A stretch of DNA of 64,000 bases from Pseudomonas mandelii. Its GTDB lineage: Bacteria > Pseudomonadota > Gammaproteobacteria > Pseudomonadales > Pseudomonadaceae. The notes under the pieces are model-generated. The model did no database searches. It worked only from the letters and a program-made list of their open reading frames with translations, and was not told the DNA's origin. Below are positions 1 through 64,000 of this stretch, one piece after another. Every line of letters starts with the position of its first letter. The stretch's first letter is position 1. The stretch lies in contig NZ_LT629796.1 of assembly GCF_900106065.1 (NCBI RefSeq), forward strand, positions 5,928,501 to 5,992,500, read 5' to 3'. The position numbers and the translations under genes were made by a program.

Positions 1-125
1 CCAAGCGTGCGAATGCACTTTAATAAAGCTTTCGTGCGGTGGCATGCACTAAGCCAAGGCAGAAACCGCCACGTTGATCTTCTTAAAGCCCCGGGAGGTG
101 CCGTAAAACATTGACATTCAGCGCT

Positions 126-142
126 TGGCACAATCGCTGCAT
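126..142 (+). promoter_or_regulatory. sigma-54 (-24/-12) promoter of nirBD
   Basis: The sequence TTGGCACAATCGCTGCA has GG at 127-128 and GC at 139-140 with exactly 10 bases between them, the canonical RpoN spacing (TGGCAC-N5-TTGCW). It lies about 210 bases before nirB and would start a leader near position 152. This fits nitrogen-limitation control of assimilatory nitrite reductase through NtrC. GTGC/GCAC half-sites are visible upstream (positions 20-50), but none matches the NtrC dyad well. Confidence 0.8.
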
Positions 143-151
143 TACATCGAT

Positions 152-347
152 CAGGCCCACCGTGAACGCAGTCGAGTGGGCAGCCCCCTCGGTCAACGAC
201 GATCGATTCGTGGGCAACATCGGTGGGTCAGGCATAGACGTCTGGTTTCAACACCGCAAAAGAACAGGCAAAGACGCCTGGAACCGCAAGGTTTCAGGCG
301 TTTTTTTTTGCTTTTTGAACCGTGATGGGCTTAGTCGGGTACTTCTT
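152..347 (+). promoter_or_regulatory. nirBD 5' leader, probable NasT-type antitermination RNA
   Basis: This is the untranslated stretch between the sigma-54 promoter and nirB. It contains a 6-bp hairpin (TCGGTC at 189-194, GATCGA at 201-206, one G-U pair) closed by the hexaloop AACGAC, with A at loop position 1 and G at position 4. That is the signature known for RNAs bound by ANTAR proteins such as NasT and NasR. A second possible stem (GCCCAC 155-160 with GTGGGC 176-181) lies just before it. A perfect intrinsic terminator follows. NasT control of nirB leaders is known in Pseudomonas and Azotobacter; nasS and nasT are not in this window, so the assignment here is inferred. Confidence 0.6.
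274..309 (+). terminator. Intrinsic terminator inside the nirBD leader
   Basis: ACGCCTGGAACC (274-285) pairs fully with GGTTTCAGGCGT (290-301), including one G-U pair, around a GCAA loop, and a run of nine T follows (301-309). It sits 38 bases before the nirB start codon, so it would stop most transcripts unless an antiterminator acts. Confidence 0.88.
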
Positions 348-2909
348 ATGAATTCCAATGTCGCCGCGTTGAACAAGCTGCAAACGCTGATCGTGATCGG
401 TAACGGCATGGTCGGACATCATTGTGTCGAACAGCTGATCGAGCGCGGTGCCCTTGATCACTATCGGCTGCACGTTTTCAGCGAGGAGCCGATGCGCGCC
501 TACGACCGCGTGCACCTTTCCGAATACTTCACCGGACGTGATGCCGAGTCGCTCGCCTTGGGTGAAGCCTCGTTGTACCAGACCCCGGGCGTCACCTTGC
601 ACTTGGGTGTGCCGGTCCTGGAAATCGACCGCGCCCGCTGCCAGGTGATCACCGCGCAAGGCTGCGTCGCCTACGACAAATTGGTACTGGCCACCGGGTC
701 CTACCCGTTTGTGCCGCCGATCGAAGGCGCCGAGGGCGATTCGCGCCTGGTGTACCGCACCCTTGAAGACCTTGATGCGATCCGTGCCGCTGCGTCCAAT
801 GCCCGACGTGGCGTGGTGGTCGGCGGTGGCTTGCTCGGACTGGAAGCCGCCAATGCCCTGAAAAGCCTGGGCCTGGAAGCTCACGTGGTGGAATTCGCGC
901 CGCGCCTGATGCCGGTGCAGCTGGACGAGCAGGGCGGTCGTGCACTCAAGGCCCAGATCGAACGCCTCGGCGTCGGCGTGCACCTGTCGCGAGGCACTCA
1001 ATCGATCAGCCCAGGCGAGGAATATCGCTATCGGATGAATTTCGCCAATGACGAATTTCTGGAGGCCGACCTGATCGTGTTTTCCGCCGGGATCCGCGCC
1101 CAAGACTCCTTGGCCCGCCAGTGCTCGCTGGAAGTCGGCCCGCGCGGCGGCGTGGTGGTTGACGACCAATGCCTGAGCAGCGATCCGAACATTTATGCCA
1201 TCGGCGAGTGTGCCGCGTGGAATGGCAGCATTTTTGGCCTGGTCGCCCCGGGCTACCAGATGGCGCGCGGCGTGGCTGCACGGCTGTGCAACGAAGTCGC
1301 CGAGCCGTTCAAGGGCGCGGACATGTCGACCAAGCTCAAGTTGTTGGGCGTTGACGTCGGCTCCATCGGCGATGCGCATGGCAGCACGCCGGGCTCGCGC
1401 AGTTATCAATTCATCGACGAAACCACCGCCAGCTACCGCCGATTGGTGGTGGATGCGACAGGCAAGCACGTACTCGGTGCGGTGCTGGTCGGCGACAACA
1501 GCTATTACGACACGCTGCTGCAATACATGCAGAATGCGATTGCCTTGCCCGCGGAACCCGCCAGCCTGATTCTGCCCTCGTCCGAAGGCGCGCCGACCCT
1601 GGGCCCGGGCGCGTTGCCCGAATCGGCCACGGTGTGCTCGTGCCACAACGTCACCAAGGGCTCCATTTGCTCGGCCATCGACGGTGGCTGCACCGACCTC
1701 GGCCTGCTCAAGTCGCAAACCAAGGCCTGCACAGGCTGCGGCGGTTGTGCCGGGTTGCTCAAGCAGGTTTTCGAACATGAGCTGATTGCCCGCGGCGTCA
1801 GCGTCGACAAAAGCCTGTGCGAACACTTTGCCTATACCCGTCAGGAGCTTTACGCATTGGTACGGGTAGAAGGGGTTATCACCTTCGAAGAACTGCTGGC
1901 CAAACATGGCCGTGGCCACACCGGTTGCGACGTGTGCAAACCGGCGGTGGGCTCGATCCTCGCATCGTGCTGGAACCAGCCGATCATGGACGCCTCACTG
2001 GTGCCGCTGCAGGACACCAACGACACGTTCATGGCCAACATGCAGAAAAACGGCACCTATTCGGTGGTGCCGCGCATCCCAGGTGGCGAGATCACCGCCG
2101 ACAAACTGATCGCCATCGGCGTGGTGGCGAAGAAATACGACCTCTACACCAAAATCACCGGCGGCCAGCGTATTGATTTGTTCGGCGCGCAGTTGCACGA
2201 GTTGCCGGACATTTGGGCCGAGCTGATCGAAGCCGGTTTCGAAACGGGGCACGCCTACGGCAAATCGACCCGCACGGTGAAGTCCTGCGTCGGCAGCACC
2301 TGGTGCCGGTATGGCGTACAGGACAGCGTGAAAATGGCCCTGCTCATCGAGGACCGCTACAAGGGCCTGCGTTCGCCGCACAAGCTTAAGTTCGCGGTGT
2401 CCGGTTGCACCCGTGAGTGCGCCGAAGCCCAGAGCAAAGACGTGGGCGTGATCGCCACCGAGAAAGGCTGGAACCTGTACATCGCCGGCAACGGCGGCAT
2501 GCGACCGCGTCACGCCGAACTGTTTGCCACCGACCTCGACGATGAAACCCTGATCCGCTACATCGACCGTTTCCTGATGTTCTACATCCGCACCGCCGAC
2601 AAATTGCAGCGCACCTCGGTATGGCGTGAAAGCCTGGAAGGCGGCCTCGACTTCCTCAAGGAGGTGATCATTAACGACAGCCTCGGCCTGGGTGAAGAGC
2701 TCGAATCGCAGATGCAATTGGTGGTCGACCGCTATGAATGCGAGTGGGCCAACGCCCTCAAAGACCCGCAGAAACTCAAGCGTTTCCGTACCTTCGTCAA
2801 CGACAAACGCCCGGACCCGGACATTCACTTTGTCCAGGAGCGCGGTCAGCGGCGCCCGATCATGGCCGCCGAACTCAACCTTATTCCTGTCACCGAGGAG
2901 ATTGCCTGA
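348..2909 (+). CDS. nirB: Assimilatory NADH-dependent nitrite reductase, large subunit
   Basis: Reduces nitrite to ammonium with NADH in the cytoplasm for nitrogen assimilation; works with NirD. The ATG at 348 gives 853 residues, the normal NirB length; upstream in-frame starts would run through the leader terminator. Order of domains: FAD/NAD-binding oxidoreductase (a GNGMVG dinucleotide fold near the N terminus and GGGLLG later), BFD-type [2Fe-2S] regions with CSCHN near residue 430 and CTGCGGC near 460, a second BFD-like segment (GCDVCKP), then ferredoxin-type nitrite/sulfite reductase domains. Cysteines in SCVGSTWC (about 645) and GCTRECAEA (about 685) are the expected [4Fe-4S]-siroheme ligands. 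Its stop overlaps the nirD start by one base. Control is probably by RpoN plus leader attenuation. Confidence 0.95.
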   Translation: MNSNVAALNKLQTLIVIGNGMVGHHCVEQLIERGALDHYRLHVFSEEPMRAYDRVHLSEYFTGRDAESLALGEASLYQTPGVTLHLGVPVLEIDRARCQVITAQGCVAYDKLVLATGSYPFVPPIEGAEGDSRLVYRTLEDLDAIRAAASNARRGVVVGGGLLGLEAANALKSLGLEAHVVEFAPRLMPVQLDEQGGRALKAQIERLGVGVHLSRGTQSISPGEEYRYRMNFANDEFLEADLIVFSAGIRAQDSLARQCSLEVGPRGGVVVDDQCLSSDPNIYAIGECAAWNGSIFGLVAPGYQMARGVAARLCNEVAEPFKGADMSTKLKLLGVDVGSIGDAHGSTPGSRSYQFIDETTASYRRLVVDATGKHVLGAVLVGDNSYYDTLLQYMQNAIALPAEPASLILPSSEGAPTLGPGALPESATVCSCHNVTKGSICSAIDGGCTDLGLLKSQTKACTGCGGCAGLLKQVFEHELIARGVSVDKSLCEHFAYTRQELYALVRVEGVITFEELLAKHGRGHTGCDVCKPAVGSILASCWNQPIMDASLVPLQDTNDTFMANMQKNGTYSVVPRIPGGEITADKLIAIGVVAKKYDLYTKITGGQRIDLFGAQLHELPDIWAELIEAGFETGHAYGKSTRTVKSCVGSTWCRYGVQDSVKMALLIEDRYKGLRSPHKLKFAVSGCTRECAEAQSKDVGVIATEKGWNLYIAGNGGMRPRHAELFATDLDDETLIRYIDRFLMFYIRTADKLQRTSVWRESLEGGLDFLKEVIINDSLGLGEELESQMQLVVDRYECEWANALKDPQKLKRFRTFVNDKRPDPDIHFVQERGQRRPIMAAELNLIPVTEEIA

Positions 2910-3286
2910 TGAGCCAGCCCACTACCCAACGCATTGCGCCCCTGGAAAACACCGGCGCCTGGCAAACCGTCTGCGACCAACAGGACCTGGTCAGTAACTC
3001 CGGCGTGGTCGTCTGGCTCGACGGCGCACAAGTGGCGCTGTTCTACCTGCCCGGAGCCGAGGGGCAGACCCTCTACGCCATTGACAACCATGACCCGCAA
3101 TCCGGGGCGAATGTCATCGGTCGCGGATTGATCGGCAGCATCAAGGGCGACCTGGTGGTGGCGTCGCCCATCTACAAACAGCATTTCCGGCTCGAGGACG
3201 GCAGTTGCCTGGAGTACCCGCAACAGCGTTTGCGGGTCTGGCCGGTGCGGTTGAACGGGGGGAGGGTGGAGGTCGGGGCGGTTTGA
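2909..3286 (+). CDS. nirD: Nitrite reductase [NAD(P)H], small subunit
   Basis: Rieske-fold small subunit that assists NirB. It has 125 residues, close to the usual length of about 110-120. The N-terminal part (NTGAWQTVCDQQDLV) and the later GLIGSIKGDLVVASP and YPQQRLRVWPV segments are typical of NirD. As in other NirD proteins, the Cys/His ligands of true Rieske domains are missing (the middle reads YAIDNHDPQSGANVI). The start codon overlaps the nirB stop (TGATG), implying translational coupling. Not to be confused with the heme d1 gene, also called nirD, near 58.1 kb. Confidence 0.93.
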   Translation: MSQPTTQRIAPLENTGAWQTVCDQQDLVSNSGVVVWLDGAQVALFYLPGAEGQTLYAIDNHDPQSGANVIGRGLIGSIKGDLVVASPIYKQHFRLEDGSCLEYPQQRLRVWPVRLNGGRVEVGAV

Positions 3287-3326
3287 AGGCCATTAACTGC
3301 ATCACGCAATCGAATCGGAGCCACGT

Positions 3327-3767
3327 ATGAAAACAGCCGCACAGTTGCTCAAACTCAAGGTCGTACAGAACCGTCAGGTGCATAGCATCGCACCTGATGA
3401 AATGGTGCTGGAGGCCCTGAAGCTCATGGCCGAAAAGAACGTCGGGGCACTTCCCGTCATCGACAAAGGCCAGGTGGTCGGGGTGATCAGCGAGCGTGAC
3501 TATGCCCGCAAAGTCGTGCTGCAGGGGCGCTCTTCAGTAGGGACGCCAGTGCGCGACATCATGAGCTCGCCGGTGGTGACTGCGCCGAGTCAGCAAAGCA
3601 TCGAGCGCTGCATGGCCGTCATGACCGACAGCCATCTGCGTCATTTGCCGGTGGTGGAAGACGGTGAACTGATTGGCCTGCTGTCGATTGGCGATCTGGT
3701 CAAGGAAGCCATCGTCGAACAGGCCGATCTGATTCGGCAATTGGAGCATTACATTCGCGGGCACTGA
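3327..3767 (+). CDS. Tandem CBS-domain protein
   Basis: A 146-residue cytoplasmic protein made almost wholly of two CBS motifs: residues about 15-65 (IAPDEMVLEALKLMAEKNVG, ALPVIDKGQVVGVISERDYA) and about 80-135 (VTAPSQQSIERCMAVMTD, HLPVVEDGELIGLLSIGDLV). CBS pairs bind adenine nucleotides such as AMP, ATP or SAM and act as energy sensors. Stand-alone versions are common in Pseudomonas and their partner is usually unknown. A start at 3327 is supported by GGAG at 3317-3320. It is convergent with the next gene and 40 bases after nirD, but no shared function can be claimed. Confidence 0.85.
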   Translation: MKTAAQLLKLKVVQNRQVHSIAPDEMVLEALKLMAEKNVGALPVIDKGQVVGVISERDYARKVVLQGRSSVGTPVRDIMSSPVVTAPSQQSIERCMAVMTDSHLRHLPVVEDGELIGLLSIGDLVKEAIVEQADLIRQLEHYIRGH

Positions 3768-3795
3768 GACGGTGGGTGGTTTTGCGCCAAAGCCA

Positions 3796-4440
3796 TCAAC
3801 TGACCGGTTCGACCGTACAGCTCATTTCCCGTGAGCCTGGCTTCTGGAAAAGCACCGCGTTGCCGTCTTGCCAAAAGCTGTAATTGCCCTGGTAATCCTT
3901 GCCGGTGTATCGAGTGCCCGAATCGCTCGGCACCTGGCTCAGGGTGATCGCGGTGTTGGCCCATTTCAGGTACACGACACCCGGCTGCGTACTGAAGAAA
4001 GTGGCAGTAATCAGCGTGTTAAAGCCTGCACAACGAAACGCCAGGGGGCCTTCGGTGAGTCGGTCTGGATCCTTGGTTCTCACGATGGCCGAGCCTTGGC
4101 GAAGCTGGTGCGCACGCTCGGCATAACTGCGGATGATGCACATCTTTTGCTCCGGTCCCGAGGCACACCCGTTGCGGGCATCGATCCAGAACTGCTGGTC
4201 GATGATGACTTTGTCCGGGGGCGGAACTGAACGTTCATCGGTGAGCGCCAGGCGATAAAGACGCGTCAGTTCGATGTCCATCTGCGTCAGTTGTGGATCG
4301 CGACAGATAAGCTTTTCGACGGAGGCCCTGGTCTTGGCGCAGTCGATGCCGGGAGGGGACGCAGCGTGGGCGCAGGTGCTCGCCGCCGCGCACAGGCTGG
4401 CAGCGAACAGGCATCTGAACAGGGCCGTGACCGTTTTCAT
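3796..4440 (-). CDS. Secreted lysozyme-inhibitor-like protein (LprI/DUF1311 plus MliC-like domain)
   Basis: A 214-residue exported protein. The start at 4440 gives a clear signal peptide (MKTVTALFRCLFAASLCAAA followed by STCAHA, cleavage probably after AHA); longer starts would bury it. Residues about 30-110 resemble the LprI N-terminal/DUF1311 family, with paired cysteines (GIDCAKTRASVEKLICRDP and ARNGCASGPEQKMCIIRSYA). Residues about 125-210 resemble MliC/PliC lysozyme inhibitors: FRCAGFNTLITATFF, then GKDYQGNYSFWQDGNAVLF and a final SCTVEP, with the two outer cysteines placed for the MliC disulfide. The likely role is periplasmic defence against host or phage c-type lysozyme. No lipobox, so it is probably soluble. 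Confidence 0.75.
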   Translation of the reverse strand: MKTVTALFRCLFAASLCAAASTCAHAASPPGIDCAKTRASVEKLICRDPQLTQMDIELTRLYRLALTDERSVPPPDKVIIDQQFWIDARNGCASGPEQKMCIIRSYAERAHQLRQGSAIVRTKDPDRLTEGPLAFRCAGFNTLITATFFSTQPGVVYLKWANTAITLSQVPSDSGTRYTGKDYQGNYSFWQDGNAVLFQKPGSREMSCTVEPVS

Positions 4441-4581
4441 GTTGGCTTCACCCAGATCATTTTGGGATGCCCGGATTGCCGAGGACCTGGCGATCCGTTG
4501 AACAGTCATTCGTTTGCATGGGTGTACGCAGTGTATGCCAGTGTTTGAAACTTGCCACACCCGCCCGGCGGCGGGTGACCT

Positions 4582-5859
4582 TCAGAATCGATCCAACCTG
4601 TAGGGCGCAATGTCCGGTAATTCATGGGTATGAGGCGCAGGCGAAGCCAGTTGCGCGATGAGTTCGGCTGTGACTGCGGCCTGTGTCAGGCCCAGGTGCT
4701 GGTGACCGAAAGCGAGCAGCACTTTGCCGTCGCACACCCGGTCGATGATCGGCAGGGAATCCGGCAAGGACGGGCGAAACCCCATCCACGGCGTCGCCGC
4801 CTCAGCGTTCAAGTCTCGTTTGAACAGGCCTTCGCTTAACCGGTGCAACTGCCAGGCACGCTCCATCACCGGCGCTCGGTCGAGGCCGGCGAACTCGACG
4901 GTGCCGGCCAAGCGCAGTCCATCAGCCATCGGGGTCATGATGAACTTGCGCTCCAGCGAGGTAACGGCGAACGGCAGCCGTCCGTGTTCATGGGGCAACA
5001 TCAAGTGATAGCCGCGCTCGGTATCCAGCGGTACTTTTTTGCCGGTCAGCGCTGCCGTCAACTTCGCGGAGTGAGCACCGCAGGCGATCAGGGTCTGGCG
5101 GGCGGTGAAACGGCCCTGGTCGGTGATAAGCGAGACGCCGTGCTCATGCAGGTGTGCGCCCAGGACCTGGTGCTTGAGGAAGTGCACGCCGCAGGCTTTG
5201 GCGGCATGGACCAGTTCGCAGACCACTCGGTAAGGGTCGAGAAAATGACCGGTGCGCGGGAAGAACAGACCGCCCTGAATTCGCTCGCTGAGTTGTGGCG
5301 CCGCCTCGCGCACCGCGTTGGCCTGCCAGTAGTCGACCGGTACGTGTTGATGGCGCATCCGAGCCTGTAGCGCTTCGATTGCTTTATGCGAGTCTGCCCG
5401 TTCGAACACCAGCAACGAGCCGTCTTCGCGCAGCAGATGGGGGCGGGCAATGTCCTCCAGCAGTCGGTGCCAGGCGCCCAGGCTGCTTTCGTTGAGTGCG
5501 CGCAGGCCGGCGATGGTTCGTTGGAAGGGGGCATGTCGCAGGTTCAGCAACAGGCGCGTGAACCAGGGCAGGGCGCGTGGCAGGTATTTCCAGTCCAGGC
5601 GCAACGGCCCCATTGGGTCTGTGAGTATGGCGGGCAGACGTTTGAGGATGGACAGGTCGGCGATAGGAAACACCTGTTCGGTCGCCAGGTGCCCGGCATT
5701 GCCAAACGAGGCGCCCCGGCCAGGGTCTTGCTGGTCGAGGACCACCACCCGCAGACCCTGACGTGCCAGCCGCACAGCGCAAGCGACGCCGATGATGCCG
5801 GCGCCGACCACGACAATGTCGGCGATGTCGTGCGGGTTGTGTGCAGCAGGCAGAGTCAT
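4582..5859 (-). CDS. FAD-dependent D-hydroxyproline dehydrogenase (DadA-like)
   Basis: A 425-residue DadA-family amino acid dehydrogenase. The FAD-binding dinucleotide fold IVVVGAGIIGVACAVRLARQ lies at about residues 14-33; ERGYHLMLP and SLPIIDRVCDGKVLLAFGHQ near the C terminus are family signatures. By context it should oxidise cis-4-hydroxy-D-proline to 1-pyrroline-4-hydroxy-2-carboxylate. One polypeptide does this in P. putida, whereas P. aeruginosa uses a multi-subunit enzyme. The start at 5859 has AGGAAAGCGCC before it. It lies downstream of the deaminase and epimerase on the same strand (gaps 71 and 61 bases), so they probably form one operon. DadA-type D-amino acid dehydrogenase is the alternative reading. 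Confidence 0.82.
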   Translation of the reverse strand: MTLPAAHNPHDIADIVVVGAGIIGVACAVRLARQGLRVVVLDQQDPGRGASFGNAGHLATEQVFPIADLSILKRLPAILTDPMGPLRLDWKYLPRALPWFTRLLLNLRHAPFQRTIAGLRALNESSLGAWHRLLEDIARPHLLREDGSLLVFERADSHKAIEALQARMRHQHVPVDYWQANAVREAAPQLSERIQGGLFFPRTGHFLDPYRVVCELVHAAKACGVHFLKHQVLGAHLHEHGVSLITDQGRFTARQTLIACGAHSAKLTAALTGKKVPLDTERGYHLMLPHEHGRLPFAVTSLERKFIMTPMADGLRLAGTVEFAGLDRAPVMERAWQLHRLSEGLFKRDLNAEAATPWMGFRPSLPDSLPIIDRVCDGKVLLAFGHQHLGLTQAAVTAELIAQLASPAPHTHELPDIAPYRLDRF

Positions 5860-5930
5860 GGCGCTTTCCTGGAATAAGTGGCCCGGCTGCAAAACCGGGC
5901 GGGTTTACAGCGGGCGCAGTCAGGGTGGGA

Positions 5931-6878
5931 TCAGGCAACGTTCTGTTCGGCCGACCAGTTTTTGTACCACTGACGGAACAACGTGTACTGAGTCTCGGCA
6001 TAGCGCCGTTGGGCATCGCTGAGCGCATCGGTTTCGTTGAAGTGCAGGGTGTATTCCTTGTCGCCATTGAGCACCATCAGGTGCTTGTAATAGAGCACCA
6101 GGTCGCAGCCCTCATCGAAGGACGACAGCACCTGCAGCGCAGATTCCAGCTCTTTGGCCAGGCGGCGAGCCGTGGCGTCACCCTTGGCCGCCTGCTTGCT
6201 CAGGGCCACCAATTGCAGCACTTCGCGGGGCAGCGCGTTGCCGATGCCGGTGATAGCGCCGGTGGCGTTGCAATTGACGAAGCCATGCACCACTTGGGTA
6301 TCGACACCGACCATCAGGGTGACGTCATCGTCCTTTGACGTGATGTTTTCGGCGGCGTAACGCAGGTCGGCAGCACCGCCGAACTCCTTGAAGCCGATCA
6401 GGTTCGGGTGTTCGCGGCGCAGTTCGAAGAACAGCTCGGCACGGGTGGCGAAGCCGTAGTAAGGACTGTTATAGATCACCGACGGCAGATTTGGAGCAGC
6501 CTCCAGAATCGCCGCGAAGTGAGCTTTTTGCGCGGCCGGCGAGGCACCCCGGGAGAGGACGCGAGGGATGACCATCAGGCCCTGGGCACCGACCTTGGCC
6601 GCATGCGCCGCGTGGGAAATCGCTTCACGACTGTTGACGGCGCCAGTGCCGACGATGGTCGGAACGCCGGCAGCGACCAGACGCGCCACACCTTCCTGGC
6701 GCTCGGCTTCGGTGAGCAGAGGCCAGTCACCCATGGAACCGCAATACACGACAGCACTCATGCCGATATCGATCAGTTCGCGACCTTTGGCCACCAGCGC
6801 GTCGAAGTCGGGTTTGCGCTCGGCGGTGCAAGGGGTCATCAGTGCAGGCATGCAGCCAGTGAAGATGTTTGCGCTCAT
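5931..6878 (-). CDS. lhpC: 1-pyrroline-4-hydroxy-2-carboxylate deaminase (DapA superfamily)
   Basis: A class I aldolase-fold enzyme of 315 residues. In the hydroxyproline pathway it deaminates 1-pyrroline-4-hydroxy-2-carboxylate to 2-oxoglutarate semialdehyde. Visible active-site elements are Lys164 in IGFKEFGG (Schiff base) and Tyr136 in VIYNSPYYG. The start at 6878 follows a GGAG Shine-Dalgarno. Without its neighbours it would be called only a dihydrodipicolinate synthase-like protein; the epimerase on one side and the FAD dehydrogenase on the other decide the assignment. Confidence 0.85.
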   Translation of the reverse strand: MSANIFTGCMPALMTPCTAERKPDFDALVAKGRELIDIGMSAVVYCGSMGDWPLLTEAERQEGVARLVAAGVPTIVGTGAVNSREAISHAAHAAKVGAQGLMVIPRVLSRGASPAAQKAHFAAILEAAPNLPSVIYNSPYYGFATRAELFFELRREHPNLIGFKEFGGAADLRYAAENITSKDDDVTLMVGVDTQVVHGFVNCNATGAITGIGNALPREVLQLVALSKQAAKGDATARRLAKELESALQVLSSFDEGCDLVLYYKHLMVLNGDKEYTLHFNETDALSDAQRRYAETQYTLFRQWYKNWSAEQNVA

Positions 6879-6939
6879 TGTTGGCACTCCTAGAAGCGTT
6901 TATTCAGCTTGATTGAGGTGGGGAATGCAGCGTGTTCGC

Positions 6940-7866
6940 TCAAATGCCCCACGCGAAGGGGTCCTGTTCGTCGATCAGCAGCGTGCTGTCGGCGGTCATG
7001 AAGGCCTGGCCGGTAATGAACGGGCGGACGTGTTCGCCTTCCCATTCGTAACTGCCGACGAATTGACTGGCGGTGATGCTGGCTTGTACCCAGGGCGCAC
7101 CCGCGGCCAGTTTTCCATCGGCAGCCAGGCATGCCAGTTTGGCGCTGGTGCCAGTGCCGCAGGGCGAGCGGTCGTAGGCTTTGCCCGGGCACATGACGAA
7201 GTTGCGGCTGTCGGCCTGGTCGTCGTCGGCAAACAACTCGACATGGTCGATGACGGCGCCGTCTTCGCCATGGATGCCTTGGGCTTCGAGGGCCTTGAGC
7301 ATCGCCCAGGTGTAATCGGTGAGCGCTTCGACGTTATCGAGTTGCAACACTTGCCCGTGGTCGGACACCAGGAAAAACCAGTTGCCGCCCCAAGCGATGT
7401 CGCCGTAGACGCAGCCGTGCCCGGGGACGTCTACCGGCACCTGTTGGCGATAGCGGTAGGCGGGCACATTGCGCAGGGTCACCGTGCCGTCTTCATGCAG
7501 CGTCGCGCTGACCGGGCCGACCGGCGTGTCGATCTTGTGCACACCGGGAGCGATGTGCCCCAAGTAATGTAACGAGTTGACCAGGCCGATGGTGCCGTGA
7601 CCGCACATGCCGAGGTAGCCGGCATTGTTGAAGAAGATGACGCCGCAGGTGGCATCCGGCGAGACCGGCTCGCAATACAGGGCACCGACCAGAACATCGT
7701 TGCCCCGGGGCTCCAGCAGGCAGGCCCTGCGCCAGTGGTCATGCTGATCGCGCAGGGCATCACGCTTCTCGATCATGGTCAGGCCGGGCAATTGGGGAAA
7801 TCCATTCATCACCAGGCGAGTCGGTTCGCCGCCGGTGTGGGAGTCGATGACATGTACTCGTTTCAT
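6940..7866 (-). CDS. lhpA: 4-hydroxyproline 2-epimerase
   Basis: Converts trans-4-hydroxy-L-proline to cis-4-hydroxy-D-proline, the first step of catabolism. It has 308 residues of the proline racemase family. Both catalytic cysteines are present at the expected numbers: Cys88 in MCGHGTIG and Cys236 in SPCGTGTS, with [19 protein letters not shown] at the start. Two cysteines mark a true epimerase rather than the Ser/Cys trans-3-hydroxyproline dehydratases. The start at 7866 follows AAAGGAT. It is the first gene of the cassette, divergent from the AraC-type regulator 278 bases away. Confidence 0.92.
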
Positions 7867-8144
7867 GAACCCATCCTTTAGAAGTGTGCCGGTACACCGG
7901 TTGCCACCACCAGGCCACCGAACCTGCGGATAGAGTGAACGCGTCAGGGGCGATAGCGATTGATGTTTTCCATGAATGCAAATGACGAAATCAGCACAAT
8001 CCTTGTGGCCTCGACACGGGGTAAACCTTGGGGCAATCTGCTTGCGCGCGCCTCGACAACGGCTCCGAAGTGAAGGGCAGTTGCTGAGCGGAGAGGGCGC
8101 AAGGGAGGATTTTTGCTTGTCCGCAGAGTGGGAGAACAAGCGTC

Positions 8145-8912
8145 ATGACGCAGAACGCATTGGCGATCCTGTGCCAAGGAAACGACCTGAATCGGCCCGA
8201 TACCCTCGAAGAATTACTGGCGGGCGTGGCACTGCTGTTGCCGATGCTGGACGTGATCCCCAATGCCGCGATCTTTATCAAGGACATGAAGGCGCGTTAT
8301 GTCATGGCCAATAGCACGCTGGTTCAGCGCTGCGGGTTGAAACAGTTGCAACCGCTGCTTGGCAAAACCAGCGCTGAAGTCTTTCCAGCACAATTGGGGC
8401 CTGGCTACACCGAACAGGATCGTCGTGTACTGGAGCAAGGCTTTGTTCTGGAAGACCAATTGGAATTGCACTTATATGGGAGTCGAGAACCCGGTTGGTG
8501 CCTGACGCATAAACGCCCGTTGTATAACCGCAGCGGTGAAATCATGGGCCTGGTGGGAATTTCGGTTGACCTGCAATCGGCCAGTGATGCTCACCCGGCC
8601 TATCAGCGCCTGGCGGCGGTGGATGAATACATTCGCGCGCATTTCAATCGCCGTATCACCTTGGGCGAACTGACGCGGATCGCCGGTATTTCGGTGGCGC
8701 AACTGGAACGGTATTGCAAGCGCGTGTTCCACCTGACGCCACGGCAGATGATTCAAAAGACTCGACTGGAACATGCGCACCGACTGCTGCACACCGAAAT
8801 TCCCATTACCGACGTGGCATTGCAGTGCGGCTACACCGACCACAGTGCGTTCACACGACAGTTCAAGGCATTGACCGGGTTTACGCCGCGCCAGTATCGA
8901 CAGGTGTCATGA
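8145..8912 (+). CDS. PAS-domain AraC-family regulator, likely activator of the hydroxyproline genes
   Basis: A 255-residue cytoplasmic regulator. Residues about 33-145 form a PAS fold (IPNAAIFIKDMKARYVMANS, then YNRSGEIMGLVGISVDLQ). Residues about 155-255 form an AraC DNA-binding domain with two helix-turn-helix motifs (ITLGELTRIAGISVAQLERY and ITDVALQCGYTDHSAFTRQF, ending GFTPRQYRQ). It is divergent from the epimerase gene, the position of lhpR in P. aeruginosa and of the AraC gene in P. putida clusters. Hydroxyproline or an intermediate as the PAS ligand is inference. The intervening 278 bases (7867-8144) should carry both promoters; no clear repeat operator was picked out by eye. Confidence 0.82.
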   Translation: MTQNALAILCQGNDLNRPDTLEELLAGVALLLPMLDVIPNAAIFIKDMKARYVMANSTLVQRCGLKQLQPLLGKTSAEVFPAQLGPGYTEQDRRVLEQGFVLEDQLELHLYGSREPGWCLTHKRPLYNRSGEIMGLVGISVDLQSASDAHPAYQRLAAVDEYIRAHFNRRITLGELTRIAGISVAQLERYCKRVFHLTPRQMIQKTRLEHAHRLLHTEIPITDVALQCGYTDHSAFTRQFKALTGFTPRQYRQVS

Positions 8913-9067
8913 ATGCATCGGGGGGACATTCATTCGCCAGAAACTAAGTTAGAGTGCCCATCAGTGTCTGCTCATAAGGGCCCTGCACTCGATTCGCGTA
9001 ATCGCGCCAAGCGGTTCCAGCGAACGAACAGGGCAAAGAAAACCGTGTATCAATCGTTATGTGAAGA

Positions 9068-9688
9068 ATGAATCGTCCGCTGTTTGTTTCTCTAGATGGG
9101 CCCAAGGGAGCCGGCAAAACCACACTGTTGGAGGCCGTCACGAAAGTACTGAGGGCAGACAACAAAAAAGTGATCCGGCTTTGCGAGAAAAAAAGCGATC
9201 CCTACAGGGGTGAAACAATGGCCCTCGTGAACAAACTCGTCAGAAATCCCAGCCGGGATCTGGAGTTGGAAGTTTGTGAGCGCTTCGCCGATAGCCGTGC
9301 CTGGATCTCCCGGCACGTGCTGACTAAACAACCACCAGGCAGCATCATCTTGATTGATCGCTGGTATCCATCTGATGCCGCGTTTCGCCGGATAATCCCG
9401 TTTGCAGAGATTCTGCAGTTGAACATTGATCGAAACGTGCGAGTGCCAGACCTGCATGTCGGAGTTGTCACCGCCCCTGATATTTCATGGGCGAGGGCAG
9501 CGGCACGACAGCGTGGGCTGAGCAGTACTGTGATCCATCGGTTGGAAGAACATGTCGCTTGTACCCAGGCGTTCGAACGAGCGATTGCAGATCACGGCTG
9601 GATTTTATGCCGTAATGAAGGAACGATCGAAGCCGCAACGATGCAGGTGGTTTCGCAGATCAATGGAGTCCTTCGATGTGCCCTGTAG
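9068..9688 (+). CDS. Thymidylate-kinase-like P-loop protein
   Basis: A 206-residue protein of the thymidylate kinase superfamily. The P-loop GPKGAGKTT is at residues 11-19 and the DR(x) motif appears as IDRWYPSDAAFR at 96-107, matching the dTMP kinase DR(Y/F) position. The C-terminal LID region is arginine-containing (ARAAARQRGLSSTVIHRLEE). It is not the housekeeping tmk, which lies with holB in Pseudomonas, and its lower GC suggests acquisition. It is 120 bases from the dif-like site. The substrate could be a nucleotide or another small molecule. Confidence 0.72.
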   Translation: MNRPLFVSLDGPKGAGKTTLLEAVTKVLRADNKKVIRLCEKKSDPYRGETMALVNKLVRNPSRDLELEVCERFADSRAWISRHVLTKQPPGSIILIDRWYPSDAAFRRIIPFAEILQLNIDRNVRVPDLHVGVVTAPDISWARAAARQRGLSSTVIHRLEEHVACTQAFERAIADHGWILCRNEGTIEAATMQVVSQINGVLRCAL

Positions 9689-9884
9689 ACGAAGTTCGCT
9701 GCGCCGGTCTTGGTGCGGTTGAGATAGCGGTCGATCTATCGAAGGGGTGATTTGTCGCCGCGGTGGTAGCTTGAACGAACCTTGATAGAAGTTCCGCTCT
9801 GACACATCGTTTAACATAATATACATTATGCGTAATATCTTATATGGGGCTGGGGGGCTGTGGTGATCAGATTTGAAGGCAGGC
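9689..9884. other. Intergenic stretch holding the dif-like site
   Basis: Between the kinase-like gene and the 3' fragment of the broken gene there is no credible coding frame. The only structure I see is the Xer recombination site at 9809-9836 and an AT-rich tail before 9850. Confidence 0.6.
9809..9836 (-). other. dif: dif-type XerC/XerD recombination site, probable chromosome terminus
   Basis: Read on the minus strand: XerC half-site ATTACGCATAA, 6-base centre TGTATA, XerD half-site TTATGTTAAAC. The 22-23 central bases match my memory of the E. coli and P. aeruginosa dif sites (CGCATAA / TGTATA / TTATGTTAAA); only the outer positions differ. Strand composition agrees with a terminus: sampled plus-strand stretches left of it lean G-rich and most stretches to the right lean C-rich. 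A KOPS-like GGGCAGGG points toward it at 5566, and inverse copies CCCTGCCC lie at 34083, 37886 and 57996 (one counter-example at 32992). An integrated Xer-using element is the alternative, but no second dif-like site was seen. Confidence 0.88.
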
Positions 9885-10005
9885 TCAAAGGTTGTCCGGC
9901 TCCTGATCGGAATCCGGCAACTGCTCCAGCGGCGGCATTCCATAAAACACGATGAACATATCTTTGCTGCCCAGCTCACGATACCAGTGCACAACGTCCT
10001 CAATC
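9885..10005 (-). pseudogene. 3' fragment of a gene interrupted by the IS21-family element
   Basis: Reading on the minus strand from the duplicated target CCTCAATC (9998-10005), the open frame continues as DVVHWYRELGSKDMFIVFYG and ends MPPLEQLPDSDQEPDNL with TGA at 9885-9887. Removing the IS and one target copy joins it in frame with the 5' fragment at 12581-13046 into one 192-codon gene. The fragment has no start signal of its own and is presumably silent. Confidence 0.85.
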
Positions 10006-10010
10006 TGCGG

Positions 10011-10100
10011 ATTCCACGGCCATCCGGCCACCTATTCCATAAACATCCGGCCACTGATTCCACGATGATCCGGCCACCCATTCCACGCTCATCCGGCCAC
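10011..10100 (+). repeat. Left-end IstA-binding repeats of the IS (four copies, 23-bp period)
   Basis: Four 21-base copies of the form ATTCCA-N4/5-ATCCGGCCAC start at 10011, 10034, 10057 and 10080, exactly 23 bases apart. The spacing of about two helical turns puts all copies on one DNA face. These are the L-type terminal repeats expected for IS21 transposases. Confidence 0.85.
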
Positions 10101-10170
10101 CCTTAAGGCAGGCAGCAACGCAGGATTATTCACTACCATCGACCTCTTTTATCGAAGCAGAGAGGTCGTC

Positions 10171-11700
10171 GTGGAGCGTTTATCCATGCGTAAAATTCGA
10201 GAAGTGCTACGTCTCAAATTCGAGGTCGGCCTATCTGCCCGCCAGGTCGCTGGCAGCTTGCAAGTAGGCCGAGCCAGCGTCGGTGAGTACCTCAATCGCT
10301 TTGCTGCCAGCGGCCTGACCTGGCCCTCTGCGCTGACTGACGCCGAGTTACAACGGCATCTTTTTCCGCCGCCGCCCACCGTTCCCAGCGATCAAAGGCC
10401 GGTGCCAGACTGGGCTCATGTACACGGGGAGTTACGCCGCCCCGGCGTAACTCTGGCCCTGCTTTGGCAGGAATACCGACTCGCCCACCCGCAAGGCTTC
10501 CAATACAGCTGGTTCTGCGAGCACTACCGCCTCTGGGCCGCCAAGGTCGACGTGGTCATGCGCCAGGAGCACCGTGCCGGCGAAAAGCTGTTCGTCGATT
10601 ACGCCGGCCAGACCGTACCGGTCATTGATCGGCGAACCGGCGAGATCCGCCAAACGCAGATCTTCGTCGCCGTTCTCGGCGCGTCCAGCTACACCTTTGC
10701 CGAGGCCACCTGGTCGCAGAAGCTGCCTGACTGGCTGGGCTCGCACGCCCGCTGTTTTGCTTTTTTCGGTGGCACATCGCAGATCCTGGTGCCCGATAAT
10801 CTGCGCAGCGGCGTCACCAAGGCGCATCGCTACGAGCCCGACATCAACCCCAGTTACCGCGATCTCGCCGAGCATTACGGCATCGCCGTATTACCTGCTC
10901 GCTCGCGCAAACCCAAGGACAAAGCCAAGGTCGAAGTCGGCGTGCAAGTCGTCGAGCGCTGGATCCTCGCCGCGCTGCGCAACCGCCAGTTCTTCTCGCT
11001 GGGCGAACTCAACACGGCAATCAGCCTGCTGCTCGAACGCCTCAATCAAAAGCCCTTCAAGAAGCTGCCCGGCTCACGCCGCTCGGCCTTTGAGACCATC
11101 GACCAACCCGCACTGCAACCGCTACCAGAACATCCGTACATCTACGCCGAATGGAAAAAGGTGCGGGTGCACATCGACTACCACGTCGAGGTCGAGGGCC
11201 ATTACTACTCGGTGCCGTACCAGTTGGTGAAGCACCAACTCGAAGTGCGGCTAACCGCTAAGACCGTCGAGTGCTTCCACGCCAACCAGCGGGTGGCCAG
11301 TCACCTGCGCTCGCTGCACAAAGGCCGCCACACCACCCAAACCGAGCACATGCCCAAGAGCCACCGGGAGCACGCCGAATGGACACCGCAACGGCTGATC
11401 CGCTGGGCCGAGCAGACCGGGCCTAACACCGCTGGCGTTATCGCCTACATCCTTGAGCGCCGAATCCATCCTCAGCACGGCTTCCGCGCCTGCCTGGGCA
11501 TCCTGCGCCTGAGCAAGCAGCACGGCGAAGAGCGGCTGGAAGCCGCTTGCCAGCGAGCGCTGGCACTGGGCGCGTGCAGCTACAAAAGCCTTGAATCGAT
11601 CCTGCGCCAAGGGCTGGAAAAGCTACCGCTGTCCCAGCAAAACCTGCCGCTACTGCCCGACGAACACATCAACCTGCGCGGCCCTGGCTACTACCACTGA
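10171..11700 (+). CDS. istA: IS21-family transposase IstA
   Basis: A 509-residue DDE transposase. An N-terminal helix-turn-helix (RKIREVLRLKFEVGLSARQV, residues 7-26) is followed by an rve-type core with catalytic residues Asp143 (FVDYAG), Asp209 (LVPDNLRSG) and Glu255 (KAKVEVGVQ). The C-terminal Mu-type region includes VEGHYYSVPYQLV. GTG at 10171 is the likely start; ATG at 10186 is an alternative. It acts with the IstB ATPase for target capture. No frameshift or internal stop is seen, so it is probably active. Confidence 0.95.
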   Translation: MERLSMRKIREVLRLKFEVGLSARQVAGSLQVGRASVGEYLNRFAASGLTWPSALTDAELQRHLFPPPPTVPSDQRPVPDWAHVHGELRRPGVTLALLWQEYRLAHPQGFQYSWFCEHYRLWAAKVDVVMRQEHRAGEKLFVDYAGQTVPVIDRRTGEIRQTQIFVAVLGASSYTFAEATWSQKLPDWLGSHARCFAFFGGTSQILVPDNLRSGVTKAHRYEPDINPSYRDLAEHYGIAVLPARSRKPKDKAKVEVGVQVVERWILAALRNRQFFSLGELNTAISLLLERLNQKPFKKLPGSRRSAFETIDQPALQPLPEHPYIYAEWKKVRVHIDYHVEVEGHYYSVPYQLVKHQLEVRLTAKTVECFHANQRVASHLRSLHKGRHTTQTEHMPKSHREHAEWTPQRLIRWAEQTGPNTAGVIAYILERRIHPQHGFRACLGILRLSKQHGEERLEAACQRALALGACSYKSLESILRQGLEKLPLSQQNLPLLPDEHINLRGPGYYH

Positions 11701-11720
11701 CCTGAAAAAGGAGCACCAAA

Positions 11721-12476
11721 ATGCTGCCCAATCCGACACTCGACAAGCTGCAAACCCTGCGCCTGCACGGCATGATCAAGGCGCTGAGCGAGCAACACGC
11801 CACGCCCGATATCAATGATCTGAGCTTCGACGAACGCCTCGGCCTGATGATCGACCGCGAGCTGACCGAACGTGAAAACACGCGTCTGAGCAGCCGGCTG
11901 AAACTGGCACGACTGCGCCACAACGCTTGCCTGGAAGACATCGATTACCGCAGCCCACGCGGCCTGGACAAGTCCCTGATCCTGCAACTGGGCAGCGGCC
12001 AATGGCTGCGCGATGGCTTGAACCTGATCATCGGCGGCCCGACCGGTGTAGGCAAAACCTGGCTCGCCTGCGCGCTGGCCCACAAGGCCTGCCGTGACGG
12101 CTACAGCGTGCGCTACTTGCGTCTGCCGCGCCTGATGGAGGAACTGGGCCTGGCCCACGGAGACGGTCGATTCGCGAAACTGATGGCGGGCTATGCCAAG
12201 ACCGACTTGCTGATCCTGGACGACTGGGGCCTGGCGCCGTTTACCGCACCGCAACGGCGCGACATGCTTGAGCTATTGGACGACCGCTACGGCAACCGCT
12301 CGACGCTGGTCACCAGCCAGATGCCCGTGGACAAATGGCATGCACTGATCGGCGATCCGACCTTGGGCGACGCGATCCTCGACCGGCTGGTGCACAACGC
12401 TTATCGGATCGAACTGAAGGGCGAATCGATGCGCAGACGCGCAACGAAATTGACGACGACAGGGACTTCAGACTAA
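11721..12476 (+). CDS. istB: IS21-family helper ATPase IstB
   Basis: A 251-residue DnaA/DnaC-like AAA+ ATPase that assembles on target DNA and activates IstA. The P-loop is GGPTGVGKT (residues 105-113), Walker B is LLILDDWG (164-170), and the sensor-like STLVTSQMPVDKWH follows. A strong AAAAGGAGCACCAAA precedes the ATG, 20 bases after istA. Confidence 0.95.
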   Translation: MLPNPTLDKLQTLRLHGMIKALSEQHATPDINDLSFDERLGLMIDRELTERENTRLSSRLKLARLRHNACLEDIDYRSPRGLDKSLILQLGSGQWLRDGLNLIIGGPTGVGKTWLACALAHKACRDGYSVRYLRLPRLMEELGLAHGDGRFAKLMAGYAKTDLLILDDWGLAPFTAPQRRDMLELLDDRYGNRSTLVTSQMPVDKWHALIGDPTLGDAILDRLVHNAYRIELKGESMRRRATKLTTTGTSD

Positions 12477-12509
12477 CAATGCAAACCTGCGTCGCTGCGC
12501 TCCGACTGC

Positions 12510-12575
12510 CTGGCCGGATGAGCGTGGAACGGGTGGCCGGATGTTGGTGGACTGGGTGGCCGGATGGCGTGGAAT
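12510..12575 (-). repeat. Right-end repeats of the IS (three inverted copies)
   Basis: Three inverted copies of the terminal repeat lie at 12510-12530, 12533-12553 and 12556-12575, again at 23-base spacing. The outermost is one base shorter than its left-end partner. Confidence 0.8.
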
Positions 12576-12580
12576 GCGCA

Positions 12581-13046
12581 CCTCAATCAGTTCGTCCAAG
12601 ACACCGATCAAAATATCGTCGTAACCTCCAGGAGCACCGGCTTCATATCGATAACGCGCATTGGTGAAAACTTCACGATCCTTCTCGATCCAATGCTCGT
12701 GACGATCAAGCCGAATATGCTGCCTGATCGGTTCAGGTATCGCGTGAAACAACGTAAGCAGATCGTGCTTATTTGGCCCTCTGTCTTTCCGATAAACCGG
12801 AATTCTGTCTGTCGCTTTCAAATGCTCATGCGCAGCTTTTATTGCTACCAGGTCTAGTTCGTAAGTTTCATTAACCTGGCCAAGGTTGCCATTGGGTTTT
12901 GACACGAAGCTTTTGAGCAGGATTTCCATGCCAATTGCAGCATTGATCTGCGCAATGTCCAGCATGTCATGGCCACGTCTAAGGTGCTTCGCAGCCTTCA
13001 AATAGCGATAAGCGCTTTCAACCATCCAGGGCGATAAATATGTCAT
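12581..13046 (-). pseudogene. 5' fragment of an IS-interrupted gene, possible HEPN-like protein
   Basis: The frame begins MTYLSPWMVESAYRYLKAAK and runs 155 codons to the insertion point (ends GVLDELIE). The few extra codons running on into the IS are an artefact. Rejoined with 9885-9997 it makes an intact 192-residue protein. The N-terminal helical pattern (Y-x3-AAKHL, then IAQINAAIGMEILLKSFV) resembles HEPN-type domains, which occur in nucleases of toxin-antitoxin and defence systems; this is a weak resemblance. A later segment reads KATDRIPVYRKDRGPNKHDL. No partner antitoxin gene is obvious, and no clear ribosome site precedes the ATG. Confidence 0.8.
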
Positions 13047-13428
13047 TACAACAATCTTTTCACTCGTTTTCGTTCAGCTCTTAGAAGCCAAAGCCAGAAG
13101 CTTCACTACGCTGGAGCCCCTGATTTACTTGGCTTGTTACCGATTACACGTGTCTGCTTGAAGCTTTGAAAGATACCGTACATGATTGAAAGATAGCGAC
13201 CAAGGAAGAACGACCCCTAGTTCATTTAATGCACTACCCTTCCCCATTAATAACGGATAATTATAACTAAGCTAAATGTCTATTTAGTTTAGTTATATTA
13301 ATGTGGCGAAATCGCATAGATGATCGATGTGATGTTTTTTGAGCAGCCTGCCAGCTATCCGAACTAAATAACCTAAAAAATGGTAACTAAAAGCATGAAA
13401 CTGTCTGGTTGTTTGCTTCTGTCACCCG
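13047..13428. other. AT-rich intergenic region with a long inverted repeat
   Basis: There is no credible gene in 380 bases. Base composition is far more AT-rich than the flanks. It contains the inverted repeat at 13263-13296 and further scattered copies of AACTAA(A) near 13360 and 13384. It may be a promoter region or the edge of acquired DNA. Confidence 0.5.
13263..13296. repeat. Inverted repeat, 15-bp arms
   Basis: ATAACTAAGCTAAAT (13263-13277) and ATTTAGTTTAGTTAT (13282-13296) are inverted copies with one mismatch around a GTCT centre. There is no T-run adapted to termination, so an operator or recombination site is as likely as a hairpin. Confidence 0.6.
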
Positions 13429-13668
13429 CTACTCGCTCCGACTGCCAGTCCAGGTGTCCGCAACATCATCTGTCGGCTTGTCAGTAGTGATGAGCTTCTC
13501 GATGCCCCAGTCACCAGGCACATTCCAATCCTCGCCGAAAAGTTCGGCCGGGTGCATCGTACGGTCGGAACCATTGCCGCAGGCCAGGGACTTCGCCGGA
13601 CAATAACGGTCGCACCCCCAACAAATCCGTTCGGGGTGCTTGGGGTTGATGGGGAAGTTCTTAGCCAT
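13429..13668 (-). CDS. DUF3079 small cysteine-rich protein
   Basis: A 79-residue cytoplasmic protein resembling the DUF3079 family. It begins MAKNFPINPKHPERICWGCD and continues RYCPAKSLACGNGSDRT, giving CWGCDRYC plus a further Cys, a likely metal site. HPAELFGEDW follows. A GGAGAT Shine-Dalgarno precedes the ATG at 13668. The family is widespread in Pseudomonas and its function is unknown. The C-terminal 30 residues are low-conservation in appearance. Confidence 0.8.
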   Translation of the reverse strand: MAKNFPINPKHPERICWGCDRYCPAKSLACGNGSDRTMHPAELFGEDWNVPGDWGIEKLITTDKPTDDVADTWTGSRSE

Positions 13669-13825
13669 GCCGATCTCCGGTCATTGGGAGGCGTTCTTCC
13701 AACCTATAGCCCTTACGCAAAGCCAGCCTTGATACACATCAAGAATCGACATCAGATGACTGCGCTCACCTCCTTCGCAATCCCGGGGCTAAGCTAACGC
13801 TTTAACAGACTTGGAGACGCCTCTC

Positions 13826-14164
13826 ATGCTCAATAAAAATCCTTTCCCAAGCGGCCTATCAACTTGGGACGATCAAGATGCTGCAACATCTCTTGATGAC
13901 AAAGCGTTTACCGCCCCGCCCGCCTTGACCAACGCTGAACTGGTTCATCTGCGTGTCCGAGTGATTGCCTTGGAAAACCTGGTCATCGCCCTGCTGGCCG
14001 ATGGTTCGGAACACCAGCTCGCCGTTGCGCGCGAGATGGCCACCTACATATCCCCCAGACCCGGCTTTACCCAGCATCCGCTGACCATTCACGCAGCCGA
14101 ACAGATGACCCACACCGTCGAGCGCGCCCAGCGATTTCGCCAGAGTGATGTGCCATCGGTTTAA
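13826..14164 (+). CDS. Hypothetical protein, 112 residues
   Basis: ATG at 13826 is preceded by GGAGA at 13812-13816. The protein is soluble in appearance, with a predicted helix in the middle (NAELVHLRVRVIALENLVIA, LLADGSEHQLAVAREMATYI) that could dimerise. No motif was recognised. It sits alone between the DUF3079 gene (divergent) and the iron operon. Confidence 0.65.
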   Translation: MLNKNPFPSGLSTWDDQDAATSLDDKAFTAPPALTNAELVHLRVRVIALENLVIALLADGSEHQLAVAREMATYISPRPGFTQHPLTIHAAEQMTHTVERAQRFRQSDVPSV

Positions 14165-14174
14165 TTTCTCGAAA

Positions 14175-14193
14175 CTTGATGCCAATCATTATT
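14175..14193 (+). promoter_or_regulatory. Possible Fur box before ftrA
   Basis: CTTGATGCCAATCATTATT matches the 19-base Fur consensus at roughly 13 positions, with 9 of 10 in the right half (AATCATTATT). It lies 59 bases before the ftrA start, the right place for iron repression. Confidence 0.45.
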
Positions 14194-14251
14194 GTTCGCA
14201 GCAAAGCTTCCTAGACTCGGGCTCCTACTCGTCAATGCCCAGGAAGAAATT

Positions 14252-14782
14252 ATGCGTACCCCCTTGTCGCTTTCGCTTGCCCTGCTCTTGCTCACACCGC
14301 TGGCTCACGCTAAGGAATACCCGATCGGTGAGCCACAGTTGTGTCCTGGGCTGGAAGTCGGGGCGGTGTATTTGCAGCCGATCGAGATGGCACCTGCCGG
14401 AATGATGCGGGCCACCGCGGATTCCGATGTGCATCTGGAAGCCGACATTCGCGCCACGGCGGACAATCGACAGGGCTTTCAGGAAGGCAGTTTCGTGCCT
14501 TACCTCAATGTCTCGTTCAATCTGAAAAAACAGGGCAGCGAGAACGAACTCAAAGGCGATTTCCACGCCATGGTCGCCAATGACGGCCCGCACTATGGCG
14601 ACAATGTAAAGCTGCTCGGCCCAGGCAAATATCAGCTGACCTTCAACGTCCTGCCACCCGGCGGTCATGGGTCCCTTGGCCGTCATACCGATAAGGAAAC
14701 CGGCGTAGCCCCCTGGTTTGAACGCTGCGAATTGCACTACGAGTTCATCTACGCCGGCATTGGTAAAAAAGGCGGCTATTGA
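14252..14782 (+). CDS. ftrA: Periplasmic iron-binding protein FtrA (P19/Tp34 family)
   Basis: A 176-residue exported protein with signal peptide MRTPLSLSLALLLLTPLAHA. The mature part begins KEYPIGEPQLCPGLEVGAVY and includes IEMAPAG, the acidic Glu/Met metal site typical of P19, plus VANDGPHYGDNVKL and PPGGHGSLGRHTDKETG. P19-family proteins bind Fe/Cu and feed an FTR1-type permease. The start at 14252 has AGGAAG before it. It is the first gene of a four-gene operon with no gaps (ftrABCD), as described for Bordetella and Brucella. Confidence 0.88.
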   Translation: MRTPLSLSLALLLLTPLAHAKEYPIGEPQLCPGLEVGAVYLQPIEMAPAGMMRATADSDVHLEADIRATADNRQGFQEGSFVPYLNVSFNLKKQGSENELKGDFHAMVANDGPHYGDNVKLLGPGKYQLTFNVLPPGGHGSLGRHTDKETGVAPWFERCELHYEFIYAGIGKKGGY

Positions 14783-15115
14783 ATGAAGCGCCTGCAGATT
14801 GCCTGGCTGATGCTTGCCGGAGCAGTGGCGCCGTTCACGGCCTATGCCGAATTACCCAGCTATGAACTCAGCCTGCGCGATGGCCACTTCACTCCTGCCC
14901 TGTTGGAGGTTCCGGCCGGTCAGCGCTTCAAGATCATCCTGAGAAATATCGGCCAAGGCCCAGCCGAATTTGAGAGCACACCATTGCGGGTTGAAAAAGT
15001 ACTGTCGCCGGGCGTGACAACCTTCGTGGTCATTCACCCGCTCAGGCCCGGCCACTACCCCTTCTTCGACGAGTTCAATCCACAACTGCCCGAGGGTGGC
15101 ATCCTCGCGAAATAA
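14783..15115 (+). CDS. ftrB: Cupredoxin-like periplasmic protein FtrB
   Basis: 110 residues with a signal peptide (MKRLQIAWLMLAGAVAPFTA, YA) and a cupredoxin_1-type fold: LSLRDGHFTPALLEVPAGQR and FKIILRNIGQGPAEFES. In FtrABCD systems it is thought to oxidise ferrous iron or relay electrons before transport. It starts directly at the ftrA stop (TGAATG), so translation is coupled. Confidence 0.85.
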   Translation: MKRLQIAWLMLAGAVAPFTAYAELPSYELSLRDGHFTPALLEVPAGQRFKIILRNIGQGPAEFESTPLRVEKVLSPGVTTFVVIHPLRPGHYPFFDEFNPQLPEGGILAK

Positions 15116-15137
15116 CCCGTTCAAACACGGAGTTTTC

Positions 15138-15992
15138 ATGTATCAATCAATGTTCATTGTCTGGCGCGAAAGCGTCGAGGCGCTGCTGGTGATCGGCATT
15201 CTCCAGGCCTGGGTCAGTCAGCAGCATCAGGGTGATCGACTGGCGAAGTACTTGTGGGCAGGCGTCGTGCTGGGGTTGATGCTTTCGGGCCTGCTGGCGG
15301 TGTTGATTCTGTTTGCCGGTGAGGCCATGAGCGGTTCAGCCAGTGAATGGTTTCAGGCTGCACTTGCGCTGGTGGCCAGCCTGCTGATAGTGCAAATGGT
15401 CGGCTGGATGCACCGCCACGGGCGCACGCTCAAGCACGATTTGCAACGACACGCTGATAGCTACCTGGCTCGGCATGGTGGCGCGAGTCTGTTACTGCTG
15501 GCCCTGCTCGCCGTCAGCCGCGAAGGCAGTGAAACGGTAGTCTTTCTCTATGGCTCCGGTGCTCAGTTGCGAGGTCCGCAGCTCAGTTTGTTTGTCGTCG
15601 GCGGCGCAATGGGATTGGTGCTGTCGGCGCTGACCATTGCCTTGCTGCACAGCAGTCGCCGGTTCATCTCGTGGCAGCGATTCTTTTCCATCAGCGAAGC
15701 TGTTTTGCTGATACTCGGCGCGGCGTTGCTGGTCAGCGGTACCGAGCGAATTGGCGGCCAATTACTCGCCATGGATTTACCGGAGGTGATGTACAGCCTC
15801 GTTGGTGATGCGCTTTGGGACAGCAGTGCCTTGCTCAGCGACAGCCATGGACTGGGTGGTTTTCTTGCCGGTTTTGCCGGTTATCGTGCGACGCCCAGCG
15901 GCATGACGTTACTGGTGCTGGCCGGTTATTGGCTGACCGTCGGGGGTTGGCTGCGCCAGCGTGCTGTGGAAAAAGTCCCATGCCTGAGCTGA
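15138..15992 (+). CDS. ftrC: FTR1-family iron permease FtrC
   Basis: A 284-residue inner-membrane protein with about seven hydrophobic helices. It has both RExxE iron motifs of FTR1 permeases: RESVE at residues 10-14 and REGSE near residue 128. It takes up ferric iron produced at the periplasmic face. The start at 15138 was chosen because the first motif lies in the first helix. Confidence 0.92.
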   Translation: MYQSMFIVWRESVEALLVIGILQAWVSQQHQGDRLAKYLWAGVVLGLMLSGLLAVLILFAGEAMSGSASEWFQAALALVASLLIVQMVGWMHRHGRTLKHDLQRHADSYLARHGGASLLLLALLAVSREGSETVVFLYGSGAQLRGPQLSLFVVGGAMGLVLSALTIALLHSSRRFISWQRFFSISEAVLLILGAALLVSGTERIGGQLLAMDLPEVMYSLVGDALWDSSALLSDSHGLGGFLAGFAGYRATPSGMTLLVLAGYWLTVGGWLRQRAVEKVPCLS

Positions 15993-17359
15993 GTCGCCGC
16001 AATCAATGGCTGCAGCGCCTGGGCGACGGCATGCGTCGTCACGCGCCCGTCATCCGTGCCGTGCAGTGGGTCGTTGTACTGTTTTACGCGTTGCTGTTGG
16101 TGATCCCGGCGGTGTTGTCGCTGCCGGACAGCCAGGCACGGCTGCTCGATAACCTGACTCTGTTCGCGCAGTTTTTGTTCTGGGGCATTTGGTGGCCGTT
16201 CGTGTTGCTGTCGATCGTACTGTTTGGACGAATCTGGTGTGGCGTTCTCTGTCCGGAAGGCTCACTCAGCGAATGGGCCAGCCATTACGGCAAAGGTTTG
16301 GGTGTACCGCGCTGGTTGCGCTGGGGCGGCTGGCCAACCCTGGCGTTCTGCCTGACAACCCTCTACGGCCAGTTGATCAGCGTCTATGACTACGCCCAGG
16401 CGGCGCTGTTGATTCTGGGCGGTTCGACCGTCGTCGCGGTCGTCGTCGGGTTGCTGTTCGCCCGAGGCAAGCGGGTCTGGTGCCGTTACCTGTGCCCGGT
16501 CAGTGGCGTCTTCGCCCTGCTCGCCCGACTGGCGCCCGTGCATTTTCAGGTCGACGAACAACGCTGGATGGAAAACCCCGCGCCACGGCTGCCGCCGCCC
16601 AACTGCGCGCCCTTGCTCGATATCCGTCGTATGCAAGGCGCCAGTGACTGCCATGCCTGCGGACGTTGCAGCGGACAACGCGGCGCGGTTCAGCTGATCG
16701 CGCGCTCCAGCAACCAAGAGATTCTTCATGCGACGGCGCAGACGCTTTCACCATGGGACGCGCGTCTATTGCTGTTCGGTGTGATCGGTCTGGCCATGGG
16801 CGCCTTTCAGTGGACGGTCAGCCCATGGTTCGTCGCCCTCAAACAAACCCTCGCCCAATGGCTGGTCGAGCACGACCAACTCTGGGCCCTTGAGGACAAC
16901 GCGCCCTGGTGGCTGCTGACCCATTACCCGCAGCTCAACGACAGCTTCAGCTGGCTCGACGGTTTCAGCATCGTCGCTTACTTGAGTTTGAGTTCGATGG
17001 TGTTGGGCACGGCGTTGATGATCCTTCTGCGCCTGACGGCTCGACTGGCGCAAGATCCTGCACTGTATTGGCCCCTGGCGCTGACACTCACGCCCTTGGG
17101 TGGTGCGGGATTGTTTCTAGGGCTGTCGGCCACAACGGTAAAATTGCTGCGCTATGAAGGTCTGCTGCTGGATTGGGTACAACCGGCCAGGGCTTGTCTG
17201 TTAATGGCTGCGATGGGCTGGAGCCTGTTGCTGGGTTGGAAACGGCTGGACCGCGAAGGCCTTTCCCAGGTTCGTTGCTGCGCTGGCAGCACTTGCCTGT
17301 TACTCGCCATCGGCTTGGTAGGGTTCGACTGGTGGTTGCAGTTCTGGGGCTGGTCCTGA
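15980..17359 (+). CDS. ftrD: Membrane 4Fe-4S polyferredoxin FtrD (NapH/NosR-like)
   Basis: A 459-residue inner-membrane protein with several helices. It has polyferredoxin motifs CGVLCPEGSL and CRYLCPVSGVF, and a ferredoxin-type cluster CHACGRCSG. It is proposed to pass electrons for the iron redox cycle of the Ftr system. It overlaps ftrC by 13 bases, and starting at ATG 15980 gives MPELSRRNQW. The second half is more hydrophobic, with no further cysteine clusters. Confidence 0.85.
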   Translation: MPELSRRNQWLQRLGDGMRRHAPVIRAVQWVVVLFYALLLVIPAVLSLPDSQARLLDNLTLFAQFLFWGIWWPFVLLSIVLFGRIWCGVLCPEGSLSEWASHYGKGLGVPRWLRWGGWPTLAFCLTTLYGQLISVYDYAQAALLILGGSTVVAVVVGLLFARGKRVWCRYLCPVSGVFALLARLAPVHFQVDEQRWMENPAPRLPPPNCAPLLDIRRMQGASDCHACGRCSGQRGAVQLIARSSNQEILHATAQTLSPWDARLLLFGVIGLAMGAFQWTVSPWFVALKQTLAQWLVEHDQLWALEDNAPWWLLTHYPQLNDSFSWLDGFSIVAYLSLSSMVLGTALMILLRLTARLAQDPALYWPLALTLTPLGGAGLFLGLSATTVKLLRYEGLLLDWVQPARACLLMAAMGWSLLLGWKRLDREGLSQVRCCAGSTCLLLAIGLVGFDWWLQFWGWS

Positions 17360-17392
17360 GCGCCCTCATCCACAACCACCAACCCGAATTAC

Positions 17393-19012
17393 CTAGACTT
17401 TAAAACGCGCCACCGTCTGGTGCAGCGCCCCGGCCATCTGCGCCAAATCGTGACCTGCGGTGTGAGTATGTTGGGCACCCAGCAAGACCTGCTCTGACAA
17501 GTTGCGAATCCCCATCAGATTGCGGTCCACCTCACGCGCCACCAATGCCTGCTCCTCCGTAGCGCTGGCAATCATCATGTTGCGCTCGTTGATCTGCGAG
17601 ATCGACCGGGTGATTTCATCCAATGCATCGCCCGACCGTTGCGCCACTTCCAGGGTGGCCCGCACCAGGTTGCTGCTGCTTTGCATGGCCGTCACCGCAT
17701 GCCCGGTATCGAGACGAATGTTGCCGATCATCTGCTCGATTTCCTGGGTGGACTCTTGAGTGCGATGCGCCAGGGCGCGCACTTCATCGGCGACCACGGC
17801 AAAACCGCGTCCGGCATCACCAGCACGAGCCGCTTCAATGGCCGCGTTCAGGGCCAGCAAATTGGTCTGCTCGGCGATGCTGCGAATCACGTCCAGCACC
17901 TTGCTGATGTCCTGCACCCTGCCAGCCAGTTGCTCGATGCGCTGTGAGGTGTCGGTGACCCCATCGGCCAGTGCGCCGATTGAAACCACGGTTTCCTGAA
18001 CCTGTTCACGCCCGCGTTGCGCGGTTTGCTCGGACTGCCGCGAGGCCTCGGAGGTGCTGACCGCATTGCGCGCCACTTCATCGACCGCCGCGGTCATCTG
18101 GTTCACGGCGGTGGCCGCCTGCTCGATCTCCAGCCCTTGCAATTGCAGGTTGCTGCTGGTCTGGCTGCTGACCGCACTCAGCTCTTCGGAGGAACTGGCC
18201 ACCTGGTCCACCGACATCGCGATGTGCCTGACCATGGCATTCAGACTTTGCTGCATCTGATGCATGTTCATCATCACGCTGCCGCCGGCACTTGAGTTCA
18301 CGGGTACCTGAATCGTCAGGTCGCCTTGAGCGATCTGACTTAAAAACCGTGCGGCATCATCCGGCTCGCCGCCCAATGGACGGGTCACACTGCGCGTGAC
18401 GATCACCGCCGCGGCGATGACCAGCGCCACACAGAACAAAAACAACCCGAGCATATTGCGCCGGGCATCGCTGTACAGCGCCTGCGCTGATTGTTCTCTG
18501 TCGGCGAATATTTTGCCTTGCAGCGCCATCAATTGATCCAGGCTGCCATAAACCTCGCGTTCGGCCGGCACGACCTTTTGTTTCAGCTGTGCCATGGCGT
18601 CATCGAAAGCCCCTTGCCGGATCAACACCTGCACTTGAGTGAACGCCGCCACGTAGGCTTCACGATTCTTCTTCAACGCGGCATAAGCGGTTTTGCCCTC
18701 TGGCAAATAGAACAATGGTTCAAGCGTATCGAGTGCCTGGGTAATCCGTTTCTTGGTAGCGTCGATTGACTGCTGCACCTGCTGATTATCTTTATCGATC
18801 AGTAGATCCCGGGTGTTCCTGGCGTTATCACGTACGCCGGTGGCGATGACCATGATCGGATCGATCTTCGGCCAGTCCTGCTTGACGATTACTACCGCCT
18901 GTTCCTTGAGCGTTGCCAGATCGTGCAACGCGTAAAACGCCATGCCCATCAGCGCCAACGGCGCGATGGCAAAGCCGATGACGATACGTTGTGCTGTCGT
19001 TAATTTGGCCAT
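17393..19012 (-). CDS. Methyl-accepting chemotaxis protein
   Basis: A 539-residue chemoreceptor. TM1 is at about 10-30 and TM2 about 188-208 (MLGLFLFCVALVIAAAVIV), with a periplasmic four-helix bundle (4HB_MCP type) between them. A HAMP region follows TM2 (RSVTRPLGGEPDDAARFLSQ). The cytoplasmic hairpin carries the strongly conserved signalling tip (SIAEQTNLLALNAAIEAARA, GDAGRGFAVVADEVRALA). No C-terminal CheR pentapeptide is present; it ends ARFKV. The ligand is unknown. It is convergent with ftrD and downstream of nrdG, with its own GGGAG ribosome site. Confidence 0.93.
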   Translation of the reverse strand: MAKLTTAQRIVIGFAIAPLALMGMAFYALHDLATLKEQAVVIVKQDWPKIDPIMVIATGVRDNARNTRDLLIDKDNQQVQQSIDATKKRITQALDTLEPLFYLPEGKTAYAALKKNREAYVAAFTQVQVLIRQGAFDDAMAQLKQKVVPAEREVYGSLDQLMALQGKIFADREQSAQALYSDARRNMLGLFLFCVALVIAAAVIVTRSVTRPLGGEPDDAARFLSQIAQGDLTIQVPVNSSAGGSVMMNMHQMQQSLNAMVRHIAMSVDQVASSSEELSAVSSQTSSNLQLQGLEIEQAATAVNQMTAAVDEVARNAVSTSEASRQSEQTAQRGREQVQETVVSIGALADGVTDTSQRIEQLAGRVQDISKVLDVIRSIAEQTNLLALNAAIEAARAGDAGRGFAVVADEVRALAHRTQESTQEIEQMIGNIRLDTGHAVTAMQSSSNLVRATLEVAQRSGDALDEITRSISQINERNMMIASATEEQALVAREVDRNLMGIRNLSEQVLLGAQHTHTAGHDLAQMAGALHQTVARFKV

Positions 19013-19105
19013 ATCAAATGCTCCCTGTTTGATACCTGCCGATTGGCAGCGCATTTGAAAACCTAATGATGGATGTCACCGTTAAACGTTGATTCGCAGC
19101 CACGG

Positions 19106-19801
19106 TTACCCCCGTAACACGAAAGCGGGAAACAGCTCGCGCATGGCTTCCCATAAGTCAGGTAGCAAGGCTTGTGCCGAAACACTCGGCAGCAACGGGT
19201 CGAACATCCGCTCGGTGCGAACCAGTTGCACGGCGAAACGCTTGACGCCGAGTTCGCTCAAGCGCTTGGCAAGGATCAGCAGACGCGCCGGTTCAAACAG
19301 ATGCCAGTGCACGGTGGTACGACATTCATAATCGACACCACTGGCCAGCAGATGCTCAAGACTGCGCCAATTGGCGGTACCGCTGCCTTCGACCCGGGTG
19401 ATCGCCTGGCAATCCTCCGGCAGCGCCTTCACATCGAAGCCAACCCAATCAGCGCCAGGCAATGCCTTGGCGAACGCAACCGGCTTGATACCGGCACTGT
19501 GCAAACCAATGCGAAACCCCATCGCCCGCACCTCCTCCATGGCGCCGAGCAAACCGTCCTGCAGGGTCGGCTCACCGCCACTGAACACCACCGCATCGAG
19601 CAGGTCCTGACGCCGTTGCAGAAACGCCAGCACCCGCCGCCAATCCACTTCGTCTGTGCCACGAGGCGGGATCAACTGCGGGTTATGGCAGTAACGACAA
19701 CGCCAGGCGCAACCCTGGCAAAACAGCACGCAGGCGAGCTGTCCCGGATAGTCGATAGTGGTCAGGGGCACCATGCCCCCGACCCGAAGCGTTCGACTCA
19801 T
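19106..19801 (-). CDS. nrdG: Anaerobic ribonucleotide reductase activating enzyme NrdG
   Basis: A 231-residue radical SAM protein that installs the glycyl radical on class III ribonucleotide reductase. The CxxxCxxC motif is C31-AWR-C35-RY-C38 in FCQGCAWRCRYCHNPQLIPP, followed by FSGGEPTLQ. Its ATG (19801) overlaps the TGA of the small glycyl-radical ORF by four bases, so the activase is translationally coupled to its target peptide. Confidence 0.93.
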   Translation of the reverse strand: MSRTLRVGGMVPLTTIDYPGQLACVLFCQGCAWRCRYCHNPQLIPPRGTDEVDWRRVLAFLQRRQDLLDAVVFSGGEPTLQDGLLGAMEEVRAMGFRIGLHSAGIKPVAFAKALPGADWVGFDVKALPEDCQAITRVEGSGTANWRSLEHLLASGVDYECRTTVHWHLFEPARLLILAKRLSELGVKRFAVQLVRTERMFDPLLPSVSAQALLPDLWEAMRELFPAFVLRG

Positions 19802-19965
19802 TGGCGCCCGGCCAGCGGCGCGCTTTCAGTAAAGTGCACCCGCTCACGGTGCTCCGACTGTTTACCCGGATTGAACGCCGACACAGGGCGGTGATAGCCC
19901 ATCACCCGGGTCCAGACTTCGCAGCGTTGACGTTGAGCCTGGGGCAGTGCTTGCGATGCAGTCAT
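19798..19965 (-). CDS. Separate glycyl-radical domain peptide of class III ribonucleotide reductase
   Basis: A 55-residue protein containing CEVWTRVMGYHRPVSAFNPG, the C-terminal glycyl-radical segment of class III NrdD (RVxGY; the radical would be on Gly23). The preceding nrdD frame stops before this segment. The peptide is in the same frame as nrdD, separated by one TGA and ten sense codons. It has its own strong Shine-Dalgarno AAGGAG (19973-19978) seven bases before the ATG, and overlaps nrdG by four bases. These signals argue for a genuine split gene rather than a sequencing error. How it docks on NrdD is unknown. Confidence 0.8.
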   Translation of the reverse strand: MTASQALPQAQRQRCEVWTRVMGYHRPVSAFNPGKQSEHRERVHFTESAPLAGRQ

Positions 19966-19995
19966 GGTGAAGCTCCTTGCGGTTGAGTGGATCGA

Positions 19996-22011
19996 TCAAT
20001 GAACGGTGCCGAGCTTCTGTTCTTGCAGCAGCAAGACCTCGTCGCATTTGGGGCAGAACTCATGCTCGCCATCGAGGTAGCCGTGCACCGGGCAGATGGA
20101 GAACGTCGGGGTCACGGTCAGGTACGGCAGGCGGAAGCGGCCAAGCGCTTTGCGCACCAGTTGCTTGCACGCCTCGGTCGAGGAAATCCGCTCGGCCATG
20201 TACAGATGCAAGACGGTGCCGCCGGTGTATTTGCATTGCAGTTCGTCTTGAAGCTCCAGGGCCTCGAAGGGGTCTTCGGTGTAGCCCACGGGCAGTTGGG
20301 AAGAGTTGGTGTAATACGGCGCTTGCACGCTGCCAGCCTGGAGAATGCCGGGGTAACGCTTGAGGTCTTCCTTGGCGAAGCGGTAAGTCGTGCCCTCGGC
20401 CGGCGTCGCTTCCAGGTTGTACATGTGGCCGGTTTCCTCTTGGAAACGCAGCAACGTGGCGCGCACATGATCGAGCATGTTCAGGGCAAACTGCCGGCCA
20501 TGCTCGGTGTGCATGCCCTCCTCGTCGCCGGTGAAATTGCGCAGCATTTCATGCATGCCGTTGAGGCCGATGGTCGAGAAATGGTTGCGCAGGGTTCCGA
20601 GGTAGCGCTTGGTGTACGGGTACAAACCGGCATCCATGTGGTGCTGAATCACCTTGCGCTTGACCTCCAGGCTTTCCATCGCCAGTTCCATCAGTGTGTC
20701 CAGGCGCTGCAATAATCCACTGGTATCACCCTTGAACACATACCCCAGCCGTGCGCAGTTGATGGTGACAACGCCAAGCGATCCGGTCTGTTCCGCTGAG
20801 CCGAACAAGCCGCCGCCACGCTTGAGCAACTCGCGCACATCGAGCTGCAAACGGCAGCACATTGAACGCACCTGATTGGGTTGCAGATCAGAATTGAGGA
20901 AGTTCTGGAAATACGGCAGGCCGTACCGCGCGGTCATCTCGAACAGACGATCGGCGTTTTCACTGTCCCACGGAAAGTCATGGGTGATGTTGTAGGTCGG
21001 GATCGGAAAGGTGAATACCCGCCCTTTCGCGTCGCCGGCCTGCATCACTTCGATGTAAGCGCGGTTGAGCAGCTCCATTTCGGCTTGCAGGTCACCATAG
21101 GCAAACGGCATTTCTTCACCGCCGATGACGGGTATTTGCTCACGCAAATCCTGGGGGCACACCCAGTCGAAGGTCAGGTTGGTAAATGGCGTCTGCGTGC
21201 CCCAGCGTGACGGTACGTTGAGGTTGTAGATGAACTCCTGGATCGCCTGGCGTACTTCCTGAAAACTCAGTTGATCCTTGCGCACGTAGGGCGCCAGATA
21301 GGTGTCGAACGAGCTGAACGCCTGGGCACCGGCCCATTCGTTTTGCAGGGTGCCGAGAAAATTCACCATCTGCCCCAAGGCACTGCTCAAGTGCTTTGGC
21401 GGACCGGCTTCAACACGCCCCGGCACACCGTTGAGCCCTTCGTGCAACAGGGTGCGCAGCGACCAGCCGGCGCAGTAACCGGCGAGCATGTCGAGGTCGT
21501 GCACATGCAAATCCGCCTCGCGGTGGGCCTGGCCTATGGCCTCGCTGTACACCTCGTCCAGCCAGTAGTTGGCAGTGACCTTGCCCGACACGTTCAACAC
21601 CAGTCCGCCCAGTGAATACCCCTGATTGGCGTTGGCCTGGACCCGCCAGTCTTCACGGTCCAGGTATTCGTTCATCGAAGTCGCCACCTCGACCATGGTC
21701 CGGCGGTCGCGGCGCAAGCGCCCGTGCTGTTCGCGGTAGACGATGTAGGCACGCATGGCGAGGAAATATCCGGCGTCCATCAACACCCGTTCAACACGGT
21801 CCTGGATTTGCTCGACATGGAGTCTTGGCAAACCTTCGAGCCTGGCCAATACCGCGTTAAGCAAGCCTTCAACCTCAACCTCGGCGTACTCCCCCGTCGC
21901 CTTGCCGGCGGCGATCAATGCCTGACGGATTTTGTCGGCATCGAAGGCGACCTGACTGCCATCGCGTTTGTGCAAGCGGTTACATCCTACTGCGATCAGC
22001 GTGCTTTGCAT
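19996..22011 (-). CDS. nrdD: Anaerobic ribonucleoside-triphosphate reductase NrdD, lacking the glycyl-radical C terminus
   Basis: Makes deoxynucleotides without oxygen. It has 671 residues from ATG 22011 (GGAGG nine bases before). An N-terminal ATP-cone (about 8-95; LHKRDGSQVAFDADKIRQAL) carries allosteric control. The catalytic barrel includes MCCRLQLDVRELLKRGGG, GLNGMHEMLRNFTGDEEG and TPTFSICPVHGYLDGEHEF. A zinc-type CPKCD lies close to the end, and the protein stops at QKLGTVH. The RVxGY glycyl-radical loop normally found just after is encoded by the next small ORF. An ANR/FNR box precedes it. Confidence 0.92.
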   Translation of the reverse strand: MQSTLIAVGCNRLHKRDGSQVAFDADKIRQALIAAGKATGEYAEVEVEGLLNAVLARLEGLPRLHVEQIQDRVERVLMDAGYFLAMRAYIVYREQHGRLRRDRRTMVEVATSMNEYLDREDWRVQANANQGYSLGGLVLNVSGKVTANYWLDEVYSEAIGQAHREADLHVHDLDMLAGYCAGWSLRTLLHEGLNGVPGRVEAGPPKHLSSALGQMVNFLGTLQNEWAGAQAFSSFDTYLAPYVRKDQLSFQEVRQAIQEFIYNLNVPSRWGTQTPFTNLTFDWVCPQDLREQIPVIGGEEMPFAYGDLQAEMELLNRAYIEVMQAGDAKGRVFTFPIPTYNITHDFPWDSENADRLFEMTARYGLPYFQNFLNSDLQPNQVRSMCCRLQLDVRELLKRGGGLFGSAEQTGSLGVVTINCARLGYVFKGDTSGLLQRLDTLMELAMESLEVKRKVIQHHMDAGLYPYTKRYLGTLRNHFSTIGLNGMHEMLRNFTGDEEGMHTEHGRQFALNMLDHVRATLLRFQEETGHMYNLEATPAEGTTYRFAKEDLKRYPGILQAGSVQAPYYTNSSQLPVGYTEDPFEALELQDELQCKYTGGTVLHLYMAERISSTEACKQLVRKALGRFRLPYLTVTPTFSICPVHGYLDGEHEFCPKCDEVLLLQEQKLGTVH

Positions 22012-22097
22012 TTGGCCTCCAAACACTACATATAGATTTAAAAAAATATAAAACCACAATATGCAGTGAAGGCTACGGAAAAAGTGCTGATCTGCAA

Positions 22098-22111
22098 TTG
22101 ATCGACATCAA
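22098..22111. promoter_or_regulatory. ANR/FNR box upstream of nrdD
   Basis: TTGATCGACATCAA is a perfect match to the TTGAT-N4-ATCAA consensus, centred 93 bases before the nrdD ATG. This fits oxygen-limitation induction of the anaerobic reductase. Confidence 0.85.
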
Positions 22112-22158
22112 GATTCCCCGGCGAAAGAACGTCCGATAACGGCAGAAGAAAATCTAAT

Positions 22159-22248
22159 GTGGGAGCGAGCCTGCTCGCGATGACTGCAGCACGCTCAACA
22201 TTGATGTCGATTGTTCTACCGCTATCGCGAGCAGGCTCGCTCCCACAG
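22159..22248. repeat. Paired REP palindromes
   Basis: GTGGGAGCGAGCCTGCTCGC (from 22159) and its inverted partner GCGAGCAGGCTCGCTCCCAC (ending near 22247) face each other across about 40 bases. This is the common Pseudomonas REP doublet, between nrdD and moaA. Confidence 0.9.
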
Positions 22249-22274
22249 TGATTTGCTGTGTTTTACAGATCAGC

Positions 22275-23267
22275 TCAACCGCCACTCATGTTCATGAACC
22301 GTACAATCTGCACCTCCCCTTCGGGGCTGAAATCGTGGCGCAACGGTTTGCCGCGCAAGGCCTTCTGCACGGCATTGATCACGGGCTGATCATCCAGCGG
22401 ATAACGCCGCAGCAATCCTCTTAAATCCAGGGCATCGTCCTGCCCCAAACACAGCAACAGCTTCCCTTCAACGGTCATCCGTACCCGGTTGCAGCTGCCG
22501 CAGAAGTTGTGGCTGTTGGGTGAAATGAAGCCGATCCGGGTCTCGGGATGGCGTTCCAGACGCACATAGCGTGCCGGTCCGCCGCTGTTCTCGGTGCTGT
22601 CGAGTAACCGATGCTGGCTGGCGATCAGCGCCCGAACCTCGTCGCTGGAACAAAACGATTCACCCCGGGAACGCCCGACATCGCCCAAGGGCATTTCCTC
22701 GATGAAACTGATATCGATGCGCTGGTCGATGGCGTACTGCACCAACGCCGGGACCTCATCAAAGTTGCGGCCCTTCATCACCACGCAGTTGAGTTTGATT
22801 CGCTCGAACCCCGCGTCCCGTGCTGCCTCGATGCCGTTGAGCACTTGGTCGAGATCGCCAATGCGGGTGATCGCGCGAAACTTCTGCCCGTCCAGGCTAT
22901 CGAGGCTGATGTTCATCCGCTTCACCCCAGCATCGACCAACGGCCGGGCCAGACGGCCCAGCTGCGAGCCGTTGCTGGTCATCACCAATTCGCGCAAACC
23001 GGGCAACGCGGCGATGTTGCGACAAAGTCCGACAATGCTCGGACGAATCAGCGGCTCGCCGCCGGTCAGGCGAATCTTGCGTACACCCAGGCCAACGAAC
23101 AGCGTTGCCAAACGCTGCAACTCTTCAAGGGTGAGCACCTGCTGACGCGGCAGGAAGGTCATGTTTTTCGCCATGCAATACACACAGCGAAAATCACAGC
23201 GGTCCGTCACCGACATCCGCAGATAATCAATCTGCCGTCCAAAGCCATCCTGCATTACAGCGTTCAT
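22275..23267 (-). CDS. moaA: GTP 3',8-cyclase MoaA (molybdenum cofactor)
   Basis: First step of molybdenum cofactor synthesis, needed by nitrate reductase. It has 330 residues. The radical SAM motif is C24-DFR-C28-VY-C31; a second [4Fe-4S] motif [20 protein letters not shown] lies near residue 260. The protein ends MSGG, the conserved Gly-Gly tail. The start at 23267 has GGGAG before it. It follows the parvulin gene by 25 bases and closes the nar operon, as in P. aeruginosa (moaA1). Confidence 0.95.
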
Positions 23268-23292
23268 CACATCTCCCGGTTTGCCTCGATGC

Positions 23293-24252
23293 TCACTGCA
23301 CCAGCGGTGAGTCGGCGCCCTGCAAATGGATACCGCGAATATCCGCCGCACCGATCAGGGTTTGCAGGTATTGCACCAGGGCTTTTTGCCAGACGCCTTG
23401 CTGCAACTGCGTGCGGATCGCCGTCGACACCACTTCATAGGGCAACGGCATGCCTTCGATTCGCTGATCGACACTGACCACATGCCAGCCGTAGCGACTT
23501 TCCAGCGGTTTGCTGGCCAGGCCCGGTGCCAGAGTGAACAACTGACGTTCCAGTTCAGGCACGGTCTGGCCCTTGCTGATCTGCCCCAAAGAACCACCCT
23601 GAGCCTTCGACGGGCAGGCCGAATATTTCAACGCCAGTTCGGCGAAAGTGCCGGGGAATTCATCCAGACGTTGCAGCAGGACTTCCGCCTGAACATGCGC
23701 AAGGCTGCGCGCCTCGACATCGTCCGGCGCACATTCGAGCAGGATGTGCCGTACCGCCAGCAATGGTGCGCTGTGAAAGCGCCCGCGATTGTTTTCGTAG
23801 TAACGAAGACTGGTTTCCTCGTCGCACTGCGGCACATGCACCTCGCGTTCAAGCAACAAACGCGTGGCCGCTTCTTCTTCGTTCTCGCCAGCACCGATCT
23901 CCATCGATACGCCGAGTTCGGCAATGCGTTGCTGCAACAACTCGCGGATCACCAGTGCCCTGGCGGCCAGGTACACCGCTTCTTCACGGCTTTCGGCCGG
24001 GTGATATTGCAGCTCCAGCGCCATCGCTTCCGGCGTGATCGACACCTCGTTGACGCTGATGATCGGCCACTCCTGTTCACTGCTGGCGATCAACTGCGCC
24101 GGGGCGTCATCGGCCCCTGCGGGCTCAACCGGCAGCGCTTCGAACTGCGCCTCTGCGACCGGCGCCATGTCGAGAATGGCCTCCGCTTTTTTTGAAGAAC
24201 CACAGCCACCGCTGCCCCCATTACCGCCACCACATCCGCATCCACCTGACAT
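23293..24252 (-). CDS. PpiC-type peptidyl-prolyl isomerase of the nar operon
   Basis: A 319-residue parvulin. It opens with a Gly/Cys-rich tail ([20 protein letters not shown]) that could bind metal. A NifM/SurA-like helical region follows, then the parvulin domain at about 165-275 ([47 protein letters not shown]). It has no signal peptide, so it is cytoplasmic and presumably helps fold nitrate reductase. It corresponds to the nar-operon isomerase gene (PA3871 type) of P. aeruginosa. Confidence 0.88.
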
Positions 24253-24262
24253 GATTGTCTCC

Positions 24263-24943
24263 TCAGTACTTCTGACGAACGATTTGATAACGACGCCCCA
24301 GGTACCAGATCGGTGCGCTGATCATGTGTACGAGACGGGTGAAGGGGAACAGCACAAACAGAGTCAAACCGAGAAACACATGCAGCTTGTAGATCAGCCC
24401 GACCGGCGCGATGGCCGCCGCTGCTTCCACCGGACGCAACAACACGGTGTTCTGTGCCCAATCGGCGAGCATCACCATCACCGAGCCGTCCATGTGCGCG
24501 GTGGACGCAACGATCGTCAGCAGCCCCAGCAGCAACTGCGCCAGCAACACCAGCAGAACCAGAATGTCCGAGGGGCTGGACGTGGCGCGGACCCGTGGAT
24601 CGGTCAGCCGCCGATTGACCAGCATCAGCAAGCCAATCAGGCACAACAGACCAAAGAAGCCACCGGACACCATCGCCAGCAACTGCTTGTTCTCAGTGCT
24701 GATCACGTGGTGATACACCGACGCCGGGGTCAGCAGGCCGACAAAGTGCCCGGCCAGTACGAACAACACTCCGATGTGGAAGAAGTTGCTCGCCACGCGC
24801 ATGCCGCGCTGATTGAGCATCTGGCTCGAGCCGGCCTTCCAGGTGTACTGCGACAGATCGAAACGCGCCCAGCTGCCAATCAGGCAAATCGCCAGGGCGA
24901 CGTAGGGATAGACCCCGAACAACAACAGGTTCCATTTAGACAT
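24263..24943 (-). CDS. narI: Respiratory nitrate reductase gamma subunit (cytochrome b)
   Basis: Membrane anchor that oxidises quinol and passes electrons through two b hemes to NarH. It has 226 residues and five hydrophobic helices. Candidate heme histidines lie in NFFHIGVLFVLAGHFVG and KLHVFLGLTLFVLFPFTRLVH. Its start overlaps the narJ end by 8 bases. Confidence 0.95.
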   Translation of the reverse strand: MSKWNLLLFGVYPYVALAICLIGSWARFDLSQYTWKAGSSQMLNQRGMRVASNFFHIGVLFVLAGHFVGLLTPASVYHHVISTENKQLLAMVSGGFFGLLCLIGLLMLVNRRLTDPRVRATSSPSDILVLLVLLAQLLLGLLTIVASTAHMDGSVMVMLADWAQNTVLLRPVEAAAAIAPVGLIYKLHVFLGLTLFVLFPFTRLVHMISAPIWYLGRRYQIVRQKY

Positions 24944-25691
24944 TGCCTACCTCCTTGGCCGGCACGACGGCCAACCCTTCATGCTGAAAATCCACCCAGT
25001 GCAACGGCACCGCGCTTTCTTCCCGGGCCTTGCCCGGTGCGCTTGGCAGTCCACTGCAACGGTCCTGCTGTTCGGCCTGGAGAAAGTCCACGGCCTCCTC
25101 TTCCCAAATCTTGTCGAGGGCTTCCAGGGAGTCGTCGCGCGGCTCCGCCGCCACCTGCGCCCGCAGGTCGGCCACCGCTTGATGCGGCTCGGCCCCGGCA
25201 ATTTGCAGCAGCGCCCGGAAGCAGCTGGCATAGGCACTTTCACGCGCTTCCAGACGCGCCGCGAGCAAGGCCAGCAAGTGCGACACATCCGCCAGGCCCT
25301 CCCGGGCCTCGATGTCTTCGCGGGTGGACAGGAACTCCAGGTACAGCGGGATGTAATCGGGCAGCTCTTTGACACCGATGGCAAAACCGGCTTCTTCGTA
25401 TTGCGCCATCATGTCGACCATCGCCTGGCCACGATCACGGGATTCGCCATGCACGTGCTCGAACAAGAGCAGCGACAGCGAGCGACCTCGACCGAACAGC
25501 GCACCGTAGTGCTCCTGCCCATCCATCAGGTCATTGGCGCAGATCAACTCCAACAATTCGAACAACGCGCCGCGTTGCTTGGGGCTGATTTCCCGAGACT
25601 GGATGATCGCTTGCTCGAGTTCGTCGCGACCGCCAATCAGTGTCTCGGTCGGGTAATCGAGCAGCAGCGAAATCACTTTGAGAATTTGCAT
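24936..25691 (-). CDS. narJ: Nitrate reductase assembly chaperone NarJ
   Basis: A 251-residue TorD/NarJ-family chaperone needed for molybdenum cofactor insertion into NarG. Family signals are SLLLDYPTE, FEHVHGESRDRGQAMVDM and ELPDYIPLYLEFLS. ATG 25691 is preferred because GGAGGA lies seven bases upstream; ATG 25697 would be too close to it. It begins two bases after the narH stop. Confidence 0.93.
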   Translation of the reverse strand: MQILKVISLLLDYPTETLIGGRDELEQAIIQSREISPKQRGALFELLELICANDLMDGQEHYGALFGRGRSLSLLLFEHVHGESRDRGQAMVDMMAQYEEAGFAIGVKELPDYIPLYLEFLSTREDIEAREGLADVSHLLALLAARLEARESAYASCFRALLQIAGAEPHQAVADLRAQVAAEPRDDSLEALDKIWEEEAVDFLQAEQQDRCSGLPSAPGKAREESAVPLHWVDFQHEGLAVVPAKEVGNV

Positions 25692-25693
25692 GC

Positions 25694-27232
25694 TCATTCC
25701 TCCCACAACTGGACGGTTTTCAGGATGTCGCGGCGGTTGGCTTTCTTCGCACCGAACATGTTGGTGTCGGAACTGCCGCTGCAGCCGCTACCAAAGCTGA
25801 AACCGCAACCGGAGCGCTCGGCAAAGGCGTCGCTCATGGCGTCTTCACGATGCGCGCTCGGTACCACAAAGCGGTCTTCGTAGTTGGCGATTGCCAGGTA
25901 GCGATACATCTCCTCGACCTGGGCCACACTCAGGCCGACATCCGCCAGCACCTGCAGGTCCTGCACGCCGTCGACTTGCTCGGAACGTTTGTAGGCGCGC
26001 ATCGCCAGCAAGCGTTTAAGCGCACGCTTGACCGGTTTTTCATCACCCGCCGTCAAAAGGTTCGCCAGGTACTTCAGGGGAATACGCAGGCTGTCGACAT
26101 CCGGAATCACCCCGTTCATGCCGACAGTGCCGGCGGTCGCGGCGTTCTGGATCGGCGACAGTGGCGGCACGTACCAGACCATCGGCAAGGTGCGGTATTC
26201 CGGGTGCAGCGGCAGGGCGAGTTTCCAGTCCACGGCCATTTTGTAGACCGGCGAACGCTGAGCGGAATCGATCACCGATTGCGGTACGCCATCGGCCAGG
26301 GCCTGACGAATCACTGCCGGATCGTTCGGATCGAGGAAGATCTCCAGTTGTTTCTCGTACAGGTCCTGCTCATTGGCGGTGCTCGCCACTTCGCTGATGC
26401 GGTCGGCGTCATACAGCAGCACGCCGAGGTAGCGGATGCGCCCGACGCAGGTTTCCGCGCAAACGGTCGGCATCCCGGCTTCGATACGCGGGTAGCAGAA
26501 GATGCATTTCTCGGACTTACCGCTTTTCCAGTTGAAATAGATCTTCTTGTACGGGCAGCCGCTGATGCACATCCGCCAGCCACGGCATTTTTCCTGGTCG
26601 ATCAGGACGATGCCGTCTTCTTCACGCTTGTAGATCGCACCGCTCGGGCACGATGCCGCGCACGTCGGGTTGAGGCAGTGCTCGCAAAGGCGCGGCAAAT
26701 ACATCATGAACGTGTTTTCGTACTCGCCGTAAATGTCCGCCTGAATCTTGTCGAAGTTCTTGTCCTTGCGACGTTTGGCGAATTCGGTGCCGAGGATTTC
26801 TTCCCAGTTCGGACCCCACTCGATTTTTTCCATGCGCTTGCCGGAGATCAGCGAACGCGGACGCGCGGTGGGCTGATGCTCGCCCAGCGGCGCGGTGTGC
26901 AGGTGCTGGTAATCAAAGTCGAACGGTTCGTAGTAGTCGTCGAGGCTCGGCAGGTCCGGGTTGGCGAAAATGTTTGCCAGCACGCGGAATTTACCGCCGA
27001 TGCGCGGGTTGATCGTGCCGTTGGCGTTGCGGATCCAGCCGCCCTTCCACTTGTCCTGGTTTTCCCATTCTTTCGGGTAGCCGATCCCGGGTTTTGATTC
27101 GACGTTGTTGAACCAGGCGTATTCCATGCCTTCGCGGCTGGTCCAGACGTTTTTACAGGTGATCGAACAGGTGTGGCAACCGATGCATTTGTCCAGGTTC
27201 AGAACCATGCCGATTTGTGAGCGAATCTTCAT
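25694..27232 (-). CDS. narH: Respiratory nitrate reductase beta subunit (Fe-S)
   Basis: 512 residues. Transfers electrons from NarI to NarG through four clusters: motifs CIGCHTCSITC, CEHCLNPTCAASC, CRGWRMCISGC (the Trp replacing a Cys marks the [3Fe-4S] cluster) and CIFCYPRIEAGMPTVC. The start at 27232 follows GGAGAACTGAG and lies just before the narG stop. The C terminus carries an extra Gly/Cys/Ser-rich stretch (SGCGFSFGSGCSGSSDTN). Confidence 0.96.
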   Translation of the reverse strand: MKIRSQIGMVLNLDKCIGCHTCSITCKNVWTSREGMEYAWFNNVESKPGIGYPKEWENQDKWKGGWIRNANGTINPRIGGKFRVLANIFANPDLPSLDDYYEPFDFDYQHLHTAPLGEHQPTARPRSLISGKRMEKIEWGPNWEEILGTEFAKRRKDKNFDKIQADIYGEYENTFMMYLPRLCEHCLNPTCAASCPSGAIYKREEDGIVLIDQEKCRGWRMCISGCPYKKIYFNWKSGKSEKCIFCYPRIEAGMPTVCAETCVGRIRYLGVLLYDADRISEVASTANEQDLYEKQLEIFLDPNDPAVIRQALADGVPQSVIDSAQRSPVYKMAVDWKLALPLHPEYRTLPMVWYVPPLSPIQNAATAGTVGMNGVIPDVDSLRIPLKYLANLLTAGDEKPVKRALKRLLAMRAYKRSEQVDGVQDLQVLADVGLSVAQVEEMYRYLAIANYEDRFVVPSAHREDAMSDAFAERSGCGFSFGSGCSGSSDTNMFGAKKANRRDILKTVQLWEE

Positions 27233-27233
27233 C

Positions 27234-30200
27234 TCAGTTCTCCTCAATATCGGTCGGCAGCGGACGTGGCAGGTCATCGCCACTTGAACCATCGAGCCAG
27301 TCGACTTTGGACATTTTGCGCACCACGACGAATTCATCGCGGTTGCAACCGACCGTGCCGTAATAGTTGAAACCGTAGGCTTGCTGCGCATAGCCGCCGA
27401 TCATGTGGGTCGGCTTGAGCACGACACGGGTAACCGAGTTGTGATGGCCGCCACGGGTCTTGGTGGTTTCCGAACCTGGCACGTTCACGATCCGTTCCTG
27501 TGCGTGATACATCATCACCATGCCGTCCTTGACGCGCTGGCTGACCACCGCCCGGGCGGTCAGTGCACCGTTGACGTTGAAGCACTCGATCCAGTCGTTG
27601 TCCTCGATGCCGGCGCTTTTCGCGTCATTCTCCGAGAGCCAGACAATCGGCCCGCCGCGGCTGAGGGTGAGCATCAGCAGGTTGTCGCTGTAGGTGCTGT
27701 GGATGCCCCATTTCTGGTGCGGGGTAATCCAGTTCAGGACGATTTCGATCTCGCCGTTGCTGCGCTTGCCTTTCACCCCTTCGATGGTGCGGGTGTTGAC
27801 CGGCGGCCGATAACTCATCAGTTGTTCACCGAATGCCTGCATCCACGGGTGATCCTGATAGAACTGCTGGCGACCGGTGATGGTGCGCCACGGGATCCCT
27901 TCGTGAACGTTGGTATAGCCGGCGTTGTAGCTGACGTGATCGTCTTCGAGGCCCGACCAGGTCGGGCTGGAAATGATCTTGCGCGGCTGTGCCTGAATGT
28001 CGCGAAAACGAATCGCCTCGTGGGCCTTGGACAGCGCCAGGTGGCTGTGGTCGATGCCGGTAAATTCCGACAGCGCGGCCCAGGCCTTGACCGCCACCTG
28101 GCCGTTGGTTTCCGGCGCCAGGGACAGAATCACTTCAGCGGCATCGATGGCCGTGTCGATTTTTGGCCGACCCTGGCTGATACCGGCATCGCCTTCTTTG
28201 TGATTGAGTTCACCGAGGAATTTCACTTCGTCTTCGGTGTTCCAGTTGATGCCCTTGCCGCCGTTGCCGTGTTTTTCGAGCAATGGCCCGAGGGACGAGA
28301 ACTGTTTGTAGATGTTCGGGTAGTCACGCTCCACCACGTGCAGATTCGGTGCGTTTTTGCCCGGCACCGGCGCTACACCGGCACTTTTCCAGTCGGTGCC
28401 GCCAAACGGCTGGGCCAGTTCGCCGACGCTGTCGTGCATCAGCGGGATGGTCACCAGATCCTTCTCAACGCCCAGGTGCCCTTCGGACATGCTGGAAAAC
28501 GCCTTGGCGATGCCTTTGTAGATTTCCCAGTCGGAACGCGATTCCCACGCCGGGTCGATCGCTGCCGACAACGGGTGAATGAACGGGTGCATGTCCGAGG
28601 TGTTCATGTCGTCTTTTTCGTACCAGGTTGCGGTCGGCAACACGATGTCGGAATAGACGCAGGTCGAGGACATGCGGAAGTCCAGCGTAGTGACCAGATC
28701 AAGCTTGCCGATGGCGCCCTCATCCACCCATTCGGCTTCTTCAGGTTTGCAATCGCCGACCTGGCCGATGTCTTCGTTCATCACCCCGTTTTTGGTGCCC
28801 AGCAGGTACTTGAGCATGTACTCGTGGCCCTTGCCCGAGGAGCCCAGCAGGTTGGAACGCCAGATGAACATGTTGCGCGGGAAGTTGACCGGGCTGTCCG
28901 GCTGTTCGCAGGAGAAGCGCAGCGAACCGTCCTGCAGCGACTTGACCACGTAGTCTTTCGGGTCCATGCCGGCCGCCGCCGCGTCACGGCAAATGTGCAA
29001 AGGGTTAGTGTTGAGTTGCGGTGCGCTGGGCAACCAGCCGGCGCGTTCGGCGCGGATGTTGTAGTCCAGGGCATGCTCAGGGAACTGTGATTTATCGGCC
29101 AGTGGTGAGAGCACGTCGTGCATGCTCATCTTCTCGTGGCGCCACTGCGAACTGTGGGCGTAGAAGAAGCTGGTGCCGTTCATTTGGCGAGGCGGACGGT
29201 TCCAGTCCAGGCCGAACGCCAATGGCAGCCAGCCGCATTGCGGACGGAGTTTTTCCTGGCCCACGTAGTGCGCCCAACCGCCACCGGTCTGACCGACACA
29301 CCCGCAGAGCATGAGCATGTTGATCAGCCCGCGGTAGTTCATGTCCATGTGGTACCAGTGGTTCATCGCCGCGCCGACGATGATCATCGAGCGGCCCTTG
29401 GTCTTGTCGGCGTTGTCGGCGAACTCACGGGCGATCTGGATGGCCTTCTCGCGGCTGACGCCAGTGATCTGCTCCTGCCAGGCCGGGGTGCCGGGCACCG
29501 AGGCGTCGTTGTAATCCTTGGCGACGTTTTCACCCCCCAAGCCACGGTCGATCGCCAGATTGGCCGCCGACAGGTCGAACACAGTGGCCACTTTGGCCAC
29601 ACTGCCGTCCGCCAGCACCACGCAGTGTACCGGCACGCGGCGGTATTGCACGGCATCGCCGGCCACGTGCTGGAAGTGTTCGTGGGACTCGCCGGCAAAA
29701 TACGGGAACGCCACTTCGGCCACGTCATCGCCGATCAGGCTCAGCTTCAGATCGATCTCACGGCCTTCGCCGCCTTCGCGGGGAAGGATGTTCCACTTGC
29801 CCTTCTCTCCCCAGCGATAGCCGATGGAGCCCTGAGGGGACACCAGTTCGCCACTGACATCCAGCGCGATGGTTTTCCATTCCGGGTTGTTTTCCTGGCC
29901 GAGGTTGTCGGTCAGGTCGCTGGCGCGCAGGAAACGGTCTGGCTGGTAACCGGCGCCCGGTGCCTTGTCGACCATTTGCTTGAGCAGCACCAGCACCGGC
30001 AAATCGGTGAAGCGCTTGGCATAGTCGGTGAAATAGGCGCTCGGTTTGTCCAGGTGGAATTCTTTGAAGATCACATGGTTGAACGCCTGGGCCAGCGCCG
30101 CATCGGTGCCTTGTTTAGGGTTCAGCCACAGGTCGGTGAGTTTGGCGACTTCCGAGTAATCCGGGGTGATCGCGACCGTCTTGGTGCCCTTGTAACGGAC

Positions 30201-31007
30201 TTCGGTGAAGAAGTGCGCGTCGGGGGTACGGGTCTGCGGGACGTTGGAACCCCAGGCAATGATGTAGTTGGAGTTGTACCAGTCGGCCGATTCCGGCACG
30301 TCGGTCTGCTCGCCCCATACCATCGGCGAGGCCGGTGGCAAGTCGCAGTACCAGTCGTAGAAACTCAGGCAGGCGCCACCGATCAGCGACAGGTAACGCG
30401 AGCCTGCGGCATAGCTGACCATCGACATGGCCGGGATCGGCGAGAAGCCGACGATCCGGTCCGGGCCGTATTGCTTGATCGTATAGACGTTGGCCGCGGC
30501 AATGATCTCGTTGACCTCCTCCCAGTTGGAGCGGATGAAGCCACCCATGCCACGCTTGCTTTTATAGGAGTCGGCCTTGGCCTTGTCCTCGACGATGCTG
30601 GCCCAGGCTTCCACTGGCGCCATGGTCTGCCGCGCATCGCGCCAGAGCTTGAGCAATGGCTTGCGGATTTTCGGGTACTTGAGCCGGTTGGCGCTGTAGA
30701 TGTACCAGCTGTAACTGGCACCACGTGGACAGCCACGGGGCTCATGGTTCGGCAGATCGTTACGGGTACGCGGGTAGTCGGTCTGCTGGGTTTCCCAGGT
30801 GATCAGGCCGTTCTTGACGTAGATTTTCCACGAGCAGGAACCGGTGCAGTTCACCCCGTGGGTGGAACGCACGATCTTGTCGTACTGCCAGCGCGAACGG
30901 TAGACGTTCTCCCAGTCACGGGACTCTTTGCGGGTCTCGCCATGACCGTCGGAAAACTCGTTTTGCTTGCGGTTGAAAAACCGCAATTGATCCAGTAAAT
31001 GACTCAC
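27234..31007 (-). CDS. narG: Respiratory nitrate reductase alpha subunit (molybdenum)
   Basis: Reduces nitrate to nitrite at the cytoplasmic face. The full-length protein of 1257 residues has the N-terminal FS0 cluster ligands (THGVNCTGSCSW with a third Cys in GCPRGASYS). The bis-MGD active site includes YDWYCDLPPASP, where the Asp is the molybdenum ligand of the NarG type. No twin-arginine signal is present, as expected for a cytoplasmic enzyme. No disruption was seen. Confidence 0.97.
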   Translation of the reverse strand: MSHLLDQLRFFNRKQNEFSDGHGETRKESRDWENVYRSRWQYDKIVRSTHGVNCTGSCSWKIYVKNGLITWETQQTDYPRTRNDLPNHEPRGCPRGASYSWYIYSANRLKYPKIRKPLLKLWRDARQTMAPVEAWASIVEDKAKADSYKSKRGMGGFIRSNWEEVNEIIAAANVYTIKQYGPDRIVGFSPIPAMSMVSYAAGSRYLSLIGGACLSFYDWYCDLPPASPMVWGEQTDVPESADWYNSNYIIAWGSNVPQTRTPDAHFFTEVRYKGTKTVAITPDYSEVAKLTDLWLNPKQGTDAALAQAFNHVIFKEFHLDKPSAYFTDYAKRFTDLPVLVLLKQMVDKAPGAGYQPDRFLRASDLTDNLGQENNPEWKTIALDVSGELVSPQGSIGYRWGEKGKWNILPREGGEGREIDLKLSLIGDDVAEVAFPYFAGESHEHFQHVAGDAVQYRRVPVHCVVLADGSVAKVATVFDLSAANLAIDRGLGGENVAKDYNDASVPGTPAWQEQITGVSREKAIQIAREFADNADKTKGRSMIIVGAAMNHWYHMDMNYRGLINMLMLCGCVGQTGGGWAHYVGQEKLRPQCGWLPLAFGLDWNRPPRQMNGTSFFYAHSSQWRHEKMSMHDVLSPLADKSQFPEHALDYNIRAERAGWLPSAPQLNTNPLHICRDAAAAGMDPKDYVVKSLQDGSLRFSCEQPDSPVNFPRNMFIWRSNLLGSSGKGHEYMLKYLLGTKNGVMNEDIGQVGDCKPEEAEWVDEGAIGKLDLVTTLDFRMSSTCVYSDIVLPTATWYEKDDMNTSDMHPFIHPLSAAIDPAWESRSDWEIYKGIAKAFSSMSEGHLGVEKDLVTIPLMHDSVGELAQPFGGTDWKSAGVAPVPGKNAPNLHVVERDYPNIYKQFSSLGPLLEKHGNGGKGINWNTEDEVKFLGELNHKEGDAGISQGRPKIDTAIDAAEVILSLAPETNGQVAVKAWAALSEFTGIDHSHLALSKAHEAIRFRDIQAQPRKIISSPTWSGLEDDHVSYNAGYTNVHEGIPWRTITGRQQFYQDHPWMQAFGEQLMSYRPPVNTRTIEGVKGKRSNGEIEIVLNWITPHQKWGIHSTYSDNLLMLTLSRGGPIVWLSENDAKSAGIEDNDWIECFNVNGALTARAVVSQRVKDGMVMMYHAQERIVNVPGSETTKTRGGHHNSVTRVVLKPTHMIGGYAQQAYGFNYYGTVGCNRDEFVVVRKMSKVDWLDGSSGDDLPRPLPTDIEEN

Positions 31008-31076
31008 GGTGTAGTCCTCTCAGGCTTTGTCGCGGGGTCTGTGCCCCGCCCACGCAATGGTTGGATTCGGCTCGAC

Positions 31077-32474
31077 TCAGCAGGGTGTCGCGGCGCCTTT
31101 GCGCGCGTACCACCACCACGTCACCACGATGCAGCTCAGGTAAAAGCCGACGAACATGTAGAAGGCCATCTCCGGGCCGCCGGTCAGGGCCATCGAAGAA
31201 CCGAAGGATTTGGGAATGAAGAACGCACCGAAGGCGCCCATGGCCGAACTGAAGCCCAGGACGGCGGCGGACTCTTTGCCGGCATTTTTCAGCGCTTGTT
31301 CGCGCACGGCGGCTGATTTTCCAGCCGAGGCTTTCTCATGCTGGGTGCGGAAGATCACCGGGATCATGCGGAAGGTGGAGCCATTGCCGACGCCGGTGGT
31401 GATAAACAGCAGCATGAACAGGCCGAGGAAGCCGTAGAAGTTGCCGCCCTGGCCACTTTCGGGAAGAAAGTGCAGAACACCGAAGACCATCACGATCATC
31501 AGCACGAAGTTCCACAAGGTCACTTTCGCGCCACCGAGCTTGTCGGCCAGCCAGCCACCCAATGGCCGTACCAGAGCGCCAACCAGTGGACCGAGAAAGG
31601 CAAACTTCAAGGCAATGACGTCAGGAAACGAGGTTTTGATCAGCAGCGGAAACGCGGCGGAGAAACCGATGAACGAACCGAAGGTCGCCAGGTACAACCA
31701 GCACATCAGCCAGTTGTGTTTGCGTTTGAAGATCACCGCCTGTTCGCTGAACGAGGCCCGGGCACTGGACAGATCATTCATGCCAAACCAGGCCAGCACG
31801 GTCACCAGGACAATAAACGGTACCCAGATGAAGCCGGCGTTCTGCAACCACAACTGGCCGCCGTCCGGCAGTGCTTGCGGCGAGCCGCCCATGAAACCGA
31901 ACACACCGAAGGTAATCACCAGCGGCACACAGAACTGCATCACCGAGACGCCCAGGTTACCCAGCCCCGCGTTGAGGCCAAGGGCCGTGCCCTGCTGCGA
32001 CTTGGGATAGAAGAAACTGATGTTGGACATGCTCGACGCGAAGTTGCCGCCACCAAAACCGCAGAGCAACGCAATCAACACGAACACGCTGTAGGAGGTG
32101 CTCGGGTCCTGCACGGCGAAGCCCATCCAGATCGATGGCAGCAACAGCGACGCGGTGCTCAGGGCGGTCCAGCGACGGCCACCGAAGATCGGCACCATAA
32201 AGGAATAGAAGATCCGCAAGGTCGCCCCGGACAGCCCCGGCAACGCCGCCAGCCAGAACAGCTGGTCGGTGGTGAAGGAGAAACCGATGGCGTTCAAACG
32301 CACGATCACCGTGCTCCAGACCATCCACACCGCAAAGGCGAGCAGCAGCGCAGGAATGGAAATCCACAAGTTGCGCGTGGCGGTCTGTTTACCGCTACTT
32401 CCCCAGAACGCGGGGTCCTCGGGGCGCCAGTCATGAATGACCGGGCCTTTGTCAGGCTTTTGCAGAACGGACAT
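31077..32474 (-). CDS. narK2: Nitrate/nitrite transporter NarK2
   Basis: A 465-residue major facilitator protein with 12 predicted helices, type II NarK (nitrate/nitrite antiporter class). Nitrate-signature motifs include ALLCGFGGGNFASSMSNISF and FITTGVGNGSTFRMIPVIF, and both conserved arginines lie in these helical regions. It overlaps narK1 by 23 bases and precedes narG by 69 bases. Confidence 0.93.
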   Translation of the reverse strand: MSVLQKPDKGPVIHDWRPEDPAFWGSSGKQTATRNLWISIPALLLAFAVWMVWSTVIVRLNAIGFSFTTDQLFWLAALPGLSGATLRIFYSFMVPIFGGRRWTALSTASLLLPSIWMGFAVQDPSTSYSVFVLIALLCGFGGGNFASSMSNISFFYPKSQQGTALGLNAGLGNLGVSVMQFCVPLVITFGVFGFMGGSPQALPDGGQLWLQNAGFIWVPFIVLVTVLAWFGMNDLSSARASFSEQAVIFKRKHNWLMCWLYLATFGSFIGFSAAFPLLIKTSFPDVIALKFAFLGPLVGALVRPLGGWLADKLGGAKVTLWNFVLMIVMVFGVLHFLPESGQGGNFYGFLGLFMLLFITTGVGNGSTFRMIPVIFRTQHEKASAGKSAAVREQALKNAGKESAAVLGFSSAMGAFGAFFIPKSFGSSMALTGGPEMAFYMFVGFYLSCIVVTWWWYARKGAATPC

Positions 32475-33756
32475 GTTCTTCTCCTAGGGCAATGCTGGAA
32501 ATCGGGGACGGTGTCAGCAGCGGCGCTTTACCCAGCACCGGGCTTTTGCGTATTTCGCTGAAGTACATCCAGGTGAGGGAGACCCAGACCACGCCGTACA
32601 TCAACATGAAGCAGGAAGAGCGCACGCCGGTGAGGTCCACCAGGGCGCCGAACAGGATTGGCAACACGAAGCCGCCCAGGCCACCGGCGAGGCCGACGAT
32701 GCCGGACACCGCACCCATGTTTTTCGGGTAGTCATTGGCGATGTATTTGAAGACCGAGGCCTTGCCGAACGCGAAGGCGATGCCCATGACGAACAGCAGT
32801 ACGGTGAACAGCGCAGGGTTGAGGCCGATGTGAAAATCCACCGGGCCGTTGATCGTTTGCACTTGCAGTTGGGTCTGGGGATACGAGAGCAGGAACAGGC
32901 AGATCCAGCTGACCCACAACACCCACCAGGTCACGCTTTGCGCACCCCAGCGATCCGACATCCAGCCACCGACCGCACGCAGCACGCCACCGGGCAGGGA
33001 AAAACAGGCCGCCAGCAGCGCCGCGCTTTGCAGGCTGAAACCGTATTCCTGTACGTAGTATTTGGTCATCCACAGCGCGAGGGCGACGTAGCCACCGAAG
33101 ACGATCGAGTAATACTGGCAGTAGCGCCACACGGCCGGGTCCTTCAGCGAACTCAATTGCTCACGCAACGTGGCGCCCGAAGCGCTGCGGTGGTTTTTGT
33201 TCTCGGCGCTGAGGAACCAGAACAACAGCGCGGTGATAAATAGAATGGCGCTGAAAACTTTCGGCACCAACTGCCAACTGCCGGCAGCGATCAATGCCGG
33301 GGCCAGAAACTTGGTCACCGCGGCTCCGGCGTTACCGGCGCCGAAGATGCCCATGGCGAAGCCCTGATTCTCCTTGTCGAACCATTTGGCGACGTAGGCA
33401 ATCCCTACCGAGAACGAGCCGCCGGCCAGGCCGACGAACAAGCCCAGCACCAGGAACTGCCAATAGGCGGTGGCGTGACTGATCAGGTACAGCGGCGCGA
33501 CGCAGGCCAGCATCAGCAGGAAGAACACGCTGCGCCCACCAAAGCGGTCGGTCAGCAGCCCCAGTGGCAGACGCACCAGCGAACCGGTCAGCACCGGCGT
33601 CGCGGCCAGCAGGCCGAACTGGGTTTCGTTGAGCTGGAGAAGGTCCTTGATCGGCACCCCGAGCACGGCAAACATCATCCAGACCATGAAGCAGACAGTG
33701 AAGGCCAATGTGCTCATGCCCAGCACCAGGCCTTGTCGTACACGGGGTTCGGTCAC
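32452..33756 (-). CDS. narK1: Nitrate transporter NarK1
   Basis: A 434-residue major facilitator protein, type I NarK (proton-linked nitrate import). Motifs: RLPLGLLTDRFGGRSVF, LFVGLAGGSFSVGIAYVAKW and IVGLAGGLGGFVLPILFG. First gene of the narK1K2GHJI-ppi-moaA unit; its promoter region holds FNR-type and NarL sites and is shared with the divergent narXL. Confidence 0.93.
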   Translation of the reverse strand: MTEPRVRQGLVLGMSTLAFTVCFMVWMMFAVLGVPIKDLLQLNETQFGLLAATPVLTGSLVRLPLGLLTDRFGGRSVFFLLMLACVAPLYLISHATAYWQFLVLGLFVGLAGGSFSVGIAYVAKWFDKENQGFAMGIFGAGNAGAAVTKFLAPALIAAGSWQLVPKVFSAILFITALLFWFLSAENKNHRSASGATLREQLSSLKDPAVWRYCQYYSIVFGGYVALALWMTKYYVQEYGFSLQSAALLAACFSLPGGVLRAVGGWMSDRWGAQSVTWWVLWVSWICLFLLSYPQTQLQVQTINGPVDFHIGLNPALFTVLLFVMGIAFAFGKASVFKYIANDYPKNMGAVSGIVGLAGGLGGFVLPILFGALVDLTGVRSSCFMLMYGVVWVSLTWMYFSEIRKSPVLGKAPLLTPSPISSIALGEEHVRSAKA

Positions 33757-33814
33757 AATGCTCTCCAGTCAGTTAGCCATGGCGGCAGACTAGAGAGGCC
33801 AACCCCGCAAAAAC

Positions 33815-33828
33815 TTGACCTACGTCAA
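33815..33828. promoter_or_regulatory. ANR/DNR-type box upstream of narK1
   Basis: TTGACCTACGTCAA is a symmetric TTGAC-N4-GTCAA variant of the FNR box, centred about 65 bases before the narK1 start. Confidence 0.7.
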
Positions 33829-33866
33829 CGAAGCCCATGGGGGCATAGGCCTATGCTTGCGGGGTC

Positions 33867-33882
33867 TACCTCTAAGGAGGTA
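33867..33882. promoter_or_regulatory. NarL 7-2-7 site between narK1 and narX
   Basis: TACCTCTAAGGAGGTA consists of two inverted NarL heptamers (TACCTCT and TACCTCC) two bases apart, the arrangement bound by NarL dimers. It lies 111 bases before narK1. Confidence 0.8.
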
Positions 33883-33963
33883 GTACAGAAGAACCCTGAA
33901 ACCGTTTGTTTATCAGTGTCTTAAGGTTTTTCGCCAAGGTTTTTGCTGACAAGGATCAGTCGA

Positions 33964-33979
33964 CAACTCTTTAGAGGTA
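33964..33979. promoter_or_regulatory. Second, weaker NarL 7-2-7 site before narX
   Basis: CAACTCTTTAGAGGTA has one perfect heptamer (TACCTCT inverted) and one with a changed first base. It is centred about 90 bases before narX. Confidence 0.55.
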
Positions 33980-34060
33980 GCGCGCCCGGGATCGGCGGCA
34001 AAGCCCTGACCTGGGGTTCCGCATGCTCTGTTTTCCTGAAATTTTCCGGGACCTGCGCTG

Positions 34061-35863
34061 ATGATGCGCTGGTTGCGCAGCTCCCTGCCCGCTCGCGCCG
34101 GGCTGGCCGTGATCCTGATCGCCGTGCTCGCCCTCGCCAGTTCGTTGAGCGCCGGACTGATCGCCTGGTTCAGCCAGGGTGATGCGGCTGCCATCAACAC
34201 CGCAGGCTCTGTGCGCATGGAGACTTACCACCTGAGCTGGAAACTGGCCGCAGGGGCAACCGGCGAAGAAATCCTGGCCATCACCGACAGCCTGCAAACC
34301 CGTCTAAACAGCCAGTCACTCAAAGCCGTGCTGGAAGATGGCCCGACCACCGCGCTGCAGATCAGCTACGGGCAAATCCAGCAACAATGGAACGAGGATT
34401 TGCGTCCGGCACTGGAGCGCGGTGATGCCGCCTATTTTCAGGTCCAGGCCTTGTCCTTCGTTGAGCAACTGAACCATTTCGTCGACCTGTTGCAGCGCCA
34501 AAGCGAACAGAAGCAAGGCTGGCAACAAGTTATCCAGGGCTTGGCGCTGTTCACCACGATGATCGTCCTGCTGCTTGGGCTTTACGAACTGCAATATGGC
34601 GTGGTCACGCCCTTGAAAGAGTTGGTGGACGCGACCCAGCGCTTTCGTCGTGGCGATTTCAAGGTGCGGGTCAACCATCAGTCCCAGGACGAATTGGGCC
34701 AATTGGCCATGAGTTTCAACGCCATGGCCGAGACGATCGAAGACTCGCATCGCACCCTTGAGAGTCAGGTGCAGCAAAAAACCCTGAACCTGCAACAAGC
34801 CAATGCGGCCCTTGAATTGCTGTACCAAAGCAGTCGGAGCCTGGCCACACGCCTGGCCAATGCCGAAGGTTTGGATGAGTTGATCCGGCGCTTCCAGCAA
34901 CGCCTGCCCGGCTTGCGCCTGTCGCTGTGCCTGCAAGGTCAATTGCAGGCCCCGGCCCAACAGTTGCTCGCCCTGCATGGCGCCAACATCCGCGAAGTTT
35001 GCGCCAGCAGCGATTGCGCCACGTGCCAGAAACACCATAAAGCCAGCCCGCAAACCTTCAGCATCAGCAACCAGGGCAGCGAACTGGGTGAGCTCAAGGC
35101 GCATTTTGTCGATGGACACCCGACGCAAGCCTGGGAAACCCAACTGATCCAGGCCCTGGCCAACCTGATCGGCACCTCGCTCTCGCTCAAGCGCCAACGG
35201 GAACAGGATCATCGCCTGCTGTTGCTCGACGAACGCACGATCATTGCCCGCGAGCTGCACGACTCACTGGCCCAGGCCCTGTCCTACATGAAGCTGCAAG
35301 TCAGCCGCCTGCAAACCCTGATGCGTCGTGGCGAACCGATCGAGACCCTGGAAAACGTCACCGCCGAACTGCGCGAAGGGTTGAACAATGCCTACCGCCA
35401 GTTACGCGAATTGCTGACCACCTTTCGCTTGCAGATTCACGATGCGGGGCTGGTGCAGGAGCTCAAGGACACCGCCGAAGAATTCTCCCGTCGCGGGGAG
35501 TGCCAGGTGCACCTGCACGTCGACGCGCTGGCCTTTCAATTATCGGCCAGCGAACAAATCCACATTCTGCAGATCACCCGCGAGGCGCTCTCCAATTGCC
35601 TGCGTCACGCCCATGCGCAAAACGCCTGGCTGCAACTGCGTCAGGACGGTGAAACCGTGAGGCTCATCGTCGAAGACGACGGACGTGGCTTCAGCGGCAA
35701 CGTCGACCAACGCGAGCATCACGGCCTGAAAATCATGGATGAGCGGGCCCGCAGCTTGCGCGGTCAACTCGAAATAGTCTCCAGGGAGCCGCAAGGCACC
35801 CGTGTCCAACTGGAATTCCAACCGGAGTTTCTGGGACAAAAAACAGAAGGTAGCGTCACATGA
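34061..35863 (+). CDS. narX: Nitrate/nitrite sensor histidine kinase NarX
   Basis: A 600-residue membrane kinase. TM1 is at about 15-35; the periplasmic sensor includes the NarX P-box (AAAINTAGSVRMETYHLSWK) that binds nitrate; TM2 is at about 165-185. HAMP, a cysteine-containing central module (EVCASSDCATCQKHH) and a HisKA_3/HATPase end follow, with the phospho-acceptor His in ARELHDSLAQALSYMK near residue 399 and VEDDGRGF as the N/G box. It overlaps narL by four bases. Two adjacent ATGs (34061, 34064) make the exact start uncertain. Confidence 0.93.
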   Translation: MMRWLRSSLPARAGLAVILIAVLALASSLSAGLIAWFSQGDAAAINTAGSVRMETYHLSWKLAAGATGEEILAITDSLQTRLNSQSLKAVLEDGPTTALQISYGQIQQQWNEDLRPALERGDAAYFQVQALSFVEQLNHFVDLLQRQSEQKQGWQQVIQGLALFTTMIVLLLGLYELQYGVVTPLKELVDATQRFRRGDFKVRVNHQSQDELGQLAMSFNAMAETIEDSHRTLESQVQQKTLNLQQANAALELLYQSSRSLATRLANAEGLDELIRRFQQRLPGLRLSLCLQGQLQAPAQQLLALHGANIREVCASSDCATCQKHHKASPQTFSISNQGSELGELKAHFVDGHPTQAWETQLIQALANLIGTSLSLKRQREQDHRLLLLDERTIIARELHDSLAQALSYMKLQVSRLQTLMRRGEPIETLENVTAELREGLNNAYRQLRELLTTFRLQIHDAGLVQELKDTAEEFSRRGECQVHLHVDALAFQLSASEQIHILQITREALSNCLRHAHAQNAWLQLRQDGETVRLIVEDDGRGFSGNVDQREHHGLKIMDERARSLRGQLEIVSREPQGTRVQLEFQPEFLGQKTEGSVT

Positions 35864-36507
35864 ACCCGTCCCTGCAACACACCATCCTGCTGGTCGATGA
35901 CCATCCGATGATGCGTCACGGCATCCGCCAGATGCTCGAGCTCGAAGATGATTTCCTGATCGTCGGTGAAGCCAGCAACGGTGAAGAAGCGCTCGGACTG
36001 ATCGAGCCGCTGCAACCGGATCTGGTATTGCTCGATAACAACATGCCGGTGATGAATGGCATTGAAACCCTGCGCCAGTTACGGGCGATGCACTACACCG
36101 GCAAGGTGCTGCTGTTCACGGTCTCGGATGCCGAAGACGATATTCGCGACGCACTGCGTCTGGATGCCGACGGCTACCTCCTCAAGGACATGGAGCCCGA
36201 ACTGTTGATTCAGTACATCCGCAATGCCTTGAACGGCGAATTGGTGATCAGCCCGGGGCTGACCCAGGTCATGGCCCAGGCACTGCGCTCACCCCAGCGC
36301 CAGACCGTGGTGGAACTGACCGAGCGTGAACGTCAGGTGCTGAAAACCATCGCCAGCGGCTTCAGCAACAAAGTCATCGGGCACAAGCTCGGCATCACTG
36401 AAGGGACGGTCAAGGTTCATGTGAAAAACCTGCTGCACAAACTCGGCTTGCGCTCGCGGGTCGAGGCCGCCGTATGGGCCATGGAACATCTGCGCAATGC
36501 CGGATGA
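35860..36507 (+). CDS. narL: Nitrate response regulator NarL
   Basis: 215 residues. Receiver domain with phospho-acceptor Asp59 (LVLLDNNMP), then a LuxR-type helix-turn-helix (LTERERQVLKTIASGFSNKV and GTVKVHVKNLLHKL). Partner of NarX (ATGA overlap). Its expected 7-2-7 targets are visible before narK1/narX, the DNR paralogue and moaB. Confidence 0.94.
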   Translation: MNPSLQHTILLVDDHPMMRHGIRQMLELEDDFLIVGEASNGEEALGLIEPLQPDLVLLDNNMPVMNGIETLRQLRAMHYTGKVLLFTVSDAEDDIRDALRLDADGYLLKDMEPELLIQYIRNALNGELVISPGLTQVMAQALRSPQRQTVVELTERERQVLKTIASGFSNKVIGHKLGITEGTVKVHVKNLLHKLGLRSRVEAAVWAMEHLRNAG

Positions 36508-36513
36508 CGGGCA

Positions 36514-36529
36514 TGCCTCTTTGGAGGTA
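36514..36529. promoter_or_regulatory. NarL 7-2-7 site before the DNR paralogue
   Basis: TGCCTCTTTGGAGGTA has inverted heptamers (TGCCTCT, TACCTCC) two bases apart, only 65 bases upstream of the CRP/FNR-type gene. It implies nitrate control of that regulator. Confidence 0.7.
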
Positions 36530-36593
36530 GGCCGGCAGAGGCATAGGTCATCTGGCCGACGCTCTCTACTATGAGCGTCAGCGGAGGTACGCC

Positions 36594-37268
36594 ATGCTGA
36601 CCCACCCTTCCATCGTTTTAACGTTGCGCCGTCACCATCTGTTCAGCCAACTACCGGAGAAAATCTTCGAGGAAGTCTGCGGCCTGGCGATGCTCAAGCG
36701 CCTGAGTTGTCACAGCACACTCATGCACCAAGGGGATCCGGCCAAGCGTTTCTTCCTGTTGGTCAGCGGCCAGATCAAATTGTATCGGCTGACCGGCGAA
36801 GGCCAGGAGAATCTGGTGGAGATCATCCAGCCGGGCCAGACCTTTGCCGAAGCCTTACTGTTCAGCCAGGCCCGTCTCTACCCGGTCAGCGCCACGGCGC
36901 TGAAAGACAGCGTACTGGTGAGTATCGAGGGCAACCACTACCGCAATGCCCTGGAAGATCAGCCGAAAGTCTGCCTGGCGATCCTGGCGAGCATGAGCGT
37001 GCACCTGCACCTGCGTCTGCGCGACATCGACACCTTGACCATGGCCAGTGCGAGCCGCCGGGTGATCAATTTCCTGTTGCAGGAACGCAACCCGGTCAGC
37101 GGTTTGATTGTGTTGCAGGTGTCCAAACGCCTGGTGGCCTCGAAGCTGGGCATTCAGCCGGAAACCTTTTCGCGGATCTTGCACCGCCTGGTGGACAGCG
37201 GCCTGATCGCGATGGAACGCCGCAATATCAGCATCCTCGCCGAAGAGGATCTCGCGGCCTTCCAATAG
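36594..37268 (+). CDS. dnrE: CRP/FNR-family regulator, DnrE-like
   Basis: A 224-residue DNR-type activator. An N-terminal cyclic-nucleotide-binding fold (LMHQGDPAKRFFLLVSGQIK, LYRLTGEGQENLVEIIQPGQ), a dimer helix, then a helix-turn-helix with recognition helix IQPETFSRILHRL. The four N-terminal cysteines of FNR/ANR are absent, so it is not an Fe-S oxygen sensor. It is paralogous to dnr at 47752 and shares the recognition-helix core IQPETFSRI, so it should read the same boxes. In P. stutzeri, dnrE lies by narXL and is induced by nitrate; the NarL site upstream supports that model here. Confidence 0.82.
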   Translation: MLTHPSIVLTLRRHHLFSQLPEKIFEEVCGLAMLKRLSCHSTLMHQGDPAKRFFLLVSGQIKLYRLTGEGQENLVEIIQPGQTFAEALLFSQARLYPVSATALKDSVLVSIEGNHYRNALEDQPKVCLAILASMSVHLHLRLRDIDTLTMASASRRVINFLLQERNPVSGLIVLQVSKRLVASKLGIQPETFSRILHRLVDSGLIAMERRNISILAEEDLAAFQ

Positions 37269-37274
37269 TCGTAA

Positions 37275-37288
37275 TTGACCGCCGTCAA
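37275..37288. promoter_or_regulatory. ANR/DNR-type box before the DGC-domain gene
   Basis: TTGACCGCCGTCAA is a symmetric FNR-type box, 55 bases before the ATG at 37343 and just after the dnrE stop. Confidence 0.65.
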
Positions 37289-37342
37289 TGCGCAATGCCA
37301 CCGCTCTTGCAGACTGAAGAAGTCCCTCCATGGAGAGTGCTG

Positions 37343-37729
37343 ATGCCCCGTTCAACCTTGCCGCTGATTTATGCCTGCTCAGGCTGCTCAAACGTCGCCC
37401 AACTGGCCAATACCCTGGCCGTGCGGCTTGATCGCTGCGGACTGGCGGAAATGTCTTGCATCGTCGGTGTTGGCGGGCATGTGGCGGCGCTGGTCAACAA
37501 GGCCCGCTCGGGACGGCGGATTTTTGCGCTGGACGGCTGCCCGCTGCAATGCGTCGAAAACTGCCTGAAGCAACATGGCCTGCACGCGGACGTGCACTTG
37601 ATTCTTAGCCATTACGGGTTGCGTAAACGCAATGGCGAGGATTGCACGCCAGCGCAGGGGGATGAGTTGTTCGAAGAGATCAGGCAGTTGATTGCGAGTG
37701 ATGCTCGCCAGCATGAAAAACGCCAGTAA
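37343..37729 (+). CDS. DGC-domain putative zinc-binding protein
   Basis: A 128-residue cytoplasmic protein of the DGC family. Cysteines occur in YACSGCSNVAQLAN, EMSCIVGVGGH and DGCPLQCVENCLKQHG, including the Asp-Gly-Cys motif that names the family; a metal site is likely. GGAGAG precedes the ATG. Members are often found beside anaerobic respiration genes; no biochemical role is established that I know of. Its own FNR-type box and position in the denitrification island suggest a role in metal or NO handling. Confidence 0.78.
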   Translation: MPRSTLPLIYACSGCSNVAQLANTLAVRLDRCGLAEMSCIVGVGGHVAALVNKARSGRRIFALDGCPLQCVENCLKQHGLHADVHLILSHYGLRKRNGEDCTPAQGDELFEEIRQLIASDARQHEKRQ

Positions 37730-37762
37730 ACGATGGTCTGACAGCCACCGAAAATCCAACAG

Positions 37763-37850
37763 GGGGAGCGAGCCTGCTCGCGAAGGCGGCGTGTCAGTCA
37801 GCCTCCATATGGATGGACTGGCCCCTTCGCGAGCAAGCTCGCTCGCACAG
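37763..37850. repeat. Paired REP palindromes
   Basis: GGGAGCGAGCCTGCTCGCGA (about 37766) faces TCGCGAGCAAGCTCGCTCGC (about 37828), the same class as at 22159 but with two divergent bases. It lies at the convergent ends of the DGC gene and ubiT. Confidence 0.88.
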
Positions 37851-37864
37851 TTAATCTGTGTGGG

Positions 37865-38335
37865 TCAAACCGTCGCCAACCCCTTCCCTGCCCGCTCCAA
37901 ATTGCGCCACAGCCACACAGGCAACACGTCGGGATCGAGGCTGTCGATCAGGTTCTTCAGCGCCAGCCCCAACTCCGTATCCCCCTCAATCACCAAACGC
38001 CTGCGAAAGAACAACGTATCCGGATCCTCCTGACGGCTGGCCAGCAATAAAAACTCGCGCCAGTTACCGCTGATGGTCACATGCGCCGTGGCATGCTCGG
38101 CAATTCGCAACCCTTGACGGGTCAGCGTCAAATACCAGGACAAGCCCAAATCCGGAATCCGCAGGCACAACCAGCGCCCACGCAACACTTCAAACTCGCC
38201 GTCGCGCAAAGGCTCGGCAAGGCAACGATTCAACGCCTGCTGCAACGCCAGACGCTGCACTGCAAAAGGCACCCGGCGCACCAACGGCAACAACCGGTCG
38301 GCGCCTTTGAGCAGCCACTTCTTCCGATTCAACAC
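37865..38335 (-). CDS. ubiT: Ubiquinone biosynthesis accessory factor UbiT (SCP2 domain)
   Basis: 156 residues. The lipid-binding SCP2 fold spans most of the protein (DLGLSWYLTLTRQGLRIAEH, VTISGNWREFLLLASRQEDP, RLVIEGDTELGLALKNLIDS). UbiT acts with UbiU and UbiV in O2-independent hydroxylation during ubiquinone synthesis, required for denitrification in P. aeruginosa. Its start overlaps the ubiV end by 7 bases. Confidence 0.9.
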   Translation of the reverse strand: MLNRKKWLLKGADRLLPLVRRVPFAVQRLALQQALNRCLAEPLRDGEFEVLRGRWLCLRIPDLGLSWYLTLTRQGLRIAEHATAHVTISGNWREFLLLASRQEDPDTLFFRRRLVIEGDTELGLALKNLIDSLDPDVLPVWLWRNLERAGKGLATV

Positions 38336-39219
38336 AAGCCGACCTCCTCGATGCGCAACATGCCGGCCTGGCCATGCCAGTAACCGTTACAACCGTCGAC
38401 GAACACCGGCGGTGTCTCGCCCAGACGAACCCGTTGATAGGCGGCAATGACCTGCGCCATGCCTTGATAACGAGGGCTCAGTCGCAACAAATCAGCGCCG
38501 CAGGCCACCAGCCCCGCGTAATCTGCCAGGAGATTGGTCACCTCGGCCGACATTGTTTGAATGCCGTTAATGGTGAACAGTGCTTGCCCTTCCTGACTGG
38601 TCAGCGGCAGGCCGTCGGGGTAGTTGATGCAGCAAAACTGGCAGTCGTCCTTGGGCCGGTTTTCCGCCCGCGCGGTGAAGCAGCGTGCGGAATAGGCCAA
38701 CGGCAAATGCCCGTAAGCAAAGACTTCGACTTCCGGGACCTCTCGACCCAGTTCCCGCACCTGATCGAGCACATCGCTAATCAGCGTCGCCGAACACTCC
38801 ACGGGCGGCACCCAACGGGTCATCCCGCCGTCCAGCAGTTGCGTGAGCGTATGCCCGTTGTACACATTCAGCGCAGGACCGCCCACGAACGGCAACTTGC
38901 GCTCGGCCAGAAACTGCACCGCGCCCATGTCGTTGGCTTCCACCAACAGTTGGCCGTTGTCGCAGAGCCGCCGCAGGCTAGAGAGTTCGGAGGCCGCTTC
39001 GATAAGCGTCAGGCTGGAGAGAACCAGTTGTGCCTGGCTGCAGTCTTGTAACTCGCGCCCCAGCCCCAACCATTGATCCAATGAAAATGACCGGCGTTTC
39101 GAGCACACGGTTTCCCCCAGATAAATCACATCCAGGGGCAAGGCCGACATCTCGGCGTAAAAGTTGCTGAGTTGCGCTTTGTCCCAATAAAACAGGACCG
39201 GTCCAAGGCTGAGCTTCAT
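38329..39219 (-). CDS. ubiV: O2-independent ubiquinone hydroxylase subunit UbiV
   Basis: A 296-residue U32-peptidase-family [4Fe-4S] protein. Cys39 (LGETVCSKR) and the later cluster CFTARAENRPKDDCQFCC match the four ligands known in UbiV. With UbiU it hydroxylates the quinone ring without oxygen, with prephenate as the hydroxyl donor. The start at 39219 gives the conserved MKLSLGPVLFYW beginning, preceded by GGGAGG. Confidence 0.92.
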   Translation of the reverse strand: MKLSLGPVLFYWDKAQLSNFYAEMSALPLDVIYLGETVCSKRRSFSLDQWLGLGRELQDCSQAQLVLSSLTLIEAASELSSLRRLCDNGQLLVEANDMGAVQFLAERKLPFVGGPALNVYNGHTLTQLLDGGMTRWVPPVECSATLISDVLDQVRELGREVPEVEVFAYGHLPLAYSARCFTARAENRPKDDCQFCCINYPDGLPLTSQEGQALFTINGIQTMSAEVTNLLADYAGLVACGADLLRLSPRYQGMAQVIAAYQRVRLGETPPVFVDGCNGYWHGQAGMLRIEEVGLC

Positions 39220-39229
39220 GTCGCCTCCC

Positions 39230-40225
39230 TCATTGCCATGATCGATGGTAAGCACCCAAAGTGGTCTGGCTGCCTTCGGACAAACCGGCCAACACCCGGC
39301 GCCATTCCTCCTTGACCCGAAAACTGCCCGGCGAGCCACGATGGGCATCCAGCGCCGCACGCCAGACACGGGTGACTTGTTCGACATACGCCGGGCTGCG
39401 TTGCCGGCCCTCGATTTTGACCGCCTCGACGCCGATGGCCGTCAATTCCGGCAGCAAGTCCAGGGTGTCGAGGCTGGTGGGTTCTTCCAGCGCATGAAAG
39501 CGTTTACCGCCGACCAGGAAACGGCCTTTGCACAAGGTCGGATAACCGGCGGGTTCCTCAGGGGTGTAACGGTCGATCAGCACTTCACTGAGCCGTGCGC
39601 TCAAGCCGTCGGCGTCTTCGCTCCAGCGCACCGCTTTGGCCGGCGAACAGACGCCACAGAGGTTCGGCGACTCACCGGTAATGTACGAAGACAGATGGCA
39701 ACGCCCTTCAGCCATGATGCACAAGCTGCCGAAGCCAAAGACTTCGATGGGCACCGGGCTGCTTGCAGCGACCTGGCGCACCTGCGCCAACGACAACACC
39801 CGAGGCAGTACCGCGCGACGAATTCCGTAGCGCTGCGCATAAAACTCCAGGGCCGCGGCATGGGTCGCCGAACCCTGCACCGACAGGTGCAGCGCCAGTT
39901 GCGGATGCCGCTGGCTGGCGTAGTTGAGTACGCCGGGGTCGGCGGCGATCAGCGCATCCACACCAAAATCGGCGGCGCGATCAACCGCGCGCTGCCAGCG
40001 TTCCCAGCCCTTGGGTTGCGGGTAGGTGTTGACCGCGACGTAGAGTTTGCGTTGGTGCTGACGGATGTGGGCGACCGCCGCGTCGAATTGTTTGTCGTCC
40101 ATGTTCAGCCCTGCAAAATGCCGGGCATTGGTGTCATCGCGAAAACCGACATAAACGGCATCGGCGCCTTGGCGCACCGCCGCTTTCAGCGCAGGCAGGT
40201 TGCCTGCCGGGCAGACCAGTTGCAT
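39230..40225 (-). CDS. ubiU: O2-independent ubiquinone hydroxylase subunit UbiU
   Basis: A 331-residue U32-family [4Fe-4S] protein. It starts MQLVCPAGNLPALKAAVRQG; the cluster ligands appear in GSLCIMAEGRCHLSSY and SPNLCGVCSPAK, with another Cys in YPTLCKGRFLV. Forms a complex with UbiV (10 bases downstream). An ANR box lies upstream. The same order (moaB, moeA, ubiU, ubiV, ubiT) occurs in P. aeruginosa (PA3915-PA3911). Confidence 0.92.
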   Translation of the reverse strand: MQLVCPAGNLPALKAAVRQGADAVYVGFRDDTNARHFAGLNMDDKQFDAAVAHIRQHQRKLYVAVNTYPQPKGWERWQRAVDRAADFGVDALIAADPGVLNYASQRHPQLALHLSVQGSATHAAALEFYAQRYGIRRAVLPRVLSLAQVRQVAASSPVPIEVFGFGSLCIMAEGRCHLSSYITGESPNLCGVCSPAKAVRWSEDADGLSARLSEVLIDRYTPEEPAGYPTLCKGRFLVGGKRFHALEEPTSLDTLDLLPELTAIGVEAVKIEGRQRSPAYVEQVTRVWRAALDAHRGSPGSFRVKEEWRRVLAGLSEGSQTTLGAYHRSWQ

Positions 40226-40327
40226 GGGTAATCCTCATGGAAAAACGCGTCTGGACCCTCCCTCGATGCCTGTGGCACAGCGATCGAAAAAGGCGCTGCC
40301 AGTCTAGCGAGACCGGCAGGCACGGCC

Positions 40328-40341
40328 TTGACGGCAATCAA
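40328..40341. promoter_or_regulatory. ANR box upstream of ubiU
   Basis: TTGACGGCAATCAA is a good TTGAC-N4-ATCAA FNR-type site, 103 bases before the ubiU ATG and immediately after the moeA stop codon. It explains low-oxygen expression of ubiUVT. Confidence 0.75.
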
Positions 40342-40347
40342 TTGCGA

Positions 40348-41583
40348 TCAATGCATCAGGTCGGCGAAGGACAGGAACATCACGTTGTCGTGCTTGAGCA
40401 CTTGCTGCTCGCACTCGATCACCGCCAGGCCATCGGCCCAGCACGCGGCGGTCAACATCGCCGAGCTTTGCTGAGGGTGCAGCTCCACGCTCAACTGACC
40501 ATCAGCACCGGGTGTCAGCCGAGCCCGCAGGTACTGCCGACGTTTGTTGCGCTGCAACCAATCGAACCCGGCGGGCACGGCCAGTGGCGCCGGCAACACA
40601 TCGCTGACGCCCTGAGCCCTGAGCAGGAACGGGCGCACCACCACCAACGCGGTAATCAGCGCCGCCGAAGGATTGCCCGGCATGCCGATCCAGGGTTTGC
40701 CGGCGACTTCGCCGAAGGCCAGCGGCTTGCCCGGCTGAATGGCCAGCCGCCAGAAATCCAGGCTGCCGAGTTCCTCGATCGCTTGTTTGAGGTGATCTTC
40801 CTCACCCACCGAGACGCCCCCCGAACTCAACAACAGGTCGCATTCCGAAGACGCCAGGCTCAAGGCATGCCGGCTGGCGGCCAACTCATCGGCCATGACG
40901 CCATAGTCATGCACCTCGACCCCCCAACCGCTCAACAACGCGGCGAGGCAGTAGCGATTGCTGTTGTAAATCTGCCCGGGCGCCAATGAATCACCCGGTT
41001 CACGCAGCTCATTGCCACTGCTGAGCAAGCACACCTGCAACGGTCGATAGACCTCGACCCGCCCGATGCCAGCGCCAGCCAGCAACCCCACTTCTTGCGC
41101 ACGCAGACGTTTGCCGGCCTGGATTAACAGGTCGCCGCGGCGAACCTCCTCACCTTCTTTGCGCACGTGATCGCCAGTACTGACGGGCGGGAACCACACG
41201 CGCTCGCCCTCGATCCGACAACGCTCTTGCGGCACCACGGTGTCGGCGCCTGCAGGTAATGGAGCGCCGGTAAAAATCTGCACTGCTTGCTGCGCGAGCA
41301 ACGGTGAGCACGCCGAATCCCCCGCTGCGATTCGTCCGCCAATCAACAACCAGCCACCCTCCGGTGGCAGGTCAGCGGCCCTGAGGGCATAACCGTCCAT
41401 GGCGCTGTTGTCCCAGGCCGGCAGGTTGACGGGGGAATGAATGTCCGCCGCCAGCACCCGACCCAAGGCTTGATCCAGGTCGATCTTTTGCGCCAGGGGC
41501 GGCGGCGGTGCCTGGTCCAGCAAACGATTGATGGCCTCGTCCACCGGCATCAAGTGACCAAGGTCACACACCCGGCCGGTCAT
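40348..41583 (-). CDS. moeA: Molybdopterin molybdenumtransferase MoeA
   Basis: Inserts molybdenum into adenylated molybdopterin. It has 411 residues with the usual MoeA domains: DNSAMDGYAL near residue 60, IFTGAPLPAGADTVVPQE, LLSSGGVSVGEEDHL and GMPGNPSAAL. Starting at ATG 41583 gives MTGRVCDLGHLMPVDEAINR; its start overlaps the moaB stop as ATGA. This is the nitrate-island copy (moeA1 type); Pseudomonas usually has another. Confidence 0.93.
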   Translation of the reverse strand: MTGRVCDLGHLMPVDEAINRLLDQAPPPPLAQKIDLDQALGRVLAADIHSPVNLPAWDNSAMDGYALRAADLPPEGGWLLIGGRIAAGDSACSPLLAQQAVQIFTGAPLPAGADTVVPQERCRIEGERVWFPPVSTGDHVRKEGEEVRRGDLLIQAGKRLRAQEVGLLAGAGIGRVEVYRPLQVCLLSSGNELREPGDSLAPGQIYNSNRYCLAALLSGWGVEVHDYGVMADELAASRHALSLASSECDLLLSSGGVSVGEEDHLKQAIEELGSLDFWRLAIQPGKPLAFGEVAGKPWIGMPGNPSAALITALVVVRPFLLRAQGVSDVLPAPLAVPAGFDWLQRNKRRQYLRARLTPGADGQLSVELHPQQSSAMLTAACWADGLAVIECEQQVLKHDNVMFLSFADLMH

Positions 41584-42134
41584 GAGCGGGTCTCGCAGGC
41601 GTCGACGACCCGTTGCCCTTGCGGTTTCAAATGGGGGGCGAAATTGCATGGGCCGGTGCGGCTGTCCAGCTGTTCGAGCAGGATCTGGTTCCAGGCCGTT
41701 CGACACGCGCCCGGCGAACCCGGAACGCAGCACACCAGCACGCCATTGCTCATCCCCGCCAATGCCCGGGATTGCAGGCTGGACATGCCGATTTCCGCAA
41801 GGGACACCTGACGAAACAGTTCACCGAAGCCTTCCACGTGTTTGTCCAGCAACGGCAAGACCGCTTGTGGTGTATTGTCGCGCGCGGTGAAACCGGTGCC
41901 GCCGGTCATCAATACCACCTGCACCTTGGGGTCGGCGATCCAGTGGGAAACCTTGGCGCGGATCTGATAAATGTCGTCCTTGACCAGACCACGATCGATC
42001 AATACATGCCCGGCCGTTTGCAGCAAATCCGTGAGGGTCTGCCCCGAGGTGTCGGTGTCAAAGGTGCGCGTATCGCTGATGGTCAGTACGGCAATGTTCA
42101 GGGGTTCAAACGTGCGTTGCGCCAGATGGGCCAT
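41580..42134 (-). CDS. moaB: Molybdopterin adenylyltransferase-like MoaB
   Basis: 184 residues of the MogA/MoaB fold: IAVLTISDTRTFDTDTSGQT, LMTGGTGFTARDNTPQA and VCCVPGSPGACRTAWNQIL. It adenylates molybdopterin before MoeA acts. ATG 42134 has GGGAAGG upstream. A NarL 7-2-7 site 65 bases upstream suggests nitrate induction of the moaB-moeA pair. Confidence 0.92.
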   Translation of the reverse strand: MAHLAQRTFEPLNIAVLTISDTRTFDTDTSGQTLTDLLQTAGHVLIDRGLVKDDIYQIRAKVSHWIADPKVQVVLMTGGTGFTARDNTPQAVLPLLDKHVEGFGELFRQVSLAEIGMSSLQSRALAGMSNGVLVCCVPGSPGACRTAWNQILLEQLDSRTGPCNFAPHLKPQGQRVVDACETRS

Positions 42135-42198
42135 ATCCAAGCCTTCCCGTAAATGAGGGTATGGGGCAAAGCCTGAACTGGAATGCCCGATGAGCCTA

Positions 42199-42214
42199 TT
42201 CCTCCAAGGAGGTA
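42199..42214. promoter_or_regulatory. NarL 7-2-7 site before moaB
   Basis: TTCCTCCAAGGAGGTA is formed of two inverted heptamers around AA. A further heptamer TACCTCT follows directly at 42213. It is close in sequence to the site at 33867. Confidence 0.72.
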
Positions 42215-42258
42215 CCTCTACAGGGACATATGAAGAACGTGTAGGCCACACGATACCT

Positions 42259-42348
42259 GTGGGAGCGAGCCTGCTCGCGATAGCGGCTTGTCAGGCAACA
42301 TTGATGTCGACTGACCCACTGCTATCGCGAGCAGGGCTCGCTCCCACA
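42259..42348. repeat. Paired REP palindromes
   Basis: GTGGGAGCGAGCCTGCTCGC (42259) faces GCGAGCAGGGCTCGCTCCCA, with one inserted G in the second copy. It is between moaB and pdxH. Confidence 0.9.
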
Positions 42349-42378
42349 TTGTTCTCCATCGCTGCGTGTTCTGCGGGT

Positions 42379-43026
42379 TCAAGGTGCCAGGCGGTTCCGT
42401 TGCCATACGCCATCGCGCAACCGGTAATCGAGGCGGTCATGCAAGCGGTCGGCACGGCCTTGCCAGAATTCCAGGCGATCCGGCTGCAAGCAGTAGCCGC
42501 CCCAATGCTCGGGCCGCGGCACGGTCTGGCCGGCAAACCGTTGGGTGGTTTGTGTCAACAGCGATTCAAGCTCGGCCCGATTGGCCAATGGTCGGCTTTG
42601 CGGTGAGGCCCAGGCGCCCAGGCGACTGTCCTGTGAGCGGGAATCGAAGTACGCATCCGACAGCGTCGGGGCGAGCCTGGACACCTGACCCTCGATCCGC
42701 ACCTGACGCTCCAGCCCCGGCCAAAAAAAGGTCATCGCAGCATACTGATTAGCAGCCAACTGCTGCCCCTTGTCGCTCTGGTAATGACCGAAAAACGTGA
42801 AGCCTTCATCACTAAAGCCCTTGAGCAGCAGGACCCGACAGTGCGGGCGACCTTCACTGTCGACGGTCGCCAACACCATGCTGTTGGCTTCGACAGGCGC
42901 GCGCTCGGTGTCGCGGGCCAGTTGCATCCACTGTCGGAACATGGCCAGCGGGTCGTCCAGCGCCGCTTCGTCTTGCAGGCCAAAAAGGGTGTAGTTGCGG
43001 CGCATCTGTGCCAGAGAAAGGGGCAT
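42379..43026 (-). CDS. pdxH: Pyridoxamine 5'-phosphate oxidase
   Basis: A 215-residue FMN enzyme that makes pyridoxal 5'-phosphate. Motifs: [60 protein letters not shown], and the conserved end RLHDRLDYR...[21 protein letters not shown] precedes the start. It is oxygen-dependent and not obviously linked to denitrification; it simply sits between moaB and norR. Confidence 0.94.
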
Positions 43027-43114
43027 GACGGTGATCTCCGAAAAGGTTCTGCCCAGCGTGCGAGACTTCGCGCAACAGCACCTTGACCACCATCAACACT
43101 GAGCATGCCCCGCC

Positions 43115-44644
43115 TTATTTGAGGCGTAACCGCCGCGCCAGTTTGTGCAGGTTGCTGGGATCGATTTCCAGGATCCGCGCGGCGCTGGCCCAGTTATCCC
43201 CGGACAGGCTCAAGGCCTGGAGAATTTTCTTGCGCTGGTAATCGTCGACCGCTTCCCCCAGGGGCTGGAACGGCGCGTCAGCCGTTTCGTCCAGAGGACT
43301 TTCGACGACCACGCCCTGCCCGCCCATGGCACTGTCGAGGTCCAGAATCTCGGGTTCCAGCGTCATGATCAGGGTACGACTCGTGCCGCGGCTGAGCGTC
43401 TTCAACGCGGCTCGGCTGATCACATGTTCCAGCTCGCGCACGTTGCCCGGCCAGTTGTAAGTCAGCAGCGCGCGCTCGGCGGCCGGCGACAGACGCAAAC
43501 CGCGCAAGCCAAGCCGCGCCCGATTCAGCTCAAGGAAGTGCCCGGCCAGCATCAACACATCGTTACCCCGCTCGCGCAACGGCGGAATCGGCACCGGATA
43601 GACCGAGAGCCGGTGATACAGATCCGCCCGAAACAAACCATCGCGGATGCTGTCCGGCAGGTGCCGGTTAGTCGCGGCGATGATGCGCACATCGACGTGC
43701 AACGGCTTGTCGGCGCCGAGGCGCTGGATCTCGCCGTTCTGCAGGGTGCGCAGCAGTTTCGCCTGCACAGCCAACGGCAATTCACCGACTTCATCGAGAA
43801 ACAGCGTGCCGCCGTTGGCCGCATCGAAACGCCCGGCACGGTCACTGGTGGCGCCGGAAAACGCGCCTTTGACATGGCCGAACAATTCACTTTCCGCCAG
43901 AGACTCCGGCAAAGCAGCGCAGTTGACCTGCACCAGCGGCTTATGACTGCGACGCGACAGACGATGCAAGCGCCGGGCGAACAGCTCTTTGCCGACGCCG
44001 GTCTCGCCCAGCAGCAACACCGGCAGCTCGGAATCGGCCAGTACATCCAGTTCATTGAGCAACTGGTGCAGCACTTCACTTTGCCCGAGGATTTCGCCTT
44101 CGTCCGCCGGTCTGCGTACGTCTTGAATATCGCTGCGGGACAAGCGCAGGCTGCGGTTTTCCTGTTCCAGTCGGGTGACTCGCACGGCGGCTTCGATCTG
44201 CAAGGTGCAGCGCTTGAGCTCTTCCCGCGCACGGCTGTCGAAGGTCCCGGCATGCAGCGCATCGAGGGTGATCGCCCCCCAGATCCGACCTTCCACATAC
44301 AGGCTCACGCCCATGCAGTCATGCACTGGCATCGGTTCGCCGGCGTGATTGTCGAGCAAGCCATCATAGGGATCCGGCAGCCGACTGTCGGGCTCGAACC
44401 AGGTGGGTTCGCGCGACGCCATGATCGCCGCCAGCCGCGGATGCTGAGCGATGACAAACCGGCGGCCCAACGCTTCATGCACCAGCCCCACCGTCGCGAC
44501 CGGCCTGAGGCTGTCGTCATCCAGACGCAGCAATCCCACGGCGCCACTGTTGAAGTACTCGCGCAGGGTCTGGACCAAACGTTGCAACCGCACAGCATTC
44601 GGCAACTCGACGATCAGGTCGGCCGCCAGGCTTTCACGCAGCAT
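43115..44644 (-). CDS. norR: NO-responsive sigma-54 activator NorR
   Basis: 509 residues. N-terminal GAF domain (1-170) with likely non-heme iron ligands (LLDNHAGEPMPVHDC, Cys110; Asp128 in ITLDAL). AAA+ domain (about 185-420) with Walker A GETGVGKE, Walker B LFLDEVGELP and an R-finger region. C-terminal Fis-type helix-turn-helix (NWASAARILEIDPSNLHKLA). The sigma-54 contact loop reads GAFSGA (260-265) rather than GAFTGA. Divergent from ytfE, whose promoter carries three NorR sites. Confidence 0.93.
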   Translation of the reverse strand: MLRESLAADLIVELPNAVRLQRLVQTLREYFNSGAVGLLRLDDDSLRPVATVGLVHEALGRRFVIAQHPRLAAIMASREPTWFEPDSRLPDPYDGLLDNHAGEPMPVHDCMGVSLYVEGRIWGAITLDALHAGTFDSRAREELKRCTLQIEAAVRVTRLEQENRSLRLSRSDIQDVRRPADEGEILGQSEVLHQLLNELDVLADSELPVLLLGETGVGKELFARRLHRLSRRSHKPLVQVNCAALPESLAESELFGHVKGAFSGATSDRAGRFDAANGGTLFLDEVGELPLAVQAKLLRTLQNGEIQRLGADKPLHVDVRIIAATNRHLPDSIRDGLFRADLYHRLSVYPVPIPPLRERGNDVLMLAGHFLELNRARLGLRGLRLSPAAERALLTYNWPGNVRELEHVISRAALKTLSRGTSRTLIMTLEPEILDLDSAMGGQGVVVESPLDETADAPFQPLGEAVDDYQRKKILQALSLSGDNWASAARILEIDPSNLHKLARRLRLK

Positions 44645-44701
44645 GGTAGTTATTACCCTCTATGGTTGGATTCACCCTAAAGTGTCCGGGTGTCTATCAC
44701 C
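44645..44701. promoter_or_regulatory. Three NorR enhancer sites (GGT-N7-ACC)
   Basis: GGTAGTTATTACC (44645-44657), GGTTGGATTCACC (44664-44676) and GGTGTCTATCACC (44689-44701) each fit the GGT-N7-ACC core known for NorR. Three sites upstream of a sigma-54 promoter is the arrangement described for NorR hexamer assembly. The first abuts the norR start, so autoregulation is possible. Confidence 0.85.
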
Positions 44702-44741
44702 ACAACTAAAAATTAAGCCATATTTTTCAATACGTTAAATA

Positions 44742-44757
44742 TGGCATGTCGGATGCA
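44742..44757 (+). promoter_or_regulatory. sigma-54 promoter of ytfE
   Basis: TGGCATGTCGGATGCA has GG at 44743-44744 and GC at 44755-44756 with 10 bases between. It lies 41 bases downstream of the last NorR site and 43 before the ytfE ATG. Confidence 0.85.
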
Positions 44758-44799
44758 ATGAGCCTGGGGAACCGTTGAAATCCAAACAAGGAACCCCTG

Positions 44800-45474
44800 A
44801 TGAGCCTGACTCTATTGGAACAAAGCCTCGGCCAACTGGCGTGCGACATTCCCGGCGCCACGCGGATCTTCCACACCTTTAAACTGGACTTCTGTTGTGG
44901 CGGGCATAAAAGCCTGCTTGAAGCGGCCGCTGGCAAAGGCCTCGATCCGGCCCTGATTGCCGATGCGCTGCACCGGCTGCAAGACACCGGCGAAACCCAG
45001 CACGACTGGCGCAACGAACCCTCGGAGCTGTTGATCGCCCATCTTCTGGCGCGCTACCACGCCCGCCATCGCGAACAACTGCCGGAACTGATTCGTCTGG
45101 CCCGCCGCGTCGAGCAGGTCCATGGTGCCCGCAGCAGTTGCCCCAACGGCCTGGCCGATCTCTTGACCGACATGCAACAAGAACTTGAAGGCCACATGCT
45201 CAAGGAAGAACAAGTGCTCTTCCCGATGCTGCAACAAGGCATCGGCCCTCAGGCCGCACCGCCGATCCAGGTGCTGCGCTTTGAACATGATCAACATGGC
45301 GAAGCATTGGAAAGGCTGCTTGCGCTGACCAACAACATCACCCCGCCGGCCGATGCCTGTAATACCTGGCGTGCCCTGTATCGCGGGCTGCTGGAGTTCC
45401 GTGATGACTTGATGCAACACATCCATCTGGAAAACAACGTGTTGTTCGTCAACGCACTTAAACCTCGCCATTGA
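44800..45474 (+). CDS. ytfE: Di-iron repair protein YtfE/ScdA/DnrN
   Basis: 224 residues. The N-terminal ScdA_N region contains DFCCGGHKSLLEAA (Cys32-Cys33). A hemerythrin-like domain follows with iron-ligand His/Glu in ARYHARHREQLPELIRL, EGHMLKEEQVLFPML, FEHDQHGEALE and QHIHLENNVLF. The family repairs Fe-S clusters after NO damage and reduces NO; called DnrN in P. stutzeri and NorA in Ralstonia. NO induction through NorR is strongly suggested by the promoter. AAGGA precedes the ATG. Confidence 0.93.
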   Translation: MSLTLLEQSLGQLACDIPGATRIFHTFKLDFCCGGHKSLLEAAAGKGLDPALIADALHRLQDTGETQHDWRNEPSELLIAHLLARYHARHREQLPELIRLARRVEQVHGARSSCPNGLADLLTDMQQELEGHMLKEEQVLFPMLQQGIGPQAAPPIQVLRFEHDQHGEALERLLALTNNITPPADACNTWRALYRGLLEFRDDLMQHIHLENNVLFVNALKPRH

Positions 45475-45509
45475 TCGATTGCGGGTCATACAAAACCAGT
45501 GACACAGCT

Positions 45510-45577
45510 TTCGCGAGCAGGCTCGCTCTCACAGGGGAACGGTATCCCAATGTGGGAGCGAGCCTGCTCGCGAATGG
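45510..45577. repeat. Paired REP palindromes (reversed order)
   Basis: GCGAGCAGGCTCGCTCTCAC (about 45513) is followed by GTGGGAGCGAGCCTGCTCGC (45552). The two copies are in the opposite mutual order to the other pairs. It lies at convergent gene ends. Confidence 0.88.
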
Positions 45578-45610
45578 CGCCGTTACAGGGTTGCGGGTTC
45601 TCCAGCGCGA

Positions 45611-46048
45611 TCAACCGTGCCAATAGAACATGGCCTTGGCCAGGATCACGATCAACACCATGTGCCCGAGGATGCTGCGGCGAATCCAAGTGGCGCGGGT
45701 CGTGGTCAGGCATGCACTTTTCAGCCAGTACGCCAGCAGAAAGTAATGGCCGATGATGCTCAGGGCCAGGATGATCTTCAGGCTCAGCAACGTACCAAAA
45801 CTGCTCGCCAGCGGCTGACTCAATACACCCCGGTGTTGCCACGCCAGGCTGATACCGGCGGCATACAACAGCAACACCACGCCATGCAGCACCTTGCGCG
45901 AACGCACTGCAATCGCTTGATCGGCGCTCGTTTGCGCGCTAACGGCCACCTGCTGGCGGGCGTTGTGCCAGATCACCACCTCGAAAAACAGCGTGCCGAT
46001 GAAGGCAATCGCCGCCAGCAAGTGGGTGACCAGTAAAAAGGGATACAT
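45611..46048 (-). CDS. CopD/DUF2269-like integral membrane protein
   Basis: A 145-residue membrane protein with four predicted helices (FLLVTHLLAAIAFIGTLFFE, VLHGVVLLLYAAGISLAWQH, FGTLLSLKIILALSIIGHYF, RRSILGHMVLIVILAKAMFY). Histidines in or near helices (H9, H28, H55) could bind heme or metal. It is 28 bases downstream of nnrS, a pairing seen in other denitrifiers. ATG 46048 with GGAGG upstream is preferred over the GTG one codon earlier. Function unproven; it may act with NnrS under NO stress. Confidence 0.72.
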   Translation of the reverse strand: MYPFLLVTHLLAAIAFIGTLFFEVVIWHNARQQVAVSAQTSADQAIAVRSRKVLHGVVLLLYAAGISLAWQHRGVLSQPLASSFGTLLSLKIILALSIIGHYFLLAYWLKSACLTTTRATWIRRSILGHMVLIVILAKAMFYWHG

Positions 46049-46076
46049 CACCGGCAGCCTCCATCAGTTAGCGTGC

Positions 46077-47267
46077 TTAGCCCGGATGGCCGTCCACCCG
46101 GGACTGCAACAGCATCGGCCCATAGCGCCAGGCGTATAGCGCAAACGCCAGCACCCAACACAGACCGGCCAGCCACAACGCCGGCAAGGGGAAAAACAGG
46201 ATCAACACGACCCGGCTCAGACAGGCCAGGTTGAGCAGAATGAACGCCAGGGTCATGCCCGACGGCGGCTCCAGCGCGCGGCCGGTATGCCCCAGGCTGA
46301 CCCGTGCAATCATCGCCAGCACCAGGCCGCCCATGGCGCCAATGGTCAGGCAATGCACCGCCAGACTCGGATTGATCGGCACACCGAAATGCCACAGCGC
46401 CATCCCGAGACAGGCCACCGCCAGCCAGGCATAAGCCAGGTACAACGACCACAACAACGGCACATGCCAGAGGGCGCGATCATGCCAGCGCACCAGGCGC
46501 ACCAGATGCCCAGCGGCCAACACCGCGAACAACAGGCCCACCCAGAAATCGGGGGCAAGCGCAGGTCCCGCGGCATAGAGCAACGCTACCAGCGGTGAGC
46601 CAATCAGCAGCAGCCAATCCAGCCACGGCCAAGGGGTTACGCCCTCGACCTTGCCGAGGCCGCGCTGGATGAAGAACGGAATGACGCGCCCACCGATCAA
46701 ACCCATCATTGCCGCCACCAGCCACATACCCGTCAACACGCCTTGACGCTGCCAGCCTTCATGACCTTCGACCAGACCATACAGGGACAACCCATCGGCC
46801 GCCGCTAACAGCAGCAACACCACCGCAATGGGGTAGTTACGTTTCTGCCGCACCTTCCACAAGGTGAATCCCATGAGCGCAGCCACCGCCAGCGGGAACG
46901 CCAGTTCCAGCACCGCAAGCACCGGCAACGGTGCATTGACCAGCCAGGCCACGCGCGCCAACAACCACAGCAGCGCCAGCATGGCCAGTGGTTGCCCGCT
47001 GATGCCGGGGCGACCGGTCCAGGTCTGCACCGCCGTCAGCAGAAAGCCGGCGATGATCGCCAAGCCGAATCCGAACAGCAATTCGTGTCGATGCCAGCTC
47101 AGCCAGCCACCCGCCGGCTGCCAGCCGGAAAGCTCACCACTGAAGGCGAACAGCCAGAGCGGAATGACCAGCACCGCCAGCAGGCAGCCGGCGAGGAAAA
47201 ACGGCCGAAAGGCCAAACGCAACAGCGGCGCGATAGCCATCGCTTTACGGCGGTCAAGCACTTGCAT
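46077..47267 (-). CDS. nnrS: NnrS family heme-copper membrane protein
   Basis: A 396-residue protein with about 12 helices. Typical NnrS features: LAFRPFFLAGCLLAVLVIPL near the start, WHRHELLFGFGLAIIAGFLL, GGRVIPFFIQRGL, and AVHCLTIGAMGGLVLAMIAR followed by VSLGHTGR. Histidines in these motifs are candidate heme/Cu ligands. NnrS proteins relieve NO stress and are DNR/NnrR targets. AAGGAG precedes ATG 47267. Confidence 0.93.
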   Translation of the reverse strand: MQVLDRRKAMAIAPLLRLAFRPFFLAGCLLAVLVIPLWLFAFSGELSGWQPAGGWLSWHRHELLFGFGLAIIAGFLLTAVQTWTGRPGISGQPLAMLALLWLLARVAWLVNAPLPVLAVLELAFPLAVAALMGFTLWKVRQKRNYPIAVVLLLLAAADGLSLYGLVEGHEGWQRQGVLTGMWLVAAMMGLIGGRVIPFFIQRGLGKVEGVTPWPWLDWLLLIGSPLVALLYAAGPALAPDFWVGLLFAVLAAGHLVRLVRWHDRALWHVPLLWSLYLAYAWLAVACLGMALWHFGVPINPSLAVHCLTIGAMGGLVLAMIARVSLGHTGRALEPPSGMTLAFILLNLACLSRVVLILFFPLPALWLAGLCWVLAFALYAWRYGPMLLQSRVDGHPG

Positions 47268-47549
47268 AAAGCTACTCCTTTACCTTGCTGCTGACCTGAC
47301 GCCAACCCACACGCGTCGAGGCAAGTCCGGGGGCAATCATCGGGTATTGACGATTAATTGCCTTTGTCGCAGATCAAGTGTGCAAGGGCCGTGCCCTGAT
47401 ATTCATTCGCCCGCTGTGGTGAGAGGACCCGCGCCCCTGCGGGACCGGGCCAGGGTAGAAATGACCATCAAAGGGTTACTTGAACCCTAAACCCCGTGGT
47501 CGTTTTTACCCTCCTATCTGGCAACCCCAGTAAACAAAGGACTCCAGGC
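47268..47549. promoter_or_regulatory. nnrS / micro-ORF-dnr divergent region
   Basis: 280 bases without a gene of normal size. TTGTCGCAGATCAA (47364-47377) matches an FNR/DNR box with a single key mismatch (TTGTC for TTGAC/T), about 97 bases before nnrS. No NarL pair was found here. Confidence 0.5.
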
Positions 47550-47624
47550 ATGGCCCGCGTCTTGCTCAATGGTTCAGAAATTAAGGAAAACCTGATCCTT
47601 CTCGATCCCCAGGAGTCGTCATGA
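47550..47624 (+). CDS. Micro-ORF 1 upstream of dnr (24 residues)
   Basis: MARVLLNGSEIKENLILLDP followed by QESS. AAAGGA lies about nine bases before the ATG. Its TGA overlaps the next micro-ORF's ATG as ATGA. No homologue was recognised; it could be a leader peptide. Low certainty that it is a functional protein. Confidence 0.4.
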   Translation: MARVLLNGSEIKENLILLDPQESS

Positions 47625-47710
47625 AAAAAGTCATCCAGCCATTGGCCTGGTTTGTGGTGCTGACCTCGGTGCTGGCGTTGGCCAGCGGTGTCTCGCTGGG
47701 CCTCGTTTGA
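47621..47710 (+). CDS. Micro-ORF 2 upstream of dnr, single-helix membrane peptide (29 residues)
   Basis: The peptide begins MKKVIQPLAWFVVLTSVLAL and ends ASGVSLGLV: a basic N-terminal tip and one hydrophobic helix. AGGAG (47611-47615) is well placed. P. aeruginosa has a small gene annotated next to dnr (PA0527.1), which may be the same, from memory. It could be a membrane microprotein for a respiratory complex or for NnrS. Confidence 0.55.
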   Translation: MKKVIQPLAWFVVLTSVLALASGVSLGLV

Positions 47711-47751
47711 CTTGATCGCCATCCCCTCTTCAAACTTCAGGATGAATTCTT

Positions 47752-48435
47752 ATGGTGCTTCATCGCGTCCATCACCAGATTCTGCGCAGTCATCACTTGT
47801 TCGAGCCGTTGAACGAAGAACAGCTGGATGAGTTGATGAGTACCAGCCATTTGCTGAGCATCGACAAAGGCGAACCGTTGTTCCGTCAGGGCGAGCCGGC
47901 AGACTCGTTCTATTTCGTGATTGCCGGCGCGGTGAAAATCTATCGCCTGACGCCCGACGGGCAGGAGAAAGTGTTTGAGGTCATTGGTGACCGGCAAACC
48001 TTCGCCGAAGCGATGATGCTGATGGACACCCCGAACTATGTGGCCTCGGCCGAAGCGATCTGCCCCACTCAGCTCTATCGGTTATCCAACAGCACCTATA
48101 TGCGCCTGCTGCAAAGTAACAGCCGACTGACCTTTGCGCTGCTCGGCAAGCTGTGCGTTCGCTTGCATCAACGGGTCAACGAAATCGAAACCCTGTCACT
48201 GAAAAACGCCACCCACCGGGTCGTGCGTTATCTGCTGACGCAACTGGTGCGCCAGCAAACCGTTGGCAGCCAATTCGAATTGCCAATGGCCAAGCAACTG
48301 ATTGCCGGGCACCTGTCGATCCAGCCGGAAACCTTTTCGCGGATTATCCGTCGCCTGATCGATGAAAACATCATCACCCAGGACGGCCGCCAGATCGCCA
48401 TTCTCGATCGTCTGCGCCTGGAACAGTTCGAGTGA
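47752..48435 (+). CDS. dnr: NO-sensing CRP/FNR regulator DNR
   Basis: A 227-residue heme-dependent NO sensor that activates nir, nor and nos genes. It closely follows P. aeruginosa DNR as I remember it: HHLFEPLNEEQLDELM, FRQGEPADSFYFVIAGAVKI, YRLTPDGQEKVFEVIG, MDTPNYVASAEA, IETLSLKNATHRVVRYLLT and recognition helix LSIQPETFSRIIRRL. FNR-type N-terminal cysteines are absent. AGGA precedes the ATG. Followed directly by dnrP. Confidence 0.94.
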   Translation: MVLHRVHHQILRSHHLFEPLNEEQLDELMSTSHLLSIDKGEPLFRQGEPADSFYFVIAGAVKIYRLTPDGQEKVFEVIGDRQTFAEAMMLMDTPNYVASAEAICPTQLYRLSNSTYMRLLQSNSRLTFALLGKLCVRLHQRVNEIETLSLKNATHRVVRYLLTQLVRQQTVGSQFELPMAKQLIAGHLSIQPETFSRIIRRLIDENIITQDGRQIAILDRLRLEQFE

Positions 48436-48440
48436 GTGCC

Positions 48441-48632
48441 ATGCCCGTCTGTTTGTATTGCCAACGTGCCAACCCCGCACAAGAAACCGAGTGCCGCCAG
48501 TGCGGCATGCCCTTGCCAGTATTGGCCGCACACGCGGCGCAACGTCGGTTGCGCCGATTCACGTGGTTCTGCATTGGCCTGACGATCTTCTGCGTGACGA
48601 TGTTTTTCTGGCTGCCACGCGGCATCAGTTGA
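48441..48632 (+). CDS. dnrP: DnrP-like zinc-ribbon membrane peptide
   Basis: 63 residues. An N-terminal zinc ribbon CLYCQRANPAQETECRQCG (two CxxC pairs) is followed by one membrane helix (FTWFCIGLTIFCVTMFFWLP). The start is five bases after the dnr stop, so co-expression is likely. The name DnrP is used for the gene next to dnr in Pseudomonas; no function is established that I can cite. It may sense metal or anchor a partner at the membrane. Confidence 0.7.
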   Translation: MPVCLYCQRANPAQETECRQCGMPLPVLAAHAAQRRLRRFTWFCIGLTIFCVTMFFWLPRGIS

Positions 48633-48647
48633 TGCTGCGTACCCCCC

Positions 48648-50489
48648 TCAAGGTTGGGTCAACTGGCGGTACAGCTGCGGCAATCGCAGGGGTAATTGCT
48701 CGGGCTGACGGATCAAGGTGTAGCCATTGGCGCCGAACATGTAAGGCAGGTAATCCCCGGCCTCGCGATCAATCGTGATGCAAAACGGCGTCAACCCCTT
48801 GCGCCGCGCCTCCAGCACCGCTTCGCGGGTGTCTTCAACACCGTAACGTCCCTCATACAAGTCCAGATCATTCGGTTTGCCATCCGTGAGCAGCAGCAAC
48901 AATTTGCTGCGGCGCTTGCTCTTGCCCAGCAGTTGGGTGGCCTGGCGGATGGCGGCGCCCATGCGCGTGTAATAACCCGGTTTGAGCCCTTGAATACGAC
49001 CGCGGGTGTTGTCGTCATAACGCTGGGTGAAAGACTTGAGTTCCTGCATCCGCACTTGATGACGGCGCAACGAGGAAAACCCGTACAGGGCGAAATCGTC
49101 ACCGAGCACCGACAGGGTCTCACCGAACAGCAGCAAGCTGTCGCGGATGACATCAATCACCCGATGCTCATCGTTCAGGTGCGCGTCGGTGGACATCGAC
49201 ACATCGGCCAGCAACAGGCACGCCAGGTCACGGCGTGTCTGCCGTTGTTCCATGAACAAACCGCGTTCCGCACACTGGCCATGCTCGCGTTCAACGTGAA
49301 AATCCAGCCAGGCCTGCATATCCAGTTCAAACCCTTGGGGTTGCTTGCGTAACCATTGGCGGTCATTGCGCAGGTGCTCGAACTGGTGCCGCAGACGGTG
49401 CGCCGAAGCTTTCAGCCGTGGCGGCAGTGGCTGCGCCTCGCAGTCCCGGGGCACCATCATTTGCAGATTGACGAAGGCGACTTGCATCTGCTGTTTGCGA
49501 TAGTCCCACTCCGGCAACTTGATGCCCTCGCCCAGGGGAATATCGTCGACATCGGCCGGCGGTAAATCCAGGTGCAGCTTGAGGCCGCCGCCCTTGCGCA
49601 GACGGGTGCGCGACAGGCTCAACTCGTCGAGGTCCTCGGCGACTTTGGCCGCGTCCGGGTCCTCGCTGTCGTCCGACCAGCGATCCAGGTCCACGTGTTC
49701 GGTCCAGCTGAACAGGTTCTCCAGACGCACGATTAACAACCCGCCGTCGCGGGTGCTTTCATCTATCCGCTTGGCGCGTTTGCTTGCGCCCTTTTGCTCA
49801 CCGGGTGGGGTCGTCAACGATTCTTCGGACTCCTCCCCCAGGTCGGCAGCCTGAGGGCTCGCGAGGTTTTGCGGCGGGTACAACCACAGCGGCAGCGGCC
49901 ACGCGGCCCGTTCGCTGCGGGGAAAATGTTCGACACTGCCGGGCTCGCGCAGCGCCTGGCATAACGCCCGTTCCAGGGCCGCTTCGCCACGACTCAATGT
50001 GGCCGGATCCGGGCGCAATTGCAGGTGAGCATCGACCAGACGTTTGTACCGGGCACGCAACGCGGGATAACGCCCTAACAGCAGTTGCGTCCAGCGTTGA
50101 TTGTCCCGTCCCCAGTGCCGCATCTGGCCGGCCTGTGCCGCCAGCAAGGCGAGCCAACGATAGAGTTCTTCGTTCAGTGCGACTTCGGGAAACACCGCGA
50201 GGCTCGACGGTAGACGAAGGTTGCTCGCATCGCACCACGCCAGGGGCACTTGCTTGCAGGTGCCGGCGATCTGCTGCAACACGTTGCGCCGCAACAGCAG
50301 ATCGCGGTCGCTGGCGGCTTCGACACCGATACCACTGGCACCGCCCATGGCGCGAAACAGCAGCGCCAGCGGACGTTGCTGGCTGGCCAGTTCAACGCGT
50401 GCTTCGGGGAAGTCCGGGCTGGCGCGCCGGGTGATGAAGCGATGCCAGACGCTGCCGACCCACTCTTCCAGTTCGACGGTAAAGGCCAT
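48648..50489 (-). CDS. norD: NO reductase activation protein NorD
   Basis: A 613-residue cytoplasmic protein. The C-terminal von Willebrand A domain (about 430-613) has the MIDAS motif DVSMSTDAH and LLLLTDGKPNDLDLYEGRYG. It works with the MoxR ATPase NirQ/NorQ to insert the non-heme iron of NO reductase. The ATG at 50489 gives MAFTVELEEWVGS, with AAAGGG upstream; ATG at 50495 is possible. A terminator separates it from norB. Confidence 0.93.
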   Translation of the reverse strand: MAFTVELEEWVGSVWHRFITRRASPDFPEARVELASQQRPLALLFRAMGGASGIGVEAASDRDLLLRRNVLQQIAGTCKQVPLAWCDASNLRLPSSLAVFPEVALNEELYRWLALLAAQAGQMRHWGRDNQRWTQLLLGRYPALRARYKRLVDAHLQLRPDPATLSRGEAALERALCQALREPGSVEHFPRSERAAWPLPLWLYPPQNLASPQAADLGEESEESLTTPPGEQKGASKRAKRIDESTRDGGLLIVRLENLFSWTEHVDLDRWSDDSEDPDAAKVAEDLDELSLSRTRLRKGGGLKLHLDLPPADVDDIPLGEGIKLPEWDYRKQQMQVAFVNLQMMVPRDCEAQPLPPRLKASAHRLRHQFEHLRNDRQWLRKQPQGFELDMQAWLDFHVEREHGQCAERGLFMEQRQTRRDLACLLLADVSMSTDAHLNDEHRVIDVIRDSLLLFGETLSVLGDDFALYGFSSLRRHQVRMQELKSFTQRYDDNTRGRIQGLKPGYYTRMGAAIRQATQLLGKSKRRSKLLLLLTDGKPNDLDLYEGRYGVEDTREAVLEARRKGLTPFCITIDREAGDYLPYMFGANGYTLIRQPEQLPLRLPQLYRQLTQP

Positions 50490-50512
50490 GATCATTGCCC
50501 TTTTTGTAAAGC

Positions 50513-50543
50513 AAAAAAACGGCCCGCTGTCTCAGCCGGGCCG
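50513..50543 (-). terminator. Intrinsic terminator between norB and norD
   Basis: On the minus strand CGGCCCG (50543-50537) pairs with CGGGCCG (50526-50520), seven base pairs all G-C, followed by seven T (50519-50513). It lies 25 bases after the norB stop and 24 before the norD start, so it would reduce norD expression relative to norCB. Confidence 0.82.
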
Positions 50544-50567
50544 ACCTTTTCTAACCTTGACAGCAGC

Positions 50568-51998
<1,431 letters not shown>

Positions 51999-52439
51999 TT
52001 AGCCCTCCTTGTTTGGCGGCCAGCCATTGGTGTTGATGTTCGAGCTCCATTTGAGGAACTCGGCGATGTCATCCACCTCCTGGTCACTCAACTTGAACTG
52101 CGGCATCGCGCGCCGGCCGGGTACACCCAGTGGCTGCATTTTCATCCAGGCATGCAGAAAGGGTTTGAAGCCCTCTTCCCCACCGCGCCGCTGGAACACG
52201 TTGCCCAGCTCAGGCGCAAAGTAGGCGCCCTCGCCCAGCAGCGTGTGGCAGCCGATGCAATTGTTTTGCTCCCAGACCAACTTTCCGCGCACCACGGATT
52301 CAGTGAGCTGCGCCTCATTGCTGCGGGCCGGAAAGGTCTGTTCCGTGTGATAGGTCAAGGCCAGGAATATCAGGAAGAAGAAGATGCTTCCCCCGAAATA
52401 GATATTCCTGGCCATGCCTTTGGTGAAGGTCTCTGACAT
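51999..52439 (-). CDS. norC: Nitric oxide reductase cytochrome c subunit NorC
   Basis: 146 residues, the length I recall for P. aeruginosa NorC. An N-terminal membrane anchor (IYFGGSIFFFLIFLALTYHT) precedes the c-heme motif CIGCHT with the axial Met in MPQFKL. The start at 52439 follows AGGAAGCGACC. First gene of norCBD, with a perfect ANR/DNR box upstream. Confidence 0.95.
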   Translation of the reverse strand: MSETFTKGMARNIYFGGSIFFFLIFLALTYHTEQTFPARSNEAQLTESVVRGKLVWEQNNCIGCHTLLGEGAYFAPELGNVFQRRGGEEGFKPFLHAWMKMQPLGVPGRRAMPQFKLSDQEVDDIAEFLKWSSNINTNGWPPNKEG

Positions 52440-52496
52440 GGTCGCTTCCTCTTTGCTTGGCCCGTCCATGATAGGAAGCGAAGGGTTGAAACCTGC

Positions 52497-52510
52497 TTGA
52501 TGGCGATCAA
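52497..52510. promoter_or_regulatory. ANR/DNR box upstream of norC
   Basis: TTGATGGCGATCAA matches the FNR-type consensus perfectly, centred 64 bases before norC. It is the expected DNR target. Confidence 0.88.
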
Positions 52511-52558
52511 GAAAGACAGATGGTTTTGGTCGGGTATTACTGACAACGCAGATCGAAT

Positions 52559-52646
52559 GTGGGAGCGAGCCTGCTCGCGAAGGCAGAGTGTCAGTCAACT
52601 TGGATGTTGAATGTGACGGCTCCTTCGCGAGCAGGCTCGCTCCCAC
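52559..52646. repeat. Paired REP palindromes
   Basis: GTGGGAGCGAGCCTGCTCGC (52559) faces GCGAGCAGGCTCGCTCCCAC (ending 52646), separated by about 38 bases, between norC and nirP. Confidence 0.9.
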
Positions 52647-52681
52647 GTTGAAAGTTGGGCTGTTTTACGGGCTGTATTCCT

Positions 52682-52939
52682 TCAGCGGACCACCTCCAGC
52701 GTCAGGCCTACAACCGCCGCCAACACCAGCGCCCAGCTCAACATCAACCGGCGCCACAGTCGCGGCGCGTGGCGCATCTCCATGAAGCCATCGGTGATCA
52801 GCCACGCCTTGCCCACCGCCACCAGCAAGATGGCCATCGACAGCAGCGATGTCGCGCCAACGTGGGCCAACACCACCGTGCACACACTTAACGTGGCAAG
52901 CGCCGCCCAACAGGCGAGCAATACCCTGGAAACAGACAT
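52682..52939 (-). CDS. nirP: NirP, cytochrome c oxidase subunit IV-like membrane protein
   Basis: 85 residues with three hydrophobic helices (LLACWAALATLSVCTVVLAH, SMAILLVAVGKAWLITDGFM, LSWALVLAAVVGLTLEVV). It resembles the small subunit IV/NorF family. NorE/NorF-type pairs improve NO reductase activity but are not essential. Ten bases after nirO. Confidence 0.82.
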   Translation of the reverse strand: MSVSRVLLACWAALATLSVCTVVLAHVGATSLLSMAILLVAVGKAWLITDGFMEMRHAPRLWRRLMLSWALVLAAVVGLTLEVVR

Positions 52940-52949
52940 GAGAACCTCG

Positions 52950-53537
52950 TCAACTCAGCACGTAGACCAGCGGAAACAGCATGACCCAGATCAGATCGAC
53001 CATGTGCCAATAGAGCACGCCGGATTCAAACCAGCTGCGCTTGCTGGCGTCGTACAAGCCACGGCGACAGCGCTCCGCGAGCCACCCGAGAATGACCATG
53101 CCGAGCAGTACGTGGAGAAAATGAAAACCGGTGAGGATCCAGTAGAGGGTGAAAAAGGTGTTGTGCTCCATGCCCAGCCCCGAGGCGAGCAAGTGCCGGT
53201 ATTCCGTGAGTTTCAGCACCACGTAGACACTGGCGGCGAGTAACGCCATCAGCAGGAAGACCGCACCGTGACGCGGCCGCGAGTGCCTGACTTGCTCTTG
53301 CGCCAGCGCGGCGAACAGCCCCGCAGTGAGCAGGCTCAGGGTCATCGCCAACCCGGTTGAGGTGTTCAGCAACAGGCGGCTTTCACTGAACATCTGCGGT
53401 TTGAGCGCTTGGGTCACGGCGAACGCCAGGATCAGGATGGCGAACACCGACAGCTCGGCCAGAATGAAAAACCACATCGCCAGATCGCCCGGCAAGTGAC
53501 GGCGCAAGACGCCCGCGGACTCAGCCGAAGTGGACAT
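52950..53537 (-). CDS. nirO: NirO, heme-copper oxidase subunit III-like protein (NorE family)
   Basis: 195 residues, five helices. Subunit III features: GDLAMWFFILAELSVFAILI, FFTLYWILTGFHFLHVLLGM and GVLYWHMVDLIWVMLFPLVY. The ATG at 53537 was chosen over a TTG one codon upstream; it overlaps nirQ by 17 bases. Likely auxiliary to NO reductase or cytochrome assembly. Confidence 0.88.
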   Translation of the reverse strand: MSTSAESAGVLRRHLPGDLAMWFFILAELSVFAILILAFAVTQALKPQMFSESRLLLNTSTGLAMTLSLLTAGLFAALAQEQVRHSRPRHGAVFLLMALLAASVYVVLKLTEYRHLLASGLGMEHNTFFTLYWILTGFHFLHVLLGMVILGWLAERCRRGLYDASKRSWFESGVLYWHMVDLIWVMLFPLVYVLS

Positions 53538-54312
53538 CAACCACGTCCATCAGCGCGGCAACGGTCAACGGATCGTCGCTCAGCGGCTCGGCCAGGCAGG
53601 CCATGCAGGCCTCACGCGGGCTCATGCCGGAGCGGATCATGCGCGCGGTAAAGATCAGCAGCCGCGTTGAGGCGACCTCTTCCAGATCATGTTGATCGAG
53701 CCGGCGCAGCGCCTGGCCCAACCGCACCACTTGCGTCGCCAGCGCGGTGTCCACCTGGGCTTCCCGGGCCACGATACGTTCTTCGTCGGCCACCGGTGGA
53801 TAGCCGAAACGCATCGCCACGAAACGTTGGCGGGTGCTGGGTTTCATGCCTTTGAGCAGGTTCTGGTAACCGGGGTTGTAGGAGACCACCAGCATGAAGG
53901 ACGGCGGCGCCTTCAGCACTTCGCCGGTGCGTTCCAGGAACAGTTCACGACGATCATCGGCCAATGGATGCAACACCACCACGGTGTCCTGACGCGCCTC
54001 GACCACTTCGTCGAGGTAACAGATGCCGCCTTCACGCACCGCGCGGGTCAGCGGTCCGTCCTGCCACCAGGTGCCCTGGGCACCGATCAGGTGGCGTCCG
54101 ATCAGGTCGGCCGCGCTCAGATCGTCATGGCAAGCCACGGTGTACAGCGGCAGTTTCAGCCGATGGGCCATGTGCTGGACAAAGCGGGTCTTGCCGCATC
54201 CCGTCGGGCCTTTGATCAGCACCGGCATGCCGTGTCGCCAGGCTTGCTCGAACAGCGCCTCCTCATTGTTGAGCGGTTGATAGAAGGGTTCGCAAGACGG
54301 GTTACGGTCCAT
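53521..54312 (-). CDS. nirQ: MoxR-type AAA+ ATPase NirQ/NorQ
   Basis: 263 residues. Walker A GPTGCGKT (35-42), Walker B CYLDEVVEA, sensor VVSYNPGYQ. Acts with NorD in activating NO reductase (and NirS in some species). First gene of nirQOP, divergent from nirS across a single DNR box. Confidence 0.95.
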   Translation of the reverse strand: MDRNPSCEPFYQPLNNEEALFEQAWRHGMPVLIKGPTGCGKTRFVQHMAHRLKLPLYTVACHDDLSAADLIGRHLIGAQGTWWQDGPLTRAVREGGICYLDEVVEARQDTVVVLHPLADDRRELFLERTGEVLKAPPSFMLVVSYNPGYQNLLKGMKPSTRQRFVAMRFGYPPVADEERIVAREAQVDTALATQVVRLGQALRRLDQHDLEEVASTRLLIFTARMIRSGMSPREACMACLAEPLSDDPLTVAALMDVVDVHFG

Positions 54313-56203
<1,891 letters not shown>

Positions 56204-56227
56204 GCTCCATCAATGCAAGGAAACACC

Positions 56228-56542
56228 ATGAAAAATACTCTGTTTTCACTGTTCGCCCTGACCGCTGCGCTGAGTGTGCAACCGGCCATGGCCCAAGACG
56301 CGCTGGAGCTGTTCAAGAGCAAACCCTGCGCAGCCTGTCATTCCATCGACACCAAGATTGTCGGCCCTGCGCTCAAGGATGTAGCGGCCAAGAACGCTGG
56401 CGTACCCGGAGCCGTGGACACCCTCGCGAGCCACATCAAGAACGGTACACAAGGCAACTGGGGGCCGATGCCCATGCCGGCCAACCCGGTGACTGAAGAA
56501 GAAGCGAAAACGCTCGCGACTTGGGTACTGACACTCAAATAA
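56228..56542 (+). CDS. nirM: Cytochrome c551 NirM
   Basis: Periplasmic electron donor to NirS. 104 residues with signal peptide ([22 protein letters not shown]), heme motif CAACHS and axial Met in [11 protein letters not shown]. The start at 56228 follows CAAGGAAACACC. Confidence 0.95.
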
Positions 56543-56561
56543 CCGCCAGGAGGGCGTCTTG

Positions 56562-56885
56562 ATGGTGTATCGACACGCTGTGATTCTGGCGGCCCTCCTC
56601 CTCATTTGCGCAACCGCGGTTGCGGCGCCGGACGCCCAGCGTCAGGCGCAACTCGAACACCTGCTGACCCAGGACTGCGGTGCCTGCCATGGGCTGCACC
56701 TGACTGGCGGGCTAGGCCCCGAACTGACGCGCGCAGCGCTGGCCGGCAAATCCAGGGACAGCCTGATTGCCACCGTCACCCAAGGCCGGCCCGGCACCGC
56801 GATGCCCGGTTGGGCCCCGTTGCTCAGCCCCGGCGACATCCGTTGGCTGGTCGATCTACTTCTCCAGGGATATCCCGCACCATGA
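56562..56885 (+). CDS. nirC: Periplasmic cytochrome c NirC
   Basis: 107 residues with a signal peptide (VYRHAVILAALLLICATAVA) and one c-heme motif CGACHG; axial Met in GTAMPGW. Can donate electrons to NirS and is linked to heme d1 maturation. AGGAGGG is upstream. Its stop overlaps the nirF start (ATGA). Confidence 0.92.
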   Translation: MVYRHAVILAALLLICATAVAAPDAQRQAQLEHLLTQDCGACHGLHLTGGLGPELTRAALAGKSRDSLIATVTQGRPGTAMPGWAPLLSPGDIRWLVDLLLQGYPAP

Positions 56886-58060
56886 TCCGTTCAATTCTGC
56901 TGTCAGCGGCGACCGGGCTGTTGTTGTCCGCTTGCGTTCAGCCACCAGTGCGTGGCACCGGCGACTTGGGCCTGGTCGTGGAGCGCGCCACCGCCAGCGT
57001 ACAAATCATCGAAAGCGACACCCACACCGCGCTGGCCCGACTCGAGGGTTTTGGCGACCTGTCCCATGCCTCGGTAGTGTTCTCCCGTGACCAGCGCTAC
57101 GCCTATGTGTTCGGGCGCGACGGCGGGTTGAGCAAAATCGACTTGCTGACCTGGCGTATCGACCATCGCGTCATCCAGGGCGGCAACAGCATTGGTGGCG
57201 CCATCAGTCAGGACGGCAAGCTGATCGCCGTGTCCAACTACGTGCCCGGCGGGGTCAAGGTCTTTGATGCCGACACCCTGCAACTGGTGGCCGATATTCC
57301 GGCCACGCCCCTGGCCGATGGCAGCAAGCGCTCCCGGGTGGTCGGCCTGGTCGACGCGCCGGGGCAACGTTTTGTCTTCAGCCTGTTCGATACCGGCGAG
57401 ATCTGGACCGCCGATTTCAGTCAGGGCAGCACACCACAAATCAGCCGTTTCACCGGCATTGGTGAGCAACCCTACGATGCCTTGATCACCCCGGACGGAC
57501 GCTATTACATGGCCGGCCTGTTCGGTGAAGACGGCATGGCGCAACTCGACCTCTGGCATCCAGAACGCGGCGTGCAGCGAGTACTCGGCGATTACGGACG
57601 CGGTCAGGCGAAACTCCCGGTCTACAAGATGCCGCACCTGGAAGGCTGGGCCGTCGCCGATAACCAGGCCTTCGTGCCCGCCGTCGGCCGGCATCAAGTG
57701 TTGGTGATGGATTCACGCACCTGGCAGCAGACCGCCGTGATTCCGGTGGCCGGCCAACCGGTGTTCGTCACATCGCGCCCGGACGGTCGGCAGCTGTGGG
57801 TCAATTTCGCCTACCCGGACAACGATCAGGTTCAGGTCATCGACACCGAAACCCACGCCGTGGTCGCCGATCTGCGCCCCGGGCCAGCGGTGCTGCACAT
57901 GGAATTCACCGCACGCGGCGACCAATTGTGGCTGTCATTACGCGACGGTGATCAGGTCCAGGTCTGGGATCCGTACCGCCTGAAGCTGCTGAGCACCCTG
58001 CCCGCCAGAGCACCGAGCGGCATCTTCTTCAGCAGTCGCGCGCAGAAAATGGGGTATTGA
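56882..58060 (+). CDS. nirF: Heme d1 biosynthesis protein NirF
   Basis: A 392-residue periplasmic lipoprotein. The signal ends in lipobox LLSAC (Cys18). A d1-type beta-propeller similar to NirS and NirN but with no c-heme. NirF binds the heme d1 precursor and acts late in the pathway, with NirN. Motifs include YVFGRDGGLSKIDLLTW, ISQDGKLIAVSNYVPGGVKV and GQPVFVTSRPDGRQLWV. Confidence 0.94.
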   Translation: MIRSILLSAATGLLLSACVQPPVRGTGDLGLVVERATASVQIIESDTHTALARLEGFGDLSHASVVFSRDQRYAYVFGRDGGLSKIDLLTWRIDHRVIQGGNSIGGAISQDGKLIAVSNYVPGGVKVFDADTLQLVADIPATPLADGSKRSRVVGLVDAPGQRFVFSLFDTGEIWTADFSQGSTPQISRFTGIGEQPYDALITPDGRYYMAGLFGEDGMAQLDLWHPERGVQRVLGDYGRGQAKLPVYKMPHLEGWAVADNQAFVPAVGRHQVLVMDSRTWQQTAVIPVAGQPVFVTSRPDGRQLWVNFAYPDNDQVQVIDTETHAVVADLRPGPAVLHMEFTARGDQLWLSLRDGDQVQVWDPYRLKLLSTLPARAPSGIFFSSRAQKMGY

Positions 58061-58061
58061 A

Positions 58062-58520
58062 ATGGACCTTGAACGACTCAGCCGCCAACTCATCGACCGC
58101 TTTCAGCACGGCATGCCGCTGTGTCCGTCACCGTACAAGGAGATGGCCAGGATTCTCGGTTGCCGCGAATCCCAGGTGATGGCCTGCCTGGAAGAAATGG
58201 ATCAGGCCGGCACCCTTTCACGCATCGGCCCGGTGTTCGAACACAGCCGCGCCGGGGCCAGCACCCTCGCCGCCCTCGCCGTGCCCGCCGACCGCCTGCA
58301 ACAGGTGGCCGAGCGCGTCAGTCAGTACCCGGAGGTCAATCACAACTACGCACGGGAGCATTTCTACAACCTGTGGTTTGTGCTGACCGGCCCTGATCGC
58401 CAACACATCGACCGCGTGCTCAAGGAACTGGAGGACGACACCGGCCTCATGCCGCTGGACCTGCCGATGTTGACCGCCTACCGCATCGACCTGGGCTTTG
58501 CCCTGGGAGAAAACTCATGA
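58062..58520 (+). CDS. nirD: Siroheme decarboxylase subunit NirD (heme d1 pathway)
   Basis: 152 residues of the AsnC/Lrp-like siroheme decarboxylase family. It has a winged-helix-like N terminus ([20 protein letters not shown]) and an effector-like C domain ([20 protein letters not shown]). NirD, NirL, NirG and NirH together decarboxylate siroheme to didecarboxysiroheme. It overlaps nirL by four bases. Unrelated to the assimilatory nirD near 2.9 kb. Confidence 0.93.
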
Positions 58521-59032
58521 CACCAGGATTGAACCCCAAACAAGCATTGGCGCTGCGCCGGCACCTCGAAGGCGGGTTGCCGCTGGTGTCGCGCCCGTAT
58601 CAGGCTCTCGCCGAACGGCTCAACGCTGACGAAAACCAGGTACTCGAACAGATGCGCCAATGGAGCGAGCAAGGGCTGTTTCGCCGTATCGGCCTGGTGC
58701 TGCACCATCGAGCGCTGGGCTTTACCGCCAACGCCATGCTGGTGCTGGATGTTCCCGATGCGCTGATTGACGAAGTCGGCCAGCGCCTGGGGCGAGCGCC
58801 CGGCATCAACCTCTGCTATCAGCGGCCCCGGCGCCTGCCGCAGTGGCGGTACAACCTGTTTTGCATGGTGCACGGGCGTCAACGTGAGCAGGTTGAGGCG
58901 CAGATCCAGGCGTTGTTGGAGGAGCATCTACTGAGCGACCTGCCCCATCAATTACTGTTCAGCACCCAGGTCTTCAAACAGTGCGGCGGCCGTTTTGCGC
59001 CCTCGCGCACCGGAGTACCGACCCATGGATGA
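58517..59032 (+). CDS. nirL: Siroheme decarboxylase subunit NirL
   Basis: 171 residues, same AsnC-like family: [60 protein letters not shown]. The CYxRPR...WRYNLF motif distinguishes the NirL/NirH type from NirD/NirG. Overlaps nirG by 8 bases. Confidence 0.92.
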
Positions 59033-59468
59033 CCTCGACCGCCGACTGATCAACCGTTTGCAATTGGGCTTGCCGCTGGTGCGCCACCCCTGGCGGGTAT
59101 TGGCGGCCGAACTGCAGAGCAGCAGCACTGAACTGCTCGACCGATTGCACACCCTGCTCGCTGATGGCGTGCTCACACGCTTCGGCCCGATGTTCGACAT
59201 TGAACGACTGGGCGGCGCCTTCACCCTCGCCGCGTTGGCGGTGCCGGAAGAACGTTTCGATGACGTCGCCGAACAACTCAATGGCCTGCCGGAAGTGGCG
59301 CACAACTACCGACGCGAACACGCCTGGAACATGTGGTTCGTGCTTGGCTGCGCGACCGAAGAAGGCATCGCCGAGACGCTGCAGCGCATCGAAACCCTGA
59401 CCGGCCTGCCCCTGCTCAACCTGCCTAAGGAGGAGACTTACCATGTCGGTCTGTATTTCCCGGTCTGA
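59025..59468 (+). CDS. nirG: Siroheme decarboxylase subunit NirG
   Basis: 147 residues, NirD-like ([20 protein letters not shown]). The start at 59025 ([15 protein letters not shown]) lies inside the nirL end. It overlaps nirH by 26 bases, an unusually long overlap but with a strong GGAGGAG ribosome site for nirH inside it. Confidence 0.92.
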
Positions 59469-59946
59469 AGACACCCTCGCCCAGCGTCTGATTGCGTTGA
59501 CCCAGGCCGGTCTGCCGTTGCTGGATGACCCGTGGGCGTGGCTCGCCGAACAACTGGAATTAAGCATCGAATCCACCCTGGACCTACTTAAGCGCTTGCA
59601 GGCCGAGGGCGCGATTCGGCGCATTGCCGCCGTACCCAATCACTACCGACTGGGCTATCGCCACAACGGCATGACGGTCTGGGATGTGCGCGACACCGAC
59701 ATAACGCGCCTCGGCGCGCTGATCGGCGCGCAGCCTTTCGTCAGCCACTGCTATCGCCGCCCGCGCCGAACCGGATGGCGCTACAACCTGTTCGCCATGG
59801 TGCATGGCCGCAGCCGCGATGAGATCAACAGCTACCGCGAGCACCTGCGCTATTTGTTGGGCGAGGCCTGTGTTGCCGACGAGATGCTGGTGAGCAGCCG
59901 CATCCTGAAGAAAACCGGCTTGCGATTACCTGTCGCTTCGCACTGA
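59443..59946 (+). CDS. nirH: Siroheme decarboxylase subunit NirH
   Basis: 167 residues, NirL-like: CYRRPRRTGWRYNLFAMVHG, VPNHYRLGYRHNGMTVWDV. TAAGGAGGAGACTTACC precedes the ATG. Completes the DLGH decarboxylase set. Confidence 0.92.
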   Translation: MSVCISRSEDTLAQRLIALTQAGLPLLDDPWAWLAEQLELSIESTLDLLKRLQAEGAIRRIAAVPNHYRLGYRHNGMTVWDVRDTDITRLGALIGAQPFVSHCYRRPRRTGWRYNLFAMVHGRSRDEINSYREHLRYLLGEACVADEMLVSSRILKKTGLRLPVASH

Positions 59947-59972
59947 ACACGCCCTGACTCAAGGAGAGTTGC

Positions 59973-61151
59973 ATGTTGAGGATCAGCCAATACTTGCGTG
60001 CGCTGGCAGGCCAGGCGCCTGCACCGAGAACCAGTCCACCGGGCAGTAACCGGGCGCCGGTGGTGATCTGGAACCTGCTCAGGCGCTGCAACCTGACCTG
60101 CAAACATTGCTACGCCACCTCGGCCGACAGTGTCTTTCGCGACGAACTGGATACGGCCGCCGCGCTGACCGTGATCGACGATTTGCACGATGCCGGGGTG
60201 AAGGTATTGATTCTTTCCGGTGGCGAACCGCTGTTGCGCGAGGATCTGTTTGTGCTCAGCGCCTACGCCCGCACCAAGGGTTTCTTTGTGGCCTTGTCCA
60301 CCAACGGCACGCTGATCGATGAGCAGAACATTGCGCAGATCAGCGCAGCGAATTTCGATTACGTCGGCATCAGCATCGATGGACTGGAAGCCACCCATGA
60401 CGCTTTCCGCCAACTCAAGGGCAGCTTCGCCCGCTCCATGCAGGCGATCCGGCTCTGTCGCGAACAAGGCATTCGCGTCGGGCTGCGCACTACCCTGACC
60501 CAGGAAAACCATCCGCAGTTACCCCAATTACTGGCGCTGATGCGCGAGTTCGACGTGCAGAAGTTTTATCTGTCGCACCTCAACTACAGCGGTCGCGGTA
60601 AACGCAGTCGCAAACTCGACGCGCACCAGCAGATGAGCCGCGAGGCCATGACGTTGATCTTTGAGCGAGCCTGGGAAGACATCCAACAGGGGCGCGACAG
60701 CGATTTTGTCAGCGGTAACAACGATGCCGATGCCATTCTGCTGCTGCAATGGGCAGCCCTGCGTATTCCCGAGCATTACCCACGCCTGGAAAACATGCTC
60801 CGCGCCTGGGGTGGCAACGCCTCCGGCTGCGGCATTGCCAATATCGACAACACCGGCGAAGTGCACCCGGACACCTACTGGTGGCAGCACTCGGTGGGCA
60901 ATGTCCGCCGCACGCCGTTCCGCACGTTGTGGCTGGATCAGCCGGATGCCCTGCTGTTGCGCCTGCGTGAGCATCCCCGCGCTGTCGGTGGTCGTTGCGC
61001 GCAATGCCGCTGGTTGCCCATCTGCAACGGCAACACCCGCACGCGTGCCTGGGCCGAGGGAGATCTGTGGGGCCAGGACCCCGGCTGCCACCTCAGCGAT
61101 GACGAAATCGGTGTTACGCCGTCAACGAACATCCCTTGCATCACCCACTGA
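59973..61151 (+). CDS. nirJ: Heme d1 biosynthesis radical SAM protein NirJ
   Basis: 392 residues. Radical SAM motif C39-NLT-C43-KH-C46; a C-terminal SPASM-like cysteine region (CGIANIDNTG, CAQCRWLPICNGN, GQDPGCHLS). Removes propionate side chains from didecarboxysiroheme. AAGGAGAG precedes the start. Confidence 0.95.
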   Translation: MLRISQYLRALAGQAPAPRTSPPGSNRAPVVIWNLLRRCNLTCKHCYATSADSVFRDELDTAAALTVIDDLHDAGVKVLILSGGEPLLREDLFVLSAYARTKGFFVALSTNGTLIDEQNIAQISAANFDYVGISIDGLEATHDAFRQLKGSFARSMQAIRLCREQGIRVGLRTTLTQENHPQLPQLLALMREFDVQKFYLSHLNYSGRGKRSRKLDAHQQMSREAMTLIFERAWEDIQQGRDSDFVSGNNDADAILLLQWAALRIPEHYPRLENMLRAWGGNASGCGIANIDNTGEVHPDTYWWQHSVGNVRRTPFRTLWLDQPDALLLRLREHPRAVGGRCAQCRWLPICNGNTRTRAWAEGDLWGQDPGCHLSDDEIGVTPSTNIPCITH

Positions 61152-61221
61152 ATAGCCCGTCCGGCCAACCACCTGACAAAGGCTGGGGCCGGCCAACCTG
61201 ATGAAGCACCAAGGACGTCCC

Positions 61222-62061
61222 ATGCCTCCATCAATTGCTATACCGGCCACACTTGAGTCGCCGTTCCGGCCGGGCGAAGTTGCCCTGGTCGGCGCCGGCC
61301 CCGGCGATCCACGCCTGCTGACCCTGCGCGCCTGGAGCCTGTTGATGCAGGCCGACGCAGTGGTGTACGACCGGCTGATCAGCCCCGAACTGCTGAACTT
61401 GATTCCCCTGACCTGCGCTCGGCAATACGTCGGCAAGGCCAGCGGTTGCCACAGCCTGCCCCAGGAACAGATCAACGAACTGCTGGCCGACCTCGCCGAT
61501 CAAGGGCAGCGCGTGGTCCGGCTCAAGGGCGGCGACCCGTTCATTTTCGGTCGCGGTGCCGAGGAGCTGGAGTACCTGCTGCAACGCGGCATTGATTGCC
61601 AGGTGGTGCCGGGAATCACCGCCGCTTCCGGCTGCAGCGCCTATGCAGGCATACCGTTGACCCACCGCGACCTGGTCAATTCCTGCCGGTTCATCACCGG
61701 CCATTTGCAACGCGATGGCGAATTGTCGTTGCCCTGGAGCAGCCTCGCCGACAGTAGCCAGACGCTGGTGTTTTACATGGGCTTGTCGAACCTGGGGATC
61801 ATCGCTCAACGCTTGATCGAAGCCGGGCTGTCGGCCGACACACCGGCGGCGCTGATCAGCAACGGCACGCGACCCGACCAGCACGTCGCCCGCGGCAAGC
61901 TGCACCAATTGCCGACCCTCGCGCTGGATTGTCCACCGGGTATTCCGACACTGACGGTAATCGGCTCAGTGGTCGATATGTTTGACGCAGAACAGCTGGA
62001 ATACCCGGCGCGACTCTACCCGACCCAAGCCCTGCTACGTCGCGCCAAGGTGGCGATATGA
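61222..62061 (+). CDS. nirE: Uroporphyrinogen III methyltransferase NirE
   Basis: 279 residues, the length I recall for P. aeruginosa NirE. SUMT motifs: VALVGAGPGDPRLLTLRAW, RLKGGDPFIFGRGAEEL and VVPGITAASGCSAYAGIPL. Makes precorrin-2 for siroheme/heme d1. The ATG at 61222 (MPPSIAIPAT) has AAGGA seven bases upstream; ATG 61201 is an alternative. Overlaps nirN as ATGA. Confidence 0.94.
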   Translation: MPPSIAIPATLESPFRPGEVALVGAGPGDPRLLTLRAWSLLMQADAVVYDRLISPELLNLIPLTCARQYVGKASGCHSLPQEQINELLADLADQGQRVVRLKGGDPFIFGRGAEELEYLLQRGIDCQVVPGITAASGCSAYAGIPLTHRDLVNSCRFITGHLQRDGELSLPWSSLADSSQTLVFYMGLSNLGIIAQRLIEAGLSADTPAALISNGTRPDQHVARGKLHQLPTLALDCPPGIPTLTVIGSVVDMFDAEQLEYPARLYPTQALLRRAKVAI

Positions 62062-63551
62062 GGCGCATCGTACTTGCCCACCTGTTAGGGGTCAGTGCGG
62101 CCCAGGCCGGCGCAGCAGTGCCGGCACTTGAACACGCGGCGCAACTCTATCAGCAGCATTGCCAGAGCTGTCACGGTATCAACCGTCTCGGCGGCGCAGG
62201 GCCGGCGTTGTTGCCTGAGAGCCTCAGCCGGATCAAACCTGATGAAATCCGCAGCGTGATTCAAAACGGTCGCCCCGCGAGCCAGATGGCCAGCTATGCC
62301 AACGTGTTCAGCCCCGCGCAGATCGACGCGCTGGTGGATTACCTTCAGCAACCGCCCGCCACCCCGCCCACCTGGAGCAATGACGACATACTCGGCAGTT
62401 ACTCGATGCTCGCGGACCTGAGCAAACTGCCCTCCACGCCCCAGCACGGCGCCGACCCGATGAACCTGTTTGTGGTGGTAGAAGCTGGCGACCATCACAT
62501 CGACATCCTCGACGGTGACCGATTTGAGGTGCTCGCGCGGTTCGCTTCGCACTTCGCCGTGCACGGCGGACCGAAGTTCTCGCCCGACGGGCGCTTCGTC
62601 TACTTCGCTTCCCGTGACGGCTGGATCAGTCTGTATGACTTGCACAACCTGAAGCTGATCGCCGAGGTCCGCGCCGGCCTTAACACCCGCAACCTGGCGG
62701 TGAGCAAGGATGGACGCTGGGTGCTGGTGGGCAACTACTTGCCCGGCAACCTGGTGGTGCTCGATGCTCGCGATCTGTCGCTGGTCAAAACCATCCCGAC
62801 CATCGGTCAGAACGGTACCGCGTCACGGGTCAGCGCGGTTTACTCCGCCCCGCCGCGCGACAGTTTCATCGTCGCACTCAAGGACGTGAAGGAAGTCTGG
62901 GAGCTGTCCTGGGCGGGCACACCGGATTTCGAACCCCGGCGGATTCCTGCCGGGGATTTTCTCGATGATTTTTCCTTTTCGCCGGACTACAAACAGCTGC
63001 TGGCCACGTCGCGCAAGGCCCAGGGCGGCCAGGTCATCGACCTCGACAGCGGCAAGGTGGTCACCGACATACCGCTGCCGGGCATGCCGCATTTGGGCTC
63101 GGGGACCTATTGGAAACGCAACGGTGAATGGGTGTTCGCCACGCCGAATATCAGCAAGGGGCTGATCTCGGTCATCGACTTCAAGACCTGGAAACTGATC
63201 AAGGAAATTCCGACCCTGGGGCCCGGGTTTTTCATGCGCAGTCATGTCAACTCGCGGTATGCCTGGACTGATGTGTTCTTCGGGCCCGACAACGATGCGA
63301 TCCACCTGATCGACAAACAGACGCTGGAGATTGCCCACACCTTGCGCCCGATGCCCGGTAAAACCGCCGCTCATGTTGAGTTCACTCGCGACGGCCGCTA
63401 CTTGCTGCTGAGCATCTGGGCCACCGATGGCGCGCTGATCGTCTACGACAGCAACACCTTGCAGGAGATCAAACGCATTCCGATGAACAAGCCTTCGGGC
63501 AAGTACAACGTGGGGAACAAGATTGAGTTTGCCGAGGGGACTTCGCATTAG
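62058..63551 (+). CDS. nirN: Heme d1 dehydrogenase/transfer cytochrome NirN
   Basis: 497 residues. Short signal peptide, c-heme motif CQSCHG near residue 35, then a NirS-like d1 propeller (FAVHGGPKFSPDGRFVYFAS, LKLIAEVRAGLNTRNLAVSK, MRSHVNSRYAWTDVFFGPDN). NirN oxidises dihydro-heme d1 to heme d1 in the last step. Ends the nir operon. Confidence 0.95.
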   Translation: MRRIVLAHLLGVSAAQAGAAVPALEHAAQLYQQHCQSCHGINRLGGAGPALLPESLSRIKPDEIRSVIQNGRPASQMASYANVFSPAQIDALVDYLQQPPATPPTWSNDDILGSYSMLADLSKLPSTPQHGADPMNLFVVVEAGDHHIDILDGDRFEVLARFASHFAVHGGPKFSPDGRFVYFASRDGWISLYDLHNLKLIAEVRAGLNTRNLAVSKDGRWVLVGNYLPGNLVVLDARDLSLVKTIPTIGQNGTASRVSAVYSAPPRDSFIVALKDVKEVWELSWAGTPDFEPRRIPAGDFLDDFSFSPDYKQLLATSRKAQGGQVIDLDSGKVVTDIPLPGMPHLGSGTYWKRNGEWVFATPNISKGLISVIDFKTWKLIKEIPTLGPGFFMRSHVNSRYAWTDVFFGPDNDAIHLIDKQTLEIAHTLRPMPGKTAAHVEFTRDGRYLLLSIWATDGALIVYDSNTLQEIKRIPMNKPSGKYNVGNKIEFAEGTSH

Positions 63552-64000
63552 GCCTTGGGGGTATATCCGTTTCTTTGGTAACGGCGGCTATTGGTTTCGC
63601 TTTTACAGCGAGTCACTTTGGAAAAGCGCCAAAGTAACCAAAGCGCTTCTACCCCTTTCGTTCGGAGGCTCGCCATACCCTCGCTCCGGTCCTGCTCCGT
63701 GGGCCTCTCGAGGGGGCGACCACCGCAAAAACACTGCGAGGCGGCCTACCGGCCGGCCTGTATCTTCAAGCGTACGCATTCCCCTGTGGGAGCGAGCCTG
63801 CTCGCGATGAGGCCCTGTCAGTCGACATCAATGTTGAATGTAAGTCCGCCTTCGCGAGCAGACTCGCTCCCACAGTTGGATTTTTGGCGGGCATGACATA
63901 GAGGTCCACCGCCGATGCCCTTGACAGACATCAGGTCGGCTATCAGGCCGCCTCGCTTTTGCTTTTGATCTGGCTTTTGAACTTGATCTTGATCTGCCCC
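63552..64000. other. Gene-free end of the window with dispersed repeats
   Basis: About 450 bases without a credible gene. The stretch near 63570-63730 (around CACTTTGGAAAAGCGCCAAA and GTAACCAAAGCGCTT) looks like a dispersed sequence often met between Pseudomonas genes, with a short inverted core CTTTGG/CCAAAG. A REP pair follows, then an A/T-skewed tail with repeats of TTTTGATCT/TTGATCTTGATCT at 63958-63996. No nos gene begins here. Confidence 0.55.
63786..63874. repeat. Paired REP palindromes
   Basis: GTGGGAGCGAGCCTGCTCGC (63786) faces GCGAGCAGACTCGCTCCCAC (ending about 63873), one base changed in the second copy. Downstream of nirN. Confidence 0.88.

Follow-up and report, generated by a model that had tools for sequence, protein, structure and literature searches.

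To our knowledge, glycyl-radical enzymes carry the radical residue on the catalytic chain, and damage by O2 therefore means the loss of the whole enzyme where no spare part is available. Such spare parts are described for pyruvate formate-lyase: according to the available text of PMC8683613, YfiD/GrcA and phage T4 Y06I serve this role for the O2-damaged enzyme. For class III ribonucleotide reductases, the accessible portion of PMC4493059 gives residue 621 as the radical glycine of T. maritima NrdD and describes an NrdDh subclass of RNRdb2 in which T. maritima belongs to group h1 and N. bacilliformis to group h3. In Cupriavidus necator H16, NrdDG is reported to be essential for complete denitrification (PMC2864759, citing Siedow 1999; available part), and a Dnr box has been reported in the nrdDG promoter of P. 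aeruginosa (PMC5645315, available part). In the literature that we found, as far as its text was accessible, nrdDG is treated as two genes.

The window analysed here is a 64,000-nucleotide stretch of Pseudomonas mandelii DNA, and its class III ribonucleotide reductase comprises three genes: nrdD, a gene for a 55-residue peptide, and nrdG (Table 1). In contrast to the canonical NrdD and NrdG of T. maritima, phage T4, P. copri and S. thermophilus, the radical loop lies on a separate 55-residue chain with its own start. An earlier note on this DNA had placed the loop in frame with nrdD beyond a single TGA, with an AAGGAG seven bases before the peptide ATG and a 4-base overlap with nrdG. These claims hold: the 30-nt spacer leaves the peptide in the nrdD frame, the AAGGAG lies at 19978-19973 and the overlap is an ATGA at 19801-19798. 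The same note had NrdD ending right after its CPKC motif, which is correct as to the vicinity but slightly too strong in wording, as 15 further residues follow. Upstream of nrdD is a perfect TTGATN4ATCAA box, which we take to be of the Anr/Dnr/FNR type; the window contains three perfect and six one-mismatch matches to this pattern, the mean in shuffles being 1.12.

Table 1. Features of the split class III ribonucleotide reductase locus (window coordinates).
Feature	Position	Strand	Remarks
nrdD, catalytic chain, 671 aa	19996..22011	-	ATP-cone, NRDD barrel with MCCR finger-loop motif, zinc ribbon CPVHGYLDGEHEFCPKC; glycyl-radical loop missing
nrdD stop TGA	19998-19996	-	
Spacer, nrdD stop to peptide start, 30 nt	19966..19995	-	frame and length differ among relatives
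Shine-Dalgarno AAGGAG	19973..19978	-	peptide ATG 7 nt downstream
Glycyl-radical peptide gene, 55 aa, loop RVMGYHRP	19798..19965	-	PF13597 positions 531-562
Predicted radical glycine, Gly23 of peptide	codon 19899-19897	-	
nrdG, radical-SAM activase (NrdG2 type)	19106..19801	-	TIGR02495, 209 bits vs cut-off 131.15
ATGA overlap, peptide stop / nrdG start, 4 bases	19801-19798	-	
Perfect TTGATN4ATCAA box	22098..22111	+	nrdD ATG 86 bases away (box upstream)

The large chain belongs to the NrdD family, scoring 1124.7 bits against NF006126 (cut-off 548), and Pfam profiles identify both an NRDD barrel (PF13597, 580 bits) and an ATP-cone (PF03477, 67 bits). A finger-loop cysteine motif, MCCR, and a putative zinc ribbon, CPVH...CPKC, can be read in its sequence, and a dedicated radical-SAM activase is encoded next to it, nrdG exceeding the TIGR02495 cut-off. 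What is missing from this chain is the C-terminal glycyl-radical loop of a class III NrdD. In the profile search NrdD covers positions 2-528 of the 562 in PF13597 and the peptide covers 531-562; aligned to T. maritima NrdD, the window's NrdD ends at T. maritima residue 611. NrdD alone is thus not a canonical NrdD, because its radical loop sits on another chain, and, judged by sequence, NrdD and the peptide combined hold all parts of a class III reductase.

A small free-standing protein with an intact radical loop invites the reading that it is strictly a spare part of the YfiD/GrcA type, repairing an enzyme that has a radical domain of its own, and the virus-borne copies described below do resemble spare parts. 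We nevertheless regard this as very unlikely. The peptide matches PF13597 (NRDD) alone and no PFL-type family in Pfam at E 0.001, and the cellular NrdD of the operon lacks a radical loop; the peptide must therefore be the normal radical carrier there.

The arrangement is present at 165 distinct loci, a set weighted to Pseudomonas, and so exceeds what chance would give. These loci bear on the possibility that read-through of the stop or frameshifting joins both frames, the working enzyme being one chain. The window itself, with its peptide in frame past one TGA, would allow this, as would 33 of the 150 distinct peptide genes at split loci. However, the three frames relative to nrdD are used 33, 55 and 62 times, leaving 117 of the 150 out of frame, and the nrdD-peptide spacer ranges from -38 to +258 nt. 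A Shine-Dalgarno match precedes 137 of the 150 peptide starts, or 122 of the 150 when no choice among starts is allowed, whereas the same rule finds a match at 229 of 7028 control ATGs, equivalent to about 8 in 150. In one genome only (G902) we observed an unlinked arrangement, the peptide gene sitting with nrdG and nrdD lying about 9 kb off. Since most of these genes do not share the frame of nrdD and that of G902 is so distant, read-through is not the general mechanism and is highly improbable as an explanation; the in-frame TGA at the window locus is a coincidence and matters little.

The peptide is conserved. Its glycine is kept in 147 of 148 peptide cores (one of the 148 was misread by the script), a figure that is partly built in, as the motif search asks for RVxGY-like loops. 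The peptide genes are under purifying selection, with a pN/pS of 0.18 calculated from 1500 random pairs and with pS near saturation. Short homologues of the peptide form 2054 clusters, some of which may represent proteins truncated at contig ends; we examined the 120 listed. In one MAG (L093) a stop occurs inside the peptide directly after the glycine. A cysteine ahead of the radical loop is kept in 147 of 148 cores and is missing in the fused alphaproteobacterial rows displayed, and on that account it may do something extra. Together with our finding no biochemistry of an NrdD-peptide pair in the literature, this cysteine lends some room to the idea that the peptide is regulatory or otherwise employed while a truncated NrdD uses another initiator. 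Against this, the peptide retains the residues that mark an NrdD radical loop, and at 144 of 157 loci the start of nrdG is no more than 40 nt from the peptide stop (at offset -4 in 88 of the 157), and we hold a different role to be extremely doubtful.

That the NrdD is merely truncated through sequencing error or gene decay has next to no probability: a TGA does break the frame here, L093 has its internal stop and two named plasmids that carry the split have a disrupted nrdD (Bradyrhizobium L066, Thiothrix L069), but purifying selection, the same split in annotated complete plasmids and the same split in all 23 strong NrdD matches (18 of 18 within the genus, with 71 genomes searched, and others in five further families of the order) already refute it.

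Among the matches listed, 78 of 80 named loci are split (77 by script and L119 by eye), the other two lying at contig ends or having no peptide in view; the named loci listed and the 14 control genomes all come from organisms other than P. aeruginosa. The earlier note had stated that relatives with an uninterrupted frame would speak against its proposal. Among 53 Pseudomonadaceae matches, at least one of which (G559) is a fragment without a C-terminus, none has an NrdD frame running uninterrupted to the profile end, and relatives with such a frame were seen only outside the Pseudomonadaceae. The split is not special to Pseudomonas: it is found in many other bacteria, among them alpha-, beta- and gammaproteobacteria and Campylobacterota (Sulfuricurvum), and C. 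necator H16 nrdD is split as well, the genetics reported for its NrdDG being consistent with anaerobic NTP reduction by an enzyme of this build. In annotated plasmid records it is the small peptide that is labelled 'nrdD', the large chain being called just 'ribonucleoside triphosphate reductase'.

We modelled the read-through product with AlphaFold; this is an artificial single chain, and the prediction is helped by relatives in which the two parts are fused. The mean pLDDT is 83.7, with the linker at 669-686 below 50 and blocks within 691-730 at 79-87. Gly704 of the model (Gly23 of the peptide) lands on T4 Gly580 in five of five T4 rows, by end offsets, and on T. maritima Gly621 in three of five rows, the other two being off by one and two residues; some class III rows end before the radical loop. 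Searched by sequence against solved structures, the peptide alone gave no match at E 1. The model thus indicates a fold compatible with the class III enzymes and does not speak to binding in trans.

The evidence establishes that the genes are separate, that the peptide gene has translation signals of its own, is conserved and is under selection, and that the parts are structurally compatible. The proposal of the earlier note, a reductase whose radical domain is permanently housed on a separate peptide, gains support from the comparative evidence of frames, spacers, Shine-Dalgarno sequences, G902 and selection, and we put the probability that the window encodes an obligate two-chain class III ribonucleotide reductase, with the docking 55-residue peptide as radical carrier, at roughly 0.9. 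We infer the physical assembly of the two chains, the site of the radical, catalysis and exchange. NrdD would contribute the barrel with its finger loop, together with the ATP-cone and the zinc ribbon. The peptide, translated on its own, would dock in place of the C-terminal radical domain of an ordinary NrdD, bringing Gly23 to the radical-loop tip within the barrel. NrdG would make the radical on Gly23, and that radical would start catalysis via the finger-loop cysteine. Because O2 cleaves glycyl radicals at the glycine, damage would hit and destroy the peptide alone, and cheap replacement would then be possible.

The peptide also occurs alone, often in uncultured viruses, which suggests a replaceable part. 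The virus copies were located by exact 8-residue patterns (one being VMGYHRPV), which partly builds in the conservation of their loops. Of 50 peptide-bearing virus records searched over their whole length, which are fragments and in several cases shorter than 10 kb, 49 showed no NrdD body, NrdG or class I or II reductase. These 50 were chosen from 80 virus loci, the 30 left out being in many cases near-identical or short, and among the 80 an NrdD beside the peptide was confirmed in L246 only. L229 was considered as a second such locus and rejected, the matched reading frame not being NrdD; L230 has the same peptide as L229 and lay outside the whole-record search. The isolated-phage collection yielded two distant radical-loop matches. 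We give even odds to the idea that the peptide is an exchangeable cartridge turned mobile: phages and prophages, carrying the peptide alone (without NrdD, NrdG or a class I or II reductase in the records searched), would re-arm the class III reductase of their host after O2 damage or during infection. The peptide would then be the counterpart of T4 Y06I for a ribonucleotide reductase, and the uncharacterised phage family phrog_4132 would be this spare part.

In many denitrifiers, then, a central enzyme of DNA synthesis seems to place the radical on a throw-away chain, roughly 50-70 residues long, which would be a simple solution for living where oxic and anoxic conditions meet. The split also offers an experimental handle, since the chain with the radical can be supplied, altered by mutation or labelled on its own, and with the virus copies one can test directly whether a reductase is repaired by a spare part. 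A clone of the large frame plus nrdG would miss the radical site if the small gene were left out.

A literature search turned up no description of an NrdD with a separate radical peptide in the texts that were accessible, a set without Wei 2014 (N. bacilliformis NrdD) and Siedow 1999 (H16 nrdDG), either of which may mention the split. By its motifs, set against the description in the available part of PMC4493059, the NrdD of the window and its relatives resembles group h4 of NrdDh, with MCCR and a Phe-containing finger-loop motif (GLFGSAE); that part of the paper mentions no split. The zinc motif, C-x2-H-x9-C-x2-C, is close to the C-x3-H-x6-C-x2-C given there for T. maritima. By analogy with YfiD/GrcA, as far as described in the text available, the peptide may be seen as a small free-standing glycyl-radical protein with a phage-borne version and a part in radical-domain replacement. 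Unlike YfiD, whose partner has its own radical domain, it has a cellular partner with none and belongs to the NRDD family. The split class II NrdJa-NrdJb of P. aeruginosa, in the accessible portion of PMC4520616, is likewise a two-chain reductase encoded in one operon and found in Pseudomonas and other Proteobacteria. Unlike the locus described here, however, in which the catalytic chain is an NRDD protein, that reductase is of class II, and its NrdJb carries out disulfide exchange and not radical storage.

In the window, nrdD, a 55-residue reading frame and nrdG form a single close-packed run, downstream on the same strand of moaA, a gene for a PpiC-type isomerase, narI, narJ, narH and narG. 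Besides an ATP-cone, the nrdD product has the NRDD barrel, and its C-terminal end is ...CPVHGYLDGEHEFCPKCDEVLLLQEQKLGTVH; the earlier note had it ending directly after its CPKC motif, which is right as to the missing radical loop and slightly too strong as to the distance, the stop lying 15 residues past the zinc ribbon. The loop, WTRVMGYHRPV, is carried by the 55-residue frame. The separate frame with its own AAGGAG seven bases 5' of the ATG and the four-base overlap with nrdG (a shared ATGA), both proposed in that note, are present in the window sequence. In a profile search, the 562 positions of Pfam NRDD were divided between the two products, NrdD matching 2-528 and the peptide 531-562. 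The box upstream of nrdD is presumably of the Anr/Dnr type. Judging from its relatives, the genome would belong to Pseudomonas. By eye, an inverted pair of GCGAGCAGGCTCGCTCCCAC-type repeats, which we take to be REP/REPIN-like, lies between nrdD and moaA at 22155-22250.

Features of the nrdD locus in the window
Feature	Position	Strand	Kind
nrdD, 671 aa	22011-19996	-	reading frame
55-aa reading frame (peptide)	19965-19798	-	reading frame
nrdG	19801-19106	-	reading frame
perfect TTGATN4ATCAA box	86 bases before nrdD ATG		

Script sorting of 208 fetched loci gave 172 with the loop on its own gene (split), five with the loop in the NrdD chain (fused) and 31 unplaced. On inspection, four of the unplaced loci proved split (L049, L066, L092, L119) and one fused (L196); in L185 no peptide adjoins nrdD, in L163 and L168 the sequence after nrdD enters repeats or the contig end, and L059 is a cut locus. 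Also among the unplaced, L193 is split with the variant loop RSMGF, and L093 (genome G589) has a TAG inside the peptide gene directly after RVMG, either an error of the metagenome-assembled genome or a broken copy. All further unplaced loci hold a different reductase or another type of NrdD. In L163, from Pseudomonas lini CC269, a long run of repeats takes up the rest of the contig after the nrdD stop, the place expected for the peptide gene. Removal of seven repeats left 165 distinct loci with 150 distinct peptide genes.

These peptide genes are distributed 33/55/62 over the frames relative to nrdD, with spacers of -38 to +258 nt (median 32). Under one Shine-Dalgarno rule for starts and controls alike (at least five bases at a spacing of 5-9 nt), a match precedes 137 of 150 peptide starts, or 122 of 150 when the start is always set at the ATG closest to the loop; control ATGs match in 229 of 7028 cases, equivalent to about 8 in 150. 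Where nrdG could be placed, its start lies at offset -4 in 88 of 157 loci and within 40 nt in 144. Given these frames, spacers, start signals and offsets, the in-frame TGA of the window is a coincidence. The peptide has a pN/pS of 0.18, and of the 148 cellular cores 147 retain R, 147 V, and likewise for M, G and Y of the loop, a conservation partly built in by the search for RVxGY-like loops. In one genome, G902, nrdD lies at about 22.5-24.5 kb of contig C4 with no peptide within 1.5 kb after it; the peptide directly precedes nrdG on the same strand, about 9 kb away (L220, L217), and this separation indicates that it is a gene in its own right.

A strong NrdD match (987 bits or more) was found in 23 of 115 related genomes, 18 among the 71 of the genus and five from other families of the order, and all 23 are split. 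Across Pseudomonadaceae the family profile matched in 53 of 148 genomes; the uninterrupted frame in relatives that the earlier note named as refuting, a stop-free run to the profile end (about 682), occurs in none of the 53, one of which (G559) is a fragment without the C-terminus. The genome-contig scan added at least 80 loci, for the most part from named Pseudomonas and Stutzerimonas and in smaller number from Halopseudomonas and Thioalkalivibrio. Of the 80, the script sorted 77 as split and inspection added L119; no fused locus is among them, and L163 and L168 fall in neither class. The split is no Pseudomonas peculiarity: three separate genes are annotated in complete plasmids of Cupriavidus necator H16 (pHG1), Sulfuricurvum kujiense (Campylobacterota) and Azospira, and unannotated or partly annotated DNA of Paracoccus denitrificans, C. 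metallidurans and Cereibacter is also split. Peptide and nrdG are annotated in Bradyrhizobium japonicum p2S06B (L066) and Thiothrix pTfr153 (L069), where nrdD is broken, its 3' open stretch being only 84 and 321 codons, respectively. At class level the peptide matched in 35 of 369 genomes, a few within long open frames that are fused NrdDs, and in the phylum sample of 398 genomes 16 exceeded the family cut-off (13 split, three fused). Two phylum genomes of about 0.9 Mb carry a split nrdD (L193 in G808, L186 in G779). Fused NrdDs occur in Actinomyces oris and Acidiphilium; with the fused L195 as query, each of the 120 matches listed carries the loop on the NrdD chain itself, the named ones among them being mostly from Alphaproteobacteria.

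On a quick-method tree, whose placements are provisional and whose 73 representatives comprise 54 split and 19 fused rows, the split/fused label changes at least four times, three of these forced by well-supported branches. A single large group holds most split rows (53, with two fused); within it lie the fused Actinomyces and Acidiphilium proteins, which possess the peptide-type cysteine (ECEVW, ACEVW), provisionally what a re-fusion would leave. This cysteine, Cys15 of the window peptide, stands before the radical loop in 147 of the 148 cores from cells and in 57 of the 61 from viruses; the fused rows displayed from Alphaproteobacteria lack it. Two or more cysteines occur in the short tail past the zinc ribbon in 49 of 165 split NrdDs (CCGACG, CSSC, SCCGG; e.g. 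L018, L075, L078, L091); the window NrdD tail has none.

According to the part of PMC2864759 available, citing Siedow 1999, complete denitrification in C. eutrophus H16 requires NrdDG; for CH34 NrdDG the same text gives Rmet_5137 and Rmet_5139, with one locus tag passed over between them. Because the H16 operon is split, a split enzyme works in vivo, the requirement concerning NrdDG rather than the peptide alone. Passages of one review and of P. aeruginosa papers give class III as nrdD plus nrdG. The gene is annotated, the peptide being already named 'nrdD' in NCBI records; the two-chain enzyme seems undescribed in the literature searched, with Wei 2014 and Siedow 1999 beyond its coverage. Taken together, we consider it highly probable (about 0.9) that this class III reductase is an obligate two-chain enzyme.

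Genome G380 carries, besides an operon copy on another contig, a second free peptide (L218:3803-3991, contig C3) between SSB and RecT genes in a phage-like context; a class I/II-type reductase gene, incomplete in the stretch fetched, is close by. With this peptide, a viral-contig scan matched 141 stretches, 140 of them confirmed; the best 80 loci (L221-L300) were taken, and 50 records chosen from these (G984-G1033), themselves fragments, were searched whole with profiles. The NRDD match is confined to the last ~30 positions in 49 of the 50; G1003 alone has the NRDD body also and, weakly, NrdG2, and class I/II catalytic domains were found in none of the 50. Among 20 neighbour proteins at 10 virus loci, six could be given a phage role by name (portal, neck, head protease, amidase, tail fibre, reverse transcriptase), five match families of unknown function and nine have no match. 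RVMGY and RP are kept in all 61 distinct virus cores (pN/pS 0.27), a conservation inflated by exact-pattern scanning. The window peptide and five others were compared with phage families, and all six match phrog_4132 ('unknown function'). ANMV-1 virus (KP703175, 25525-25959; L301:2686-3120) encodes a 144-residue protein with CxxC motifs and the radical loop, and none of the other 68 annotated features, 69 in all, bears a reductase name; PMC4372165, in the part available, interprets this protein as an oxygen-sensitive ribonucleotide reductase and deduces that the host is anaerobic.

The simplest reading is that the virus peptide would be a spare radical part for a host reductase, and we give even odds to this extension, with the peptide as an exchangeable cartridge. 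Phage nrdD genes that are interrupted by introns or broken up in other ways, as described in the accessible part of PMC3653736, are a separate matter from the radical-peptide split. The cysteine-bearing tails of split NrdDs resemble the redox tails of class I/II reductases, and the virus peptide may be likened to T4 Y06I, which, in the portion of PMC8683613 available, serves pyruvate formate-lyase.
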